Source: an uncultured Nitrospirota bacterium
Lineage (GTDB): Bacteria; Nitrospirota; Nitrospiria; Nitrospirales; UBA8639
Length of the DNA: 64,000 nucleotides
Assembly (NCBI GenBank): GCA_937139405.1
Contig: CAKZPV010000004.1
Coordinates: forward strand, 62,001-126,000
Direction: 5' to 3'
Part shown: positions 1 through 64,000 of the stretch, in pieces
Layout of the letters: every line of letters starts with the position of its first letter
Numbering within the stretch: position 1 is the stretch's first letter
Notes under the pieces: model-generated
Seen by the model: the letters and a program-made list of their open reading frames with translations, nothing else
Databases searched by the model: none
Told to the model about the DNA's origin: nothing
Position numbers and translations under genes: made by a program

Positions 1-415
1 CCATGGCTTTCAGCACTTTGAGCAAGCCAGCCACCTGCAAAACACTTATGCCACCATGAATGAATCCTGCCCCCACCATTCCACCGATCAAGGCATGTGA
101 TGAACTAGAAGGCAATCCCATATTCAAGGTAATAAAATTCCAAATAATCGCACCACCTAATGCGGCAATAATCACTACATCATTGACAGCACCAGGATCA
201 ATAATACCCTTGCCCACCATTTTGGCTACCGCAGTGGACATAAAGGCCCCAGCGACATTTAGTACTCCAGCAAACAGGACAGCTGTAAGAGGACTGAGCA
301 CACGAGTTGAGATAACGGTGGCCACTGCATTGGCGCTATCATGCCAGCCGTTGGAAAAATCAAACAGCAGAGCCAGCGCAATCACCAAAAATAATAAGAT
401 ACTAAAATCAGCCAC
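1..415 (-). CDS. pit: PiT-family inorganic phosphate transporter (partial, N-terminal part)
   Basis: Inner-membrane low-affinity phosphate:cation symporter; only the first ~138 residues are in the window and the rest lies off the left edge. The translation begins MADFSILLFLVIALALLFDF and then shows the family signature GWHDSANAVATV near residue 24, followed by hydrophobic segments with VAGAFMSTAVAK and the second family-type stretch GLPSSSSHALIGG. The chosen start is GTG at 415: a TAA stop lies nine bases upstream in frame and no ATG intervenes; the ribosome site is poor. It follows the DUF47 gene by 70 bp on the same strand, the usual pairing for Pit transporters, so the two are probably one operon. 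Family assignment is firm; the start is less so. Confidence 0.88.
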   Translation of the reverse strand, partial: MADFSILLFLVIALALLFDFSNGWHDSANAVATVISTRVLSPLTAVLFAGVLNVAGAFMSTAVAKMVGKGIIDPGAVNDVVIIAALGGAIIWNFITLNMGLPSSSSHALIGGMVGAGFIHGGISVLQVAGLLKVLKAM

Positions 416-485
416 AGATGGTTAGAAGGGATTGTGTCAATGGAAGGTCACGTCCGTTTCTCAAACGTGAATGATCATACATCTC

Positions 486-1103
486 TTAGCCATGCTTCAA
501 AGCTATTCGTTCGAGAACATTGACCGCATCTTCACAGCAGTCGGTGCCAATCTCAAATTTTTCGTAAATTTCTTTCCATTTCATGACCATCTTGGCATCC
601 AGTTCTTCTTCAAACAACAGAGAGATCGCTTCACGGCTGACCTCATCAGCTTCATTTTCTAGACTATTCACCCGAATCGCACAATCTTTAACATCCCAAT
701 TTTTTTCTAGAAGCATGCCAATCCCCTTCCCCACCTCTCTGGCTGATTCATGAAGGATATCAGCAAGTTTACAGGCGGTTGGAGTCGGACGAGAAATTTT
801 AAATACCCGAAATAAGATTGCCACAGCATCGATTTCATCCAGAATATCGTCTAAGGCACTGGCCAAAGCATGAATATCCTCACGATCGAGAGGAGTAATA
901 AATGTTTTGTTCAGTTTCATAATCAGGTCATGCGTCAACCCATCCCCTTTATGCTCCAAGTCCTTGATATGTTGGATTTGCTTGTCTGATTTCTCAAAAT
1001 TATTCATCAAATTTTTGAGACATTGCCCCGCATCCACCACATTTTCTGAGGCCTGTTGAAATAAATCAAAAAAGCCTGTTTCGCTTGGCATAAAACCCCA
1101 CAT
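486..1103 (-). CDS. DUF47 family protein (PhoU-like Pit accessory protein)
   Basis: 205-residue all-helical PhoU-like protein of the DUF47/TIGR00153 family, which accompanies Pit transporters and is thought to modulate phosphate uptake. Visible traits are the FFDLFQQASENVVDAGQCL opening, the acidic helix LDREDIHALASALDDILDEI around residues 71-90 and a second acidic helix with NSLENEADEVSREAISLLF near 145-163, matching the metal-binding E/D repeats of PhoU-type proteins. ATG at 1103 is preceded by AAGGAGAT at good spacing. It sits directly upstream of the Pit gene on the same strand, which supports a shared role. Cytoplasmic; no signal peptide or membrane segment. Confidence 0.9.
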   Translation of the reverse strand: MWGFMPSETGFFDLFQQASENVVDAGQCLKNLMNNFEKSDKQIQHIKDLEHKGDGLTHDLIMKLNKTFITPLDREDIHALASALDDILDEIDAVAILFRVFKISRPTPTACKLADILHESAREVGKGIGMLLEKNWDVKDCAIRVNSLENEADEVSREAISLLFEEELDAKMVMKWKEIYEKFEIGTDCCEDAVNVLERIALKHG

Positions 1104-1368
1104 ACGCTATCTCCTTAAACCAGAATAATGAAGGGAAAATCTATAGGCCTGAAACCCTGAAAACAGAGGCTATCTATCCAAGACACCAAAATCAATCGAT
1201 ATTCAAAACGATCTTGTCATTCAATTCGTGAGAGGCCCACGTATAACCAAAATGAGATCTGCCTAGCACCATACCTGCTCTCATTCTTATGTTGACTGGA
1301 TGTTCGGAAAGAGTATTCCATATATAGCTAGAGGATTTCTATACGCGACGAACAATCACGATCATTAT

Positions 1369-2925
1369 CTAAGCCACACCTTTAGTAGAGGCTGCAGCAG
1401 CCTGCAATTCCACCGAACAATGAAAGGTTTTTTCAAATAGTCGTTTTCTTCGCTCAGTTGTCCACAGCTCTAATTCCGGATCGTATCGAAAAGACACGCG
1501 TAAGCGAAGAGATTTACCTACATCAACTTTCACAGCTTTCACCACCGAAAAATGGGTCCGATCTAATCCATCCGCAATCCGAAGAATCGCACTCAGCCCT
1601 AAGACTGTTTTTCGTTGTCCAGCATTGAGTAATTTAAATCCTTGGTGGGAAGTTTTTGGCAAACCACGCCGATGATAGCGTGCCACATTCGCAATCACGC
1701 GAATTTCATCCAACGAAAATCCAGGCAAGTCAGCATGCGTAATTAAATAATAGGTATGTTTATGATGTTGATTTTCCTGAATATGATGTCCGATATCATG
1801 AAGAAATGCGGCATACTCCAGCCATTCCCGTTCAAACGCATCCATTCCATGAATTGATTGCGTTTGATCAAACAGGCTTAACGCCAATTTGGCCGTGTGC
1901 TGGGAATGCACCTTCGGATATTGATAGCGACGAGCCAATAACAAGATTTGTCGTCGACGCACATTGGGAATTTCCTGCTCAGCAAGTAAGCCTTCGTGAT
2001 GTTGCTGAATAAAATCATAAATCACTCCTTCTCGAACCGCCTTATCGCTAATTCGAACCTGCTTCACCTCAAGACATTCCATTAACACTCGAAGCACTAA
2101 AACTCCTGGGTACAAGGTGTCCACACGTCGAGGATCCAGCCCAGGAATTTTCAAGCGGCCTTCTGTATCTTTAGTTCGTAAGAGTTGTTCTATTTCTTTG
2201 ATTTCCTTCAGGTCAATCATCGCCATATCTATTTGCGAGAGTGCTTGACCCGTTCGAGCGAGATAAATCATTTCGGCCAGATTTCCCGCCATGCCGGATG
2301 TGGCCACCAAAGATCCCAGTGAAAGAGCTTTTCTCTTCAACAAGGATTTTTTTAGGGTCTGGGAAACAGTTTGTTCCATTCGTTGCACGAATTTTTTATC
2401 AGGTGGATCCGTTTTGAGATACTGATCCTTCAAACGGATAGCTCCCAACTTCAACGTTCGCACAAACTTAAGCCGCTTTGGAGAACAGGCCATTAATTCG
2501 ACCGACCCACCTCCAATATCCACAATCATCGCAGGGGAATCGGACAAATCCATACTGTGCCGTACACCCAAATAGATCAATCGGGCTTCTTCTTCTCCGG
2601 TGATGACCCGGATCTTTAAACCCAGTTTTTTGCGAACCAACTTGATGAAATCTCCACCATTTTTAGATTCTCGGACCGCACTCGTCGCCACAGGAAGAAT
2701 CGTGTCGAACCCTTTATTCTTTGCCAAAAGAGAAAACCGATTCAGAACGGCTAACCCACGCTCCATCGCCTCTTGGGAAAGCCGTTGTGAGGCAAAGGTG
2801 CCATCTCCAAGCCGAGCCATCTCCTTGATGCGATCCACAATTTTATACGAAAAGTTTTTCCCGATTTCCGCCAACACCATATGAATGGAGTTAGTCCCAA
2901 TATCAATGACCGCTAGGCGCAGCAT
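1369..2925 (-). CDS. ppx: Ppx/GppA family exopolyphosphatase with C-terminal HD domain
   Basis: 518-residue exopolyphosphatase/guanosine pentaphosphate phosphohydrolase family enzyme that releases phosphate from polyphosphate ends (or converts pppGpp to ppGpp). Residues 1-300 form the ASKHA-type fold: DIGTNSIHMVLAEIG at the N terminus, ITGEEEARLIYLG near 109 containing the catalytic glutamate, and DIGGGSVEL near 138. The C-terminal part carries an HD-type motif, FLHDIGHHI near residue 370, as in the long Ppx/GppA proteins. The start ATG encodes MLRLAVIDIGTNS, the typical beginning. Distinguishing Ppx from GppA by sequence alone is not safe; ppk1 nearby and the phosphate-gene context favour a polyphosphate role. 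Confidence 0.9.
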   Translation of the reverse strand: MLRLAVIDIGTNSIHMVLAEIGKNFSYKIVDRIKEMARLGDGTFASQRLSQEAMERGLAVLNRFSLLAKNKGFDTILPVATSAVRESKNGGDFIKLVRKKLGLKIRVITGEEEARLIYLGVRHSMDLSDSPAMIVDIGGGSVELMACSPKRLKFVRTLKLGAIRLKDQYLKTDPPDKKFVQRMEQTVSQTLKKSLLKRKALSLGSLVATSGMAGNLAEMIYLARTGQALSQIDMAMIDLKEIKEIEQLLRTKDTEGRLKIPGLDPRRVDTLYPGVLVLRVLMECLEVKQVRISDKAVREGVIYDFIQQHHEGLLAEQEIPNVRRRQILLLARRYQYPKVHSQHTAKLALSLFDQTQSIHGMDAFEREWLEYAAFLHDIGHHIQENQHHKHTYYLITHADLPGFSLDEIRVIANVARYHRRGLPKTSHQGFKLLNAGQRKTVLGLSAILRIADGLDRTHFSVVKAVKVDVGKSLRLRVSFRYDPELELWTTERRKRLFEKTFHCSVELQAAAASTKGVA

Positions 2926-3021
2926 CGTGTAAGAACCCCCTAACTCAATATGACGTTTTATTCATCAATGTAGACCACTCTCTTCTTTTTGCCCATGCTC
3001 GAATTGATTCTACATTTTCAA

Positions 3022-3822
3022 TTACGAAAAGGAGAGTTCCCGAGCAAGATGTTCCACTACATTCGGATTTCCAAACAGCGCATCAACTTTGCCAGGCACT
3101 GAGGAAGCGGTGAGCAGAACCTTACCTTTTGCTTCCTCAACTAACACTTGCGTTGCGAGAATGTCCCATGGATTGAGGGCTGGGTCCAACATCGCACCAA
3201 GTGCCCCACTAATGACCAATCCATGTCCAAAACAATCCGCATAGCCTCGCACATATCCAGACAAATGTTGCAAACGTTCATAGTCCGAAAATCGGTTAGC
3301 GCTCGCAAATTGTGCAATATCTCCTGCCCCGATCATCACATCATCCAGCAAACGATTTCTCGATATATCCATACCAATTCCCTGACAGGTGGCTCCCAAT
3401 CCTTTCGCCGCTGCATAAGTGTGTCCAAGCATTGGAAGGTGAATCACCCCGACAACCGGAAGATTCTCTTTCGTATCCAATAACGCAATGATCGTGCCGA
3501 ATAACGGAATCCCATGAATAAATGAGCGAGTTCCATCAATCGGGTCCACAAGCCAACGGTAACGAGTGCCGGACCCTTGCAAACCTCCTTCTTCGCCTAA
3601 AATATCTAAAGGGCCAAGAACTGATTCAGAGAGCAGTTGCGAACGAATCAGCGCTTCAGCTTCCTTGTCTGCCAACGTAACAGGTGATCCATCTCCCTTG
3701 TGCTGCACATCAAGATGCTGTGCGCCAAAATAGGCTTGGATCGGCACAGCTGCAGCCTGGGCTGCTTTCACCCCCGTTTCCCGTAAATGTGCGAATTGAT
3801 CTTTTGTAAGTTCCTTATTCAC
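3022..3822 (-). CDS. Inositol monophosphatase family phosphatase (HisN-like)
   Basis: 266-residue Mg-dependent phosphatase of the IMPase/FBPase fold. Motifs in order: GEEGG at 76-80, DPIDGTRSF at 93-101 (metal-binding aspartates), and NPWDILA near 218 (third metal ligand). The overall length and the sequence before NPWD resemble histidinol-phosphatase HisN-type members more than inositol-specific ones, but substrate cannot be decided here. Start is GTG at 3822, nine bases after a strong AGGAGG; no nearby ATG fits better. It lies between ppx and ppk1, transcribed away from ppk1, so it may share a divergent promoter region (3823-4067) with that gene. Cytoplasmic. Confidence 0.85.
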   Translation of the reverse strand: MNKELTKDQFAHLRETGVKAAQAAAVPIQAYFGAQHLDVQHKGDGSPVTLADKEAEALIRSQLLSESVLGPLDILGEEGGLQGSGTRYRWLVDPIDGTRSFIHGIPLFGTIIALLDTKENLPVVGVIHLPMLGHTYAAAKGLGATCQGIGMDISRNRLLDDVMIGAGDIAQFASANRFSDYERLQHLSGYVRGYADCFGHGLVISGALGAMLDPALNPWDILATQVLVEEAKGKVLLTASSVPGKVDALFGNPNVVEHLARELSFS

Positions 3823-4067
3823 AGGTATGTTCCTCCTGGAATTCCCATCATCATGATAATTAACTGAAAACCGTTCTGGATAAAACTATCACTTCGCATC
3901 CAGTCTTTCATCGATTGTATAAGATGCCTTTTCCTCTGGCCATCTATTTTTCCGCCGCCAAACAATCGGCAAAATCCGTCTCTCATGCTACAATCAAGAA
4001 GTACGCCCACATTAATGAGTATTTTGTAAGACTGACGTGTGATTTGCCTTTGCACTAGCCATATCCC

Positions 4068-6227
4068 ATGAACAAACAATCAACCATTCCTCAGGAAACT
4101 TCTCAAGAGCCGCCTGCTAATTTGGATGATCCCAAGCTTTATCTGAATCGAGAGCTGAGTTGGTTGGAATTCAATACACGAGTACTGGAAGAAGCTGAAG
4201 ACCCCAACAATCCGTTATTAGAACGCATCAAATTTTTAGCTATTTTCTTCAATAATCTCGACGAATTTTTCATGATTCGAATTTCAGGCCTTCGCGAACA
4301 ATTATCCAGCGGAGTCCAGGAAGCCTCTTTAGATGGAACTACTCCCTCAGAACAATTGGGAAAAATTCGAGACGTGCTGCTGCACAGCTTCGAACGAATC
4401 ACACAATGTTGGAAAAAAGACCTCTTGCCGAATTTGGTGGAGGCTGGCATTCACATTCTTTCATATCAAAATGTGAAGCCCAAGCAGCGATCCTTGCTTC
4501 GACGATATTTTCGCAAGGAAATCTTTCCCGCACTCACACCACTCGCATTTGACCCGAGTCACCCCTTTCCTCATATTTCTAATTTAACGCTGAATCTTGC
4601 CGTTGTGGCAAACGATCCCGAGCGCGGGGAATGTTTTGCTCGGATCAAAGTTCCCGCGTTGTTTCCACGACTCGTCCGAATTCCTGATGAGCAGCAGGTC
4701 ACCGAGGATCAACCATTAGGATTAGAGAATGTACAAGAAGCGACAAATTTTGTGTGGCTCGAAGATATCATTTCTGCCAATGTTGATCTATTATTCCCAG
4801 GCGTCAGAGTGCAGGCATCCTATTACTTCCGAATTACCCGCGACGCCGACTTTGAAATAGAAGAAGATGAAGCCGGAGACCTATTAGCGGCCATTGAGGA
4901 ACAAATTGACCTACGACAGTACGGGTCCGTGGTACGACTAGAACTTGATCAACGTACACCGGATTTCATTAAAGATATTCTCGTCCGCAATCTCACGCTA
5001 GCCCCCTATCAGGTCTATACGTATAACTTTCGTCTAGGTTTATCCAACCTCATGGAATTATCTAGCATTGAACGCAGTGACCTGAAATACCCACCCCTTC
5101 ACCCAGCACTATTAACCGAGCCAGGGTCAAAAGATTCGTTATTTTCTCTCATCAAAAATGAAGACATTTTCCTTCATCATCCCTATGACAGCTTTTCCCC
5201 AGTTGTCGACTTCATCCGACAAGCAGCAGAAGACCCCAATGTCTTAGCCATCAAACAAACGTTGTATCGCGTGGGATCTAACTCGCCAATCGTGGCGGCG
5301 TTAATGGAAGCGAGACAAAACGGAAAACAAGTAGCCGTCTTACTAGAACTGAAAGCACGATTTGATGAGGAAAACAATATTGAATGGGCAAGAAAATTAG
5401 AAGATGAAGGGGTCCATGTGGTCTACGGTGTTCTGGGACTCAAAACCCATGCGAAAGTCTGCATGGTCGTACGGCGGGAACCAGAGGGCATCTATCGGTA
5501 CCTCCATCTCGGCACAGGAAATTATAATCCTACCACCAGCCGGATCTATACTGATTTTAGTTTTTTTACCTGCGATAAGGTCATGGGGGAAGATATCACC
5601 GACCTCTTTAATGCCCTCACCGGATATTCCAAAAAAGATTCCTACGCCAAATTGCTGGTAGCGCCTGGAGGAATTCGAGAACAACTTATCGCACGAATCA
5701 ACCGTGAAATCGATCGGCAGAAAGAACATGGTGACGGCTATATAGTCTTCAAAATGAATTCTCTGGTAGATAAAGAATGTATTCAAAGCCTCTATCGTGC
5801 ATCGCAGGCAGGGGTGAACATTCATTTATTCATACGAGGGATGTGTGGAATTCGTCCTGGGGTACCAGGCCTCAGCGAAACCATTTCTGTCACGTCACAT
5901 GTCGGACGATTTCTTGAACATTCACGCTGTTATTATTTTCAGAATGGCGGTGAAGATGAACTCTTCATCGGAAGTGCTGATCTAATGACGCGAAACCTCG
6001 ACCGACGCGTAGAGCTCCTATTTCCCATTGAGAACGCTAACCTACGGAAATATCTCGTAGAACATGTCTTGAAGCCCTATCTCAAAGACAATACCCAGGG
6101 TCGACGATTGGAATCAGATGGTACGTATATCCGAATCACCCCCTCACCAAACACCTCACCCTTTCACCTCCAAGATTGGTTTGTCTCAGAATTGAAAAAA
6201 AAGGGAATCAAATCCCAATCAGCCTGA
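4068..6227 (+). CDS. ppk1: Polyphosphate kinase 1
   Basis: 719-residue PPK1 that polymerises ATP gamma-phosphate into long-chain polyphosphate reversibly. N-terminal domain begins LYLNRELSWLEFNTRVLEEA near residue 25, followed by RIKFLAIFFNNLDEFFMIR. The two phospholipase-D-like catalytic domains carry the autophosphorylated histidine in GLKTHAKVCMV (His461) and the second conserved histidine in RYLHLGTGNYNP (His480). Full length compared with the family (about 690-730). Starts at ATG 4068. The gene stands alone on the plus strand, divergent from the IMPase-family gene, with ppx next in line: synthesis and degradation genes are neighbours but oppositely transcribed. Confidence 0.97.
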   Translation: MNKQSTIPQETSQEPPANLDDPKLYLNRELSWLEFNTRVLEEAEDPNNPLLERIKFLAIFFNNLDEFFMIRISGLREQLSSGVQEASLDGTTPSEQLGKIRDVLLHSFERITQCWKKDLLPNLVEAGIHILSYQNVKPKQRSLLRRYFRKEIFPALTPLAFDPSHPFPHISNLTLNLAVVANDPERGECFARIKVPALFPRLVRIPDEQQVTEDQPLGLENVQEATNFVWLEDIISANVDLLFPGVRVQASYYFRITRDADFEIEEDEAGDLLAAIEEQIDLRQYGSVVRLELDQRTPDFIKDILVRNLTLAPYQVYTYNFRLGLSNLMELSSIERSDLKYPPLHPALLTEPGSKDSLFSLIKNEDIFLHHPYDSFSPVVDFIRQAAEDPNVLAIKQTLYRVGSNSPIVAALMEARQNGKQVAVLLELKARFDEENNIEWARKLEDEGVHVVYGVLGLKTHAKVCMVVRREPEGIYRYLHLGTGNYNPTTSRIYTDFSFFTCDKVMGEDITDLFNALTGYSKKDSYAKLLVAPGGIREQLIARINREIDRQKEHGDGYIVFKMNSLVDKECIQSLYRASQAGVNIHLFIRGMCGIRPGVPGLSETISVTSHVGRFLEHSRCYYFQNGGEDELFIGSADLMTRNLDRRVELLFPIENANLRKYLVEHVLKPYLKDNTQGRRLESDGTYIRITPSPNTSPFHLQDWFVSELKKKGIKSQSA

Positions 6228-6699
6228 TCAAGTTTTTCCCTCTTCCCAAAAAAAATTACTCTCAGCTTGAGGCTTTTCGGCATAACCGAATAATCCGTGA
6301 GGATTCTTACAAAGGAAGGATTAGAGACCTACTGATAGTAGCATTGGAGGGTTTCTATTGGAGAAACCAAGGTTTCCAAATGCTTAATTAGACCACCTCT
6401 CGCGCAAAACCTACTTATTTGTTTAGCCGAGATTCAGAGGCTCTGAGGCTGGGGATTGAGAGAACAAAATAACTTTCCAGAAGCTGTCCTGGTCACCTTT
6501 GGATTCCCGAGTCTCCTCTGAAATGTTCTGTTGTTTACATATTCTCTTGAGCAGTGTTGCTCTGGCTGAAAGGTTGTGAGAAAGATTGAGGGTGTGATGG
6601 TGACATCTCCCCCGAGTAAGTTGCAGGTATATGACGTGAAAAGGGCCGCGGCACCTATCCGCAGCCCTCAAAAATCAATCTTGGAAAAATATTTCAGTA
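6228..6699. other. Intergenic stretch after ppk1 with a small hairpin
   Basis: No convincing gene. A perfect 7-bp hairpin (GGTTTCT, 5-nt loop, AGAAACC) lies at 6350-6368 but lacks a T-run, so it is only a weak terminator candidate for ppk1. The rest shows open frames without ribosome sites or coding character. Confidence 0.4.
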
Positions 6700-7152
6700 T
6701 TATACAGCATGTATGACGAGGTTATTGAGATGTTCCATGCCAATACAGTCCAGGATGCAATAGGCGCGGTATTTAGAGCCTTCTTCTCCGACTTGGAGGG
6801 TAATGCTCGACTGTTGCTCCCAGGCCCAAATTTTACCAGACTCCTGAGTGCCCTTTTTCCCAGTGATGGCTACTTGGTGCGTATCGCCATAAGCTAAGCT
6901 GGACAAGCTTTCGTCAAAAACAAAATTGATGCGAACGACTTTGCCTTTTGGTAATTGCAGGATATTTTTCTTGGTAAAGACCTTGCCCTTTTGATCTAAA
7001 AATCCTTTTTGGTTCACCTTTACCGTAATCTCCATATCGACAGACTGAGTGGTAGTTGGTGACGCCCAGACCATGGGGAGTTGTACGAGAGTCGTGGTAA
7101 AAGTCAGCGCTGTGGCCAGTACGAGGCTTTTCATGCGTCGTGTCGTTGTCAT
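6700..7152 (-). CDS. Secreted cupredoxin-like protein with CuA-like Cys pair
   Basis: 150 residues. Signal peptide at 1-30 ending VWA before SPTTT. The mature part is a single beta-rich cupredoxin-like domain: MEITVKVNQKGF (40-51), KGKVVRINFVFDE (69-81), His92 in GDTHQVAI and a C-terminal metal-site stretch YCILDCIGMEHLNN with Cys132, Cys136, Met139 and His141. The C-x3-C spacing is that of CuA sites rather than type-1 copper, but His follows the second Cys by five positions instead of four and the terminal Met of CuA is absent, so metal type is open. ATG 7152 has AAGGAGA five bases upstream. It lies downstream of the Cys/His-rich gene and a c-di-GMP-type riboswitch on the same strand. Role probably periplasmic electron transfer or copper binding (inference). 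Confidence 0.75.
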   Translation of the reverse strand: MTTTRRMKSLVLATALTFTTTLVQLPMVWASPTTTQSVDMEITVKVNQKGFLDQKGKVFTKKNILQLPKGKVVRINFVFDESLSSLAYGDTHQVAITGKKGTQESGKIWAWEQQSSITLQVGEEGSKYRAYCILDCIGMEHLNNLVIHAV

Positions 7153-7219
7153 GAGTTCTCCTTTATGATTAAAAAAAACTTGGTTGCTAAATCGACGTAT
7201 TCTTATGTTTTACCTTCTG

Positions 7220-7489
7220 TTATCCAATAACATCCGGCCCAATGGTGCTCAGGTCCTGCTGATGTTTCCGAACAGCTTGGTCGTGAAGATGTTGCGCTTC
7301 TGTGCTATGAAGGCAATCCTGTGCGCAAGGCTCTCCCTGATGGCCGTGTGAGAATTCTGAGCAGTCCGTAACCTCAAGACCTCCCTGATTGGCACCTCGA
7401 AAGACATTGACTTCAAATATCACACCACAGTTCTTTTTATGTTCTGGACATTCTAGTGAGGCTTTGACTTGAGGCACATGTGAGTTCAT
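7220..7489 (-). CDS. Small Cys/His-rich protein
   Basis: 89 residues with five Cys (14, 21, 43, 55, 59) and many His, e.g. CPEHKKNC near 14-21 and CAQDCLHSTEAQHLHD from 55. No signal peptide or membrane helix, so probably a cytoplasmic metal (zinc or iron-sulfur) binding protein; I do not recognise a named family. A strong AAGGAG precedes ATG 7489 at about seven bases. It is the first gene after the GEMM-type riboswitch (7700-7796) and is followed 67 bp later by the cupredoxin-like gene, so the pair is probably one transcript under that riboswitch. Confidence 0.7.
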   Translation of the reverse strand: MNSHVPQVKASLECPEHKKNCGVIFEVNVFRGANQGGLEVTDCSEFSHGHQGEPCAQDCLHSTEAQHLHDQAVRKHQQDLSTIGPDVIG

Positions 7490-7699
7490 GATTTTTCTCC
7501 TTGTTTCATGATTTATGTGAAATGAATGATTATGTTATTTTTCATTAGAACCATTTTTCTCAAAATGGAACGAGATTCCCTCCAGGAGAATCACTGAAAT
7601 CCCACACACAGCTGTTAAACGATGTAGAAGGGGTTGAAGTGAATCCTTCGATCTCGGGAGGAGCCATTTAAGAAAAAATGGCTATTCCAAGTGAGGGAC

Positions 7700-7796
7700 T
7701 TCTTTCCTTCGGCAACCCGGCCTGTCAGGACTTGTTCGTGTCTAACCCGTGGTTTTGCGTCCCCGTTTTCTAACGGTTGGCCTTTTCGAGAAAGAA
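7700..7796 (-). promoter_or_regulatory. Probable cyclic di-GMP-I (GEMM) riboswitch aptamer
   Basis: Read on the minus strand, this stretch has GEMM-I landmarks in order: a closing stem TTCTTTC/GAAAGAA (7790-7796 with 7700-7706); GGCCAACC; a short stem CCGTT/AACGG with loop AGAA; the highly conserved GGGGACGCAAAACCACGGG; a variable second hairpin; and GGCCGGGTTGCCGA, the receptor-side strand. The first downstream gene on that strand is the Cys/His-rich protein about 210 nt away, then the cupredoxin. A hairpin AGCCATTT/AAATGGCT (7665-7685 region) just 3' of the aptamer might be part of the expression platform, though no T-run follows it. Ligand subclass (c-di-GMP versus cGAMP) cannot be told by eye. 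Confidence 0.8.
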
Positions 7797-8344
7797 CAGT
7801 TGTGAGTTCACGTAGGACAAATCCTGTTGTTGCAGAAAAATATCGGCATGTACCACAAAAACTTGACCCATCCTGTTCTTTCAAATTTGAACTGAGTGAT
7901 GCTCAAAGGAAAGGAGGGTCCGATGAGCCTTTTGACCATCCTATCTAAAAATTCGAAAAACTAGCCGTTACGGTCAACTGAATGCCCGCTTAGAATCGAA
8001 CTCGGAAATTTACCGTACGAAGCTAGACTCTCTAGCAATCGTTTAAACTGTTCGGCTGATTTCGGCCAATAGCGATCATTGAGTTGCCTCAAGATAATGA
8101 CAATATACCTAGAAAATTCGGCGGTATACCTCTACACTCATGCAAGCAAAATATTATACTGAACGTGCCATTCACATAATCAGAGCTGAGAGAAAGCTTG
8201 TGGAGCATTGGGGTAGATACACTATCGAAGCGATCCACCAGTGCGTCGAGTGGAAAGACGACAACGGCAAGTTCTAAACCCTTAGCTGTAACTAATGGAA
8301 AAGTATTTTCAGGGAAATCTGAACCATCAAAGGAGTATATTGAA
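7797..8344. other. Intergenic stretch with a decayed MITE-like repeat
   Basis: No gene supported. At 8055-8079 lies a diverged copy of the right half of the 52-bp palindromic repeat seen complete at 15169 and 17629 (shared core ATTTCGGCCA and AGCG.TCA), and TGCCCGCTTAG near 7983 may be its left half, about twice as far apart as in the intact copies. The region just before the aptamer's 5' end should hold the riboswitch promoter; no box was clear. Confidence 0.4.
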
Positions 8345-8707
8345 ATGATCAAATTTGTTATGTGTTTACGTCGGCACCCAGAGATGACTCGCGAGCAGTT
8401 TCAAGATTATTGGACGAATAAACATGGCCCTTTCTTTATGAAAAATGCTGGCGATATGAGGGCTAAAAAATATGTGCAATCTCTTACTGTAGATACCCCT
8501 TTAAACGAAGGGCTAAGGAATTCGAGAGGCATGTTGCCAGAATATGATGGCGTCGCAGAGGTATGGTTTGAATCAGAAAAAGATCTGGTGGAGGCAATGA
8601 GTTCACCTGAGGGGCAGAAATTAAGCGCCATGCTACTAGAAGATGAGCGGAATTTTATCGATCATTCTAAATCTTCGGCATTTATTGTTAATGAACATGA
8701 GCTTTAA
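8345..8707 (+). CDS. EthD domain-containing protein
   Basis: 120-residue small ferredoxin-like (dimeric alpha/beta barrel) protein of the EthD family. Visible family traits: MIKFVMCLRRHPEMTREQF at the N terminus, then YWTNKHGPFF (residues 21-30), and the C-terminal YDGVAEVWFESEKDLVEAM followed by EDERNFIDHSKSSAFIV, the typical EthD tail. ATG 8345 was preferred over an upstream in-frame start at 8198 because GGAG lies about ten bases upstream and the protein then begins exactly where the domain begins. Members act in small-molecule degradation or stand alone with unknown role; nothing nearby indicates a substrate. Confidence 0.8.
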   Translation: MIKFVMCLRRHPEMTREQFQDYWTNKHGPFFMKNAGDMRAKKYVQSLTVDTPLNEGLRNSRGMLPEYDGVAEVWFESEKDLVEAMSSPEGQKLSAMLLEDERNFIDHSKSSAFIVNEHEL

Positions 8708-9103
8708 GTAGCTAAGAAGACGGTTCACCAGACGCCCTAATGAGTGCAGGTGCCTTCGCTTTGATCGTCCGTAATAGGTCGAACAGGCATTCACATATTC
8801 TGCACGATCATTCCTCGGACTCTTCAATATAGCTCAAGTTATGGAAGCCTCTGCCATGAGCAGCTGATTCACTGTGAGTGAGCTTGCGGGAGAAATGCGT
8901 TTGTGGGTCAAGATTTTGTTATAAGGCCCGATTGAGCAAAACATGTTTTGCGACCTGCTTGGATAATTCGGTAACAACACATGAAAATCGATTTACGAGT
9001 GCTCGGTAGCAGATTAATGTTGCCCACCAAAGACTTCATGAATTTGGTTAATCTTGTGGAGTCGCGTGAGACAAGACTTTCCGCTTTTGTAGGCGTCGGG
9101 TTC
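8708..9103. other. Intergenic, no feature seen
   Basis: Convergent region between the EthD gene and the ion-channel gene. Short open frames here lack ribosome sites; no terminator or repeat was recognised. Confidence 0.4.
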
Positions 9104-9871
9104 TTACAAACCTTCTGTTTCAATAAGTATGGTTCTACCGCAGTGCTTGCAATGCACGGCATCAGGATCATGTCGTTTAAGCCCACAGTCTGGACAGCCA
9201 TATTCTACCTTGGCAGGCCTAAACACGGCCTGTAGGAGATGGAGAAACAATGCAACACCTAATACCATGATCACAACCGCTAATAATCGCCCGATGTCCC
9301 CAGTCAGGGTAATATCCCCAAAACCAGTGGTCGTCAATGTTGTCACGGTAAAGTAAAGTGCATCAGTATAACTGCCAATATGTGGATTCACATCATGCTG
9401 AAACACATAGACCAAGGCCGTGACCACAAAAATAAACACAAAGAGATTAATGACGCTGTGAATGACACCTTCATTTCGAGCAAAAAACCTGTACTGACTT
9501 CGGAGATCTCTTAGAAGATGATAAGAACGCAATAACCTGAGGGATCGGAACACTCGTAAGAATGCAAGATTTTCAATGAACGCTGCGGCAAGAAGCGCAA
9601 GAATGACAACGATGTCTAAAAGGGAGATTGGCTGAATAAGGAAATTAAGGCGATTCCCTGCAAGGAAAAATCTCGCAAAAAAATCCAAACTCAGAACAAT
9701 GGCAATAATAAAGTCAACGGTGATAATCCAGGCAGATAACTCCACCATAGAGGTCGCAATAAAAAACCCTATGGTGACGAAATCGAAGGCAATAAGCCCA
9801 AAACGAAAATAGACAGATTTATTACTTGTTCCATAATAGAGGTTATGTAAGGAGTCTCTGTAGTCAAACAT
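9104..9871 (-). CDS. Voltage-gated-like potassium channel with C-terminal zinc ribbon
   Basis: 255-residue six-helix ion channel. Four N-terminal hydrophobic segments are followed by an arginine-rich S4-like helix RVFRSLRLLRSYHLLR near 108-123, then S5, a pore loop with the selectivity filter TTGFGD near 186 and S6 VVIMVLGVALFLHLLQAVF. After S6 the short cytoplasmic tail has a CPDC...CKHC zinc ribbon (about residues 226-245). TTGFGD rather than TVGYGD is a common bacterial variant. It has no KTN/RCK domain; the zinc ribbon takes its place, which is seen in some bacterial homologues. Weak ribosome site at ATG 9871. Stands alone on the minus strand; the region upstream carries repeat copy A. 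Confidence 0.88.
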   Translation of the reverse strand: MFDYRDSLHNLYYGTSNKSVYFRFGLIAFDFVTIGFFIATSMVELSAWIITVDFIIAIVLSLDFFARFFLAGNRLNFLIQPISLLDIVVILALLAAAFIENLAFLRVFRSLRLLRSYHLLRDLRSQYRFFARNEGVIHSVINLFVFIFVVTALVYVFQHDVNPHIGSYTDALYFTVTTLTTTGFGDITLTGDIGRLLAVVIMVLGVALFLHLLQAVFRPAKVEYGCPDCGLKRHDPDAVHCKHCGRTILIETEGL

Positions 9872-10115
9872 TCTGAAGGTATTATTAATTTAAGGAAAAT
9901 AGATCGCTAAAAAGATCATACGCTTGGCACTAATCCATTGATTTATCAGGGGTCAACTTTTTGGCAACATGTATGGATTGATACCAATTTTGTTCATGTT
10001 GTACATAGCGGGCGGTGGTCTCGTGGTACAACAAGTCTGTGCAGCTCATGACGATGAAACATCTCCTGCGAGATAAGTCTAAGGAGGGAATGAGGTGGTT
10101 GAGGTCCATTAATGA

Positions 10116-10159
10116 ACAGTCAGTGGACCCGTGGGAGAAAAGACCTTGCGGTGAAAGCG
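10116..10159 (+). repeat. Dispersed intergenic repeat, copy A
   Basis: Starts ACAGTCAGTGG, continues GTGGGAGAAAAG and CCTT, and is matched by copy B at 12866. Weaker similarity extends about 25 bases upstream and perhaps 60 downstream. It lies in the 500-bp gap (9872-10373) between the channel gene and the stress-protein gene; nothing else was recognised in that gap. Confidence 0.55.
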
Positions 10160-10373
10160 TTGTGGTATCAACCAATGTTCCGAAACCTGTTATAGAATCT
10201 GTTTGGACAGGTTGGTTGCAACATGTGGTTTTCGACTAGACAGCGTAGCTGATAATGTCAGGCGGAAAACGATACCTAGGGCTGGGGATTTGGCTTTTGC
10301 ATCCCACCAGCCTGGCAAAGTCTGGTCAATTTGGCAATGGTCATGGAAGAGACAATGTTCCAAAGTCTTTAAC

Positions 10374-11285
10374 TCAGTTCTGTGGGCGCACGACCAAAAT
10401 CGAACAACCAGAATACGCGGCTACCCATTCCGACACACTTCCCATTTGAAAACGGTCAGGCCCTGTTAAGCCCTTTGCTCCCAAAATCGCCAGGCCGGAC
10501 TCATGGTTGACCAGACAGTCCAAAATGGTCGTTCGAGGATTTCCAATGACCACCTCAGAGGTCACATCGAATTTCTTCTTCAATAAAAGCAATCGAACTT
10601 GTGCGTTCGTTTCTTGGGCTTGTTTTTGAAAGGCCTCTGTTAGGGCTTTGGTATATGGTTTTGCACGGGCGCTTGAACCTAGTTCTCTGGAAGCTTCTGG
10701 AACGACCGAAAGAATATGAACAGAGACCAAAGCAGGGGAGATCCATGACTTTAGATAGTTCACCGCACGAGTAGAGGCCGTGGAGCCATCTACTGCAAGA
10801 ACCATCTGAACTGGGGTTTGAAGTGGATCCTTCACAATAAATACCGGACAAGGTGCATGAGATAACACTTTTCGCGATACACTACCCATGAAATAGCCTT
10901 GAATATCATGGAATCCTCTCGATCCCATAACTATTAGATGAGGTTTTCGTTTTTCTGCTTCCTTAACAATGGCATAGGCTGCATGTCCTTTTGCCAAAAC
11001 AGAGCGGATTTTCACTAATGTTTTCTCTGCTTTTTTATTAAGCACCTGAGTGGCGTGCGTTTCCGATGCCTTAAGAATGTTTTTCCCTTCTGCCTCCAAC
11101 GCCGTGAGAATTTTCTTGGTCTTTCCTTTGTTGGTTCCCTCTTTCTTGAGGCCCGATTCCAAAAGACTTGTATCCATCACATGGACGAGAACGACTTCTC
11201 GAAGAGATTGGTGAAACAAGGCTCCCAAAGCTTCGACAGCCTTCATAGAATATTTTGACCCATCCACAGCGCATAAAGCCTTCAT
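10374..11285 (-). CDS. Tandem universal stress protein (two UspA domains)
   Basis: 303 residues, two Usp domains of about 150 residues each. Domain 1 starts MKALCAVDGSKYSMKAVEAL and ends with the ATP-binding motif MGSRGFHDIQGYFMGSVS; domain 2 starts MVLAVDGSTASTRAVNYL and ends with LGAKGLTGPDRFQMGSVSEW. Both G-x2-G-x9-G(S) motifs are intact, so nucleotide binding is likely in both halves. Cytoplasmic. It follows ppk2 by 38 bp on the same strand, suggesting a ppk2-usp operon and a link between polyphosphate use and stress or energy limitation (inference). Confidence 0.92.
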   Translation of the reverse strand: MKALCAVDGSKYSMKAVEALGALFHQSLREVVLVHVMDTSLLESGLKKEGTNKGKTKKILTALEAEGKNILKASETHATQVLNKKAEKTLVKIRSVLAKGHAAYAIVKEAEKRKPHLIVMGSRGFHDIQGYFMGSVSRKVLSHAPCPVFIVKDPLQTPVQMVLAVDGSTASTRAVNYLKSWISPALVSVHILSVVPEASRELGSSARAKPYTKALTEAFQKQAQETNAQVRLLLLKKKFDVTSEVVIGNPRTTILDCLVNHESGLAILGAKGLTGPDRFQMGSVSEWVAAYSGCSILVVRPQN

Positions 11286-11323
11286 GATCTACCCTTTCAA
11301 TTTTATGCCTAGAATCGTGAGCC

Positions 11324-12217
11324 CTAATCTACGACTTTGCTTTTACGATGAAACCGCAAAACAATACTGGGATCAGGATGAAGATTCACTTTCGAATCGC
11401 CTTTTCCTTCATAGGGAAGTGTGTTCAGCACGTGACGAATGGCCTCCTGCCTAGCCTTCGTTTTGCTGTTCGCTTTGACAATGGCCCAAGGGGAATACGA
11501 TGTATGTGTCTTACTAAACATTTCTTCTTTGTACATGGTATAGATATCCCAATGTGCTTGGGCTTCATCATCAACGGGGCTGATTTTCCACTGCTTTAAA
11601 GGGTTGTTGACCCGTCGTTTGAAACGACGTTCTTGTTCGCCTTTTGAAATAGAGAACCAAAATTTAATGATTTCAACGTTATCTTCATAGAGCATATGTT
11701 CGAATTCAGGTACCTGTTGCATGAAAACTTCGTACTGGGACTTTTTGCAAAATTTCATGACAGGCTCGACGACGGCGCGGTTGTACCAACTCCGATCAAA
11801 AAAAGCGATTTCTCCAGGATTGGGAAGGTTCTTGACGTATCGCTGGAAATACCATTGCCCTTTTTCCACTTCAGTGGGTTTGGGTAAGGCGACCACTCTC
11901 ATTGAGCGTGGATTCAGATGCTCAGTAAATCGTCGAATCGCGCCCCCTTTTCCCGCCGCATCACGGCCTTCAAAGATAATGGCTACCCGTCGTCCCTTGA
12001 GTTGGACATCTCGCTGCAACTTCACCAATTCAATTTGCAGTTGTCGTAATTCTGCTTCATAGCGCAACGTTCCTAAGGCACTCTTGGGATTAATGTTTTT
12101 TGACTTGAGGAGTTTAATCAGTCCCTGCTTAGACGACAGTTTGATGAGATCTTCCTGCGTCAATGTTTGAGACACTTTTTGAATTGGTACGGTATTTAGT
12201 TTCTCATTAACGGGCAT
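11324..12217 (-). CDS. ppk2: Polyphosphate kinase 2 family protein
   Basis: 297 residues. PPK2 uses polyphosphate to phosphorylate nucleotides. Walker A is FEGRDAAGKGG at 83-92; the lid and Walker B region shows PKPTEVEKGQWYFQRYV and FFDRSWYNRAVVEPVM around 110-150; then EFEHMLYEDNVEIIKFWFSI. This pattern is the single-domain class I PPK2. Start ATG 12217 was chosen over upstream in-frame codons because GAGGAGGT precedes it at proper spacing and the extra 32 residues are not family-like. First gene of the ppk2-usp pair. Complements PPK1 4 kb away. Confidence 0.93.
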   Translation of the reverse strand: MPVNEKLNTVPIQKVSQTLTQEDLIKLSSKQGLIKLLKSKNINPKSALGTLRYEAELRQLQIELVKLQRDVQLKGRRVAIIFEGRDAAGKGGAIRRFTEHLNPRSMRVVALPKPTEVEKGQWYFQRYVKNLPNPGEIAFFDRSWYNRAVVEPVMKFCKKSQYEVFMQQVPEFEHMLYEDNVEIIKFWFSISKGEQERRFKRRVNNPLKQWKISPVDDEAQAHWDIYTMYKEEMFSKTHTSYSPWAIVKANSKTKARQEAIRHVLNTLPYEGKGDSKVNLHPDPSIVLRFHRKSKVVD

Positions 12218-12865
12218 AATGCAAATTACCTCCTCTTCAATACTTAGTATGAGTTTTTCTTCCACACGCAATGTGCCAATAGGTGTCAGCCATGCCAACA
12301 ACCCCACCAACATGTATGCTTACGACTCCAATATTTCGTTTATTGGGTGAACCTCCCATGATTCCCTTCTTCGGTTTCGGGAGAGATGCGACCATCCTCG
12401 TTTGTCCCACTGATTCAGAACAAAAAGAGAACTCTGAATAAGGTTGGATAATTTTAGGGGTGAGATACCCTCCCTTCATAGAAGTCACTCTCTTATGTTG
12501 GGAGTAGTATAGAATTACGTCTCTCTCTGAACTCGAAGCAAAAGGAGTGCCTGCTCCTGAAACAAGCGAATAAGTCTGCAATTCCAGTGAGATAGAGCGA
12601 GAAAACGAGGATGGATGGCGCACACCATGGGGAATTCTGCCCCCATGAATTTTTCGGGAGTGTATCAAAAAGGAACACTAACATCCGAGAAGAAGGAAGG
12701 CTGTACAACTGTTGCTCATGAGCTTAGAAGCCTTGTGAGCTAAATCTACTATCTACCCGGGAAAATCATGGAGATATATTGTGATACTACTTCCGCGACG
12801 TCGCATGAATGGTTTGGCGAGAAGCCAGCGCATCTCCAACAATGGAGGTGGGGAGCCCCATTTTC

Positions 12866-12910
12866 ACAGTCAGTGGGACTGTGGGAGAAAAGTCCTTTCC
12901 GATGAAGGCT
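12866..12910 (+). repeat. Dispersed intergenic repeat, copy B
   Basis: Ungapped match to copy A through GTGGGAGAAAAG. In this copy the first part folds as a perfect hairpin CACAGTC, loop AGTGG, GACTGTG (12865-12883); copy A keeps only part of the stem. Confidence 0.55.
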
Positions 12911-13021
12911 TCGTGTCGATCTTAGGTTGAGAAAAACCTGTTTTTGACCTGTTTCGGATTGGTGGTTGGACGAGATTGAGTGAAATAGCCGTTACAGAAA
13001 GTGTCAGATCGAGTCGGGCTT

Positions 13022-13052
13022 TGATCAATTGAACTCACAGCCAAAAGCGGAC
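13022..13052. repeat. Solitary IS30-type terminal inverted repeat
   Basis: TGATCAATTGAACTCACAG followed by CCAAAAGCGGAC. It matches the right terminal repeat of the IS30 element ending at 21995 in all but about three positions and in the same orientation. No transposase lies next to it, so it is a footprint of a lost or deleted copy. Confidence 0.7.
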
Positions 13053-13226
13053 CTAACCAAACAAAGGTACACGAACGACCAAGATTTTCTTGCACCAAGG
13101 GTATTTCTGTAAATTTGTAACCCTGGCGTACAAAAATATAGCGTTTTGCTTGATACCCTTTAAAGATATTTTGCAGGCATCCCATTTATTGGCTGAATGA
13201 AATGCCTGCATAACTATTACAGAACA

Positions 13227-13808
13227 TCAGTCTTTAGAATCAATCTTGACATCGACCGGTACTCCCTGAACAAGTGTATTAAACACCGGTGAGAACTCAG
13301 ACAGAGTTCGAAGCACTTCCATATCCTCGTCTCCGGCTTTTACTTTGAAGTTGACCCTGATTTGTGTAAATCCTTTAGGCGTGTCTGGTGAGAGACCAAG
13401 AAATCCATTTAAATTAAGATCACCTTCAAGTTCTGATTCCAATTCCTCAATCTCAATTCCCCGCACCGCGGCATGGGCGACAAGACTGGTTGTCAGGCAA
13501 GAAGCCAGGCCATGCAATAAATGCTCAACGGGATTAGCCCCTTCATCATTGCCAGCCAATATGGCAGGTTCATCTGCGTGGAGGGAAAATGTCTGTTTGT
13601 GCTGAATCGTCTGTTTCGCGCCATAGAATTCAGCCACCTTGCTGACATTATGTGCACCGGATGACCATTTGTTGGACGCCTTAAATTTACACACGCCCAT
13701 TTCAGGTTCCTTTTTGATGACATTGATTGTTTCCATTAATACATTTAGGTCAACGCCATTCACGCGATTTGAATCAACGGTGGTTGACTGTGCCAAATGA
13801 GTCGTCAT
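13227..13808 (-). CDS. OsmC family protein
   Basis: 193 residues. OsmC/Ohr-like peroxidase fold. The long N-terminal extension (about 50 residues) precedes the core GVCKFKASNKWSSGAHN; family signatures are NPVEHLLHGLASCLTTSLV with the first redox-type Cys, and SPVFNTLVQGVPVDV, where the usual second Cys (SPVxNTL...) is not present. So it belongs with the OsmC-like proteins carrying one clear Cys rather than classical Ohr. ATG 13808 has GAGG six bases upstream; the in-frame TTG four codons earlier overlaps that site and is less likely. Divergent from the GlxA-type regulator, which may control it. Confidence 0.88.
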   Translation of the reverse strand: MTTHLAQSTTVDSNRVNGVDLNVLMETINVIKKEPEMGVCKFKASNKWSSGAHNVSKVAEFYGAKQTIQHKQTFSLHADEPAILAGNDEGANPVEHLLHGLASCLTTSLVAHAAVRGIEIEELESELEGDLNLNGFLGLSPDTPKGFTQIRVNFKVKAGDEDMEVLRTLSEFSPVFNTLVQGVPVDVKIDSKD

Positions 13809-13953
13809 GTTTACCTCCAATTAATGTGTGAGTGAGTGTTTGCTACTGAGTTTTCTCCGTAGCGTGTAAATGAATACTATATTCAAATCGAGAACATGGT
13901 AAGATGCATTCATGTCAAAATAATGCTATTTATGCCACAATTTAAATGAATAT

Positions 13954-14979
13954 ATGAATAAACAGGCTAATAATGTCATTGATGTGCTGATTCTCGCCAT
14001 ACCCGAAACAGCCGGATCGGCGTTATATGGCATGATTGATGTCCTCTCGGCGGCGGGTAACTTATGGCAGACACTCGTAAGGTCAAATGACGAACGCAAA
14101 GCCTTTCGTGTTCGAATCGTGTCAACTCTGGATACGTTATTTAGTTGTGGAAATGGGATTCCTGTGCAACCGCACTACTCAGTGGATGATGATCCCTATG
14201 CACCCATTGTGATTCTGCCTGAGATTTGGCTTGGTCCCGATGAATCTATCAAAGAACGCTATCCAAAATTGATTGACTGGATTATTCGAAGTTATGAAAA
14301 AGGGGCGGAAATATGTACGGCGTGTTCCGGTTCCATACTATTAGCGGAAACAGGATTATTGAATGGAAAGGTGGCCACCTCCCATTGGGGTTATCAGGAT
14401 CTTTTTCGACTTAATTATCCAAAGATTCAATTTGAACCCGCATCAAATCTCGTCTACGCGGACCACGATGGTCGAATCGTAACCGCAGGAGGAACAACCT
14501 CCTGGCATGATCTGGCCCTTCATATTATTGCTCGCCATGCCAGTGCGGGCGACGCATTACATATCGCCAAAGTGTATTTATTAAAGTGGCATCCTGAAGG
14601 GCAACTGCCCTATTCCAGCCTGGTTCGCAATTCTCCGCATGCTGATTCAATAGTTAAAGAATGTGAAGGATTCTTAACCGAGCATTATCAAGATATAGAT
14701 GCCATTAAACATTTACTAGAAGCAATGACTATCCCTGAAAGATCGCTGAAGCGTCGATTTAAAGCCGCTACCGGATCGACCATAATAGAATATCTACAGA
14801 ACTTACGAATTGAACATGCTAAACGTTTATTGGAAAACGAAGCGATGGCTATTGAGAACGTGAGCGCAGAAGTTGGTTATCTGGATACTTCTTTTTTTAG
14901 GCGATTGTTTAAACGAACGACAGGCTTATCACCGGGTAGATATAAACAGATGTTTCAAGTTGCCCATCAAATCGTATGA
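13954..14979 (+). CDS. GlxA-type transcriptional regulator (DJ-1/PfpI plus AraC HTH)
   Basis: 341 residues. Residues 10-190 are a DJ-1/PfpI-like domain (VLILAIPETAGSALYGMIDVL; the nucleophile-elbow region EICTACSGSILLAETGLL with Cys at the elbow; GRIVTAGGTTSWHDLALHII), and the last 100 residues are an AraC/XylS double HTH (PERSLKRRFKAATGSTIIEYL and EVGYLDTSFFRRLFKRTTGLSPGRYKQMF). Such regulators sense small metabolites or amine/nitrogen compounds through the N-terminal domain. It is divergent from osmC across 145 bp, a layout typical of local control. Weak ribosome site. Confidence 0.93.
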   Translation: MNKQANNVIDVLILAIPETAGSALYGMIDVLSAAGNLWQTLVRSNDERKAFRVRIVSTLDTLFSCGNGIPVQPHYSVDDDPYAPIVILPEIWLGPDESIKERYPKLIDWIIRSYEKGAEICTACSGSILLAETGLLNGKVATSHWGYQDLFRLNYPKIQFEPASNLVYADHDGRIVTAGGTTSWHDLALHIIARHASAGDALHIAKVYLLKWHPEGQLPYSSLVRNSPHADSIVKECEGFLTEHYQDIDAIKHLLEAMTIPERSLKRRFKAATGSTIIEYLQNLRIEHAKRLLENEAMAIENVSAEVGYLDTSFFRRLFKRTTGLSPGRYKQMFQVAHQIV

Positions 14980-15168
14980 AGAATTATTAATGACAGCGTA
15001 GTGTAGAGAGGATCCATTCCCAGAATTATCATTAAGGTAGCGTAGGTGTAGATTTTTACCGAGAAACGCGGACCCCCATCTATTCAAAGAGTGCCAGATT
15101 TTTGCATCGATTAGAAAACAGTTTGATGTTTCATATCTAATTTTAATAAAAAATTCGACCAAACTGTA

Positions 15169-15220
15169 TGTCCGCTTTGGGTCGGTAACCGCCATGTCTG
15201 CATTCGGCCAGAAGCGGTCA
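15169..15220. repeat. 52-bp palindromic MITE-like repeat, copy 1
   Basis: Ends TGTCCGCTT and AAGCGGTCA are inverted repeats with one mismatch; the inside contains GGGTCGGTAACCG and the conserved ATGTCTGCATTCGGCCAG. About 84% or more identical by eye to copy 2 at 17629, same orientation. The remaining bases of the gap 14980-15387 show no other feature; a promoter for the tetraheme gene is not obvious. Confidence 0.8.
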
Positions 15221-15387
15221 TCGTAATTCTAGGGTGCATTGTTGTTTCCAAAAGCGTATAAAATTATAGTAATTAAAACATATGAAACAGCAAAAAACCC
15301 TTGACACTGGACAAGTCTGCTCCTCTCCACAGGGAGATAATAAGGCGAATTTATCCTCTTAGAAACTATGCGTCTTGAGAATTAGCT

Positions 15388-17436
15388 ATGATCACTTGGT
15401 TGCTGCACTCACGCCGCCGTGTCCTTCTGCTCACGCTCGGACTACTGCTGCTGTTAGACCTGGGACGTTCCATCAATGCCCGGATAGGACTCTCCGAACC
15501 TCCAGAGTTATGGCAACCCGACCCGACTGTGTATGCTAATCTGACCTGGCCACCGGGCACGAATCTACCGCCGGATGCTTCCGTGGGACAACGTGTATTC
15601 GCGCAACGCTGCGCCGTCTGCCATGGACCGGATGGTCGCGGAAACGGACCGGCTGCCCCTTCACTCATCCCCCATCCACGTAACTTCACAGAAGGTAAGT
15701 TTAAGTACAAGTCGACCCCAGCAGGGAAGCCTCCACGCGAAAGTGATCTGATACGCACCGTCTCCAATGGCCTCCACGCGAGTGCAATGCCGTACTTCCA
15801 CGACCTTCTCAGTGAAACCGAGATTCGCGCAGTCGTGGCGTACATTAAAGGGATGTCGCCTGTCTTCGATGGTCCTCTTCCAGACGCCATAGAAGTCCCC
15901 CCACGAGTCACGTCGGATGCCGCGAGCATCGCTAGAGGGAAAACACTTTACTCGCAATTTGGTTGCGTGGCCTGCCATGGTGCCGATGCGCGAGGCGGCC
16001 TCCCTCTTCAAGAGAGCACTGGGTACCCCGTGCTCTCTCGGGACCTGACAGCCCCCTGGACCTTCCGAGGGGGGAGCGATCCTGAACAGATTTGGTTGCG
16101 CATGTCTACGGGTCTAACCCCTGGTCCCATGCCAGCATTTGAGAGCGCGATGACTCCCGACGAACGGTGGGATGTGGTGAACTATCTACTGTCACTGACC
16201 CGCGTGCCTCCATGGGAAGCTGGTGGCAAACTCGATGGCCCCGGACAACAAGCCGATTTGCTCAAACGTGGCCGATATTTGTTACACGCGCAAATGTGTG
16301 GAATCTGTCATACCCAAACCAATCCCATCGGAATCTACCGCGGTGATGACTTTTATTTGGCTGGTGGGATGCGGGTTGGCGCATACCCCCATGCCGTCTA
16401 TGTTTCCCGAAATTTAACTCCAGACAAAGAAACCGGTTTGGGCAATTGGACAGAACAGCAGATTGCGAATGCGCTTCGCAATGGCCGATCACCGGATAGG
16501 CTGCTTAATTCCTGGGCCATGATCTGGGCCTTCTTTCACAGTCTGACAGACGATGATGCTCTCGCCATTGCCCGGTATCTGAAGTCGCGCCCTCCAGTGA
16601 AAAATCACATACCTCCTCCCTTGTACTATGGGGTGGTGGAAACCATTGCGGTCAAACTCACCGGTCCGCTTCCAGAAGGACAGCCGAGGGTTCTAACCTA
16701 CTCGGCCGGCAACTTTGGCCAACCCAGCCTTGGTCCTTACCCAGATCTTCCTCAACAACTATTGATTGGTGGACAATGGGTGATCCTTCTCATGGGGACC
16801 ATCGCCTTCGTCTTCGCCGGGCCGCGCGAACGACGATTTCCGAGAACAGTGAAAGGTTGGCTTCTCACCGGACTGGCGGTATTGGGAATTGGCGTCGGTG
16901 GGCTAGCCGGGTTTTTTCTTTACTATACTCCCACCTTGAGTTTCATTGCTCCAAAGGAGATTGCGAACGGGGTACTCGCAAATATGCCTCATGTAGACTC
17001 AGCAAAGCACAGTAGTCCTGAACAGACGGCTATGGTGGAGCGTGGGCAATACCTCTACAAGAATATATCGTGCAACAACTGTCACGGCCCAGATGGAAGC
17101 GGTGGGCAGAAAATCAGTTGGCTTCCGGCTGGAACCCATTGGACGCGTAATCTTACGCCAGATCCCAAGGCTGGTATTGGAGCATGGACCGACAAAGAAA
17201 TAGCAAGAGCAATCCGCAGTGGCGTATCTCGGGATGGTCGACCATTACATTGGCAAGGGATGGTCTGGGACCATGCCTCGAATTTGGATGAGGAGGATGT
17301 GCGTTCGCTGATTGAGTATCTCCGAACTTTGCCGCCCGTGGAACGAGAAGTTCCCTCATTCCGTCATCCGGACGGAAGCGATTGCGAAAGGGCGACCATT
17401 TATTTAGTCGAAGACAGGAGACCCGGTTGTTCGTAG
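15388..17436 (+). CDS. Membrane-bound tetraheme c-type cytochrome
   Basis: 682 residues. N-terminal membrane anchor (about 10-27), then three class-I-like cytochrome c domains with heme motifs CAVCH (75-79), CVACH (193-197) and CGICH (304-308), two further transmembrane helices (about 450-475 and 485-510) and a fourth domain with CNNCH (562-566). Each domain has Met ligand candidates (e.g. ASAMPYFHDLL, GPMPAF). Domains are periplasmic by standard heme attachment. It resembles electron-transfer subunits of the gluconate/alcohol dehydrogenase cytochrome type but no dehydrogenase is adjacent. Its DNA is clearly richer in G+C than its neighbours and it is flanked by two copies of a 52-bp palindromic repeat, both pointing to transfer. 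Ribosome site is weak. Confidence 0.9.
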   Translation: MITWLLHSRRRVLLLTLGLLLLLDLGRSINARIGLSEPPELWQPDPTVYANLTWPPGTNLPPDASVGQRVFAQRCAVCHGPDGRGNGPAAPSLIPHPRNFTEGKFKYKSTPAGKPPRESDLIRTVSNGLHASAMPYFHDLLSETEIRAVVAYIKGMSPVFDGPLPDAIEVPPRVTSDAASIARGKTLYSQFGCVACHGADARGGLPLQESTGYPVLSRDLTAPWTFRGGSDPEQIWLRMSTGLTPGPMPAFESAMTPDERWDVVNYLLSLTRVPPWEAGGKLDGPGQQADLLKRGRYLLHAQMCGICHTQTNPIGIYRGDDFYLAGGMRVGAYPHAVYVSRNLTPDKETGLGNWTEQQIANALRNGRSPDRLLNSWAMIWAFFHSLTDDDALAIARYLKSRPPVKNHIPPPLYYGVVETIAVKLTGPLPEGQPRVLTYSAGNFGQPSLGPYPDLPQQLLIGGQWVILLMGTIAFVFAGPRERRFPRTVKGWLLTGLAVLGIGVGGLAGFFLYYTPTLSFIAPKEIANGVLANMPHVDSAKHSSPEQTAMVERGQYLYKNISCNNCHGPDGSGGQKISWLPAGTHWTRNLTPDPKAGIGAWTDKEIARAIRSGVSRDGRPLHWQGMVWDHASNLDEEDVRSLIEYLRTLPPVEREVPSFRHPDGSDCERATIYLVEDRRPGCS

Positions 17437-18186
17437 TTCTAGGGAACTCTGGCCTCTACTTTCAAGGAAATAGCGGCAAGAATAGATTTTTCCCCAAAAA
17501 GAACTGTTCCAAATTCTGGAAGAGTAGAGCATTTCTCTCCAAGGTGCTTCAGTTGACCTATCAAGAGTTACCAAACGCTTAAGGCTCATCATTGTAGCGA
17601 ATTCACTCACCTAGTTGCTTAAATTATATGTCCGCTTAGGGTCAGAAACCGACATGTCTGCATTCGGCCAGAAGCGGACATAGTTACAAGGTAACCTCGT
17701 GATATGCATCCTATTGTTTTTCAAGAAGAGAAAAAATTTTAGAATCTCAGTTATGTTGCGTAAAACGCGCACATCGCGGCGAGCTTTAGGACTATTTCGG
17801 CAATGCGGAGAGGGGCTCATTTTGCTGTGGACTAGCTGGCGGTGTGCGCAGTCATCAGCGAATTTTTCTCTCATGTTATCTTCCTTTCCTAGAAAATCTA
17901 CAAGGTATCCCTGACTTGTCGCCTATTGGGCACTCACTGTCTTCCCAATTTCCATTTCCGTCTTTAACAGGGGAAAAACAGGGATTTTTTTAGGTTTAAA
18001 AGGGAGGGGGTTGGGTGGAAAAACTATCAATGAAAACAAGGTGCTTGGTTTTTCACTCTTCCACGGGAGATTTCAGTAACAGGGAATTGGAACTCTTGAA
18101 AATGTGGTGTTTGGAGGCCGGATGAGTTTTTTGACCATAGGCTGCATCTGTCTTTCCCTGCCTAGAAAGAGCCTAGGGCTGTCTTT
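17437..18186. other. Intergenic stretch holding MITE copy 2
   Basis: Apart from the repeat at 17629-17680 there is no supported gene. Open frames here include translated repeat sequence and have no ribosome sites. Confidence 0.4.
17629..17680. repeat. 52-bp palindromic MITE-like repeat, copy 2
   Basis: Perfect 9-bp terminal inverted repeats TGTCCGCTT / AAGCGGACA around GGGTCAGAAACCG and ATGTCTGCATTCGGCCAG. Same orientation as copy 1 on the other side of the tetraheme gene. Confidence 0.82.
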
Positions 18187-18609
18187 TTAAGGATTACCAT
18201 CGGCATTGGAAGGTTTAGGGGGTTCTTGCATGGCCTGGCTATAAAGATACACAAACCATACATTAGGGGTATTGGGCTCTCCACCCCCCCATGACTTATC
18301 ACATTTATAGTCAGTATCTTCTTTATATCGCAGAGAGACCCCCCTTGATCCTAGCGCTCCATTAAGGATCAACCGTTGAATCTCTGAACACTGGGGATTG
18401 TCTTTGTCACAGAGATAATGATGGTTTCCATTTAACAACACCAGCATAGTTTTACCGTTTTCGGCGTTATACTTGATAAAATATATTTCTTCAGGTTTAA
18501 AATCACAGGTAATTCCCTGATTAGCAGCGGCCTCAGCCAAACAGGTAATTAGAACTAGCAACAGACATAAAAACACAACTTTACTAATCTTCTTTTTTAT
18601 CTCTCTCAT
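18187..18609 (-). CDS. Hypothetical secreted protein (Cys-containing)
   Basis: 140 residues with a clear signal peptide (KKKISKVVFLCLLLVLITC to AEA/AANQ). Mature part ~110 residues: ITCDFKPEEIYFIKYNAENG, then HHYLCDKDNPQCSEIQRLIL, LRYKEDTDYKC, ending in a Pro-rich tail. Four Cys suggest two disulfides. ATG 18609 has AAGGAGT at good spacing and was preferred to the in-frame start five codons upstream. Family not recognised. Layout (signal, one Cys, a 'G+xMLxMIL/LxLILNGAL' helix, basic strand, last Cys) parallels the next gene upstream, so the two may be diverged paralogues made together. Confidence 0.75.
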   Translation of the reverse strand: MREIKKKISKVVFLCLLLVLITCLAEAAANQGITCDFKPEEIYFIKYNAENGKTMLVLLNGNHHYLCDKDNPQCSEIQRLILNGALGSRGVSLRYKEDTDYKCDKSWGGGEPNTPNVWFVYLYSQAMQEPPKPSNADGNP

Positions 18610-18657
18610 CGTAACTCCTTCCACATTGGGGTTTATTCTCCCAAAGAAATTCCTGGC

Positions 18658-19020
18658 CTAATCCATAGTACCAAGAGCCGTGACTCGAGCCATGGTCTTC
18701 TTTGCACACCCAGTATTCTGATCTTTTCCTGGTGTCTTGCTCGGCATATACCACACTTTCAAGTTCATATCGTAGGCTCTCGCCATTAATATCATTTTAA
18801 GCATATTTTGCCCTTTAGATGTGGTTGCATCAAAAACAAAATGTCTTCCGTAATGACTACAAACGTCATCTGGGGGAGCATCGGTTCTAAATTCAATGGT
18901 TTCCCCAGAAATGATGAACGTTGGATGGACATCACTGGCAAATGCCGCTAAAGATTGAGATATGCTGCCCCCTAAGATGAAAATCGGAACACATAAAATA
19001 ATGAAGGTCATTTTCCTCAT
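18658..19020 (-). CDS. Hypothetical secreted protein
   Basis: 120 residues. Signal peptide MRKMTFIILCVPIFILGGS... ending near SLA/AFA; mature domain of ~95 residues with two Cys, a strand-rich start FIISGETIEFRTDAPP, then HFVFDATTSKGQNMLKMIL and LKVWYMPSKTPGKDQNTGC. AAGGAGAT precedes ATG 19020. It lies 48 bp upstream of the preceding secreted gene on the same strand, probably co-transcribed. The architecture of a small oligomer-forming secreted domain is reminiscent of subtilase-cytotoxin B-like families, but that is a guess from shape, not from matching motifs. Confidence 0.72.
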   Translation of the reverse strand: MRKMTFIILCVPIFILGGSISQSLAAFASDVHPTFIISGETIEFRTDAPPDDVCSHYGRHFVFDATTSKGQNMLKMILMARAYDMNLKVWYMPSKTPGKDQNTGCAKKTMARVTALGTMD

Positions 19021-19392
19021 GGCTCGATCTCCTTCTTTCAAATAGCTATGTGGGGAAATTCATGATGAAATTATTTTCTTAATGCTCACAAAAATGTTGT
19101 TCTCGTAGAACTACATTTCAAAAGATTGTGCGAGAAAGATCCGAAGAAATTTGTTTCTGTCAACTAGGGGGTATAATGACCCCTCGATTCATACTCCAGC
19201 AACAACACAATTCTTCCAGGCAATCAAGTTTTTCCGAATGCTGACTCCGGGTTAGTAGGTCTTCAGTCTTTGTGAAAATGACCCATTGGCCATAGGGTGT
19301 TTTTCCAGAGACTAATTCAAATTCTACTGGCTTCTCACCCACAGCATGAGTTGACAGGTGGATGTCGCCCCTTTTATTGGAATGAAGAGGAT
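19021..19392. other. Intergenic, no feature seen
   Basis: Upstream region of the secreted-protein pair; a promoter is expected near 19030-19120 but no clear boxes were found. No gene supported. Confidence 0.35.
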
Positions 19393-19833
19393 TTAAAACG
19401 GTACCGTGAATTTCTCATACGATATTTTTGCGGAATTTACTAGGGCGACGTTCACCCTTGTAAGTCTTCGCTTCTCCTCATTTGTAAGGAAATCAAACTC
19501 TCTCACATCAAGAATAGCTGTAGTGGGACCCGCTTCAAGAATTTCCGGGCAGACACCACCCACTGTCTTTTTGAAATCCGAGTCGAAGAAGGGCTCTTTG
19601 GATGCATGATCAAATTGATACCATTGATCTGGATATTCGAATCGCAATGCGGTCTTACAGACAGTGATAAACCCGGTCGCGCTATGATGTCTGCATTCGG
19701 CCAGTAGCGGACTAAGGATTAACGGAATTTTAGAAGAGTACTGGCCAGAATTGTCATAGGTAATATTATCACTCATTAATACGGAAATAGCTGTAGGATA
19801 TTCGTAATGGAAGACTCCAGTCAGACCTTCCAT
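19393..19833 (-). pseudogene. Unrecognised reading frame interrupted by half a MITE
   Basis: Open frame of about 147 codons that follows the ATC-hydrolase gene on the same strand. It has coding-like pieces, FHYEYPTAISVLMSDNITY at the start and FDHASKEPFFDSDFKKTVGG with TTAILDVREFDFLTNEEKRR later, but the middle (PLLAECRHHSATG) is simply the translated right half of the palindromic repeat at 19686-19712. No signal, membrane segment or known motif. It has no ribosome site at the first ATG. Most likely a composite left by a repeat-mediated event, joining fragments of one or two older genes; it could also be a real gene that tolerates the insertion. Confidence 0.4.
19686..19712. repeat. Half copy of the palindromic MITE-like repeat
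   Basis: GATGTCTGCATTCGGCCAG then TAGCGGAC: the right half of the 52-bp repeat with one base change, no left half. It lies inside an open reading frame. Confidence 0.65.
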
Positions 19834-19909
19834 AATCACTTGCAGGTTACGCGTGAAGCTTTGACAGAATACAACCACCCTTTTTAAGTTCGGAAGATGG
19901 GCAAGGAGA

Positions 19910-20647
19910 CTATCCCTCGTTTTTGTGTATTTTCTCAATCGTTTTCTGCACCTCAGGAGTTTTGGAGGAAATTTTCGTTTCCTCTCCTTTCTTAAAACGG
20001 AAATCGCAAGAGTGACAACCATCGGCAAGAGTCTGTGTCCTGATAAGCCCCCATCCCAAAGCATCGCTCAAAGCAATGTCTGACATACATACGTATGGGG
20101 CGAACTCCTCTCCACCGTGCTTTTTTACAAAATTGAGATTGCCACATTGAAGGTAGTTGACGCCAAGATCGAAATCGTTTCCCTTCCCAATAAGATACTC
20201 AATCTCAAAGTCGCCGAAATGAGCCTTCTCCTGTTTCAGGGCTCGCTTCTTCACAATTTCCTTCACAAGGGATGAAAACATAAATTGCTTCAACAGCCAC
20301 CGCTTCCATCGAGGAATCTTCGCGACTCTCATACGCAGCGCCTGGTGACACAGTTCCCAAGTCTCTTCAGGTGGCTTCCCCATTTTCTTCATCACCTTAT
20401 AAGCCGCGAGCTCTTGGGCGGTAACAAGGAGGAAGATGTTCAACATCTTCGCTCGCGCCCCTTTAATAAAAGGAATCTCTGGAATAAGTTTCTCATATTC
20501 CTGACGGATCTCTTCCTTTAGCGTGCTGGAAAACTCTTTCCCATAGCGGTTGGCAAGGGAATCTTCCATAAAAGCTGCTGTGTGGTCGAAATCCTTTAGC
20601 AGCGCTCCTCTACGCCCTATGTAGTAGCCCATTATTTGATCGGACAT
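19910..20647 (-). CDS. ATC hydrolase family protein (L-2-amino-thiazoline-4-carboxylate hydrolase-like)
   Basis: 245 residues. Belongs to the ATC_hydrolase family: helical N-terminal half (DYFIGRR-like start YYIGRRGALLKDFDHTAAF), middle FGDFEIEYLIGKGNDFDLGVNYLQCG, and the C-terminal signature with SDIALSDALGWGLIRTQTLADG then CHSCDFRFKKGEET. The founding enzyme hydrolyses the thiazoline ring on the way to L-cysteine, but most members have unknown substrates. Cytoplasmic, no signal peptide. Weak ribosome site. The gene lies between the composite frame and the IS30 element and may be cargo of the accessory region. Confidence 0.85.
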   Translation of the reverse strand: MSDQIMGYYIGRRGALLKDFDHTAAFMEDSLANRYGKEFSSTLKEEIRQEYEKLIPEIPFIKGARAKMLNIFLLVTAQELAAYKVMKKMGKPPEETWELCHQALRMRVAKIPRWKRWLLKQFMFSSLVKEIVKKRALKQEKAHFGDFEIEYLIGKGNDFDLGVNYLQCGNLNFVKKHGGEEFAPYVCMSDIALSDALGWGLIRTQTLADGCHSCDFRFKKGEETKISSKTPEVQKTIEKIHKNEG

Positions 20648-20742
20648 TTTATCTACTTTCGATATATAAGGTTTCTTATAGGTTAAGACCCCATTAGGAT
20701 GGGCTTTTCCCCCTTCTACAGAGGTGGGGGATTAAGTCAAGT

Positions 20743-21995
20743 GTCCGCCTTGGGTTGTGAGTTCAACTGGTCGCTGCAACACAGGCATGAAATTTCTCTG
20801 CTGGTGTTTCGTAGTCTAATGTTTTACGAGGGCGTTCGTTCAATTGCCGCGCCACTGTATTCAGCTGAGCTTGCGTATAGATGGATAAATCGATGCCTTT
20901 GGGCAAGTACTGCCTGAGCAGCCGGTTCGTATTTTCATTGGAGCCCCGTTGCCACGGACTCTTCGGATCACAAAAGTACACCGCAATATCGGTCGCGAGG
21001 GTGAAGTCACGATGCTTCGCCATTTCAGTGCCTCGGTCCCAGGTCAAGGATTGATACAGTTCGGTGGGGAGGCGCCGGGCATGTTTAATGAGAGCTGCTG
21101 CGACTGTTTCCGCATTCTTCTGTTCTATTTTGGCCAGCATGACATACCGCGACTGGCGTTCGACTAACGTCGCAATAGAGCTGTTGTGGGTTCCGGCAAT
21201 GAAATCGCCTTCCCAATGACCGGGTATGGCGCGATCTTCGACGGAGGCTGGCCGTTCACTAATTGGGACGGCATTCGTGATCTTCCCCAGGCCTTGTTGC
21301 TTCAGACTCGCATGCTTCGATCGGCGAATAGCTCGTTTGGTTCGGAGACAGGCCTGCAGCTCCTTCTTCAAGACGCCTCTGGCCTGAATATACAGGCTGC
21401 GATAGATGGTTTCGTGGGACACGCGTTTTTCCTCGTGATCAGGGTATCTTCGCTTCAACCACCCGGCGATTTGCTGGGGAGACCACTGCTGCTGAAGTTT
21501 GGCCGCGACGACGTTCGCTAAGGAGCGATGACGAGCCAGCTTGCACTGTTTGGGCCGGTGCGCTCAATCCCAGGCAGCTTGCTCTGACGGTGCGGCTCTA
21601 TAGCCATCATACCCCCCATTGCGCTGGAGTTCACGGCTGATCGTGGAGGGCGAGCGCTTCAACCGACGAGCCATGCAGCGCATGGACTGCTGGCTGGCGA
21701 CCCCACGGGAAATCTCTTCGCGTTCCGACAGGCTCAGAGCTACTCGTGACCGGGTTCTCGTGGGAGGGCGAATCCCACCACTGAGCTGAAGTAGAGGATA
21801 AATCGAAGAGGACTCTCTTTCAAAGAGGCGGCCAATCGAACTCATGGATTCGCCACGCTGCCAGCGATCCCAAATGTCCGCTCGTTGTTTGGCACTCAAG
21901 TAGAGGCGGGTTCGGCGTTTCATCGTCACACTCCATCTCTAGAAGATAAGATAAAGTGTTGCGTTGATCAATTGAACTCACAGTCATAAGCGGAC
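20743..21995 (-). mobile_element. IS30-family insertion sequence
   Basis: Element of about 1,253 bp. Left terminal repeat GTCCGCCTTGGGTTGTGAG (from 20743) continues TTCAACTGGTC; the right end (to 21995), read inverted, is GTCCGCTTATGACTGTGAG then TTCAATTGATC: roughly 23 of 29 matching. The sole gene is a transposase read right to left. Target duplications could not be assigned with confidence. The terminal TGTCCGC(T/C)TTGGGT also begins the 52-bp MITE-like repeats nearby. Confidence 0.88.
20763..21929 (-). pseudogene. IS30 transposase with one in-frame TGA
   Basis: 388 codons in one frame split by a single TGA at 21564-21566. N-terminal part (121 codons) holds the IS30 helix-turn-helix, e.g. 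LSAKQRADIWDRWQRGESM and RRLKRSPSTISRELQRNGG. The C-terminal part holds the DDE core: WSPQQIAGWLKRRYP, VSHETIYRSLYIQARG, GHWEGDFIAGTHN (first D), LTWDRGTEMAKH (second D) and SPWQRGSNENTNRLLRQYLP (E). The TGA stands where homologues have Arg (AWD-stop-AHRPKQCKLA), consistent with a C-to-T change in CGA. No frameshift. Inactive unless read through; the first fragment could still bind the ends as a regulator. Confidence 0.87.
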
Positions 21996-22129
21996 GGCTA
22001 GTCGAAAGCTCGCGATGACACCTAAAAAATTGCACCACCACATCGCCTCCACGCAACTGTTCGCTGCATAAAACCTTCATGCTTATTGGAGAGGGACAAC
22101 AATGCAATAGTTTTCCTAGCCGTATGTGT

Positions 22130-22693
22130 TCATTGCGGATACTGGTGCTCACGGCAGATTAATTGAATCTCTTGGACGCTCAAGGGTTCTTGCGTCAATC
22201 CACAGACTGCTCCTTTCACCTGTGGTTCGTTAAATCGGCACGTCTGACAAGCCGCAAATGTCTTTCGTTTGTTATGATACTGCATCCCACGCAAGGTTGA
22301 GCGGAGAACCTCTTCCAGTTCACGAACCTTGACAGAGCTGGTCAACTTCAGTGCCGCTTCCAGGCCTTTTGCCGGAAAGGATTGCTGAATGAGCTTTCTT
22401 CCCTTCACGGTTGGGGCGAGATGAACAACCCGTTTGTCCTGCTTGTCCTGTTGTTTCCGCAAGAAACCCTTCTGCTCTAAGACCTTGAGCGTTTGAGAGA
22501 CCGTTCCCTTCGTTAGCCCAAGATACTCCCCAACAGCTTGCGGCGTATCGGAATAGCGATTGCATTGCGTCAGATAGGTTAAGGCCTCGATTTGCACGGG
22601 CTGCAATCCAAATTTCAGACCAAACGTCCGCATCTCTATTCGAAAGAGATTGCTCAGTCGCTCCAAAATGTCATGTGTGTCTCGTACGCTCAT
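22130..22693 (-). CDS. MarR-family regulator with C-terminal Cys cluster
   Basis: 187 residues. MarR winged helix: GLQPVQIEALTYLTQC, then EYLGLTKGTVSQTLKVLEQK (recognition helix, 57-76) and wing KDKRVVHLAPTVKGR. After the dimerisation helix comes an extra 40-residue tail with Cys149-x2-Cys152, Cys164, Cys180 and His183, a likely zinc or iron-sulfur site not found in ordinary MarR proteins. ATG 22693 has no good ribosome site and may be leaderless. It is divergent from the thioredoxin-like and globin genes across 113 bp filled with palindromes; autoregulation and redox or NO control of both sides is the natural reading (inference). Confidence 0.88.
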   Translation of the reverse strand: MSVRDTHDILERLSNLFRIEMRTFGLKFGLQPVQIEALTYLTQCNRYSDTPQAVGEYLGLTKGTVSQTLKVLEQKGFLRKQQDKQDKRVVHLAPTVKGRKLIQQSFPAKGLEAALKLTSSVKVRELEEVLRSTLRGMQYHNKRKTFAACQTCRFNEPQVKGAVCGLTQEPLSVQEIQLICREHQYPQ

Positions 22694-22702
22694 AGGGTAA
22701 TT

Positions 22703-22762
22703 GTATCGTCTCGATACGTAATTGACAAATACAAAACATTGTGTGATACTTCATAAAGTATC
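22703..22762 (+). promoter_or_regulatory. Promoter with two palindromic operators for the CPVC/globin unit
   Basis: TTGACA at 22722-22727 and GATACT at 22745-22750 with 17 bp between them form a sigma-70-type promoter towards the thioredoxin-like gene. Operator 1: GTATCG-TCT-CGATAC (22703-22717), upstream of the -35. Operator 2: GATACTT-CATA-AAGTATC (22745-22762), overlapping the -10. Both share a GTATC/GATAC half site and suit a dimeric MarR repressor. Confidence 0.72.
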
Positions 22763-22806
22763 GAGTCAATACCATATATTATCTTAACTCAAAAAGGAGA
22801 GTAGCG

Positions 22807-23049
22807 ATGAAAAAAGCCATTTTCTATCATGCCGGATGTCCCGTGTGCGTAGAAGCTGAGGGTATGGTGGCACACGCGATTGACCGCAACCAATATGAAC
22901 TGGAAATTGTCCATTTTGCCCAACACCCCGATCGAGTGTCCGGGGCCGAAGCGGCCGGAGTCAAATCAGTCCCTGCCTTGGTACTGGATCATCAAGTATT
23001 TCACATCAATTTTGGTGCATCCATGGCCGATGTGAAAGGTGCCTCGTGA
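22807..23049 (+). CDS. Thioredoxin/glutaredoxin-like protein with CPVC motif
   Basis: 80 residues, minimal thioredoxin fold: strand KKAIFYHAG, redox pair Cys11-Pro-Val-Cys14 at the head of helix 1, and the cis-proline loop VKSVPALVL with Pro56. No signal peptide, so cytoplasmic; size matches small glutaredoxin-like or redox-active disulfide proteins. AAGGAG seven bases before ATG 22807. First gene after the double-operator promoter; the globin lipoprotein follows 57 bp later. Likely partner is either the Cys cluster of the MarR regulator or an unknown thiol target (inference). Confidence 0.82.
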   Translation: MKKAIFYHAGCPVCVEAEGMVAHAIDRNQYELEIVHFAQHPDRVSGAEAAGVKSVPALVLDHQVFHINFGASMADVKGAS

Positions 23050-23106
23050 GTGTTCACAGTTAAACCATATTTTATTGTTCACTGTAGAAAAAGAAGGAGA
23101 AAAAAG

Positions 23107-23565
23107 ATGAGTTTATTTGTGAGAAATTTCTTTATGTATGCGGCAGCGGGTCTGTTGATGACTGTCGTAGCTTGTTCGACGACCGAACCGCCAATCGGTA
23201 AGGCCTCTTCATCATTGTACGACCGGCTAGGAGGCAAACCGGCGATTACGGCCGTCGTTGATAAATTTGTTGGCAATGTTGCCACGGATGCACGTATTAA
23301 TGGTCGCTTTGCCACAACGGATATCCCGCGCTTAAAGGGACATCTGGTGGATCAAATCTGTTCAGCGTCTGGTGGGCCCTGTACCTACTCCGGTAGAGAT
23401 ATGATCACCACTCATAAGGGTATGGGTATTACGAATGCTGAGTTTTCGGCATTAGTGGAAGATCTGGTCGAGGCCCTCAACACATTTAAGGTGCCGGAAA
23501 CAGAACAGAAAGAGTTACTGGGTCTTCTTGGTCCGATGAAACCAGATATTGTCGAAATACCGTAA
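23107..23565 (+). CDS. Truncated hemoglobin (group 1-like) lipoprotein
   Basis: 152 residues. Signal peptide with lipobox VVAC (Cys23), then a group-1 truncated globin: SLYDRLGGKPAITAVVDKFV, FATTDIPRLKGHLVDQIC, GGPCTYSGRDM and proximal histidine His103 in THKGMGIT. Start ATG 23107 chosen because AAGGAGA precedes it and the signal peptide begins there; an upstream in-frame codon at 23050 gives a poor N terminus. Exported, lipid-anchored trHbs are seen in several environmental bacteria; they bind O2 or NO. Co-transcribed with the CPVC protein under MarR-type control, so NO or oxidative stress handling in the periplasm is plausible. Confidence 0.9.
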   Translation: MSLFVRNFFMYAAAGLLMTVVACSTTEPPIGKASSSLYDRLGGKPAITAVVDKFVGNVATDARINGRFATTDIPRLKGHLVDQICSASGGPCTYSGRDMITTHKGMGITNAEFSALVEDLVEALNTFKVPETEQKELLGLLGPMKPDIVEIP

Positions 23566-23733
23566 CGGTTACTCAATTGATTCAACAGGTGCTAAGCTCC
23601 TTGTGAGATGGATTCCATACTTGCATAGAACCACTTTTTTCAAGACAGTATGTATGATATAAGAGCGTCTTCTCGCATTGAGATTTCTCGGAAAACTTTC
23701 AGTCTGCATAGTGTGATCGTTAGATAAGGAGAT

Positions 23734-24609
23734 ATGCAATTGGCTCTTTCAGCACAAGCCGAGATAGGAACCATAGCATCGATGTGGCGATACCCTGTGA
23801 AGTCGATGATTGGAGAGGAGTTGCCTAAGGCTCAGGTCAAAGACCACGGGATATTAGGTGATCGATCGTATGCCATCCTAGACCTCTCGGATGGAAAAGT
23901 GGGGACCGCCAAAAATCCTAGGAAATGGCCGACGCTGTTTAACTGCAAGGCGACATTTGGTGAGGCAATAGATCGTAACGAAAAGATGCTGCCGGTCCAC
24001 ATCACATTGCCCGATGGTACCAAGGTAATCAGCGAGCAAGCTGATCTCGATCGAGTACTGTCCAAGGCGCTCAATCGTGCCGTCATGTTGGTCGCGACCG
24101 AGCAAGGAAGGGTGAAAGGCGTGCAGTCATCTCTTCCGACGTCCTGGGCGGCGAGTTCTGAAGAGTACTGGCCAGACATCGATGGTCGCGATCACCGGGA
24201 TGTCGTCACCGATTTCACGCTTCCCATAGGAACGTTTTTCGATGCGGCCATGGTCCATCTTCTGACAACAACCACCCTCAGGCAACTCCACAAAAGCTAT
24301 CCCGATGGATACTTTGACATCCAACGGTTTCGTCCCAATATTGTGGTAGACGTTGAAGTAGAGACGAAGAGCTTTCCCGAAAATTCATGGATTGGGCAGA
24401 CCCTGGCCATCGGGAAGGAAGTCCGTCTGAACATCACCGGACCTTGCAGTCGCTGCGTAATGACCACCTTAGCGCAGAGAGATCTTCCGAAGGATCCTGG
24501 AATTTTGCGCACGGCGCTCCAGCACAACCATGGAAACGTCGGCGTGTACGCAACCGTGATGCAAGGTGGCACTATTTGCCCTAATGATCGAGTACGGCTT
24601 GAGACTTAA
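23734..24609 (+). CDS. MOSC domain-containing protein
   Basis: 291 residues. N-terminal beta-barrel domain (IASMWRYPVKSMIGEELPKA, GILGDRSYAILD) followed by a MOSC domain with FRPNIVVDVE, ITGPCSRCVMTTLAQRDLP (conserved Cys) and NHGNVGVYATVMQGGTI near the end. Such proteins bind molybdenum cofactor or carry sulfur, as in mARC and the MOCOS C-terminal part. Start is uncertain: ATG 23734 is only two bases after AAGGAG, whereas TTG 23740 is eight bases away and may be the true start. No molybdoenzyme is adjacent. Lies alone between the globin gene and a gene-poor stretch. Confidence 0.88.
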   Translation: MQLALSAQAEIGTIASMWRYPVKSMIGEELPKAQVKDHGILGDRSYAILDLSDGKVGTAKNPRKWPTLFNCKATFGEAIDRNEKMLPVHITLPDGTKVISEQADLDRVLSKALNRAVMLVATEQGRVKGVQSSLPTSWAASSEEYWPDIDGRDHRDVVTDFTLPIGTFFDAAMVHLLTTTTLRQLHKSYPDGYFDIQRFRPNIVVDVEVETKSFPENSWIGQTLAIGKEVRLNITGPCSRCVMTTLAQRDLPKDPGILRTALQHNHGNVGVYATVMQGGTICPNDRVRLET

Positions 24610-25447
24610 TGTTGAACCTAATCTGGAAGTGTAACGGGTTGATGAAATCCCGATATCCTTTTTTTGCGATCGGATAGCAAGACATAAACCGCATGTCCAC
24701 TCTGGGTCGTGGAGGGACCGCAGATTGACCAAGTCTGTCGTACTCGCCTTTCTCTCCCCCCACTACTCAAACCCTTTTGCCAGATCCAGCGCTTCGTGTG
24801 GTCTATTCGGAGATTGGAAAATCATAGACTCCCAACCCTTGAATGACCAGGTACTGACTTCATGAGTGACCCAAGATTCCAAATTTGTGCCTCAATGAAA
24901 AAGTCATATTTCCTCTCAGAGATAGATCTCCACTCTTCTCCCGTTAGCTCGAATTGTAATATTAAGGTTTGGATTTCTTCTAACAGAAATACTTTCCCAT
25001 GATACTCTGGGCTGTAATATAATTTATTTTTCTCTTTAGCAAGCCATTGAGATACCAAACTTTCTGGATAAGTAAAACTTATATCGCGAGCATCAAATGC
25101 GGTCAGTGGAATCGTTCACTCTGAATAATCTCTTTCAAATCCAGTATATCCTTCGAGGTACATGGAAGTTCCCAATATCATATATCGAGAAAGATCTTCC
25201 GTTAAGACTCTCCTACAGCTCGCAAACAAGCTGACTTCCACTATCGAAGAGAATAATTGTGTTGTGGAAAAGATTCTTTTTGCGATCAACTGCACCTTCC
25301 AATGAAATCTACCACTTGTATGTTAGAAAATTCTGTTGAAAAATTTTTCGATAAATGAGAGTTGTATTGATCAATTCTCATATAATGTTGCTTGATGTAA
25401 GGATTGCACATCCCATATTCATTGTTATTGCTGCAGCTATGTAGTTT
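24610..25447. other. Gene-poor stretch
   Basis: Contains one plausible gene fragment (24822-25115) and, at 24694-24709, TGTCCACTCTGGGTCG, a diverged left half of the MITE-like repeat. Otherwise AT-rich DNA with no feature recognised. Confidence 0.4.
24822..25115 (-). pseudogene. Unrecognised coding fragment
   Basis: Open frame of 97 codons with a protein-like composition: ISFTYPESLVSQWLAKEKNK, YYSPEYHGKVFLLEEIQTL, WRSISERKYDFFIEAQIW. It starts right after an in-frame TGA at 25116-25118, without an ATG or ribosome site until codon 20 (ATG-like at 25058), so it is probably the tail of a decayed gene. No family recognised. Alternatively it is a short gene with an unusual start. Confidence 0.35.
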
Positions 25448-25585
25448 TTACCCTCGCCCCCTCGACACAACCCAGGCCATGAGACTGAAAAATAAACACT
25501 CGGCTACTCCCTCTTCCCAAAGTGGCGCCTGGTGTCTGAACAGCCACGCTTTTACACGCATAAATTCATTGTGATCGTTTGGCAT
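25448..25585 (-). CDS. Tiny conserved protein, twin 1 (45 aa)
   Basis: Begins MPNDHNEFMRVKAWLF, continues RHQAPLWEEGVAECLFF and SLMAW, ending VVSRGRG. ATG 25585 has GGAGG at ideal spacing (GGAGGAAAAGTC-ATG). A second copy at 27181-27321 is identical over residues 1-38 except Arg17 to Lys, and their ribosome sites match too, while the last few residues differ. Conservation of the frame, start and ribosome site between copies argues that it is translated. A short hydrophobic patch (VAECLFFSLMAW) could be an amphipathic or membrane-contacting helix. Function unknown. It lies downstream of the Tll0287-like gene on the same strand. Confidence 0.65.
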   Translation of the reverse strand: MPNDHNEFMRVKAWLFRHQAPLWEEGVAECLFFSLMAWVVSRGRG

Positions 25586-25604
25586 GACTTTTCCTCCTTC
25601 CGTT
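25471..25604. repeat. 134-bp direct repeat, copy 1
   Basis: Covers most of the tiny gene and its ribosome site; differs from copy 2 (27207-27340) at only about three positions (by eye). Same orientation. Similarity stops abruptly after the ribosome-site region and within the last codons. Confidence 0.85.
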
Positions 25605-25733
25605 CATTCCAGCTCGGCTCATTTTCTCGTATCACATCATCTTGGCTCGAAGTACATTGGATCTTTGCATTGTGAACATCGCCGTAATCATCCTCTGATC
25701 ATTTACATAAAGCCTGGATGAGCGCAATGCTGT

Positions 25734-25758
25734 AAAAAACCTCCGATCATTTCAGAGG
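25734..25758 (-). terminator. Rho-independent terminator overlapping a stop codon
   Basis: Minus strand: CCTCTGA, loop AATGA, TCGGAGG, then TTTTTT. The TGA stop codon of the Tll0287-like gene lies in the hairpin. It should separate that gene from the tiny gene downstream. Confidence 0.7.
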
Positions 25759-26319
25759 GAACTGAATAATAATGCCCCCCATGACATCGTTAAGCTTGTA
25801 ATTCTTCCGCGGACTGAGGGGGTGTTTATTGTGACAGGTTACACAGGCTTCAGAGACCGCTTTATCCGCAAAAATCGCTTTAAAGTTTCCCCTGATTGTA
25901 CTCGTATGTACTGTACTTGGATCATCCGACACCGCCTGTAATCCTATCCGTTCGATGTCCGTGGCCGGCCCATTGTTCTTATCAACAGGCCACAGGCTCG
26001 CTAGCCGGTACTTCAGACCTATTCCACTCCTTTCCACCTCAAGCCCTGCAAACTGGAGCATTTGAGCCGGAAGGGGAAGCTTGTCCTTTAGAGCCCAGTC
26101 TTCTGAAACCAGGTCTTTCCCATGATGCTGCATCCTTTCCACCACGAGTGAAGCATACAAGGTCCGGTCCGCTTCAATGATCGCATGGACATAGTCTGCA
26201 ACCACCTCTGGCGTAACACAGGCCTCGCCACTCGCTTCTTTCGCTCCCGAGAAATCCACATAGGCAACCAACACGATCCCTGCAAAAAGCGTTTGCCACA
26301 AGAAACCTGTTTTGCTCAT
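25747..26319 (-). CDS. Tll0287-like heme protein (DUF3365), copy 1
   Basis: 190 residues. Signal peptide (LWQTLFAGIVLVAYVDFSGA), then the DUF3365 domain: PEVVADYVHAIIEADRTLYA, LPLPAQMLQFAGLEVERSG, GLKYRLASLWPVDKNNGP, and a single c-type heme motif CVTCH (159-163) followed by NKHPLSPRKNYKLNDVMGGI. In cyanobacterial Tll0287 this domain is PAS-like with unusual heme ligation, suggesting a sensor or redox role. ATG 26319 has AAGGAGGT nearby, so an upstream in-frame start was rejected. A close paralogue lies at 59697-60284. Periplasmic. Confidence 0.88.
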   Translation of the reverse strand: MSKTGFLWQTLFAGIVLVAYVDFSGAKEASGEACVTPEVVADYVHAIIEADRTLYASLVVERMQHHGKDLVSEDWALKDKLPLPAQMLQFAGLEVERSGIGLKYRLASLWPVDKNNGPATDIERIGLQAVSDDPSTVHTSTIRGNFKAIFADKAVSEACVTCHNKHPLSPRKNYKLNDVMGGIIIQFPLK

Positions 26320-26465
26320 GACGGCACCTCCTTTGTAAGACCAATTGAAAAGCTTCCCAGCCTGATCCTTTATCAGTTCTGGAATGCAGTTCGTAGCCCC
26401 ACTTCGAAGCAAACCTTCTTGATTGGCACATCACACGATACGAAATCCACCATGTACAGTAGGCA

Positions 26466-26900
26466 TTAAAACATCTGTATGACTCTGATGGCGTTGAGAT
26501 AGCCTAAAAGAACATCCCTTCTGGCCACGACCCCAACGAGCTTTCCCTCTGACATTGACCACAGTCATCCGAATCAGATGCTTTGCTTCCAACGATTGAA
26601 TGCTGTTCATCGTTAGAGTCTCTGGCGACACGGTGCTAGGATTCGATGTCATCAGGTCACCCGCCTTGCCTGCTGCAAGAGACTTGTCCTCATTTAACGC
26701 TTTTAGTAAATCACACTCACTTACAATTCCAAGAAGATGGCGGTTTTGATCAACAATCGGCACACTACCCAATCCCCCTCCGGTCATGGCTTGAGCCACG
26801 GTCTACCCATCATCCTCTAGCCGATGAGCATTCACGTCATCTTGCATGCATTGTTCAGCTATTAGATTTTTGAAATCCCGGCCCCAACCATAAAATCTAC
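26466..26900 (-). pseudogene. Degraded CBS-domain protein gene
   Basis: Pieces of a two-CBS protein in several frames: MQDDVNAHRLEDDG, then an in-frame TAG, then TVAQAMTGGGLGSVPIVDQ and LLGIVSECDLLKAL, a linker to DLMTSNPSTVSPETLTMN, and HLIRMTVVNVRGK. There a one-base insertion (an A run near 26538) shifts the frame; the expected tail LVGVVARRDVLLGYLNAIR continues in the next frame to a TAA at 26466. The N-terminal codons are also out of frame. Intact relatives are about 140-150 residues and bind adenine nucleotides. At least three lesions, so a pseudogene. Confidence 0.82.
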
Positions 26901-26942
26901 ACGTCTCATGGTTTGAATCACCTTGTTCTAGGAGGTTATATG

Positions 26943-27071
26943 ATGGGTCTGTTGAAGAAAGCTGCCAGCGACGTTCTCGCCGTTTTCCCGTGCTCACGTG
27001 CGGCATGTACACTCCGCATGCAAAATGGCTGCGGCCTTACTGGACGGACTGAACCGACCCAAGGCGTCTAA
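26943..27071 (+). CDS. Possible small ORF (42 aa)
   Basis: MGLLKKAASDVLAVFPCSRA followed by ACTLRMQNGCGLTGRTEPTQ and GV. AGGAGG lies seven bases before ATG 26943. Three Cys; no known motif. The DNA of its second half looks like a sequence seen repeated in bacterial genomes, so it may be part of a repeat rather than a gene. Confidence 0.35.
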   Translation: MGLLKKAASDVLAVFPCSRAACTLRMQNGCGLTGRTEPTQGV

Positions 27072-27180
27072 CATTCAACATGTCTGTGAGCCTATTTGCC
27101 CTTGGCAATCATTGTCATTCAACATGCCCATGATAGATTGTTCCCTCTTTCAAAGAATAATCGATGCATCCTTCTGGTCT

Positions 27181-27321
27181 TTATCCCCAAGAACCCCTCC
27201 ACGCAGCCCAGGCCATGAGACTGAAAAATAAACACTCGGCTACTCCCTCTTCCCAAAGTGGCGCCTGGTGTTTGAACAGCCAGGCTTTTACACGCATAAA
27301 TTCATTGTGATCGTTTGGCAT
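27181..27321 (-). CDS. Tiny conserved protein, twin 2 (46 aa)
   Basis: Second copy of the 45-residue protein at 25448: same first 38 residues apart from Lys17, with a different tail AAWRGSWG. Same GGAGG ribosome site before ATG 27321. The tail change coincides with the end of the 134-bp repeat, as though the duplication was pasted next to different flanking DNA, yet each copy still has a stop codon within eight codons. Function unknown. Confidence 0.65.
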   Translation of the reverse strand: MPNDHNEFMRVKAWLFKHQAPLWEEGVAECLFFSLMAWAAWRGSWG

Positions 27322-27340
27322 GGCTTTTCCTCCTTCCGTT
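27207..27340. repeat. 134-bp direct repeat, copy 2
   Basis: Near-identical to 25471-25604, 1.7 kb away in the same orientation; encodes most of twin 2. Confidence 0.85.
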
Positions 27341-27485
27341 TAGGTCACCGCTGCTCCTTCTCTCAGGTCATAGCTACCTCTTTAATGTATTAAAATTTCA
27401 AATCTCCCAATCCTCCTATTCACAAGAGAGAACTTCAAAGGAACACTCAGTAACAATTTATCGAAATTGTTCACTTTGATTGCCC

Positions 27486-27611
27486 CAAAAACACAAAAGC
27501 CTCTCAGGCATATCATTGCCCGAAAGGCCTTCCCATCGATATATTCATGTGGTGCTACAAACCAGCGTCCTACCCCATGGCTACCTCAGTATATTTTCTC
27601 TAAAAATATAC
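27486..27611 (-). ncRNA. Candidate minus-strand small RNA
   Basis: About 125 nt that begin with a perfect hairpin GTATATTTT-TAGAG-AAAATATAC (27611-27589), run through a G-rich middle (GGTAGCCATGGGGTAGGACG) and end in a strong rho-independent terminator: GCCTTTCGGGC and GCCTGAGAGGC pair over 11 bp (two G-U) around an 8-nt loop, followed by TTTTGTGTTTTT (27498-27486). No gene precedes the terminator on this strand, so it should end a short non-coding RNA. I could not match it to a known riboswitch or RNA class. The AT-rich first hairpin might instead be an operator. Confidence 0.5.
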
Positions 27612-28157
27612 TCTGCTCCTTTTTGAATAAAAAGTAAAGTGATCGCCTATCCACCCAACACTTTGCGGAATTCGTGCCCAACATGGTTCCGTCCCAACAT
27701 TAAAAACCAAGCTAAGCAAGAATCCGTCAGAGTGAATGACACTAATACTGATGTAACACGACCGCCTCGTAGTTATTTGATAGTGAGTGCCACAGCACTA
27801 GCTCAATACTCGGAATACCCAACCATACCTGGAAGAATAACCACATTAATGAGAATGCCGCGAATCTGTTCACTGGAAAAAATTTCTCAGAGCACGGATA
27901 TCTGATTTATTGACATCATGCTCCCATTGAATACATTCGCGTATCGAATCAGATACACATCATTCTCTTCCTCGCGTAACTATGGTATTCGTTTTTCGCT
28001 TTTCAAAAAGCGCTTTCTAACAAAATGTAAGATTTCCTCACGTCAATTTATTTTCATTGCCTCTCCTTACCGTTGGTATGGTCGTTGCAATTTTGTTGAG
28101 CGATGTTGATGGAATTTTTGTGATGTTGACAAACGGACACGGAAAAGGAGGATTGCA
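27612..28157. other. Leader region of the porin-cytochrome unit
   Basis: No gene supported. TTGACA occurs near 28130 but too close to the start for a normal promoter; other boxes were not clear. Confidence 0.35.
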
Positions 28158-29381
28158 TTGGTGAGGGAGATAAGACCATTAAGAGTCTCTATCAGTATTT
28201 TGTTTGTAGCCGTCGTCGCATACATGGTGATATCTCTTTTTTTCATTCGCTCCGAAACTCACGCACTCCCGCAATTCACCAGGCAATACGAGCTCAAATG
28301 CAGTAAATGCCATCTTGCACCTCCTACCCTGAACTTCACAGGCAGAAGGTTTTTGCAAAATGGGTATAGATTCTTCATGGAGGAGAGGGAGAAGAAGACC
28401 GTCAAGGATTTGATCAAGTTGGATCGTACCGTTCCGTTGGGAATGTGGATTTCATCCCAACCGTATGAGCGCGAAAATGGAATTGACCGAATCAGGCCAT
28501 TTCACGACGCCAGACTCTATGTCGGCGGAGGAATCTATAGGGACGTTTCAGCATTTATGCGATGGGATCTTGAGCAAGAAAAGAACTACCGGTTCGGCTC
28601 CCGACTCGCCACTCTCAGTTACAATCCGACCGATCTCCTAAACACTCATATTTCTTGGACGAGTGTCACCTTCCACGACATTAATGACACCCTTCATAAC
28701 TCTCGCCAACTCACACTCAAGCAAAATTCAGTCATAAGCCAGCCTTTCGGCAGAGCGGACAACGACGGCAGTCTTGCCTCACCGCGCCAGGGAATCTATG
28801 TATCGGGCTGGCTCACAGATAATTGGTTTTATACGCTAGGATACAGCGGCCATGCCAATGACACCGTTATTGGACATCTTTCAACCCTCACAGGACGTCT
28901 TGCATTTGAAATTTCACCTCTCACTGATTTTGATTCGTTCGCGATCGCCATCGGTGCGTTTGGCATGCATGGGCAAAAACAGAACTCTCACAATCGAGAA
29001 TTCAATCGCCTCACTGGTGACGTTCAAATCGACATACCTCTTATCAATTTTCCCACCTCAGGCGTGGTTCGGTTGATGGGTGCCTATTTATGGGCAAATG
29101 ACGACCTTGAGTCGAGCGGACTTTCGCACAATCGTGCCTGGTATGTGCAGGCTCTTTTTGTATCTGTAGCAAAGGGAAGCCCGAAATGGGTGCCAACCGT
29201 TCGGTTTGATGAGTACACAAAGAATGACAGACAAGATACATTCAGTGAATTAACCCTTAACCTCACATACTATTTCGTTGAAAATTTCAGAGCTCATCTC
29301 GAGCATTGGAGACAACTCGATGTTCCTGCCGGTTCAGATAAAGATAGCACTGTGATTGTTCGACTTGTTTACTTGTACTGA
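28158..29381 (+). CDS. Monoheme cytochrome c-porin fusion (Cyc2-like outer-membrane protein)
   Basis: 407 residues. Signal anchor (SISILFVAVVAYMVISLFF), then a very short cytochrome domain with one heme motif CSKCH (48-52) in FTRQYELKCSKCHLAPP and LNFTGRRFLQNGYRF, and from about residue 90 a run of alternating amphipathic strands ending ...STVIVRLVYLY, the aromatic C-terminal residue of outer-membrane barrels. This cytochrome-plus-barrel layout, with heme at the N terminus, is that of Cyc2-type iron oxidases and related outer-membrane conduits. AAGGAGG precedes TTG 28158 by six and GTG 28161 by nine bases, so either may be the start. The diheme gene follows after two bases. Probable role: electron passage across the outer membrane (inference). 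Confidence 0.78.
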   Translation: MVREIRPLRVSISILFVAVVAYMVISLFFIRSETHALPQFTRQYELKCSKCHLAPPTLNFTGRRFLQNGYRFFMEEREKKTVKDLIKLDRTVPLGMWISSQPYERENGIDRIRPFHDARLYVGGGIYRDVSAFMRWDLEQEKNYRFGSRLATLSYNPTDLLNTHISWTSVTFHDINDTLHNSRQLTLKQNSVISQPFGRADNDGSLASPRQGIYVSGWLTDNWFYTLGYSGHANDTVIGHLSTLTGRLAFEISPLTDFDSFAIAIGAFGMHGQKQNSHNREFNRLTGDVQIDIPLINFPTSGVVRLMGAYLWANDDLESSGLSHNRAWYVQALFVSVAKGSPKWVPTVRFDEYTKNDRQDTFSELTLNLTYYFVENFRAHLEHWRQLDVPAGSDKDSTVIVRLVYLY

Positions 29382-29383
29382 CC

Positions 29384-30451
29384 ATGAAGCAACACCTTTT
29401 CATACTAATCTTAGTTTTCTGTTTATCGCCATTGTTAGCGAACGTGGCGCTCACAGAAACAAGAGATGACTGGAACAATAGCATCCCGGTGTATCAAGTC
29501 TTAAAAGCATTGGGTGACCCCATGCCAGCGCATTATCTCCCGTATCGTGACAATCAGGCAGTCAAACAAGGCGAGGAAATTGTCAAATATGGCGTGACGA
29601 CAGGACCTGACGGCACCAGCACACCCCTTCAATCACGATACTTTGCTTGCACCGATTGCCACAATCTTCGCCGAGAAGACCCCAATCTCGAAATAAGCAA
29701 TCCGGAAAATCGATTGGATTATGCCATTCAAAACAAGCTTCGTTTTTTGCCGGGGACAACATTCTATGGGATCGTGAATCGAACGACGTGGTACAACGGC
29801 GACTACCTGAAAAAATACGAGAATTCTGCTGCTAAGGCCAATAAAAATTTAGTTAAGGCGATACAACTATGCGCCACTCAATGTGCAATGGGGAGAAAAC
29901 TCGATGATTGGGAGCTAAAAGCAGTGTTAGAGTATTTTTGGTCTCTCGAATTAAAACTCAAAGACCTGCACCTTTCCGAAGCGGATTGGAAGAAAATAAA
30001 ACTGACACCACTTCGGCACAACAATAAACAAGGTCTGATCTCCTGGCTGAAAGGATTGTATTTGCAGGCCTCGCCAGCAACCTTTTCCAAGCCCCTTACG
30101 CATATTTCGGGACCTGATACATATGTGCCCAATCTCGAAAATGGAAAAGCGATTTATGTATTGAGTTGCCTGAGCTGTCATCAATCCAGCAGGACAACTT
30201 CTTTCATTCTTGCGAACTCCGCAGTCACATATCAACTCTTGAACGACCATACTGATTTTGGTGCCAACTTTTCCGTCTACAATGCGATTCGAAATGGGAT
30301 CAAAGCGAGCCCCGGGAAAGGTTATATGCCTAACTTCCCGTTGCAACGCATGAGCAATAACCAAATGAAGGATCTGCGTGCATTTATTACATATCAGGCA
30401 ACGCACGATCCATTATTGGCACTTGAACCATTATTAGACTGGATACATTAA
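29384..30451 (+). CDS. Periplasmic diheme c-type cytochrome
   Basis: 355 residues. Signal peptide MKQHLFILILVFCLSPLLAN; two c-type heme motifs, CTDCHN (89-93) and CLSCHQ (262-266), each in a class-I-like domain with Met candidates such as GKGYMPNFPLQRMSNNQM. Between them CATQCAMGRKLDDWE (about 163) carries two Cys without a His, perhaps a disulfide. The two-domain layout recalls diheme cytochromes related to SoxA/TsdA or Cyc1-type partners. Its ATG is two bases after the stop of the porin-cytochrome gene, so the proteins are certainly made together; it is the natural periplasmic electron acceptor for that protein (inference). Confidence 0.88.
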   Translation: MKQHLFILILVFCLSPLLANVALTETRDDWNNSIPVYQVLKALGDPMPAHYLPYRDNQAVKQGEEIVKYGVTTGPDGTSTPLQSRYFACTDCHNLRREDPNLEISNPENRLDYAIQNKLRFLPGTTFYGIVNRTTWYNGDYLKKYENSAAKANKNLVKAIQLCATQCAMGRKLDDWELKAVLEYFWSLELKLKDLHLSEADWKKIKLTPLRHNNKQGLISWLKGLYLQASPATFSKPLTHISGPDTYVPNLENGKAIYVLSCLSCHQSSRTTSFILANSAVTYQLLNDHTDFGANFSVYNAIRNGIKASPGKGYMPNFPLQRMSNNQMKDLRAFITYQATHDPLLALEPLLDWIH

Positions 30452-30585
30452 CAAAGTATCCAGTCACTTGACGTATTACCAACCGCATGCCCCACAACGG
30501 TTTCGCCTAACGGCCACCTTCTTATCTTTCTGGCTTCCTGATTAACTGAAAAGGTGTACAATTAAATAGAGAAGGAGGAGAGTTT

Positions 30586-33570
30586 ATGGCCTCTCAGGAT
30601 CTCTTAGCCCCATCGATTAGGCAGGCCGAACAGACGCTTGCTACACAATCGCATGATCATGCCCCTCGTATGTGGGGCCATCGCTGGTGGACTCGGCTTC
30701 TCCTGGATTGGGGCACTCGCGATAAACAGTTCAAGATTCAATTATTTCGCTTTATTGATGTTCTCCCTGCCCTACAGACCGATGAACAATTTGTCCGTCT
30801 CCTACATGAGTATTTCCATGATGTGCGCTCACTTCCAACTGCCCTACGCTGGCTCCTCACTCGCAGTCTAACAACCCCTATAATGGCTCGAGTCGGCACT
30901 CGGGTTTTGCGATACCAATTTCTAAAAATGGCTTATACCTTTATGGCCGGACAATCCGTTGAACATGCCCTCCCTACCCTCACTTATTTGTGGAATCGTC
31001 GCTGCGCCAGTTCAATCGATTTGTTGGGGGAAGCCACTGTGAGTGAAACTGAAGCCGATCGATATCACCAACGTTGTCTTCAAACTCTCACTTATCTTGA
31101 GCAAGCCACATCGGGATGGACTCCTCAACCCATTTTAGAAAAAGACCATCTGGGCACTCTCCCTCGCATCCAACTCTCCATCAAACTCACAGCCCTGTAC
31201 TCTCAACTGGATCCCATTGACTTTCCAGCCAGTTACGAAGGCATTGCCCCTCGTTTACGATCCATTATTGAGAAAGCCCAAGCGATCCCTGCGGCCATTA
31301 CGTTTGATATGGAACAAGCCGAATTAGGACCGCTTATTCTCTACGTGTTCACACGCCTGTTCTCAGAGCCCCTGTTTCAAAACTACCCTCATGCAGGCAT
31401 CGCTCTCCAAGCCTATCTCACACATTCCACAGAGACACTCGATACGTTGGTGCGTTGGGGAAAAACACGAGAGGTTCCCTTTGGCATTCGTTTAGTCAAA
31501 GGGGCGTATTGGGATTCCGAAGTCATTCGCTATCGACAGCGAGGATGGCCTGTTCCCGTTTACCTCAACAAACACGAGACCGATGCGAACTATGAAGCCC
31601 TCGCGAAGACTATCTTGGAGCATCATTCTTTTATTCGACCAGCATTTGGTTCTCACCATATTCCGACCCTTGCTTACGCCCAGGCATTGAGCACCCATCT
31701 CCAATTGCCTCACGATACCTGTGAATATCAAATGCTCTATGGGATGGCTGAACCATTGCGAGAGTCGGTTGTCGAGCAGGGATTTCGTTTTAGGGTCTAC
31801 ACGCCAATTGGAGAACTTATTCCCGGCATGTCGTATTTGGTGCGCCGCTTATTGGAAAACACTGCAAATGAAAGTGTCATTCTCAGCCACGATGAAACAT
31901 CCGAATCTCAAAATGACTCTCTTGTATTCCCGTCTCCCGTCGACCATGAGAATCTAGAAATTGCGATGAGTGAAATAGCCGTGCCTTCAACAACACCAGA
32001 TACTCAAGAATGTTTTTCAAACGAACCCCATACTGATTTTTCTTTTGAGCATTCCCATCAATCCATGACCCACGCACTTAATCAGATCATGCCACTCCTG
32101 GGAAAAACTTATACCTATCCCGTTGCCGCAAACGTCTCCTGTCATGGCCCAACGTTGGCGTCCATCAATCCCAGTCAACCCGATCAGGTGATCGCGACAT
32201 TCCCAACGGTATCCCCTGACAACATAAGTCCCTTAGTTCGAGATGCCCAAGAACACCTGGCATCCTGGCGGCAGGTTTCGGCACAAACTCGTGCGGACCT
32301 GTTATTTCGCACAGCCACACTCATGCGCAACCAACGTGCTGAGTTGGCAGCATGGGAAATTTTAGAGACAGGCAAACCATGGCGTGAGGCTGATGCAGAC
32401 GTAGCAGAAGCCATCGACTTTCTCGAATTTTATGCTAGGGACATGCAGAGCCTTGGCCAACCTCACCGACTTGGTACGGAACCTGGAGAACTCAATCATC
32501 GGGTGTATCTTCCCCGAGGACTGGCACTTGTCCTCCCGCCGTGGAATTTTTCCTTAGCCATCCCAACTGGACTCGTGTCTGCAGCTTTGGTGACTGGCAA
32601 CATCGTGTTGTTAAAACCCTCGGAACGGGCACCGATGATGGGCTATCACCTCTACCGCCTTTTCTTAGAGGCTGGCCTCCCTGAAAAAACTTTGCATTTT
32701 CTTCCCGGTGGACCAAACCTCGGCAAAGCTTTAGTTCAACATCCATTGATCAATGTGATCGCGTTTACTGGATCCCAAACAGTAGGATTGAACATCCTTC
32801 GTGAGGCCAGCCAGATTTCACCAGGTCAGAAGCATATCAAACATGTCATTGTTGAAATGGGCGGAAAAAATGCCATTATCGTGGATGAGACGGCCGATTT
32901 GGATGAGGCCGTCACTGGAGTATTAGAAAGTGCCACCGATTATCAAGGCCAAAAATGTTCGGCTTGCTCTCGCGTCATTGTCGTGGAGAGCGTCTACTCC
33001 ATGTTTCTTGAACGTTTGAAACAGGCTGCTTCAAGCATACCTATCGGTTCCCCGATCCAAGCAAAGAACCGTATGGGGCCGCTCATTGATGATCGTGCGT
33101 TTGAGAGAGTTCGACATTTTGTGGAACTTGGGAAAAAAGATGGGAGCTGCATATTGGATCGGCAAATTATGGGATCTGGCTATTTCCAAGGACCAGTGAT
33201 TCTGGCAAATCTTTCCCCCTCACATCCGGTTGTTCAAGAAGAAATTTTTGGTCCGGTGATGGTAGTGTTCCGTGTTCCAACGATACAAAAGGCGTTAACC
33301 CTCGCTAATGATTCTCCCTATGCCCTAACGGGAGGGATCTATTCTCGCAGCCCGGCCAACCTTCAACTGGCTCGCGAAAGATTTGAGGTTGGAAATCTCT
33401 ATATCAACCGACCCATTACTGGGTCATTAGTTGGGCGGCAACCATTTGGAGGACATCGGCTTTCTGGAATTGGCAAGAAAGCTGGCGGACATGGGTATCT
33501 GGAACAATTCATGGTGGAAAAGATCATCACGGAAAATACCCTTCGACGAGGGTTTGCTCCTACTTCTTAA
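30586..33570 (+). CDS. putA: Bifunctional proline dehydrogenase / L-glutamate gamma-semialdehyde dehydrogenase
   Basis: 994 residues. Oxidises proline to glutamate in two steps with electrons to quinone and NAD+. PRODH barrel in residues 70-430: IQLSIKLTALYSQLDP, FGIRLVKGAYWDSE, EYQMLYGMAEPLRESV and FRVYTPIGELIPGMSYLVRR. Aldehyde dehydrogenase domain from about 510: PPWNFSLAIPTG, IAFTGSQTVGLNILREA, EMGGKNAIIVDE (catalytic Glu) and QGQKCSACSRV (catalytic Cys791). There is no N-terminal DNA-binding domain, so it is not the autoregulatory PutA. GAAGGAGGAG precedes ATG 30586. Single gene following the cytochrome pair with 134 bp between. Confidence 0.94.
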   Translation: MASQDLLAPSIRQAEQTLATQSHDHAPRMWGHRWWTRLLLDWGTRDKQFKIQLFRFIDVLPALQTDEQFVRLLHEYFHDVRSLPTALRWLLTRSLTTPIMARVGTRVLRYQFLKMAYTFMAGQSVEHALPTLTYLWNRRCASSIDLLGEATVSETEADRYHQRCLQTLTYLEQATSGWTPQPILEKDHLGTLPRIQLSIKLTALYSQLDPIDFPASYEGIAPRLRSIIEKAQAIPAAITFDMEQAELGPLILYVFTRLFSEPLFQNYPHAGIALQAYLTHSTETLDTLVRWGKTREVPFGIRLVKGAYWDSEVIRYRQRGWPVPVYLNKHETDANYEALAKTILEHHSFIRPAFGSHHIPTLAYAQALSTHLQLPHDTCEYQMLYGMAEPLRESVVEQGFRFRVYTPIGELIPGMSYLVRRLLENTANESVILSHDETSESQNDSLVFPSPVDHENLEIAMSEIAVPSTTPDTQECFSNEPHTDFSFEHSHQSMTHALNQIMPLLGKTYTYPVAANVSCHGPTLASINPSQPDQVIATFPTVSPDNISPLVRDAQEHLASWRQVSAQTRADLLFRTATLMRNQRAELAAWEILETGKPWREADADVAEAIDFLEFYARDMQSLGQPHRLGTEPGELNHRVYLPRGLALVLPPWNFSLAIPTGLVSAALVTGNIVLLKPSERAPMMGYHLYRLFLEAGLPEKTLHFLPGGPNLGKALVQHPLINVIAFTGSQTVGLNILREASQISPGQKHIKHVIVEMGGKNAIIVDETADLDEAVTGVLESATDYQGQKCSACSRVIVVESVYSMFLERLKQAASSIPIGSPIQAKNRMGPLIDDRAFERVRHFVELGKKDGSCILDRQIMGSGYFQGPVILANLSPSHPVVQEEIFGPVMVVFRVPTIQKALTLANDSPYALTGGIYSRSPANLQLARERFEVGNLYINRPITGSLVGRQPFGGHRLSGIGKKAGGHGYLEQFMVEKIITENTLRRGFAPTS

Positions 33571-33899
33571 GACTGCCTTTTTAGTGGGGCTACTTTTAGA
33601 ATGCCCTTTACCAGTCCCCCAGACTTCCGGCAGCCTTCAAAATGAGGTCTGTAACCTGAGGACGTGTTCCAGTCAAAAACATCTAAAAAACCAGTATCTT
33701 GAATCTGAAATGCAACTGACAAAAATTATGGAACACATTTTTTGGAAGATCATATGCATGAAAATATCTTTTGCATAAATCACACCAAAGAGGCCTTGAT
33801 TGAGGTTAATAAACATACAACACCACAATCTTGGCTTCCTCCAAGATAAAAGCAATTGACATCCTTCATGTAGAGGCATACCATTTTACTAGATTCCGA

Positions 33900-34375
33900 T
33901 TTATCTTCCTGGGACTTCTAAAACACACCAGAGTGTTTAGTCCCAGATTCACACAAGAGGGGGTTGCTGATGAACGACCTCAGTCCACCAAAAAAGTGAG
34001 GCCCGTGGCGAGCGCAGGCATGAACTTCTCGTCAGGCGGGTAACGTCAAGTTGTGGAGAGGGACGTCTCACTGAATCTACGCAGTGCCCGTAGGCACAAA
34101 AGGTCATAGAGACCTCCTTTGTTCAAGAGACATCCACATGAAAACGAGAAAACGGTGGATTATATATAGATCACTCAGAACAGATGTTCAATAAAAGAAC
34201 AGATCAAAAAGAAGAATCTATCCACCACAATCTGCTCTCGACAACCCATTCTTCGAAGAATAAAACGAAGGAGAAGTTCAGCAGCCAACGGGTCTAAACA
34301 ATAAGAATTCCCGGCACATGAAGTGCCAGGTTGAGTGCGGGCTCTCTTTCATATGAAAGAGGGCCCGCGTTTTTT
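33900..34375 (+). ncRNA. Candidate structured non-coding RNA
   Basis: A protein-free stretch of ~450 nt with successive hairpins: GTGCC-CGTA-GGCAC (34084-34097), GGTC-ATAGA-GACC (34102-34114), GGCAC-ATGAA-GTGCC (34313-34327) and a strong terminator at 34337-34375. The first 150 nt are G+C-richer than their surroundings, as structured RNAs often are in AT-leaning DNA. RNase P, tmRNA and SRP signatures were looked for and not found. The 5' end is a guess. Confidence 0.4.
34337..34375 (+). terminator. Strong rho-independent terminator
   Basis: GCGGGCTCTCTTTC, loop ATAT, GAAAGAGGGCCCGC (14 bp with one G-U) followed by G and six T. No protein gene lies immediately upstream; putA ends 770 bp earlier. 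Confidence 0.88.
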
Positions 34376-34566
34376 ACACCAATTTCTTGTACTCAACTCA
34401 AGCTGTTTTATGTCAATCTGAAAATTAGAGAATACAATCAATCGAGATATGTCTTGCAAAGGGACCACAATACATGTTGACGATCAGGCAACAGTCTTTG
34501 TCTCACTATCCCCCTGCCAGGCCTCGAAGTCCTCATACCGTTCACCATTTATTAAAGGAGAACACC

Positions 34567-35016
34567 ATGAAATTGAAAACTTTGGGTCTTACCGTATTTT
34601 TTCCGATCATCTTGATTTGGAATGGATGTGATTCTGGGCAGTATGGAGAGTCAACAACAACAGAGCCAAAGACCGAAAGTACACTCATGACAGCTGTCGA
34701 ATCTAAAATCCCTGGGGAGACATCAATAGCCGAACGAGCACTTTTAGCGACTGAAGGAGCTCTTGGTGCAGGAGACAATGCTGAAGGGATCAACCATTAC
34801 CAGCAAGAGCATTGGGATGTTGCTCAAGAACACTTTAATAAAGCCTTAGCCGCTAATGCAGATCTTCCTGAAGCCCATTACAATCTTGCGCTCGCATTGG
34901 ATAAACTGGGAAACCATGGGGGAGCCACGGAACATTTCAAGATGGCCTTGAATTTGGCTCCAGAAGACCCACGCATCAAGGATTCTGGAATTCTCAAAGC
35001 GCATGTGGGTGGATGA
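34567..35016 (+). CDS. TPR-containing (lipo)protein
   Basis: 149 residues. N-terminal hydrophobic segment MKLKTLGLTVFFPIILIWNG followed by Cys, a loose lipobox (WNGC), then a Ser/Thr/Glu-rich linker and two TPR repeats: NHYQQEHWDVAQEHFNKAL and LPEAHYNLALALDKLGNHGG through FKMALNLAPEDPRI. ATG 34567 has AAAGGAG at good spacing and was preferred to a start 31 codons upstream. TPR lipoproteins usually scaffold envelope complexes; no partner is evident. The lipobox is non-standard, so secretion as a soluble periplasmic protein is possible. Confidence 0.8.
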   Translation: MKLKTLGLTVFFPIILIWNGCDSGQYGESTTTEPKTESTLMTAVESKIPGETSIAERALLATEGALGAGDNAEGINHYQQEHWDVAQEHFNKALAANADLPEAHYNLALALDKLGNHGGATEHFKMALNLAPEDPRIKDSGILKAHVGG

Positions 35017-35088
35017 TACTCAAACGTAAAAGTATATATTGCCAGCGCATAGGTTCCTATAACCAATGATCTGATGAGAGGGGGTGCG

Positions 35089-35364
35089 ATGAATCTTCAT
35101 CAACGGGGGTCAGATCTCATTAAACAATTAAAGGACCATGTCTTGGATGTCCTGCGTAGTCATCCGGACGGTGGACCTGAGGGAACAGGGATCCTCCAGG
35201 AGGAGGTGGCTCGTCGGGCTGGGTTACATAGCATGGAATGTGTGGAATTAGATCACACGTGCGGAGAGATTCTGAAATTCCTCCACAGAGAAAGTCTCGT
35301 AGAACGATTGGACGAGAATGGGCAAGATGACCAAAAGAAGTCGTGGCGACTTAGCAAAGGTTAA
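35089..35364 (+). CDS. Small hypothetical protein (winged-helix-like)
   Basis: 91 residues: MNLHQRGSDLIKQLKDHVLD, HPDGGPEGTGILQEEVARRAGL, then a C-terminal LKFLHRESLVERLDENGQDD and SWRLSKG. The pattern helix-helix-(ILQEEVARRAGL)-helix with a closing strand resembles a small winged helix, but no family is recognised. Two Cys. ATG 35089 has GAGGGGGT nearby; the frame is also open five codons upstream. It follows the TPR gene by 72 bp and converges on ppnN. Confidence 0.65.
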   Translation: MNLHQRGSDLIKQLKDHVLDVLRSHPDGGPEGTGILQEEVARRAGLHSMECVELDHTCGEILKFLHRESLVERLDENGQDDQKKSWRLSKG

Positions 35365-35373
35365 TGACAATAA

Positions 35374-36810
35374 CTAGGAAATGATTTCATAGCACGGTTT
35401 GAAGTTTTCTTGATCGATTTTCATGCGATGTTGAGTGATGAATGATTGGAGAAGTTCGTCCGTCAATTTCATGATTGTGGAATCACCGTGGATTTTGAAT
35501 GGCCCATGTTCTTCAATGGCATTGAGCGCATGAGGCTTTACATGGCCAGCTACGATCCCTGAAAAAACTCGTCGTAAATTCGCTGCTAACAAATGGATTG
35601 GTTGGTCCGCATGAAGATCTAATTCTGCCATCGATTCATGAGTCGGCTCAAAGGGCTGTTGAAATTCATGATCAATGTTGAGATGCCAGTTAAAGTAGAA
35701 GGCGTCATGGGTTTGTTTTCGAAATTCGCGCACACCTTGGATGCCTTTCGTCATTTCATCGGCTCCACGGTGAGGATCATCTATAATAATTTGATATCGT
35801 TGTGTGGCTTTTGGTCCGAGTGTTTGGCTGATAAAATCATCGATTGTTTCAAAATAGTCCGCACTCCCTTTGGGCCCCATAAAAATAAGGGGAAAGGGAA
35901 CTTCCTCATTATCTGGATGAAGCAGAACGCCGAGGAGATACAGAATTTCTTCCAAGGTTCCCGCACCGCCAGGAAACACGATAAACCCATGCCCAACTCG
36001 AACAAACGCTTCCAGACGTTTTTCGATGTCCGGCAAAATCACCAGTTCATTCACAATGGGATTTGGGGCTTCTGCTGTAATGATGCCCGGCTCCGTGAGG
36101 CCTAAATATCGACCATTTTTAATACGTTGTTTCGCATGAGCCAGAGCTGCTCCTTTCATGGGGCCCTTCATAGCCCCTGGCCCACAGCCCGTACAAATAT
36201 CCATTCCACGTAAGCCCAATTGATGCCCGACTTCTTTGGTGTAACGATATTCGACCTCACCGATTGCATGGCCTCCCCAGCACACCACAAGATGTGGATC
36301 CACGACGGCCTGCATGATTTCAGCATTGCGCAAAATATGAAACACTGCATTGGTGATTCCATTGGATGACGTTAAATCAAATCTTTGATTATCCTGGATT
36401 TCATTATGGACATAGATGATGTCACGTAATACCGAAAAGAGATGTTCTTTAATTCCCTGAATCAGTTCCCCATCCACAAATGCCCTGGCCGGGGCATTGG
36501 TCAGTTCAAGCTTCACGCCGCGATCACGTTGTACCAAGGCAATGTCAAAATCCACATAGCGTGCAAAAAAGGCTTTAGTATCGTCCGTATCATTCCCACT
36601 CGTCAGAACCGCCAAGGCACTGTTTCTAAATAGTTCATGTAACCCACCCTCACTAGTCTCCCGAAGCTTTTCCACTTCCTGCTGCGACAACATGTGCATA
36701 GATGTATCTGGAGTGACACTGGCACACACACCATGACCAGATGATTTCTCTTTTAAATCTGTTGTTTTCATGTCAGAACCTAGTGGGGAACTTTTAACTA
36801 TCTGTTCCAT
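35374..36810 (-). CDS. ppnN: Pyrimidine/purine nucleotide 5'-monophosphate nucleosidase
   Basis: 478 residues. PpnN/YgdH family: DUF4478-type N-terminal domain, Rossmann LOG-like core and C-terminal DUF3412 domain. Core motif FPGGAGTLEEILYLLG at about residue 280 holds the catalytic/phosphate-binding GGxGTxxE. Other marks: VVCWGGHAIGEVEYRYTKEV, GMDICTGCGPGAMKGPMKGA and a C-terminal HMKIDQENFKPCYEIIS-like end. It splits nucleoside monophosphates into base and ribose 5-phosphate and in E. coli is activated by (p)ppGpp. Lies head-on to the small gene and just downstream of phoU (same strand, 53 bp), so it may be read through from the pst operon. N-terminal extension of about 30 residues is longer than in E. 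coli. Confidence 0.93.
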   Translation of the reverse strand: MEQIVKSSPLGSDMKTTDLKEKSSGHGVCASVTPDTSMHMLSQQEVEKLRETSEGGLHELFRNSALAVLTSGNDTDDTKAFFARYVDFDIALVQRDRGVKLELTNAPARAFVDGELIQGIKEHLFSVLRDIIYVHNEIQDNQRFDLTSSNGITNAVFHILRNAEIMQAVVDPHLVVCWGGHAIGEVEYRYTKEVGHQLGLRGMDICTGCGPGAMKGPMKGAALAHAKQRIKNGRYLGLTEPGIITAEAPNPIVNELVILPDIEKRLEAFVRVGHGFIVFPGGAGTLEEILYLLGVLLHPDNEEVPFPLIFMGPKGSADYFETIDDFISQTLGPKATQRYQIIIDDPHRGADEMTKGIQGVREFRKQTHDAFYFNWHLNIDHEFQQPFEPTHESMAELDLHADQPIHLLAANLRRVFSGIVAGHVKPHALNAIEEHGPFKIHGDSTIMKLTDELLQSFITQHRMKIDQENFKPCYEIIS

Positions 36811-36863
36811 CTTATCTGAGATTAGGAAATACGAATAGATAGCTCAGTGGAGAACCGTAGAAT

Positions 36864-37529
36864 TTAAGGAGTAGTCATATGGCGAATGATTTTTCCTTCA
36901 ACCATATAGACGACTAATTCGGCAACATTAGTGGCATGATCGGCAATGCGCTCAATATATTTGGAGATAAAGGACAGACGGATGGCTCGCGAGATTGTCT
37001 TGGGATTTTCCATCATGAAAGACAATAGTTCACGAAAAATTTGCTCATTTAATTCATCGATATAATCATCCTCTTCTAAAACCTTTCGTGCCAACACCGA
37101 ATCACCTCGCACAAATGCATCTAATGATTCCCCCACCATTTTGATGGCACGATCTGCCATTAACGGAATATCTATATACGGTTTTAATTGAGGTTCTTCA
37201 TGGAGTTCAATCGCGCGTTCACAAATATTTTCGGCTAGGTCACTCATTCGCTCCAATTCAGTGGAAATTTTCATCGCCGTGGTAATAAAACGAAGATCTC
37301 GTGCGGCAGGTTGCTGCAGGGCCAAGAGTTCCAGACAGGCTTCATCCACAGCCACATCCATCGTATTTACCTGACGATCATTTTCAATCACGGTTTTAGC
37401 TAGGGCATCGTCTCGGTCAACCAAGGCCTTAAGCGCCTGCCGGATTTGGCCTTCTACTAAGGAACCCATGCGCAAAATTTGCTGCTTCAGTTCAGCTAAT
37501 TCTTCGTCAAACCGTCTTTGAATAGACAT
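36864..37529 (-). CDS. phoU: Phosphate transport system regulator PhoU
   Basis: 221 residues. Two three-helix PhoU repeats: RFDEELAELKQQILRMGSLV, TMDVAVDEACLELLALQQPA, RDLRFITTAMKISTELERMSD (first repeat with E/D metal ligands) and a second repeat ending SRAIRLSFISKYIERIADH. Links Pst activity to PhoR and keeps the Pho regulon off when phosphate is ample. ATG 37529 is preceded by GAGGAA; a TTG nine codons earlier overlaps the end of pstB. Last gene of the pstS-C-A-B-phoU run. Confidence 0.96.
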   Translation of the reverse strand: MSIQRRFDEELAELKQQILRMGSLVEGQIRQALKALVDRDDALAKTVIENDRQVNTMDVAVDEACLELLALQQPAARDLRFITTAMKISTELERMSDLAENICERAIELHEEPQLKPYIDIPLMADRAIKMVGESLDAFVRGDSVLARKVLEEDDYIDELNEQIFRELLSFMMENPKTISRAIRLSFISKYIERIADHATNVAELVVYMVEGKIIRHMTTP

Positions 37530-37552
37530 GGCGAATTCCTCTTCTTCGGCGA

Positions 37553-38461
37553 TCAACCAAACCGGCCGGTGATATAATCTTCCGTACGAGACTCTGATGG
37601 ATTGGTAAAGATCGTTTTTGTATCAGCGTACTCAATAAGTTCACCCAACAAAAAAAACCCTGTGAGATCAGAAACACGTGAGGCTTGTTGCATATTATGA
37701 GTCACGATCACGATGGTCAAACGTTCTTTAAGAATGTGAAGGAGCTCCTCAATCCGACCGGTAGAAATTGGATCGAGTGCCGAACAGGGCTCGTCCATCA
37801 GAAGAACATTAGGATTCACGGCTAAGGCCCTGGCAATACATAATCGCTGTTGTTGCCCGCCCGAAAGACCTAAGGCACTTGCATGTAGGCGATCTTTTAC
37901 TTCTTCCCACAGTCCTGCGCCTTTCAGACTTGTTTCAACAACCTCATCCAACGACGCTTTCTTTCGTACATTTTGCAATTGTGGTCCAAATGCAATATTT
38001 TGCCAAATGGACTTAGGAAACGGATTCACCTTCTGAAACACCATCCCAATACGAGTCCGAAGATCAGTCACATCAACGTCGGGATGATAAATATCATGCC
38101 CTTCGAGAAGAATTTTTCCTTCAATTCGTGTCCCATCCACTAAGTCATTCAATCGATTCAGACAACGAAGTAAGGTTGATTTACCACAACCCGATGGTCC
38201 AATAAATGCGGTAACCTTGTTCGCTGGAATTTGCATATCCACGTTGGTCAACGCCTGAACAGACCCATAGAAAAAATTCATCCCCTGAATGACAATTTTA
38301 GGATGACTGCCAGCTAATGGATTGACGGTTGGTTCCATCTGTTCGTCCTTCATCCGTTTCTGATTATCTGATGTCTTGTTCACGACTAACGTCGATACGG
38401 AATGCTCCCTCTGTTGAACCGATAGTCTTTCTGGAAGCACAGGATCGGAAATGATTGGCAT
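37553..38461 (-). CDS. pstB: Phosphate ABC transporter ATP-binding protein PstB
   Basis: 302 residues. ABC ATPase with Walker [21 protein letters not shown]-loop [16 protein letters not shown], signature [16 protein letters not shown], Walker [14 protein letters not shown] and H-loop [13 protein letters not shown], all specific for PstB. The N terminus carries about 55 extra residues of low complexity compared with E. coli PstB (257). ATG 38461 has GAGGT seven bases upstream; an internal start near Met43 would give the standard length. 13 bp after pstA; its end overlaps the region upstream of phoU. Confidence 0.97.
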
Positions 38462-38474
38462 GATTATACCTCAT

Positions 38475-40112
38475 TTACACGGAAGAACCCGCATAGCGTT
38501 TCCGCATGCGCGTACGTATCATAATGGCCGCCATATTCAAGAGAATGACGACGAGAACAAGGATAAATGTGGTCACATAGACCATGGGCTTAGCAGCTTC
38601 CACATTGGGAGATTGAAATCCCACATCATAAATATGAAATCCCAAATGCATAAATTTTCGATCCAGATGGAGAAATGGAAAGAAGCTATCTAGGGGAAGT
38701 GATGGAGCGAGTTTCACCACACCTGTGAGCATCAGTGGCGCCACTTCCCCAGTTGCGCGGGAAATTGCCAAGATCAGACCGGTCAAAATTCCAGGCATCG
38801 CACAAGGAAGCACCACACGCCATAACGCCTCCAATTTCGTGGCTCCAAGCCCCAACGACCCTTCACGATACTCACGTGGAACCGCAGACAACCCCTCCTC
38901 TGTTGCAACAATCACCACAGGGACAGTCATCAGCGCAAGCGTTAAGGACGCCCACAGCATACCTCCCGTCCCAAAAGTTGGATTAGGCAAGGCTTCAGCG
39001 AAGAATAATTGGTCTAAGGTGCCTCCAACCGCATATACGAAAAATCCTAATCCAAATACCCCAAAAACTATCGAGGGTACTCCGGCAAGATTATTCACTG
39101 CGATACGAATCATCCGCGTCACCAAGCCTTGCTTCGCATATTCTTTCAAATAAATAGCGGCCAAGACCCCAAAAGGCACGACCGCAATGCTCATGATTAC
39201 GACCATCAACACCGTGCCAAAGATGGCTGGGAAAATCCCTCCCTCTGTATTGGCTTCTCGAGGTTCTTCGCTCAAAACCCCCCAGAAACTTTGTACATAC
39301 ATGAAGAGTTTTTCGTAAACTCCCATGCCATTGGGCAGCCAGAACTTGACTAACGACCCAAACTGAAAGGTTTTCTCTTCTCCGCCCACGTCGACAACTG
39401 TGATCCGGAATTGTTCGAGTTTTTCATATAAAGCAATAAGAGCAGCATTTTGAATCTCGTATAAGGCTTCGAGTTCTTGTACCTTCGTTTCAATCATCAC
39501 CCGTTCGCCCACTCCTGTTTCACCACTCAACTCCAAGGCACGAAGCTGCAAGCGGGCCTGCTCTATAGAATGATTGAGTTCACCAATCTCATTCTGTTCA
39601 ATATTATGAATCTGGGCTTGAATACCATTCGTTCGTTCCAATAAGGGAAACAAGACGGCCATTCCATTTTCGTGCCCAGAGGCCACAAGAGTTTCGCTTT
39701 CTTGAATTTCTTTGATTCGTCCATAAAAGTTACCCCATTCAAGCCGTTCAAAAGCCACCACATCAGATGGATATTCTTCATTCACAATGTCAGCCTGATC
39801 CACCCACCGAAAATCTAATCCATAAAGATCCCGATTGCCGACCTTGAGTTGAACTCGTTTCTTTCCTTTAGGGTGTTCGACAGATTCAGAATCTGGAATA
39901 ACTTCTGTCGCCACCCATTCTCCCAGCACGAGGCTGCCATCATTCAACGTCAATTGAATGAGATCTTTTGGCCAAAAATAACCCATCCCATTGATTAAGA
40001 TTAATGTCAGCAATCCACCGATCATGAGTAAGGACAAACTCAGCGCCCCGCCACACAACCAAATGAACAGCGAGCCTGAATCCAGAAACTTCTTTAAAGA
40101 GAAACTTTGCAC
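38475..40112 (-). CDS. pstA: Phosphate ABC transporter permease PstA (long form)
   Basis: 545 residues, much longer than E. coli PstA (296). After the first transmembrane helix (LFIWLCGGALSLSLLMIGG) comes a ~240-residue hydrophilic, coiled-coil-rich insert (e.g. EIGELNHSIEQARLQLRALE), then the permease domain from ~300: AIFGTVLMVVIMSIAVVPFG, NNLAGVPSIVFGVFGLGFF and the EAA loop EEGLSAVPREYREGSLGLGA. Long PstA/PstC forms are known in Pseudomonas and others. GTG start at 40112 with AGGAAG close by. Pairs with long PstC. Confidence 0.95.
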   Translation of the reverse strand: MQSFSLKKFLDSGSLFIWLCGGALSLSLLMIGGLLTLILINGMGYFWPKDLIQLTLNDGSLVLGEWVATEVIPDSESVEHPKGKKRVQLKVGNRDLYGLDFRWVDQADIVNEEYPSDVVAFERLEWGNFYGRIKEIQESETLVASGHENGMAVLFPLLERTNGIQAQIHNIEQNEIGELNHSIEQARLQLRALELSGETGVGERVMIETKVQELEALYEIQNAALIALYEKLEQFRITVVDVGGEEKTFQFGSLVKFWLPNGMGVYEKLFMYVQSFWGVLSEEPREANTEGGIFPAIFGTVLMVVIMSIAVVPFGVLAAIYLKEYAKQGLVTRMIRIAVNNLAGVPSIVFGVFGLGFFVYAVGGTLDQLFFAEALPNPTFGTGGMLWASLTLALMTVPVVIVATEEGLSAVPREYREGSLGLGATKLEALWRVVLPCAMPGILTGLILAISRATGEVAPLMLTGVVKLAPSLPLDSFFPFLHLDRKFMHLGFHIYDVGFQSPNVEAAKPMVYVTTFILVLVVILLNMAAIMIRTRMRKRYAGSSV

Positions 40113-40135
40113 TTCTTCCTACTTACTTTTTACTA

Positions 40136-42442
40136 TCAAAATTGTGAATACTTCTCACGAAGACGTTGCCGAATCAGCTCAGCCATCGTATTGATCCCAA
40201 ACGTAAAGGCAAAGAGAATTAAACCAGAAAGAAATAAGACACGATACAAAGTTCCTCCATGAGGTGCTTCTGGCATTTCAACTGCGATATTCGCAGATAA
40301 TGTTCGAAATCCATTAAACACACTCCAATCCAAAATGGGCGTATTGCCCGTTGCCATCAACACAATCATGGTTTCGCCCACAGCACGCCCAAAGCCAATC
40401 ATTAACGCTGAAAAAATCCCTGGGCTGGCCGAAATGAGAACGAGACGGGTCAGCGTTTGCCATTGAGTGGCCCCTAGAGCAAGGGATCCGGCAACAAGAT
40501 GCCGTGGCACATTGGAAAGAGAATCTTCCGCAATACTAAAAATAATTGGAATGACCGCGAACCCCATAGCAAAACTAATCACGATGGCATTGCGTTGGTC
40601 ATACACTAATCCAAAATGATCAGTGAGCCATTGCTTATAATTTCCTCCGAACACAATCATTTCAATTGAGGAGTTGAACGCAAGGCACATTCCGACCGTT
40701 CCCATTACCGCAACCACGATGATCAACAAATCCACGCCATATTTATCCAGCCCACCAAGGGATCGAGGTAAAATCTGCCAAAGCAGACACACCAACCCAA
40801 TGACCACAGGTAAGATGAGGGTACCAGTCACCACTGCTGGAAAAATTTCCTCTAATAACGGGGCGAACCACAGGCCAGCCAAAAAGCCTAAGACCACAGA
40901 CGGAAGCGCCGCCATAATTTCAATACTGGGTTTGATGATGGCCCGGAGATGGGGATGCATGAACATGGCAGTATAGACAGCACCCATGACTGCCAGCGGA
41001 ACAGCCAGAATCATGGCATAAATCGTTCCTTTCAAGGTGCCAAATATCAAAGGCATCATGCCAAACTTGGGTTCAAAATCATCAGATCCACTGGAGGATT
41101 GCCAAATGAGTTGGGGATCTTCATACCCTTCATAGGTGACCGGAAAAAATAACGATTGAAACGTAATTTCTGGATGAGGGTTATCGATCGAAAATGTTCG
41201 CAGGCGTCCATCCGCCCCCAACCAAGCCCCACCATCCGCCTTGGATGAAAAACGAAGTGCCCTTGTTTCTGATGAAACCGCTTCAAACTCAAAGATGGTC
41301 TGACCTGTGGTCGCATGATGCAGAATCACGTGCCCATCACTATCAGCTGTCAAAAATCCTTTATCTCGCTGAGAAGGTGAAATCGCTTGAACGACTCCAT
41401 TATGGGCCTGAAACGTAGAGACTTTACGGAATGGAACCATTGACCGTGCTTGACGTTCATCCATGGGAACCCAGGTCATCACCTGCCCAGATTGCGTCCC
41501 AACAACGAGTGTTCGCTCACCATTCAAATACGTTAAAGCTGTCACTGCTTCTCCTGATTCGCCAACACTTACTCGATGAACGTCCTCTTTGCCTCCATTC
41601 TGCAACGTCCATTCTAAGAGTTCTCCTTGCTCGGTCCCGGCAACCAGACGCTTCCCAAATCCATCCAAGACCATATGAGTAATGTTTACGTGTTCGGGGA
41701 CTTCCAACTGTCGCTGCGTGACAATGACTTCCTCCGAGAGAGAGAAATCTCCGGGCTCTTCTACCAAGGTAAGCCACAAGTTACCAGTACGCGTCTGGGC
41801 CACGATCATCTGTCGCTCATCCTGCTGCGAATGAGCATGACGCACCAATTCCTCCTCATTTGGAATTACCCGAATGGGTTTTTTGATCTGGCTAGTCGGC
41901 ACAATTGTTCGCGTATCCCCCTCAAAGACTGGTTGAAAAAATATCGTGACCGGCACCACGAAACCTTCTTGGGTCGCGACGCTCAATCGGTTCCCTTTTT
42001 GACCTATCAAGACTGAGGACTGCACTGTTCCTGAAATCTCAAGCTCACCTCCAATTTCTGGAACAGGATTACCCTGGGGCATCCGTAAAAAATGCAACTG
42101 TTTTTGCATCAGCACAAATACGACTTCTTGATATTCGTCTAATCCAATGACCGTGGCTTCGCTTGTGAAATCCATTTCCTTCTTGACTTGCACATTGGAC
42201 GAAACATTTCCACTCGTTGACCGAAACAATGGAATCACTTCCCACATCAAATAGAGAAAAATACCCAAAATACTGATAATCGTGGCAATACCCCCAACCC
42301 AGACCACCATACTTGCTAAGCGATCCACGGTATGACGTAGACGTCGATGCGTTGTTCGCGTCTTTCGCGTCGCCCATTGTCCAGGCGCTGAGGAAATTTC
42401 TTTACCAGAGATGGGAAGAAAATTGGGAGTATTCATTCTCAT
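40136..42442 (-). CDS. pstC: Phosphate ABC transporter permease PstC (long form)
   Basis: About 768 residues. First helix MVVWVGGIATIISILGIFLY, then a large extracytoplasmic beta-rich region (about 70-460) with WD/propeller-like repeats such as FQAHNGVVQAISPSQRDKGF and GHVILHHATTGQTIFEFE, and the permease domain from ~475: GTLKGTIYAMILAVPLAVMG, PSVVLGFLAGLWFAPLLEE, the EAA-type loop DSLSNVPRHLVAGSLALGAT. ATG 42442 is used; two other ATG codons (six bases later and 48 earlier) are possible and none has a good ribosome site. 23 bp before pstA. Confidence 0.93.
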   Translation of the reverse strand: MRMNTPNFLPISGKEISSAPGQWATRKTRTTHRRLRHTVDRLASMVVWVGGIATIISILGIFLYLMWEVIPLFRSTSGNVSSNVQVKKEMDFTSEATVIGLDEYQEVVFVLMQKQLHFLRMPQGNPVPEIGGELEISGTVQSSVLIGQKGNRLSVATQEGFVVPVTIFFQPVFEGDTRTIVPTSQIKKPIRVIPNEEELVRHAHSQQDERQMIVAQTRTGNLWLTLVEEPGDFSLSEEVIVTQRQLEVPEHVNITHMVLDGFGKRLVAGTEQGELLEWTLQNGGKEDVHRVSVGESGEAVTALTYLNGERTLVVGTQSGQVMTWVPMDERQARSMVPFRKVSTFQAHNGVVQAISPSQRDKGFLTADSDGHVILHHATTGQTIFEFEAVSSETRALRFSSKADGGAWLGADGRLRTFSIDNPHPEITFQSLFFPVTYEGYEDPQLIWQSSSGSDDFEPKFGMMPLIFGTLKGTIYAMILAVPLAVMGAVYTAMFMHPHLRAIIKPSIEIMAALPSVVLGFLAGLWFAPLLEEIFPAVVTGTLILPVVIGLVCLLWQILPRSLGGLDKYGVDLLIIVVAVMGTVGMCLAFNSSIEMIVFGGNYKQWLTDHFGLVYDQRNAIVISFAMGFAVIPIIFSIAEDSLSNVPRHLVAGSLALGATQWQTLTRLVLISASPGIFSALMIGFGRAVGETMIVLMATGNTPILDWSVFNGFRTLSANIAVEMPEAPHGGTLYRVLFLSGLILFAFTFGINTMAELIRQRLREKYSQF

Positions 42443-42468
42443 AGAACAATGTAAGCTATGCGGATTAT

Positions 42469-42507
42469 GAAAAAGCCACTCCTTCGTCAATTAACGAGGA
42501 AGTGGCT
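42469..42507 (-). terminator. Terminator/attenuator between pstS and pstC
   Basis: Minus strand: AGCCACTTCCTCGT, loop TAATTG, ACGAAGGAGTGGCT (14 positions, one mismatch) followed by TTTTC. It lies just after pstS and immediately before the pstC start, the place where partial termination gives excess binding protein over permease. Confidence 0.78.
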
Positions 42508-42526
42508 CACGGGTTTTCAAGAAAAC

Positions 42527-43540
42527 CTATTCAAAATTTCTACGTTGTTTGGTTATGAGATCTGAACTGATGGGAAAATATCCGTCTTTAATCACAACCT
42601 GCTGACCTTCACGACTATACACAAAATTCAAGAACTCTTGGACTATCGGAGACAAGGGTTTATTCGGAGCCTTGTTCACATAGACCAACAAAAAACGCGC
42701 CAGGGGATAGCTTCCCTTTGACGCATTCGCATAGGTCGGCTCCACCAAGCTTGCCCCTTCTTTCATCGCCAGAGGAATAGCCCGTACACCAGAAGTACGA
42801 TATCCGATTCCACTATAGCCTATCCCCGCACGATCTTCGGTCACGCCTTGGACCACAGAGGCCGATCCCGGCTGCTCCTTAACTTGATCTCGATAATCAC
42901 CATTTTGTAACACTTTCTTTTTGAAAAACCCGTATGTCCCAGAAGCCGAATTCCGTCCATATAAACTAATAGGCATCTTGGTATAAGCACCCTTCAATCC
43001 CAAGTTTCCCCATGTCGTGATATCATTCTTGTATCCCTGACGACGCGTTTTTGAAAAGGCTGCATCCACCTGAGCCATCGTCATTCCGGTTATCGAGTTA
43101 TCTTTATTGACGTAGATAGCTAATGCATCAATGGCCACGGCAAACGCGGTCGGTTTATACCCAAACTTTGCCTCGAAGGCATCCATTTCTTTCCCCTTCA
43201 TTTTGCGAGACATCGGCCCTAATTGAGCCGTCCCTTCAATCAAGGCTGGGGGTGCCGTACTTGATCCCTTTCCTTCAATTTGAATCTTCACATTCGGGTA
43301 TTGTTTTCGAAATCCCTCTGCCCACAATGTCATCAAATTATTTAATGTATCCGATCCAATACTATTGATATTGCCCGATACCCCACTGACTCGAGCATAA
43401 CTTTTCCAGTTTTGGTCATGCATTGACTCTTTAGCCCAAACCGTTGACACATCGAACCCATTCACCACCGACCAGCCTAATAACAATCCTGCCGTAGTGG
43501 CCGCAATTCCCATGACGCTTCTTTTCGACACATTTTTCAT
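42527..43540 (-). CDS. pstS: Phosphate-binding protein PstS
   Basis: 337 residues. Signal peptide ([20 protein letters not shown] ... VWA) and a PBP-like phosphate-binding domain: [77 protein letters not shown] and the C-terminal [14 protein letters not shown]. The Ser/Thr-rich loops at these motifs bind the phosphate oxyanion. ATG 43540 has AAGGAGG eight bases upstream. First gene of the pst operon, downstream of the PHO-box-like repeats. Confidence 0.95.
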
Positions 43541-43596
43541 GAACAAGTCCTCCTTAGCATTTAGTATGTTATTCTAAGCTTTGTAGATTTCCCTCA

Positions 43597-43625
43597 TGTA
43601 ACAGGCATGTTACGAACGTGTTACA
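43597..43625 (-). promoter_or_regulatory. PHO-box-like triple repeat upstream of pstS
   Basis: On the minus strand three 7-bp units TGTAACA, CGTAACA and TGTTACA follow each other with exactly 4 bp between (11-bp period), the spacing of PhoB/PhoP sites. A -10-like TAGAAT lies 20 bp downstream (43576-43571). This is most likely the PhoB operator for pstSCAB-phoU; PhoB is encoded at 51016. Confidence 0.75.
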
Positions 43626-43738
43626 TACCAGCAATTTTTCTAATATGTTGCTCCTTCATCCGTACTTCAAACAGAGAATCCGTCTGCTTGACAGTCACTA
43701 GTCCCTCTCGTTGAAACCCTCCCACAATTCAAAACAAA

Positions 43739-43852
43739 TCACCCCACCATATCCATGGCAATTTTTCCCTCGGCAATACAATTCATGACTGTTTGCCGAT
43801 CATGATCATCAATAATTGATTTGACCCATACCCGTTCTTCGATTGTGCTCAT
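43739..43852 (-). CDS. Possible small protein (37 aa)
   Basis: MSTIEERVWVKSIIDDHDRQ followed by TVMNCIAEGKIAMDMVG. A strong AGGAGGTG stands four to seven bases before ATG 43852. The peptide is helical in character with no membrane segment. It lies upstream of the PHO-box-like site, on the same strand as pstS. No family recognised; strong ribosome site is the main support. Confidence 0.5.
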   Translation of the reverse strand: MSTIEERVWVKSIIDDHDRQTVMNCIAEGKIAMDMVG

Positions 43853-43956
43853 CTCCCACCTCCTGGGTTATTCTAAATTGGCTGAGAATCGTTTCAACAC
43901 GAAATCCTATCTGACATTTTCATACTACAGCCCCCATGTTGCTATCTCGTTGGGAT

Positions 43957-43978
43957 AAAGTTACAGCTCTGTAACTTT
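43957..43978. promoter_or_regulatory. Perfect 22-bp palindrome
   Basis: AAAGTTACAG-CT-CTGTAACTTT. Its GTTACA/TGTAAC half sites resemble the units of the PHO-box-like element 330 bp away. It may be an operator for the plus-strand operon or, with the following T-run, a weak bidirectional terminator for the small minus-strand gene's region. Confidence 0.5.
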
Positions 43979-44248
43979 TTCAAACAAACTGAATTAGCCA
44001 ACCATGGAATTACACCTGAAGAATCCTCAACGAACCAAAAACCTTACTGAAAGAGGAAAGAATGAAACATCCAACTACATTTAGGTCTCTATAGATTTTT
44101 GTCGATATAGTGAGAAGGACATTAAAGTAATTTGAGGCTTAGAATTCTTTCATTTGCTAATGGTTTTGATTCTTAAACGCACGCAAACGTCTCTTATCAT
44201 AATCCGCCTTCCATGAAGTCTCTCCTCCTCATCGGTTAACCACTCAAC

Positions 44249-45973
44249 ATGACCAATCATCCCATGCATTTGGGCCTCATCTTAATGGCAGCCGCCGACT
44301 TATCAGAATTAGAAATGTTGCCCCATAGCTTCGCCGCCTATGGCTTCGAATTGATTCTCGTTCCAGATGGCGAAACAGCACTCACCACGAGTCAAAAACT
44401 CAAGCCAGATCTAATATTTTTAGATATTACTTTGCCTGATCTGAATGGATTTGATACCTGTCTTCGTCTGAAGGAACTCGAAGCGACAAAACATACTCCC
44501 GTTATTTTCGTCACACCCCCATCGGATAAGGTCAACACCGTGAAAGGTTTTTCCGTGGGCGCTGTAGATTATGTCACCAGACCATTTCAGATAGAGGAAG
44601 TCATTGCGCGCATCACTACTCATTTGAAAATTCGAAATCTCCAGGTTCTTCTGGAGGAAATTATCGCCAATCTCCAGGAGGAAGTGGCTGAACGCAAGCG
44701 GGCTGAAGAAGCGCTCCAAGAATCAATGCTCTTGGTCCAACAAGCCAATGATCGTATGAAAAATGATCTTGCCGCGGCTGCGCGAGTCCAACAAGCGCTT
44801 CTGCCTGATAGATTGCCATCACTCCCAAGCGTGTCCTTTGCCTGGACCTATCGGCCTTGCTCAGAATTAGGAGGAGATTCATTAAACGTGTTTCAGCTTG
44901 ATGCTGACCATGTAGGGCTTTACGTGTTGGATGTCAGCGGACATGGAGTCTCCGCATCACTTCTTTCAGTCACACTCAGCCGGGTATTAATCCCTCGGCG
45001 CGACCCGTCTTGCCTCTTTATCAAAGCTAACCGAGCACTCGAAGCAGACACTCTCGTTTCTCCCGCGGAAGTCGCCGCTCGCTTAAATCGGATGTTTCCA
45101 ATGAGCGAAGAGGGGCGCCAGTATTTCACCTTAATCTATGGAATATTAAATATTCGAAATGGGAAGTTTCGGTACGCTTGTGCTGGCCACCCGCCTCCCC
45201 TCTACATAGCACCCAACCAACAGGTGATCCCATGTGAAACCGGAAATGTCCCGATCGGTCTTTTTGAAGACAGTCACTATGAGGAGGGAATGATCCAACT
45301 TCAACAGGGTGGGCGACTATTCTTGTATTCGGATGGAGTACTCGAAGCCAAGGATGCGTCAAAGGAATTCTTCGGTGAGGCTCGATTACAAAGAACCCTG
45401 GAGGCGACACAGCTATCGCCGTTACAAATCAGCGTCGATTCAATCGCAAACGCCGCGTTGGATTGGACCGGAAACCATCACGCGCAGGATGATTTATCCA
45501 TCCTTGCCTTCGAGTGGACGTCGAACAAGAACGGGCGGCCATCTAATCCGAAGGAACAAGTGGTTCTTGCGCATCAGTTCCCTGCTCGCGCGAAAGAACT
45601 AGGCCCCACGCGAGCTATGACAAGAATGGCTCTCAATAATCATGGGTGGCGCTCCGATATAGTAGAAGACATAATACTGGCCATTGATGAAGCATGTCAG
45701 AACATTATTCGTCATGCCTACCATGGAGAATGCGATGCCCCAATCGCCTTGCATATTGAGCTTAACAACGGAGCTTTGGTTGTCGTACTCGAAGATCAGG
45801 CCCCAACAGTCAGCCCCGATTGTATGAACCCTCGCCCATTTGAGGATATCCGCCCTGGCGGGCTGGGCTGTCATTTCATACAGCAGGCCATGGACACCGT
45901 TTCCATCGAACCATCTCCAACAGGACAAGGCAACCGTCTTCGAATGGTCAAAAACGTACAAGAACTCTCCTAA
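44249..45973 (+). CDS. REC - PP2C (SpoIIE/RsbU) - HATPase (RsbW-like) fusion regulator
   Basis: 574 residues. Receiver domain 1-130 with phospho-acceptor Asp59 in LIFLDITLPDLNGFD, although the N-terminal acidic pair is reduced (LMAAADLS). A coiled coil (about 135-175) leads to a PP2C/SpoIIE phosphatase: ARVQQALLPDRLPSLP, RPCSELGGDSLNVF, GLYVLDVSGHGVSASLLSV, GGRLFLYSDGVLEAKD, DDLSILAFEW. The C terminus is a GHKL HATPase of RsbW type: AIDEACQNIIRHAYHG (N box) and DIRPGGLGCHFIQQAMD (G box). So phosphatase and kinase-like anti-sigma modules for a STAS partner are in one chain. No ribosome site at ATG 44249. The STAS gene follows 14 bp later. Confidence 0.9.
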   Translation: MTNHPMHLGLILMAAADLSELEMLPHSFAAYGFELILVPDGETALTTSQKLKPDLIFLDITLPDLNGFDTCLRLKELEATKHTPVIFVTPPSDKVNTVKGFSVGAVDYVTRPFQIEEVIARITTHLKIRNLQVLLEEIIANLQEEVAERKRAEEALQESMLLVQQANDRMKNDLAAAARVQQALLPDRLPSLPSVSFAWTYRPCSELGGDSLNVFQLDADHVGLYVLDVSGHGVSASLLSVTLSRVLIPRRDPSCLFIKANRALEADTLVSPAEVAARLNRMFPMSEEGRQYFTLIYGILNIRNGKFRYACAGHPPPLYIAPNQQVIPCETGNVPIGLFEDSHYEEGMIQLQQGGRLFLYSDGVLEAKDASKEFFGEARLQRTLEATQLSPLQISVDSIANAALDWTGNHHAQDDLSILAFEWTSNKNGRPSNPKEQVVLAHQFPARAKELGPTRAMTRMALNNHGWRSDIVEDIILAIDEACQNIIRHAYHGECDAPIALHIELNNGALVVVLEDQAPTVSPDCMNPRPFEDIRPGGLGCHFIQQAMDTVSIEPSPTGQGNRLRMVKNVQELS

Positions 45974-45987
45974 GATTCAACTCACAT

Positions 45988-46320
45988 ATGGAACATCACG
46001 TCAGAGAAGAACAAGGCTTTCACATCGTCACTCTCACCGGAGAGATCGACCTAGAGACCTCTCCACAGGCTCGGAAAACCCTACTCGATACGGTCGACCA
46101 AACCACAAAGGTTTTAATAGATATGGCCTCCGTCACATATATCGATAGTTCAGGAATCGCCACCCTCGTAGAAGCATTCCAACGAGCCAAGAAAAAAGGA
46201 GCCTACCTTGCGTTTATCTGTTTGAACCCAGCAGTGGTCCGGGTCCTCACCCTTGCCAGACTCGAAAAAGTATTTACCATCCATCAAGATTTGGAAAGTG
46301 CGGCCCATGCTCAACGCTGA
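45988..46320 (+). CDS. STAS-domain protein (anti-anti-sigma / MlaB-like)
   Basis: 110 residues, single STAS domain: FHIVTLTGEIDLETSPQARK, KVLIDMASVTYIDSSGIATL with the phosphorylatable serine (Ser54/55) and LTLARLEKVFTIHQDLESA. Sequence is closest in look to SpoIIAA/RsbV antagonists. Its end overlaps the start of mlaE by 14 bases, and Mla systems include a small STAS protein, MlaB, that activates the ATPase. It could therefore be the target of the upstream phosphatase/kinase fusion, the MlaB of this transporter, or both. Confidence 0.9.
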   Translation: MEHHVREEQGFHIVTLTGEIDLETSPQARKTLLDTVDQTTKVLIDMASVTYIDSSGIATLVEAFQRAKKKGAYLAFICLNPAVVRVLTLARLEKVFTIHQDLESAAHAQR

Positions 46321-47125
46321 TCATCCCCTCCCCTTCCCTCTGCAAAAGATCGAAAGATTAGGTCGAGCTACGACAAAATGGATTGATGCGCTGGGGTTTG
46401 GCACAGCATTACTTTACCAATCTGTATATTGGATGTGTTTAGGAAGTCGTCGAAAACAACAGGTTCCTCTTGGAGCAATCGTCTCCCAAATGATGGAAGT
46501 CGGGATACGAGCCTTGCCGATAATCTCACTCGTGTCCATCACCATCGGACTCATGTTGGCCATCCAAGGCATCGACGCATTGAAAGATTTCGGCGCAGAG
46601 CATCAAGTCACCTTCGGAGTCTCACTCTCAGTTGTCCGTGAGTTCGCCCCATTGATTACCGGAATTTTGGTCGCTGGGCGATCGGGTTCAGCCTTTGCCG
46701 CACGGCTCAGTACCATGATGATCAATAATGAAATTGATGCATTGCGTGTCATGGGCATCAATCCTGTACGCTTTCTCGTCGTTCCCAGCCTTCTCGCGAT
46801 GATGATCATGGTTCCGTCGCTCACCCTTTGGGCAGATATTGTCGCTCTCCTCGGAGCAGGCCTGTATATTTCTACGGATCTTGGCATTTCGATGGGAACC
46901 TATGTTGCTCAAACGATGTCCTATCTGGGAACAGACGATGTGTTACATGGGTTAGGAAAAAGCCTGGTATTTGGAACCTTGATCACCGTTGTCGGTGTGG
47001 TCAATGGTTCATCCGTGACAGGTGGAGCGGAAGGCGTAGGCCATGTCACGACTCGAGCCGTTGTTCATTCGATATTAGCCATCATATTAGCCGACCTTCT
47101 CATTGTCTTTTTACTGACCCGTTAA
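46307..47125 (+). CDS. mlaE: MlaE-family lipid ABC transporter permease
   Basis: 272 residues. MlaE/YrbE permease with helices around VGIRALPIISLVSITIGLML, FGVSLSVVREFAPLITGILV, the signature GRSGSAFAARLSTMMINNEID (AEIGTM-like loop) and ALRVMGINPVRFLVVPSLL. ATG 46307 overlaps the end of the STAS gene; an earlier in-frame start would lie wholly within that gene. Moves phospholipids between the inner membrane and the periplasmic MCE ring. Confidence 0.94.
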   Translation: MLNADHPLPFPLQKIERLGRATTKWIDALGFGTALLYQSVYWMCLGSRRKQQVPLGAIVSQMMEVGIRALPIISLVSITIGLMLAIQGIDALKDFGAEHQVTFGVSLSVVREFAPLITGILVAGRSGSAFAARLSTMMINNEIDALRVMGINPVRFLVVPSLLAMMIMVPSLTLWADIVALLGAGLYISTDLGISMGTYVAQTMSYLGTDDVLHGLGKSLVFGTLITVVGVVNGSSVTGGAEGVGHVTTRAVVHSILAIILADLLIVFLLTR

Positions 47126-47132
47126 TCAAAAC

Positions 47133-47969
47133 ATGCCCATGTCCACGCTTCATTCTGAATCTCAATCCATCATTGAAGTCACCGATCTCACTACGCATTA
47201 TGGCTCACGAAAAATCCTGAACGGCATTTCGTTGACCGTTAACAAAGGGGAAATCATGGTGATCATGGGTGGCAGCGGATCAGGCAAGAGCACCTTGTTG
47301 CGACATTTAATTGGCTTGGAGCATCCAACTAGCGGTGGCATCAAACTCTTGGGCCAGGACATCGGTCTGATGACGGAACAAGAGATGACGCAGTTTTATC
47401 GAAAACTAGGCGTTGCGTTTCAAGGCGGAGCGTTGTTTAGTTCGATGACGGTCGGGGAAAACATTATGCTTCCACTGCGAGAACACACCAAGCTAGATCA
47501 CAAAACCATGGAAATCATGGCGCGGCTTAAACTTGAAGTCGTCAACCTGGCCGGCTTTGAAAATCTCATGCCCTCCGAACTTTCAGGCGGTATGCTGAAA
47601 CGAGCAGCCTTTGCTCGAGCAGTAATTATGGATCCAGTTCTATTATTTTGTGACGAACCGTCGGCGGGATTAGATCCAGTGGTCTCTTCATCGTTAGACG
47701 AACTCATTCTTCGGCTAAGAGACGCTCTCGACATGACGATCGTCGTGGTCACACACGAACTCGAAAGCGCCTTTCGGATTGCAGACCGCCTGACCGTCTT
47801 GGATAAAGGTGACATTCTGACCATTGGAACCGTAGACGAAGTGCGTGCATCCAACAACCAGCGTATCCAAGACTTGCTCAACCGACACTTTGAAGAAGAG
47901 ATGCTTGACCCAGATGAATACTTGGCCCGCCTCACAGGAGAACCACAAGAAACGCTTATCCATGCATAA
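47133..47969 (+). CDS. mlaF: MlaF-family lipid ABC transporter ATPase
   Basis: 278 residues. ABC ATPase: Walker A GGSGSGKSTLLRHLIGL, Q-loop GVAFQGGALFSSMTVGENI (FQGGALF is typical of MlaF), signature LSGGMLKRAAFARA (LSGGM as in MlaF), Walker B LLFCDEPSAGLDPV and H-loop VVTHELESAFRIADR. C-terminal ~35 residues extend past the ATPase core (FEEEMLDPDEYLARLTGEP). Seven bases after mlaE. Confidence 0.95.
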   Translation: MPMSTLHSESQSIIEVTDLTTHYGSRKILNGISLTVNKGEIMVIMGGSGSGKSTLLRHLIGLEHPTSGGIKLLGQDIGLMTEQEMTQFYRKLGVAFQGGALFSSMTVGENIMLPLREHTKLDHKTMEIMARLKLEVVNLAGFENLMPSELSGGMLKRAAFARAVIMDPVLLFCDEPSAGLDPVVSSSLDELILRLRDALDMTIVVVTHELESAFRIADRLTVLDKGDILTIGTVDEVRASNNQRIQDLLNRHFEEEMLDPDEYLARLTGEPQETLIHA

Positions 47970-48008
47970 CCAATTATCAACATTCTCAACAACAACCGAA
48001 TAAACCGT

Positions 48009-48935
48009 ATGCGTGATTCTCGAACAAACTATCTCATCGTGGGTAGTTTTGTACTCACAATGCTCACGGCTCTTGTTATCTGGCTTGCCGTGCTTTCTGG
48101 CACGACTCAAGCGACTACACCCTATTACATGGAATTTGACAATATCATCGGCCTGTCACTCGGCGGACAAATCCTCTTCGAAGGTTATCCGGTAGGAGAA
48201 ATCGAAGATATTGTCTTTACACAAGGCCCGGAGAAGACTGTCTATCGGCTCAATGTCGAAATTCGTGAAGGATGGGATATACCGAAAGACAGCCTTGCCG
48301 TCATGACACAAGCAAGCTTACTTTCCACCATGGTCGTCGATATCAAAGCCGGCACATCGAATCAGATACTTACTCCCGGGGAACGTATTCCTAGTTTGGG
48401 GTCCACTAACATGATGACGGCCATGTCATCGGTCGCAGCAAAATTGGGAAATCTGGCCGATACAAGCTTGAAACCCCTACTTGAAAACCTCTCAGGAGGC
48501 ACGAACTCCCTCTCAACACTCTCTCAAGATGCCCCTATTATTTTGGAAAATGTTAAAACTTTTACGAGACAATTGACGACTGCCACGACACGACTCAATA
48601 AGATATTAGACAAAAGCGAGAGACCGATCGAGACAATTTTAAGTAAAGCTGAGTTGTCTTCGGGAAGTGTTTCGACACTGACCACAGATTTCCATCAGAC
48701 GCGAAAACAATTAGATGCGCTCTTACTGTCTACACGAAAATTGGTAACCAATAATAGTGGAGAAATTGATCATTCCATTGCCGATTTGCATCATACGTTA
48801 GAAGTCGTGGCCAGCCACATTCAGGAAATCAGCTCAAACTTAGAGGCCACAACACGGAACATGAACGAGCTCACCACCGATCTACGGCGCAATCCGGGAT
48901 TGATCGTACGAGGACGAGAATTTCGCGAACCGTAA
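48009..48935 (+). CDS. mlaD: MCE-family lipid-binding protein MlaD
   Basis: 308 residues. One N-terminal transmembrane helix (YLIVGSFVLTMLTALVIWLA), a MCE domain about 38-125 (YYMEFDNIIGLSLGGQILFEG, VGEIEDIVFTQG, LLSTMVVDIKAGTS) and a long helical C-terminal region rich in heptads (ILENVKTFTRQLTTATTRLN to LEVVASHIQEISSNLEATTR). That tail is longer than in E. coli MlaD (183 residues) and suggests a longer tunnel or coiled-coil as in PqiB/LetB-like relatives. Periplasmic. Confidence 0.93.
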   Translation: MRDSRTNYLIVGSFVLTMLTALVIWLAVLSGTTQATTPYYMEFDNIIGLSLGGQILFEGYPVGEIEDIVFTQGPEKTVYRLNVEIREGWDIPKDSLAVMTQASLLSTMVVDIKAGTSNQILTPGERIPSLGSTNMMTAMSSVAAKLGNLADTSLKPLLENLSGGTNSLSTLSQDAPIILENVKTFTRQLTTATTRLNKILDKSERPIETILSKAELSSGSVSTLTTDFHQTRKQLDALLLSTRKLVTNNSGEIDHSIADLHHTLEVVASHIQEISSNLEATTRNMNELTTDLRRNPGLIVRGREFREP

Positions 48936-48943
48936 AGGAACTC

Positions 48944-49588
48944 ATGAATATGAGAACATCACTTGGGATTTGGTTAAGCGGGCCACTTATAGTGATCGCT
49001 CTTCTACTTAGCGGGTGCCTTGGAGGACAATCCTCTCCAGATTATTTTTATCGATTACAAGTGTCTGCCCCAGAAACACGACTTGACCCGGCGCCTCTCA
49101 ATGGAACGCTTCAAGTCACACGACCTTGGGCAGATGCACTCACAAGTGAACGTCATCTCGTCTATCGTAAAGGAAACAACACCTCTCAACTCAACCATCA
49201 TGCCTACCATCGATGGATAGATTCGCCAACGATTCTCCTACAGCAAGAAATCACTCAATACCTGAGAAAGGCAGGGCTCGCACAACAAGTGGTGACGCCT
49301 GAAATGCGCACGAAAGCAGACTATGCCTTATCCTGTCGAATGGCGAAACTGGAGCGGGTCATTGATCACTCTCCTCGCGTCATTCTGGAACTCGAACTGG
49401 GGATCACGTCAATGAAAGATCGTCGCACTCTTTTACTGCGGACCTATCGTGAAGAACAGCCAACCACAGACCCTGAAGTCACTTCCTCAATTGCTGCTTA
49501 CAATCAAGCTCTTTCAAATATTCTTCAACGTTTCATCAGCGATACATCAAGACTCTCGCTCCTCAAACTCACCGACACTAAGCTGTAA
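48944..49588 (+). CDS. ABC-type transport auxiliary lipoprotein (PqiC-like)
   Basis: 214 residues. Lipoprotein signal GPLIVIALLLSGC; the domain of the PqiC/YmbA-type auxiliary lipoproteins with DYFYRLQVSAPETR, LQVTRPWADALTSERHLVYR and HAYHRWIDSPTILLQQEI. It takes the place of MlaC/MlaA in this operon and probably links the MCE protein to the outer membrane (known for PqiC; inference here). AAGGA before ATG 48944. Confidence 0.87.
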   Translation: MNMRTSLGIWLSGPLIVIALLLSGCLGGQSSPDYFYRLQVSAPETRLDPAPLNGTLQVTRPWADALTSERHLVYRKGNNTSQLNHHAYHRWIDSPTILLQQEITQYLRKAGLAQQVVTPEMRTKADYALSCRMAKLERVIDHSPRVILELELGITSMKDRRTLLLRTYREEQPTTDPEVTSSIAAYNQALSNILQRFISDTSRLSLLKLTDTKL

Positions 49589-49604
49589 TTTCCTTGGCAG
49601 GATT

Positions 49605-51002
49605 TTAAGGGGAAGGAGAAGGCAGGTTTTCTTGAGAAGGAACTGGCAAATCTATTTCTATCCTTGTGCCTTTACCTATCTCACTCTGAATACGCAATTG
49701 GCCGTTCAGCAGCTGAACCAGATGCTTGACGATAGATAAACCCAAACCAGTTCCGCCTTCCTCACGAGATCGAGCTCGATCCACACGGTAAAACCGTTCA
49801 GTAATTCGAGGTAAGTCGGTTGAAGGAATCCCCTGCCCCGTATCTGTCACCCGGAAAACAAGCATGTCATCTAAGCGCTCAACCTGAAACGAAATACTTC
49901 CCCCATCGTCTGAATATTTAATCGCATTGTCGATAAGATTGAGCAAGATTTGAACGATGCGGTCTCGGTCGGCCCAGACCCTAGACTCTGCATGAATCTG
50001 ATTATCAAAATGAAGGTGCTTTTTCTGAACGTGAGGCTGAAACATTTCACCTACTTCATCAACCAGGTCCTTTAACCCAACTGTTTCTAATCGCAAGATC
50101 ACTTTTCCTGATTCAATTTCTGAGAGACTTCGGAGGTCGTTCACCAATCGACTGAGTCGTTCTGCATGCTGATGCGCCACATGTACAAATTTTCGATTGT
50201 TTGGCGTTTCCAAAGATGGTTCATCAAGCAAGGTTTCTAAATATCCAATGATCGCGGCCAGAGGGGTGCGTATCTCATGCGACACGTTATCAATAAATTC
50301 CGCACGGACTTGTTCTAATCGGCGCAATTGGGTCACATCATGTAGCACAATGACACTGCCCTTTTTTTGATAAGCCAATGGAAGCGGCAAGCCATAGATT
50401 TCAACGGTCATACGTGCCGGGGCATGAATATCAATTTCCGCACGTTGCCGTTCATCTAGCCTCAAATCTCGACATTTTTCGACCAATTCCGCTACTTCCT
50501 TATTGCGAATCACTTCCCACACGGACCGTCCTTGCAACTGTTGTTCATCTAACCCAAGAATTCGACAAGCACTCGTATTACTAAAAAGAAACCGCCCATG
50601 AGGATCGAACGCGAGGACCCCTTCCACTAAATTTTGAACAATAATTGAAATTTTAGCCCGTTCCTCTTCAAGATTACCCAACTGATTCTTTATCTCTTCA
50701 ACGATATCCTGGATATCGGAACCAATGGAATCAGGCACGGAAGAGAGTGATGAGCGACCCTTTTGGCTATCAAGTACTTGCCGTAATTCATCAAGGCTTG
50801 CGCGAACCTTGATCTGACTGTCACAAGTTTGGTTCCAAGTTTTCCGTGTCATCATATACGCAACACTGAGCAGACCCATCCCAAAAAATCCGAGCAACCA
50901 GAATGACCATCCCCAGGTCAGGCCCATTCCAACAACCATCATAGCTACGAGCATCCAACCCACAAGAACGAGAGGAGAATTATCCATATGTCGTGTTCTC
51001 AT
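49605..51002 (-). CDS. phoR: Sensor histidine kinase PhoR
   Basis: 465 residues. Two N-terminal membrane helices without a periplasmic sensor loop, a HAMP/PAS linker (IVQNLVEGVLAFDPHGRFLF, SACRILGLDEQQLQGRSVWE), then DHp with FIDNVSHEIRTPLAAIIGYL (phospho-His) and HATPase boxes LLNLIDNAIKYSDDGG, DTGQGIPSTDLPRI and GGTGLGLSIVKHLV. Small membrane part plus PAS is typical of PhoR, which senses Pst/PhoU state rather than phosphate itself. 13 bp downstream of phoB. Confidence 0.92.
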   Translation of the reverse strand: MRTRHMDNSPLVLVGWMLVAMMVVGMGLTWGWSFWLLGFFGMGLLSVAYMMTRKTWNQTCDSQIKVRASLDELRQVLDSQKGRSSLSSVPDSIGSDIQDIVEEIKNQLGNLEEERAKISIIVQNLVEGVLAFDPHGRFLFSNTSACRILGLDEQQLQGRSVWEVIRNKEVAELVEKCRDLRLDERQRAEIDIHAPARMTVEIYGLPLPLAYQKKGSVIVLHDVTQLRRLEQVRAEFIDNVSHEIRTPLAAIIGYLETLLDEPSLETPNNRKFVHVAHQHAERLSRLVNDLRSLSEIESGKVILRLETVGLKDLVDEVGEMFQPHVQKKHLHFDNQIHAESRVWADRDRIVQILLNLIDNAIKYSDDGGSISFQVERLDDMLVFRVTDTGQGIPSTDLPRITERFYRVDRARSREEGGTGLGLSIVKHLVQLLNGQLRIQSEIGKGTRIEIDLPVPSQENLPSPSP

Positions 51003-51015
51003 TCATGCCCAAAAC

Positions 51016-51711
51016 TTATAAATCTGTCTCAGCATCAAAGCGATAGCCAACACCTTTCACTGTGACAACCCGCTTCTGTTCGTCACCTAATTTTTCTCGA
51101 AGTCGCCGGATATGAACATCCACGGTACGGGATTCGATATCAACAGCATTGGAATAGCCCCATACTGTTTCCATAATTTGCTCGCGATTGAGCACACGTC
51201 CATTGGCTTTCATCAAGCCACCTAACAGATCAAACTCCTTGACGGTCAGATCAACCTCTTTCCCTGCAACTGAAACTTGATGTTTGCCTTCATCCACCAC
51301 TAACGTGCCCACCTGCCTCATTGAGACAAGCTCTTGGACTTGCCCTCGCCGTAACACTGCTTTCACTCGAGCCAAGAGTTCCCGTGGACTAAAGGGTTTG
51401 ACCATATAATCATCGGCACCCATCTCCAAACCGACGATGCGGTCAACTTCTTCGGCCTTCGCAGTTAACATAATAATGGCTATGGAGGCAGTTTTGGGAT
51501 CTTTACGAAGTTTTCGGCACACCTCCAACCCATCCACACCTGGCAACATGAGATCTAATACAATCAGATCTGGTATACGCTCTCTGGCCAATTGAAGCGC
51601 TGTCTCTCCATCTCGAGCTTCAAGACAGTTGAGTCCATCTTTTTCGAGATGATACCGAACAAGTTCGACCAAATCTTTTTCGTCATCGACGACTAACACC
51701 GTTGCAGACAT
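51016..51711 (-). CDS. phoB: Response regulator PhoB
   Basis: 231 residues. Receiver with acidic pair VVDDEKDLVELV, phospho-acceptor Asp53 in LIVLDLMLPGVDGLEVCR, Thr in IIMLTAKAEEVD and Lys in DDYMVKPFSPRELLAR, then an OmpR/PhoB winged helix VDLTVKEFDLLGGLMKANGR and DIESRTVDVHIRRLREKLGD. AGGAGA upstream of ATG 51711. First gene of phoB-phoR, 8 kb from pst but facing the same way. Confidence 0.94.
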   Translation of the reverse strand: MSATVLVVDDEKDLVELVRYHLEKDGLNCLEARDGETALQLARERIPDLIVLDLMLPGVDGLEVCRKLRKDPKTASIAIIMLTAKAEEVDRIVGLEMGADDYMVKPFSPRELLARVKAVLRRGQVQELVSMRQVGTLVVDEGKHQVSVAGKEVDLTVKEFDLLGGLMKANGRVLNREQIMETVWGYSNAVDIESRTVDVHIRRLREKLGDEQKRVVTVKGVGYRFDAETDL

Positions 51712-52315
51712 AAGAGTTTCTCCTAAAATTACGCATCAGAGTCCTGGCAATTAGCAAGGCAAATGTTTTCTCTTTGATATCGCTTGAAATATTTTTTAAT
51801 CGCCACAATGGCATGACCCTCATTTTCATGAGGAAAGACGTCGAAACTATGTTCTTTGGTTATTCTGGCCTCTGCCATTCTCCCCAAACAAACCATTAGA
51901 AAGGAAAGGATAGAACAAATATTTCATCGTGGAAGTAACCTTGCAGGCAATGCTAAAGACAATCCTAGCACAACAGGAGAGAAGACAGAACAGAAGGATC
52001 ATCGATTAGAGGAAAAACAACACGAAGATACTATCCAGGAAATCTTCGTCTGACCAGGAGATCGAGCGTGACTTTAGACCAACGCTCTTTTCCATCAGGG
52101 GATCGCAAGAGCTCTCGCGAACGGGCTAGAATGATGTGGGGCAAGACTGTTCACGACCTAGAAAAATTGAACGGCGTGCATTCCCACTGAATTGACCAGC
52201 CCATTCTACTAGTAGCGTAGGATCTAATTTTTGAAGACGCCAGAAATGATGTTCGGCGATTCTTCCCCGGAAGTCGGACCAGTCAAATCGGCAGAAACAC
52301 AACCTGTGCACGCTG
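51712..52315. other. Intergenic, no firm feature
   Basis: Upstream region of phoB and downstream of the AAA+ gene. No clear PHO box upstream of phoB. Two open frames (51856-52053 plus, 52126-52315 minus) lack ribosome sites and were not called. Confidence 0.4.
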
Positions 52316-53719
52316 TTAGCTCGAGGTTTGATCGTATTCGGCGGCCTCGACGAAGAAATAGGTGTGGCACGCTCGATCAATGAACTTTTTTGATAGCGTC
52401 GCCGGAACACTATTAAATTTCGCAATACTAATGATCTGCTCTAAAATATCTCGAGGATGGCAACTCCGCATATTCAGTGAATATTTTTCATACACACCCG
52501 TTAAGAGATAATCGACAGAATCAGGATCATATGGTACACCTTTTTTCTTGCATACTTCTTCAAAGATCTGCTTGAAGCGTTCGGGGGTGGGGTCGGCAAT
52601 GTAGATTTTATTCCGAATCCGACGGAGGAACGCTTCATCAGCCAGTTTCGCTGGCTCTAAATTCGTGGCAAACAACACAATCGTGTCGAAGGGAAGTTGG
52701 AAGACTTTTCCAGTATGTAACGTGAGATAATCCACTCGTTTCTCTAACGGGACAATCCACCGATTCAGGAGATCTCTGGGTCGAACCAACTGCCGACCAA
52801 AATCATCAATCAGAAAAACTCCACCGTTCGATTTGATATGCGGAGGCGCTTTGTAATATTTGGCCGATGCATTAAATGACAAATCCAACGTAGCCATCGT
52901 CAACTCACCACCGGCAAACTCAATCGGCCGCTTGCACAGGACCCAACGAGTATCGCTTTCCTTTTTGTTTTCAATCAATGATCGTGACGCTTCTTGAGGG
53001 GTATCAACTTTGACATGAGTAATCGGATCATAAATTTGAATGATCTGGCCATCTACTTCCATGGCATAGGGGATATAGACTTCGCCTCCCCCTACCGCTT
53101 CCAACATTTTGCCAATAGCTTCGGCCAACACGGTTTTCCCGTTTCCAGGAGGTCCATACAAGAAAATGGCCCACCCAGAATTCACGGCCTCCCCAAGCTG
53201 ATCAACCGTACCAGGAGTCAAGACTAAATGTTCGGTCGCGGCAGTCACCGTCCGCCGGTCAATAGTCAAACTATTTACAGGCTGACTTTTCACCATGGCG
53301 ACATATTGCTGCAAGGTCACAGGAGCCGGCCCGACATATCGACATAAATCGAGAAAAGCCTTGGCTCGTTCACGACCAGCCTCAGTCAGCACATACCGCA
53401 GTAATACGCCGAGCGACTCCCCATGCCCTTTGACCTCGCAGAACTTTTCTCTTTGAATGAGCGTAAAGAGTTCCTTCATGACGCCATAGGGCAATTTCAT
53501 AATTTCCCCGGCAGATCGTTCTGTCAGTTCTCCATGTGTGAACAACGTTCGCACCAGCAATTGCACAAGCAATTCTTCTGGCAAACCTGTTTCTTCAACC
53601 GTTGTGGGAGCTGAAAGATGACGTGTCTTAGGAGTCGATTGAGGAGCCTCATCGGTTACGGTTGCGGAATTTCCATTGGTCGCATTCTCATAATTCGGGA
53701 TAGTAGGGGTACCGATCAT
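52316..53719 (-). CDS. AAA+ ATPase with N-terminal winged-helix-like domain
   Basis: 467 residues. About 120 N-terminal residues with a helical, winged-helix-like domain (ELTERSAGEIMKLPYGVMKE), then AAA+ core: Walker A YGPPGNGKTVLAEAIG, Walker B GGVFLIDDFGRQLV, sensor-1 TIVLFATNLEPAKLADEAFL and arginine-finger/sensor-2 FLRRIRNKIYIADPTPERF. Pattern matches the MoxR-like or type IV pilus-neighbourhood AAA proteins of unknown substrate. AAGGAGA before ATG 53719. Alone; divergent from the SBP gene. Confidence 0.88.
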   Translation of the reverse strand: MIGTPTIPNYENATNGNSATVTDEAPQSTPKTRHLSAPTTVEETGLPEELLVQLLVRTLFTHGELTERSAGEIMKLPYGVMKELFTLIQREKFCEVKGHGESLGVLLRYVLTEAGRERAKAFLDLCRYVGPAPVTLQQYVAMVKSQPVNSLTIDRRTVTAATEHLVLTPGTVDQLGEAVNSGWAIFLYGPPGNGKTVLAEAIGKMLEAVGGGEVYIPYAMEVDGQIIQIYDPITHVKVDTPQEASRSLIENKKESDTRWVLCKRPIEFAGGELTMATLDLSFNASAKYYKAPPHIKSNGGVFLIDDFGRQLVRPRDLLNRWIVPLEKRVDYLTLHTGKVFQLPFDTIVLFATNLEPAKLADEAFLRRIRNKIYIADPTPERFKQIFEEVCKKKGVPYDPDSVDYLLTGVYEKYSLNMRSCHPRDILEQIISIAKFNSVPATLSKKFIDRACHTYFFVEAAEYDQTSS

Positions 53720-53897
53720 ACGTGCTCTCCTTTATTCGTTCCGTGTAAAGGATCGATGAAAATATTCCTCAGAAGGTTTTCTCTATCCTGAAGTTCAAAA
53801 TATCTGTAAAATTATCAAAACAGCTGAATACTGCACGACATCGCTCTCTTCCTTGATCATGAAACATCAATCACCTTGTGAATAGATAACGAACACG

Positions 53898-55430
53898 TTG
53901 AGAATTATCTGGTCATTCCTCTTCTTAATTTCTTTCGCCTGGGGATGTACGGAATTTCCATCCGAGAAGACCATTCGCTTTGGCCTTGCCAGCGCTCCAA
54001 CCAATTTGGATCCTCGTTATGCGACAGACGCCACATCAGCAAGAATTAATCGGCTCCTCTATTCACGATTAGTCGATTTTGGGGAAGACGCCACTCCCAT
54101 CCCTGCTCTCGCAAAATGGGAACCACTCACTCCTACACAGTATCGATTCACCCTTATTGAGCCTCGACCCACATTTCCAGATGGGACCACCCTCGATACA
54201 GATGACATAAAGTCCACATATTTGTCAGTACTGGATCCCAAAAGTTCTTCCCCACATCGTGGCCTTCTGCGGAATATTTCACGAATTGAAACACCAACAG
54301 AATCAACCATTGACTTCTTTTTGACACACCCGGACCCGTTATTTCCTGGCTATGTCATTATCGGCATTTTGCCGGCAAACCTTATTGCCACGAACCATTC
54401 TTTCCATGACCAACCCGTGGGAAGCGGCCCTTTTCTTTTCCAACAACGACCAGACGACACTCGCTTGATCCTCAAACGCCGCAAAGATACACAACTGGTT
54501 GAATTTGTAAGAATTCCAGACCCAACAGTAAGGAGCCTAAAATTATTGGCGGGTGAAATTCATCTACTCCAAAACGACCTGCCACCAGAGTTAGTAGCTT
54601 ATCTTGCCAACCAGCCATCTCTCTCTTTGCGACAACAACAAGGCTCTAATTTTGCTTATCTAGGGTTTAATCATCAGGATCCGGTCGTTGGACAAGGTCT
54701 CGTCAGAAAGGCCATTGCACATGCCATCAATCGCGAACAGATCATTCAATTTGTTCTTGGCGGCCGAGCTCGACCAGCCCAAGCTCTCTTTCCTCCGAGC
54801 CATTGGGTAGGGAATCCTGCATTACAAGCCTATCGCTATGATACATCGCAAGCGAAACTCCTCTTACAGCAAGCGGGTTACGATAGAAATCGACGACCAA
54901 CCTTGGTCTATAAAACCTCAACCGACCCGTTTCGGTTACGATTGGCCACCATCATTCAAGATCAACTCCAACAAGTCGGCATCAACGTGTCCATTCACAG
55001 TCATGATTGGGGCACATTTTATGGAGACATCAAAACTGGGCGATTTCAAATGTACAGCCTGGCCTGGGTAGGATTGAAAACACCAGATATTTTTCGACAG
55101 GCCTTTCACAGTCAATTTGTACCCCCGAAGGGTGTGAACCGCGGGCGCTATACCGACCCAACAACTGACCAGCTCATTCTAGAAGCAGAGAGCACAACTG
55201 ACCGGAACCAACAGCAGCGATGGTATCGTGAATTGCAAGCCCGCCTGCTGGACAGGCTGCCCTATGTACCCCTTTGGTACGAAGATCATTTCGTTCTTTT
55301 TACTAACATGATTGAAGGATATGCACTCAAAGCCGATGGTAATTACGATGGATTGGCAAACATTCAGTGGACAACAGCAGCTTCACAACTAAGCACCCAA
55401 TCCCAGCTAGCAAAACACACCACGCCATAG
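53898..55430 (+). CDS. ABC transporter substrate-binding lipoprotein (family 5)
   Basis: 510 residues. Lipoprotein signal (SFLFLISFAWGC) and SBP_bac_5 domain: SAPTNLDPRYATDATSARIN, FPDGTTLDTDDIKSTYLSVL, NFAYLGFNHQDPVVGQGLVR with KAIAHAINREQIIQFVLGG, and YVPLWYEDHFVLF near the end. Binds peptides, nickel or similar solutes. Start is TTG 53898 with no ribosome site; no ATG nearby. First of a three-gene unit with two permeases, but no ATPase genes are in the window. Confidence 0.9.
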   Translation: MRIIWSFLFLISFAWGCTEFPSEKTIRFGLASAPTNLDPRYATDATSARINRLLYSRLVDFGEDATPIPALAKWEPLTPTQYRFTLIEPRPTFPDGTTLDTDDIKSTYLSVLDPKSSSPHRGLLRNISRIETPTESTIDFFLTHPDPLFPGYVIIGILPANLIATNHSFHDQPVGSGPFLFQQRPDDTRLILKRRKDTQLVEFVRIPDPTVRSLKLLAGEIHLLQNDLPPELVAYLANQPSLSLRQQQGSNFAYLGFNHQDPVVGQGLVRKAIAHAINREQIIQFVLGGRARPAQALFPPSHWVGNPALQAYRYDTSQAKLLLQQAGYDRNRRPTLVYKTSTDPFRLRLATIIQDQLQQVGINVSIHSHDWGTFYGDIKTGRFQMYSLAWVGLKTPDIFRQAFHSQFVPPKGVNRGRYTDPTTDQLILEAESTTDRNQQQRWYRELQARLLDRLPYVPLWYEDHFVLFTNMIEGYALKADGNYDGLANIQWTTAASQLSTQSQLAKHTTP

Positions 55431-55503
55431 TTATGACTCTTGGAGTTTATCATTGTTGTATAAATATCTAGTGCGCTAAGAACATTTCATCACATTCTCC
55501 ACC

Positions 55504-56433
55504 ATGTCACATTTCATTCTAAAGAGAATCTTGAGTGCGTTGGTTGGATTACTCGGAGTGATCAGCCTGGTATTTCTTTTGATTCACTTGATTCCGGGTG
55601 ATCCCATTGATGTCATGCTGGGAGAATCGGCATTGACCGCAGATCGAGAAGCCTTGCGTCAAAATTTAGGCTTGCATCTCCCACTTTACGAACAATGGTG
55701 GAACTATATGACGGCACTCGTTCAAGCCGACTTCGGACAGTCACTATTCTCCGGCCGCCCCATTGTCGATCTATTGCTAGAACGCATTCCCGCCACAGTA
55801 CATCTCAGCTTTATCGCGTTGGTGATCGCCCTAACCATGGCTCTGCCACTAGGGCTCGTCGCCGCCACGCGCCAACATTCCATCTACGATTACGGCAGTA
55901 TGGGCTTTGCCTTATTCGGCATGTCTATTCCCAATTTCTGGATGGGACCCCTTTTAATTCTCGTGGGGGCCCTGTGGTTGGGCTGGTTTCCTGTAAGTGG
56001 GCGAGAAGGCTGGAATGCCGTGATTTTACCTGCGTTAACGTTGGGAACCGCCATGGCCGCCATCTTGGCCAGAATGATTCGAAGCAGTCTCTTGGAAATC
56101 TTGGGAGAAGACTTTCTCCGAACCGCTCGAGCCAAAGGGCTCTCATCCATGAGAGCTATCCTTACACATGCGCTGCCTAACGCCCTCTTGCCTGTACTAA
56201 CCTTATTGGGGCTTCAGCTTGGTGGGTTGCTCGGTGGCGCGGTGATCACCGAAACCGTGTTTGCCTGGCCAGGCTTAGGACTCCTCATGATCGAAGCCAT
56301 ACAACAGCGAGATTATCCCGTGGTACAAGCAGCCGTCCTCTGCATCAGCATGACCTACATTGTCGTCAATCTCATCACAGACCTGCTCTATGCCTGGTTA
56401 GACCCCCGCATCAATTGGCAAAACCCATCTTGA
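55504..56433 (+). CDS. Peptide/nickel-type ABC transporter permease (DppB-like)
   Basis: 309 residues. Six-helix DppB/OppB permease: LSALVGLLGVISLVFLLIHL, IPGDPIDVMLGESALTADRE, LGLHLPLYEQWWNYM and the EAA loop EDFLRTARAKGLSSMRAIL. Hydrophobic throughout. Stop overlaps the start of the next permease by one base (TGATG). Confidence 0.93.
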   Translation: MSHFILKRILSALVGLLGVISLVFLLIHLIPGDPIDVMLGESALTADREALRQNLGLHLPLYEQWWNYMTALVQADFGQSLFSGRPIVDLLLERIPATVHLSFIALVIALTMALPLGLVAATRQHSIYDYGSMGFALFGMSIPNFWMGPLLILVGALWLGWFPVSGREGWNAVILPALTLGTAMAAILARMIRSSLLEILGEDFLRTARAKGLSSMRAILTHALPNALLPVLTLLGLQLGGLLGGAVITETVFAWPGLGLLMIEAIQQRDYPVVQAAVLCISMTYIVVNLITDLLYAWLDPRINWQNPS

Positions 56434-57236
56434 TGCGACTATGGCTTCCATTAGGCATTCTCCTGACATGGGCCCTCCTGGCCATAGGCAGTCATGTCCT
56501 TCCCCTCACACCCAACACCATCGACCTCACCCACATACTCATAGGGCCTGACCAAAATTCTTGGTTGGGCTTTGATGAACTTGGACGATCCATTGCAGAT
56601 CGCCTCATCACCGGAGCAAGCACGTCCTTCTTCGTCGCCCTCAGCGTCGTGGCATTGGGAATTTTGATTGGCGGAATACTAGGGATCGCAAGCGGATACT
56701 TCAGCGGATGGGTGGATCAGATCTTCGTTCGAATCGTCGACATCATGCTGGCCTTTCCTGGCCTCCTGCTGGCCATTGCGTTAGCCGGAGCCCTCGGACC
56801 AGGTATAGAAAACGTGATCTTGGCGTTAGTGATTGTGGGCTGGGTGGGATATGCACGCTTAGCACGTGGGCAAGTCCTCGCGCTCAAGCATGCCGATCAT
56901 GTCGTGGCCGCACAAGCTATGGGTGCCTCACCATGGCGCATCATGGGAAAGCACTTGCTTCCTCTTATCACGGCTCCACTCATTATTGAAGCCAGCTTTG
57001 GAATCGCCAGCGCCATCATCGCCGAAGCAGGGTTGTCCTTTTTAGGGTTAGGCGTCCAACCACCCGAAGCCTCCTGGGGCAGTATGATTCGCGATGGGAC
57101 CCGCTACATGCTCGTCGCACCGCACCTTGTCTTGATTCCAGGCCTGACACTCATGGCGGTTGTCCTCGCTGCCAACCTCTTAGGCGACTGGCTCCGCGAC
57201 TGGTTAGATGTGAAAGAACAAAAATTAATGCGGTAG
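56433..57236 (+). CDS. Peptide/nickel-type ABC transporter permease (DppC-like)
   Basis: 267 residues. DppC/OppC permease: GFDELGRSIADRLITGASTS, IASGYFSGWVDQIFVRIVDI, FPGLLLAIALAGALGPGIEN, EAA loop HVVAAQAMGASPWRIMGKHL. ATG 56433 overlaps the dppB stop codon; an in-frame TTG six codons earlier is less likely. Partner of the DppB-like protein; ATPases must be supplied from elsewhere. Confidence 0.92.
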   Translation: MRLWLPLGILLTWALLAIGSHVLPLTPNTIDLTHILIGPDQNSWLGFDELGRSIADRLITGASTSFFVALSVVALGILIGGILGIASGYFSGWVDQIFVRIVDIMLAFPGLLLAIALAGALGPGIENVILALVIVGWVGYARLARGQVLALKHADHVVAAQAMGASPWRIMGKHLLPLITAPLIIEASFGIASAIIAEAGLSFLGLGVQPPEASWGSMIRDGTRYMLVAPHLVLIPGLTLMAVVLAANLLGDWLRDWLDVKEQKLMR

Positions 57237-57255
57237 CATACGAAATATTTTAATT

Positions 57256-57280
57256 TAAGGTTCCTGATACCTTATTTTTA
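57256..57280 (+). terminator. Probable terminator after the DppC-like gene
   Basis: TAAGGT, loop TCCTGAT, ACCTTA followed by TTTTTA, 20 bp after the stop codon. Short stem, but position and T-run fit. Confidence 0.6.
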
Positions 57281-57516
57281 TTAAATATTACTTTTGAAGA
57301 ATATTCATCATCAAGATTTTTTTCTGATCGATTGTTTTCATATTGTCAAAAACATCCATCATGTGTTGCATCTCTTGTTGCTGTTGTTGCCTGGCCGCTA
57401 GTTTCTTTACCGACCCTGGGGATCAGGCAGTGTGACAAGAACGCGCAACACCATCGCAACCAGAACAAGTTAACTCATGCTCTGAAGAATATTTATGCTT
57501 GTCCCATCCTTTTCGC

Positions 57517-57939
57517 TTAAAAATCATCACAGACATGATGTTTTTTTCCCTCTTCCTCTAAATTTTCAAAAGGCATTTCGGGCAACATGCCGGCCATCAT
57601 TTTACCGCATTCCCGCATTTTCATGAGTTCCGGCCTGCTCATCATTTCTTTTGCATACTCCATAGCTTTATCCTGAGCCTCATCGCGCTTTCCACTTTTA
57701 CACAGCGCACCAACTTCTGCTTCCATTTTCTTTCCTTCTTCCTCTAAGCCCTCAAGCGCAGATCGGTCGATATTTTTCATACAGGCCGCCGCTTCCTGCA
57801 TCTTTCCCATATCCATCTGCTGCATGCGTCTCTGCATTTGCTCCATGTCCCTCTGCTGCATACCTGGGGGCATACCTTGTTGACTTTGAGCAAACACAAT
57901 GACAGGGAATAACATTAGAAAGAAAACCAGCTTTCTCAT
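57517..57939 (-). CDS. Met-rich secreted protein
   Basis: 140 residues. Signal peptide MRKLVFFLMLFPVIVFA, then an extremely Met/Gln-rich stretch (QQGMPPGMQQRDMEQMQRRM), and Cys at four places (CMKN, LCKS, ECGK, VCDD). Helical in character. Met-rich Mxx M patterns often bind Cu(I); beside a cupredoxin protein and a multicopper oxidase this hints at copper handling in the periplasm (inference). GGAG about eight bases before ATG 57939. Family not recognised with certainty. Confidence 0.78.
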   Translation of the reverse strand: MRKLVFFLMLFPVIVFAQSQQGMPPGMQQRDMEQMQRRMQQMDMGKMQEAAACMKNIDRSALEGLEEEGKKMEAEVGALCKSGKRDEAQDKAMEYAKEMMSRPELMKMRECGKMMAGMLPEMPFENLEEEGKKHHVCDDF

Positions 57940-58023
57940 AAGACTATCTCCATTCTGGTTAAGAATATTTTTAAAAAAGTAGCCAAACTATAGAGGGCAA
58001 TGTTCTACCGCCTCTCCACAAGA

Positions 58024-58398
58024 TTATGGCGATACACATGTTCCACCCGTAAAACGATGCTGAACAGTCCCATATACCGTTGCCTTTATCTCAGATTCGG
58101 TTAATGATTTCACAGCAAAGCTCTGCCATCGTTTGATGCGAATTCGGTTCTTTTTTGATCCAGAGATCTTATAGGTAAATTCTTTGCTCGGTTTATCCAC
58201 AAATATCACCTCAACAGTTTTTCCATCTTTAAAGTGGTAGCTTTGGCTTCGCTTGGCTCTCAGGTTATCGCTTATGGCTTTCGGGGGAAGCGATTCAATG
58301 TCATGTCCGAGCATACTCTGATGTACCAAGCACCATTCCCCAATCAGCATGGCGCTATCGATCTCAGCCAACGCTGGCATAGCACTCCAGCCAATCAT
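58024..58398 (-). CDS. Hypothetical secreted protein
   Basis: 124 residues from ATG 58398. The N terminus is only a partial signal (MIGWSAMPALA); upstream in frame IA LIFL-like hydrophobic codons (SQILIF) follow an in-frame TAG at 58431-58433, so translation may begin at a rare start before ATG 58398. Mature part: EIDSAMLIGEWCLVHQSMLG, then DKPSKEFTYKISGSKKNRIR and VQHRFTGGTCVSP. Two Cys. A lipocalin-like or LIPID-binding beta fold is possible, but no family is recognised. Confidence 0.6.
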   Translation of the reverse strand: MIGWSAMPALAEIDSAMLIGEWCLVHQSMLGHDIESLPPKAISDNLRAKRSQSYHFKDGKTVEVIFVDKPSKEFTYKISGSKKNRIRIKRWQSFAVKSLTESEIKATVYGTVQHRFTGGTCVSP

Positions 58399-58591
58399 CA
58401 GGAAGATTAGTATTTGACTCTATCGCTCCATTCAGGTGCCTCCACACTATTCGAGTTTTGAAAAAATCTCATGAAACCTATTCTGTGTTGGAGAGGGGAG
58501 ATTGATAACAGCCTTTGAAAGGGACTCAATAAGTACCAAAGATGATATTTAAGGTCAAACGAGAGAAAAACACACATCCCCAAAAACCAAA

Positions 58592-58621
58592 AGCCCCTAC
58601 GGGTATACACCCATAGAGGCT
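58592..58621 (-). terminator. Rho-independent terminator after the cupredoxin-domain gene
   Basis: Minus strand: AGCCTCTATGGGT, loop GTAT, ACCCGTAGGGGCT (13 pairs, two G-U) followed by TTTGGTTTTT. 41 bp after the stop of the cupredoxin-domain gene. A 77-codon open frame across it is spurious. Confidence 0.88.
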
Positions 58622-58662
58622 CTTTCAGGAATTTTTTCATTCACTCTATTTTAATTGATATC

Positions 58663-59574
58663 TTACGGTACTTGTCTTTCCACGATAGGGTCGATGGTCA
58701 CATCGCCAAGTAATTCCAAACCAAATCGAGGATTCTCTTCTATTTCATTAGCATAGAGGCGGCCTTTGGGCGCATCAAATTTAATATCCAGTGTCGTGGC
58801 TTTTCCCGGTTCAATCGTCACATCGAACTCCTGACTCATCATGGGATGCCACGCCATGGCCTTATATGTACCAGGTGGAATATCCGCAATCGCGTACTTG
58901 CCATCCTGACTACTCAATACATAATAGGGGTTATCGACGGCAAGTCCCCAACTTTCCATATAGGCATGAAAACCACATTGCATGACAAACACATTCCGAC
59001 CTTTTCGCATTTTGACCGAATGGGTGATCGCTTTCCCCGCGCGATTTTTGACCGTGACATTTTCCAGAAGTTGCCGCTTTTTAATTTTCTTACTCATGGG
59101 AAGTGGTACATTAAATAACACCCTGGCACCAAACTTTGATGTTTCATAGGCTTGAATATCATGTAAGACAGGATCCATATTGACCACTTCAATTTCTTTT
59201 TTATTTCGTACTACCACAATGTAGGGATCAAACAAACAATCCACGGCCTCAATTCGTGGCGGAACATATTCAAAGGTTTTGCCTTGTTTGATATCGGTCA
59301 ACACAATGACGACGTCTTTAAAACCGCCATTGGGATCAACCTTAAACGGTTGTAACAACCGCCAACCAGTCCCCGTGGAAATCCGTCCACAAAAAACGGG
59401 ATCGGGCAAGGTAACCAAATTGTAACCTTTGGGCCTGGGAACCTTACCCTCAAGCGTCACCGCCCCCGAGAGACTGCCCCCATTCTTCACTTCAATTTCT
59501 TCATACGCCTGGACAGAGGACGCTCCAAAGAATACGCCCAAGACCATTGCGATAAAAAATTTCCCCACACTCAT
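58663..59574 (-). CDS. Secreted protein with type-1-copper-like cupredoxin and CNA-B-like domains
   Basis: 303 residues. Signal peptide MSVGKFFIAMVLGVFFGASS-VQA, a cupredoxin-like domain with possible type-1 copper ligands His138 (NMDPVLHDIQ), Cys200, His203 and Met206 (FVMQCGFHAYMESW), then a carboxypeptidase-regulatory/CNA-B-like strand domain GKYAIADIPPGTYKAMAWHP. The C-x2-H-x2-M spacing is shorter than the usual plastocyanin C-x4-H, so metal binding must be tested. ATG 59574 has AAGGAGG upstream; an earlier in-frame start was rejected. Follows the Tll0287-like gene by 122 bp on the same strand, probably co-transcribed with it. Confidence 0.83.
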   Translation of the reverse strand: MSVGKFFIAMVLGVFFGASSVQAYEEIEVKNGGSLSGAVTLEGKVPRPKGYNLVTLPDPVFCGRISTGTGWRLLQPFKVDPNGGFKDVVIVLTDIKQGKTFEYVPPRIEAVDCLFDPYIVVVRNKKEIEVVNMDPVLHDIQAYETSKFGARVLFNVPLPMSKKIKKRQLLENVTVKNRAGKAITHSVKMRKGRNVFVMQCGFHAYMESWGLAVDNPYYVLSSQDGKYAIADIPPGTYKAMAWHPMMSQEFDVTIEPGKATTLDIKFDAPKGRLYANEIEENPRFGLELLGDVTIDPIVERQVP

Positions 59575-59696
59575 GAAACCCTCCTTACGACGAGATAAGC
59601 GTTCGGATACCATCAGAAAAAACAAGAGCAGACCATTGTGATTTCTTTAAGCAGCCCGCTCTTCCATCAATATCCAAACTTCAACGATAAATTTAT

Positions 59697-60284
59697 TCAC
59701 TCCATGGGGAAGGAAATAACAATTCCTCCCATGACATCCCCCACGCTCCGATCTCGTTTCCCACTCAAAATATGTGTGTTATGACAATTCACACAGGCCT
59801 TGGACACGGCGATATCGGCATAAATCGCCTTAAAATATTGCTTGTCGCCTCTTGTGATCACTCCGGTATAGGGCTTATCCGGATCTTTTTCTACGGCGTC
59901 CAAGCCTTTTCTCTCAAAATCTGTGGTCGGTCCATTTCGTTCGTAAATAGGGAAGAGACTCGCCAATCGATATTGTAATCCCAAGCCACTTTCACCGACT
60001 TTTAACCCCGCCAACAACAACATTTGCGCAGGGAGAGGTAGGGCCTTTTGCTTTTTCCACCCTTCAGAGGCAATAACCGTCCCAGTCTCTTGCATGCGAT
60101 TGACGACGTGGGTGGCATACAATGTTCGATCCGCTTCAATCACGGCATGGATATAATCTGCCACTACCTCTGGGTTTATCCCTCCACCATGGTGAAGATC
60201 GGAACCTTTCGCAGTACAGGGAATGACAAATAAGACACTCCCTGTCAGTACCCAAATGAAAAGGAACGGGAAACGTGATCTCAT
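59697..60284 (-). CDS. Tll0287-like heme protein (DUF3365), copy 2
   Basis: 195 residues. Signal peptide (FPFLFIWVLTGSVLFVIPCT) then DUF3365: PEVVADYIHAVIEADRTLYA, LPLPAQMLLLAGLKVGESG, GLQYRLASLFPIYERNGPTT, FKAIYADIAVSKACVNCH (heme Cys164, Cys167, His168) and SVGDVMGGIVISFPME. Clear paralogue of the protein at 25747-26319, sharing the PEVVADY.HA.IEADRTLYA and DVMGGI.I.FP runs. AGGAGG at ideal distance from ATG 60284. It lies between the multicopper oxidase gene and the cupredoxin-domain gene, all on the minus strand. Confidence 0.9.
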   Translation of the reverse strand: MRSRFPFLFIWVLTGSVLFVIPCTAKGSDLHHGGGINPEVVADYIHAVIEADRTLYATHVVNRMQETGTVIASEGWKKQKALPLPAQMLLLAGLKVGESGLGLQYRLASLFPIYERNGPTTDFERKGLDAVEKDPDKPYTGVITRGDKQYFKAIYADIAVSKACVNCHNTHILSGKRDRSVGDVMGGIVISFPME

Positions 60285-60449
60285 GTGACACCTCCTGGTT
60301 AATCATCTAAGTAGAGGACCACTGATACTATTTCACCGATCTGGATTTCAGATAATACTCTAGAGTTATTCATCATTTTACCGCATAAAGCCTCTTGATC
60401 CCAAGACCATGTTTCAGGCCAGTTATGATTTCTATGTTTATTATAAAAA

Positions 60450-60481
60450 AAGGCGGGGAAGTCAGTTGACTTCCCCGCCTT
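60450..60481 (-). terminator. Strong terminator after the multicopper oxidase gene
   Basis: Minus strand: AAGGCGGGGAAGTC, loop AACT, GACTTCCCCGCCTT, then TTTTTTATAAT. Perfect 14-bp stem 28 bp after the stop codon. It also separates this gene from the Tll0287-like gene downstream. Confidence 0.95.
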
Positions 60482-60508
60482 CTCATTCATCCATTCACCC
60501 GTTGCGGG

Positions 60509-63500
60509 CTACTTGGCCACGGTAGGAATGATCCTGGGCGCGCCCAGATCATCAAGTTTAGCCTGCTTGTTTGAGGACACAGAACCTGACAACGGCAAAA
60601 TCCGTTGATCTGTGTTCGGCAACACTCGGAGATAACCCCATTGTCCTGATTGGGAATAGGGTAACCGGCCATTGCTCCACACATAGTCTCCAGTCATTGC
60701 CCAGTTTCCACCCGCCGAAGGCAAGAACACATCAAGACCTTCCGAACCCGAGAATTCCACGGTGCTGATCATATCCGCACCCGGCAAGAACGGTTCGATT
60801 GGCCATTCATGCTTTTCAACAGTGAACATGCCATTTTGCTCGCTACTCGCACCAAAGACATGAATCCGGACTTTGTCACCGGCATGGGCTTCAATGGTTG
60901 GAGTTGCAGGATCTTGCGGATTATCCACTTCACAGGGCTGGAACATCCGACCCAACGAACATCCTGTTTCTTCACGATGCAGGTACGGTTCGGCGCGATA
61001 ATTGACGCCGGTGAGCCCTGCCACATTTTGAACATACGGCATGAAACTGGTTCCAATGATGTTGTCCTCATCTTGAAAATACAAGGCCACATCGCGATAG
61101 TTGGCTCGGCCTTCATTCCCTTGAATGGTCCGATCCACAATGACGTCGGCATTCCAACTATTTTTCAAAGAAATGTCTTCTCCAGTTTTCGGATCGCGGT
61201 ACGCCGATCCCTTCGGACCGATGATGACTCCCCCAAACAATCCATTACGAGGATTCATTGAAACATTTCCCCAATCCCACACCAAGGTTTGCGTTTCGCC
61301 ATTGAAAGGATCCGCATAGTACGTGTAGGTCCGAGATTTTCCAGGAGCCACTGTTTGGTCGCCCGTATTATTCCCTAAATTCACGCCTTGCGAATCTTTG
61401 GGATCGAACGCCAAACCAAACGCTGAGAATGAGGCTTGCCCTTCTTTAAGTTTATTTGTCAATTTGACTTTGAGGCAATCACCCACATTGGCCCGGATGG
61501 TTAGCGGCATAGGTTGCACATCACCACCTACCTTTTTGACCTCATCCTCGAGGACATAGATTTTGGCTTCTGGATTACGTAATTCAATCGTCCGTTCAAA
61601 GTCGACTTCAATCGATTCCGGAGAATTTGAATTAAAACTCATCCCCGGATGATCAATAGCCACCACATTAAACGCTTTCACAGGAGCATTCTTTGGACAA
61701 ACCGGCAATCGTTCGGGCATCCCCTCTGCGCCATAGGCCTTGTTCGGCAATGGTTGAAGGTCACCCACCGGTTTATCTAAGACTCGAATGAGACCCCAGG
61801 CGCCTTCCGAAAACTTGGAGCTGCGGCCATTAAAGAACATATAGTCGCCGGCTTGATGACGAGGACCACCGGCTTCTGGAACAACCAAGTCATACCGTTC
61901 GGCAATTCCAACATGCAATGAATGCTTACGATTGGCTTCCTCTGCATATCGTTCTGACCAGAAGGTATGGCCGGACAACGTGAACACATTACTTTCATTC
62001 ATTGTCACATCGATCAGTCGAAACACAATAGCATCACCCAAGTAGGCCTGAATCATGGCCGTGCTCGGATCACCATGTGTCACACTACTAAAAATTTTCG
62101 ATGGGTCCGGGTTATTTGCCAATCGTTGTGCGAATGGCTCTGCTCGGAAGTTTAACGCCCCACCCGTCGTATGAGTTCCCCCATTCAAGAATGGCATTGG
62201 CGTCATTTTGATTTGGTCATTAGGCGGCATAATAAATGACACCGTTCGACCAGCTTCTAAGGCGACATCGATAGGTTGTCCCGGAGGATTGCCTGCTGTC
62301 ACCACATTCACGGTATGTGGCACCGTATCCATAATATGCACCATAAGTTCACGGAAACTTCCCGCCACATCATGGCCAACCCGTTCCACCGCATGAATGT
62401 CGGCAACTGGTCCGGTCCGAATTGGCTCACCCGTTTTCGGATCATGCCAGGTGGAATTGAATGGTTCGGCAATCATCGTTCCGACTGCACCATGTGGCCA
62501 CGTGGTTCCACCAAAGGCATGGTCATGCCAGAACACACTACCAACATCGGCATCCACCCAGAATCGCTGCCGCACATATTCCACGGTCACAATCTCGTCA
62601 ACGGGATGATTGAATTTTAATGGATTGGCAAATGTCAGAGTCTTACCATCAATTTTCGCGATGCGTCGGACTTCTTTTTCTTTCACATTATCTGCGCCCA
62701 CCAAGATCGGAATGCCTACATGATACTGTGCCGCATTCGTTACTTGGAGCGTCTTCGATCCCGCTTTTACTGCCTTCGTGACCTTGGCATTCATCGGAAT
62801 CGGCAACCCCTTTTTGGTTGGCTTTGTAAATTGGGTGAAAGGGCGCATGGACTGCTCATATGAGAATCCAGAAATCACGCCATCGGATGCTTGATTATCA
62901 AATTGAAAGAAATGGAAATGCGTATTGATTTTGGAAGATTGGAAGTTAGTGATATCGTCATCCAACCATTCGCTAGTCAGCGTCCAATCAATACAATCAT
63001 AGACATTGGCTCGGACCACCAACGGAAATTTCTTGTCGTTGTCCGCTCGAACGTCTGCTTCTTCTTCATGCACCACGTACAGCAACCCATTAGGGTCAAC
63101 AATCGCTGGTTCCTTTCCTTGGGCTGCTGATAATTCTATAGGCAATTTAATGAAATGTACGTTGTAATCTTGTGAACCGGCACGCTCCGGGCACAAACTC
63201 CATGGCCCGTTTTCGCCAGCTTTGGCCGGTTCCACTGACCGTGTGCCATCCTCATTTAATCGAATCATTTCCAACCATGGAGCTGGATTATGATCGTTCG
63301 AAAATGGCACCCGTTTTCCGAAATGTGGCGTGAGCCATGGCCATGCCACTTTTCCAGTTGTGGGTTCGAACCAAATCGCCCGACGCTCACCAGCTTTATA
63401 CCCTTGCCATTCTGGGCGATATTTGGGATTTTCGCCAATCGATGGTTCTTTTTCGCTCATGGCCTTCGCCCCGTCCCAGACCCAATCAATCACGGTAGCA

Positions 63501-64000
63501 TCATAGGCCTTCATCTGACCCAATTGATCATCTTTATGACCGGGCTTCCCTTGATTGCTCAACTGCATTTCTACCCAGTCTTTCACGTTAACGACGGCTG
63601 GATTAGCTTTCCAATCGCTCTTCCCTTCGCCAACAATTTTAAATTTCGAACCAAACCAATTGACGGTCTTACCTACCAATTGATCGGACGGCACTGGCTT
63701 ATGAATACGGTCTAACCGATCTGGCAACTCACGCAGGGGCGCCATCACATCATTTTGGACACCTGGCATCTGCAAGGTGTTATACACACGCCAGTAGCCC
63801 CACATGCCAGCCACATAATGATGCGCGACATGACAATGGAACAGAAAATCTCCCGCCAACCATTGGCACAAACCTGAACCGCATTCTGTCTCCAGGTCCA
63901 AGGCTTCTGATGGCCCGATGACTTCCACATCAACGCGGTCAGATTTTGTACGAATCACCGGATATTTTACAGGCCCACTTTGACCGGTATTCCACACTGG
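60509..64000 (-). CDS. Giant multicopper oxidase (partial; N terminus outside the window)
   Basis: The 1,160 or so C-terminal residues; the frame stays open to the right edge. The visible part starts inside a multicopper-oxidase motif: FLFHCHVAHHYVAGMWGYWR (trinuclear plus type-1 ligands of a preceding unit) about 55 residues in. It then continues with INTHFHFFQF, FWHDHAFGGTTWPHGAVGTM, further cupredoxin-type units (FLNGGTHTTGGALNFRAEP, SGDYMFFNGR-like GDYMFFNGRSSKFSEG) and a last degenerate cupredoxin ending GDYVWSNGRLPYSQSGQW. Such very long proteins resemble the MofA/McoA group linked to Mn(II) oxidation in other bacteria, but also occur with unknown function in Nitrospirota. Extracytoplasmic by family. 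The N-terminal signal and full copper set cannot be seen. Confidence 0.85.
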   Translation of the reverse strand, partial: PVWNTGQSGPVKYPVIRTKSDRVDVEVIGPSEALDLETECGSGLCQWLAGDFLFHCHVAHHYVAGMWGYWRVYNTLQMPGVQNDVMAPLRELPDRLDRIHKPVPSDQLVGKTVNWFGSKFKIVGEGKSDWKANPAVVNVKDWVEMQLSNQGKPGHKDDQLGQMKAYDATVIDWVWDGAKAMSEKEPSIGENPKYRPEWQGYKAGERRAIWFEPTTGKVAWPWLTPHFGKRVPFSNDHNPAPWLEMIRLNEDGTRSVEPAKAGENGPWSLCPERAGSQDYNVHFIKLPIELSAAQGKEPAIVDPNGLLYVVHEEEADVRADNDKKFPLVVRANVYDCIDWTLTSEWLDDDITNFQSSKINTHFHFFQFDNQASDGVISGFSYEQSMRPFTQFTKPTKKGLPIPMNAKVTKAVKAGSKTLQVTNAAQYHVGIPILVGADNVKEKEVRRIAKIDGKTLTFANPLKFNHPVDEIVTVEYVRQRFWVDADVGSVFWHDHAFGGTTWPHGAVGTMIAEPFNSTWHDPKTGEPIRTGPVADIHAVERVGHDVAGSFRELMVHIMDTVPHTVNVVTAGNPPGQPIDVALEAGRTVSFIMPPNDQIKMTPMPFLNGGTHTTGGALNFRAEPFAQRLANNPDPSKIFSSVTHGDPSTAMIQAYLGDAIVFRLIDVTMNESNVFTLSGHTFWSERYAEEANRKHSLHVGIAERYDLVVPEAGGPRHQAGDYMFFNGRSSKFSEGAWGLIRVLDKPVGDLQPLPNKAYGAEGMPERLPVCPKNAPVKAFNVVAIDHPGMSFNSNSPESIEVDFERTIELRNPEAKIYVLEDEVKKVGGDVQPMPLTIRANVGDCLKVKLTNKLKEGQASFSAFGLAFDPKDSQGVNLGNNTGDQTVAPGKSRTYTYYADPFNGETQTLVWDWGNVSMNPRNGLFGGVIIGPKGSAYRDPKTGEDISLKNSWNADVIVDRTIQGNEGRANYRDVALYFQDEDNIIGTSFMPYVQNVAGLTGVNYRAEPYLHREETGCSLGRMFQPCEVDNPQDPATPTIEAHAGDKVRIHVFGASSEQNGMFTVEKHEWPIEPFLPGADMISTVEFSGSEGLDVFLPSAGGNWAMTGDYVWSNGRLPYSQSGQWGYLRVLPNTDQRILPLSGSVSSNKQAKLDDLGAPRIIPTVAK

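Follow-up and report, generated by a model that had tools for sequence, protein, structure and literature searches.

A c-di-GMP-I (GEMM-I) aptamer lies in the 5' leader of a two-gene operon of an uncultured member of the Nitrospirales, downstream of a sigma-28/FliA-type promoter motif that is statistically linked to this class of riboswitches in the lineage. The locus was analysed within a stretch of 64,000 nucleotides (the window) and in related genomes. As judged from sequence comparison, the operon is most likely part of a circuit combining sigma-28 and c-di-GMP, because the promoter is enriched before the aptamers of the family and a sigma gene lies behind one of them. What is new is the setting: in this lineage most c-di-GMP-I riboswitches follow a sigma-28-type promoter, and an aptamer of this class also precedes a sigma paralog. 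No earlier report of such a setting for Nitrospira, or of a c-di-GMP regulon in Nitrospirales, was found in the literature searched, most subscription journals being outside its scope.

The aptamer and the genes downstream

The initial annotation had proposed a GEMM-I riboswitch on the minus strand, and the core segments that it quoted are all present there. When the whole window was compared with Rfam (cmscan), RF01051 (c-di-GMP-I/GEMM-I) matched at 7792-7708 (minus strand) with 46.7 bits (E 5.7e-6), above the gathering cut-off of 35 bits and over the full model (1-87), as the sole family above gathering; P1 can be extended to about 7798 and 7701. In a permissive scan of 6500-9200, around the operon, neither a second aptamer nor an RNA of another kind reached E<=5. 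This score, on the covariance-model check proposed with the annotation, and the aptamers found before orthologs bear out the riboswitch claim: the element is real, an additional member of RF01051 and not a chance match.

The aptamer is located 218 nt upstream of gene 1, and this placement in the 5' leader is conserved in orthologs. Gene 1 (7220-7489, minus strand), preceded by the ribosome-binding site AAGGAG (7497-7502, minus strand), encodes an 89-aa Cys/His protein of no known family, and gene 2 (6700-7152, minus strand) a 150-aa exported single-domain cupredoxin; both open reading frames are genuine conserved genes, kept as a pair. A terminator-like inverted repeat, GGGCTGCGG-ATAGGTG-CCGCGGCCC-TTTT, can be read 3' of gene 2 (6637-6667, minus strand), below the U-run threshold of the terminator scanner. 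Searches of Pfam, NCBIfam, PHROGs and PDB sequences gave no credible family for either protein, and the family name GFO_IDH_MocA was rejected since its match was below the cut-off.

Seven residues of the gene 1 product are invariant in the ortholog alignment (C14, C43, C55, C59, H61, H69 and H76). The small metal-binding-like protein of the initial annotation thus stands as a conserved Cys/His protein, which may bind metal; its structure prediction (pLDDT 49.9) was unusable. The gene 2 product carries a signal peptide. Its AlphaFold2 model, with pLDDT about 90 for the greater part of the domain, matches at Foldseek E 1e-5 to 1e-3 the folds of auracyanin, of CuA domains and of the cupredoxin domain at the N-terminus of a three-domain nitrite reductase, and also that of rusticyanin. 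Z-scores in the structural comparison reach 11.2, so that a cupredoxin is supported by the predicted fold. Residues H92, C132, C136 and M139 are invariant, and 19 aligned sequences share the motif C-x3-C-x2-M-x-[HNR], the His two residues past the Met being Asn or Arg in two relatives. The CuA ligand motif requires C-x3-C-x3-H-x2-M. As this motif is absent, membership in CuA was rejected, and from the CuA-like secreted cupredoxin described earlier the fold and the signal peptide were retained and the CuA ligand set was dropped. The protein resembles CuA, auracyanin and rusticyanin in its cupredoxin fold with His, Cys and Met positions, and differs from them in having C-x3-C-x2-M and no invariant second His.

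Two further families of the class have distant gene 1 homologs with an N-terminal membrane helix (L080, L081). A cupredoxin gene follows these as well, so the association of the two genes is an ancient one. The second messenger may control periplasmic metal or electron transfer, as suggested in the initial annotation. Elsewhere in the window, an ion-channel protein with a zinc-ribbon-like stretch at its C-terminus (9104-9871, minus strand) and a protein of 682 aa in which the haem motif CXXCH occurs several times (15388-17436, plus strand) are encoded.

Sigma-28-type promoters and c-di-GMP-I riboswitches

The putative promoter, TCAAG-N15-CCGATA, is found at 7841-7866 (minus strand), with a predicted start near 7834. 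The window match, TCAAGTTTTTGTGGTACATGCCGATA (7866-7841), agrees at 11/11 positions with the consensus T[AC]AAG-N15-CCGATA; a scan for sigma-70 promoters gave no more matches than chance. A lone match is weak by itself, and the argument therefore rests on the orthologs and on the riboswitch set. In the window and in four relatives (G099, G083, G065 and G035), the aptamer is preceded by TCAAGTT...CCGAT, and in 5/5 the boxes TCAAG and CCGAT lie 15 nt apart; a FliA-like promoter is also kept in the gene 1 leaders of G073, G057 and G077.

For the survey, the 150 nt upstream of 87 c-di-GMP-I aptamers of the family were scanned for T[CA]AAG-N15-CCGATA. Sites with at least 10/11 matches precede 47 of the 87 aptamers, against 0.17% of shuffles and 0.15% of downstream control windows, and sites with at least 9/11 matches precede 71, against 3-5% in controls; these counts are to be read bearing in mind that riboswitch loci within one target group are not phylogenetically independent, and the promoter-bearing aptamers stem from several unrelated target groups. 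With no preset motif, CCGATA emerged as the top enriched hexamer (52/87 vs 4.8%) and the spacing between boxes peaked at 15 (61% vs 1.3%). Perfect sites precede 8 of 11 Nitrospira aptamers, whereas essentially no aptamer of the same class outside the order has a site at all (0 of 44, among them L205, which belongs to the order but to a different family). This makes the coupling lineage-specific and separate from the aptamer itself, and its interpretation as a general property of GEMM riboswitches was rejected.

Flagellin genes of the same and related genomes carry TCAAGTTTT-N11-nnnCGATAA or close variants. The predicted promoter, which the initial annotation had not spotted, places the operon with genes of flagellar, pilus and adhesion type.

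In Geobacter, cytochromes are under GEMM-I riboswitch regulation, and the operon could likewise be a set of redox genes under a plain GEMM-I riboswitch, transcribed with the housekeeping sigma factor behind a coincidental motif. The cupredoxin fold, suggestive of electron or copper handling, and the GEMM-I aptamers that precede CXXCH-motif proteins elsewhere in the class agree with this explanation, which is nonetheless rather unlikely given the conservation of the motif with exact spacing in five orthologs, its more than 300-fold enrichment before the riboswitches of the family and its absence from the aptamers outside the order.

The reading of the locus as part of a motility-sigma circuit draws further on a sigma gene. 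Two FliA/WhiG-family sigma genes above the NCBIfam cut-off are present in the genome of the window, and the second lies directly downstream of a c-di-GMP-I aptamer (G000:C34:207250-208223, minus strand; L143). Its leader contains a clean intrinsic terminator, GCGCCCATTCCTCGGAGTTGGGCG-T7, after the aptamer, and the aptamer-sigma gene order is repeated in five relatives from three genera (G065, G035, G099, G083 and G069). Clean intrinsic terminators, which are also present in the other sigma leaders, were detected in 17 of 87 leaders overall, with about one expected from shuffling, and occur mainly in the groups of sigma and response-regulator genes. The 5' arm of these terminators, GCGCCC, is complementary to GGGCGC of the aptamer core (noted in L143, L152-L154, L159, L166, L173, L177 and L194), a segment present in 10/17 leaders with terminators and 16/70 others. 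Because of this complementarity, the sequences suggest that an antiterminator in the sigma leaders would be broken by the folded, ligand-bound aptamer, giving an OFF switch at high c-di-GMP.

Other riboswitch targets in the same genome include secreted FN3 proteins, a Flp-type pilin with Tad-like genes, response regulators and a protein of about 580 aa with no assigned function. Tandem or closely spaced c-di-GMP-I aptamers were observed before FN3 or pilus-type genes (L179, L094, L099, L230, L240, L244 and L252). Outside the order, three loci (L239, L246 and L253) have a c-di-GMP-I aptamer in front of a protein containing CXXCH-like motifs, perhaps a multihaem cytochrome, echoing Geobacter.

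Conservation, candidate expression platform and predicted ligand

Orthologs of gene 1 were identified in 10 of 147 genomes of Nitrospirales. The aptamer precedes them above the Rfam cut-offs in G065, G069 and G035. A covariance model built in this analysis from ten aptamers detects it also in G099 and G083, at 49 bits and E about 1e-12; it is thus conserved in five relatives from three genera, or in six genomes counting that of the window. In the alignment of the ten aptamers, 12 of 20 pairs show compensatory changes with pairing kept. No aptamer was detected in the ortholog leaders of G057, G073 and G017, including with the ten-aptamer model. In three gene 1 leaders, L072 (G073), L073 (G057) and L076 (G077), a FliA-like promoter is kept (position -345 or -268) and no aptamer was detected; loss of the aptamer is possible in them.

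Directly 3' of the window aptamer, a compound hairpin (7636-7702, minus strand; -21.6 kcal/mol, z -3.45) constitutes a candidate expression platform. Its base overlaps the 3' strand of P1, with GAA shared, and the aptamer core offers GGGAC as a possible pairing partner for its GUCCC. The U-tract is interrupted in the window, and six to seven U occupy the equivalent place in G069 and G065; the z-scores among orthologs range from -3.45 to +0.31, their significance not being uniform. An expression platform likely exists in this leader. For its polarity we lean slightly, by analogy, to OFF at high c-di-GMP, because the readable terminators elsewhere in the riboswitch set have OFF-type geometry.

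The aptamer might instead be vestigial or sponge-like, still binding c-di-GMP with gene switching lost, as suggested for the merRNA of Bdellovibrio. It has the lowest score among the seven RF01051 aptamers of its genome, the terminator scanner found no clean intrinsic terminator in its leader, and some close relatives retain the promoter with no aptamer detected. Intact pairing and ligand-contact positions, maintenance in six genomes of three genera and the long hairpin that adjoins the aptamer point the other way and make this explanation quite improbable.

The segments CGCAAA and GCCGAA are intact in the window aptamer, as are G20, A47 and C92, the letters that contact the ligand. This numbering was taken in part from PMC9049102. 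Position 20 (the column preceding the inner stem) is G in the window copy and in 83 of the 92 aptamers examined, and c-di-GMP rather than cGAMP is predicted as the ligand for this reason. That the aptamer senses 3',3'-cGAMP as a GEMM-Ib member, which shares the fold class and of which the A at position 20 in two aptamers of the same genome and a few in related genomes is reminiscent, is highly improbable with G at this position, G20A being the change used to accept cGAMP (PMC6274999). Aptamers with A20, as in cGAMP-type GEMM-Ib, were recorded at L002, L005, L156, L170, L086 and L155, and G20 aptamers occur in the same genomes.

Proposed model and comparison with known systems

Considered as a whole, a riboswitch in a leader of about 345 nt of a two-gene operon, with a FliA/WhiG-type start and a hairpin governed by the aptamer, is a probable model for this locus, in which sigma use, ligand binding and switching are the steps that we infer. 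RNA polymerase carrying a FliA/WhiG-type sigma factor would start near 7834, and the leader would fold into the aptamer and bind c-di-GMP. Binding would decide the fold of the adjacent hairpin (7702-7636), and this fold would in turn permit or prevent transcription or translation of the operon. Readout would then occur only with a motility-type sigma factor active and c-di-GMP in the right range.

A broader proposal, advanced tentatively and with somewhat less than even confidence, is that in Nitrospirales c-di-GMP-I riboswitches are wired with the sigma-28 circuit. An aptamer with an OFF-type terminator would gate the sigma paralog, and sigma-28-type promoters would drive most other riboswitched operons (adhesin-like FN3 proteins, pili, response regulators and the cupredoxin pair), so that nitrite-oxidising bacteria and their relatives would have the motile-to-sessile switch under feed-forward control in two layers. 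If true, this would define a concrete c-di-GMP regulon for Nitrospirales and show a riboswitch class integrated in the regulon of a motility sigma factor, not independently scattered. It would also connect the conserved, uncharacterised Cys/His and cupredoxin pair with the choice between motile and sessile life, so that the function of the pair could be tested.

The window aptamer shares sequence, structure, binding-pocket letters and 5' leader position with RF01051 riboswitches, and differs from them in preceding a Cys/His and cupredoxin pair behind a sigma-28-type promoter. In Clostridioides difficile, Cd1 of the flgB operon also ties a c-di-GMP-I aptamer to motility-sigma circuitry (PMC6200980, PMC9262584), and its OFF-type terminator logic resembles that of the Nitrospirales sigma-paralog leaders (PMC9262584). 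However, the riboswitch there precedes a flagellar operon, whereas in Nitrospirales one aptamer is followed by a stand-alone FliA/WhiG paralog and many others have a sigma-28-type promoter in front of them. In Bdellovibrio, FliA is a global regulator whose published consensus, TTAAG-N16-CCGATA, is nearly identical to the motif in the window, and the c-di-GMP aptamer merRNA is found in the motile phase (PMC3627812); unlike the window aptamer, merRNA has no downstream gene, and no FliA promoter is marked for it in the table of that paper (PMC3627812). The sigmaWhiG-RsiG-(c-di-GMP) system of Streptomyces likewise places a FliA/WhiG-family sigma factor under c-di-GMP control, by means of a protein anti-sigma factor in Streptomyces and, as proposed here, of an RNA aptamer in Nitrospirales (PMC8325347).
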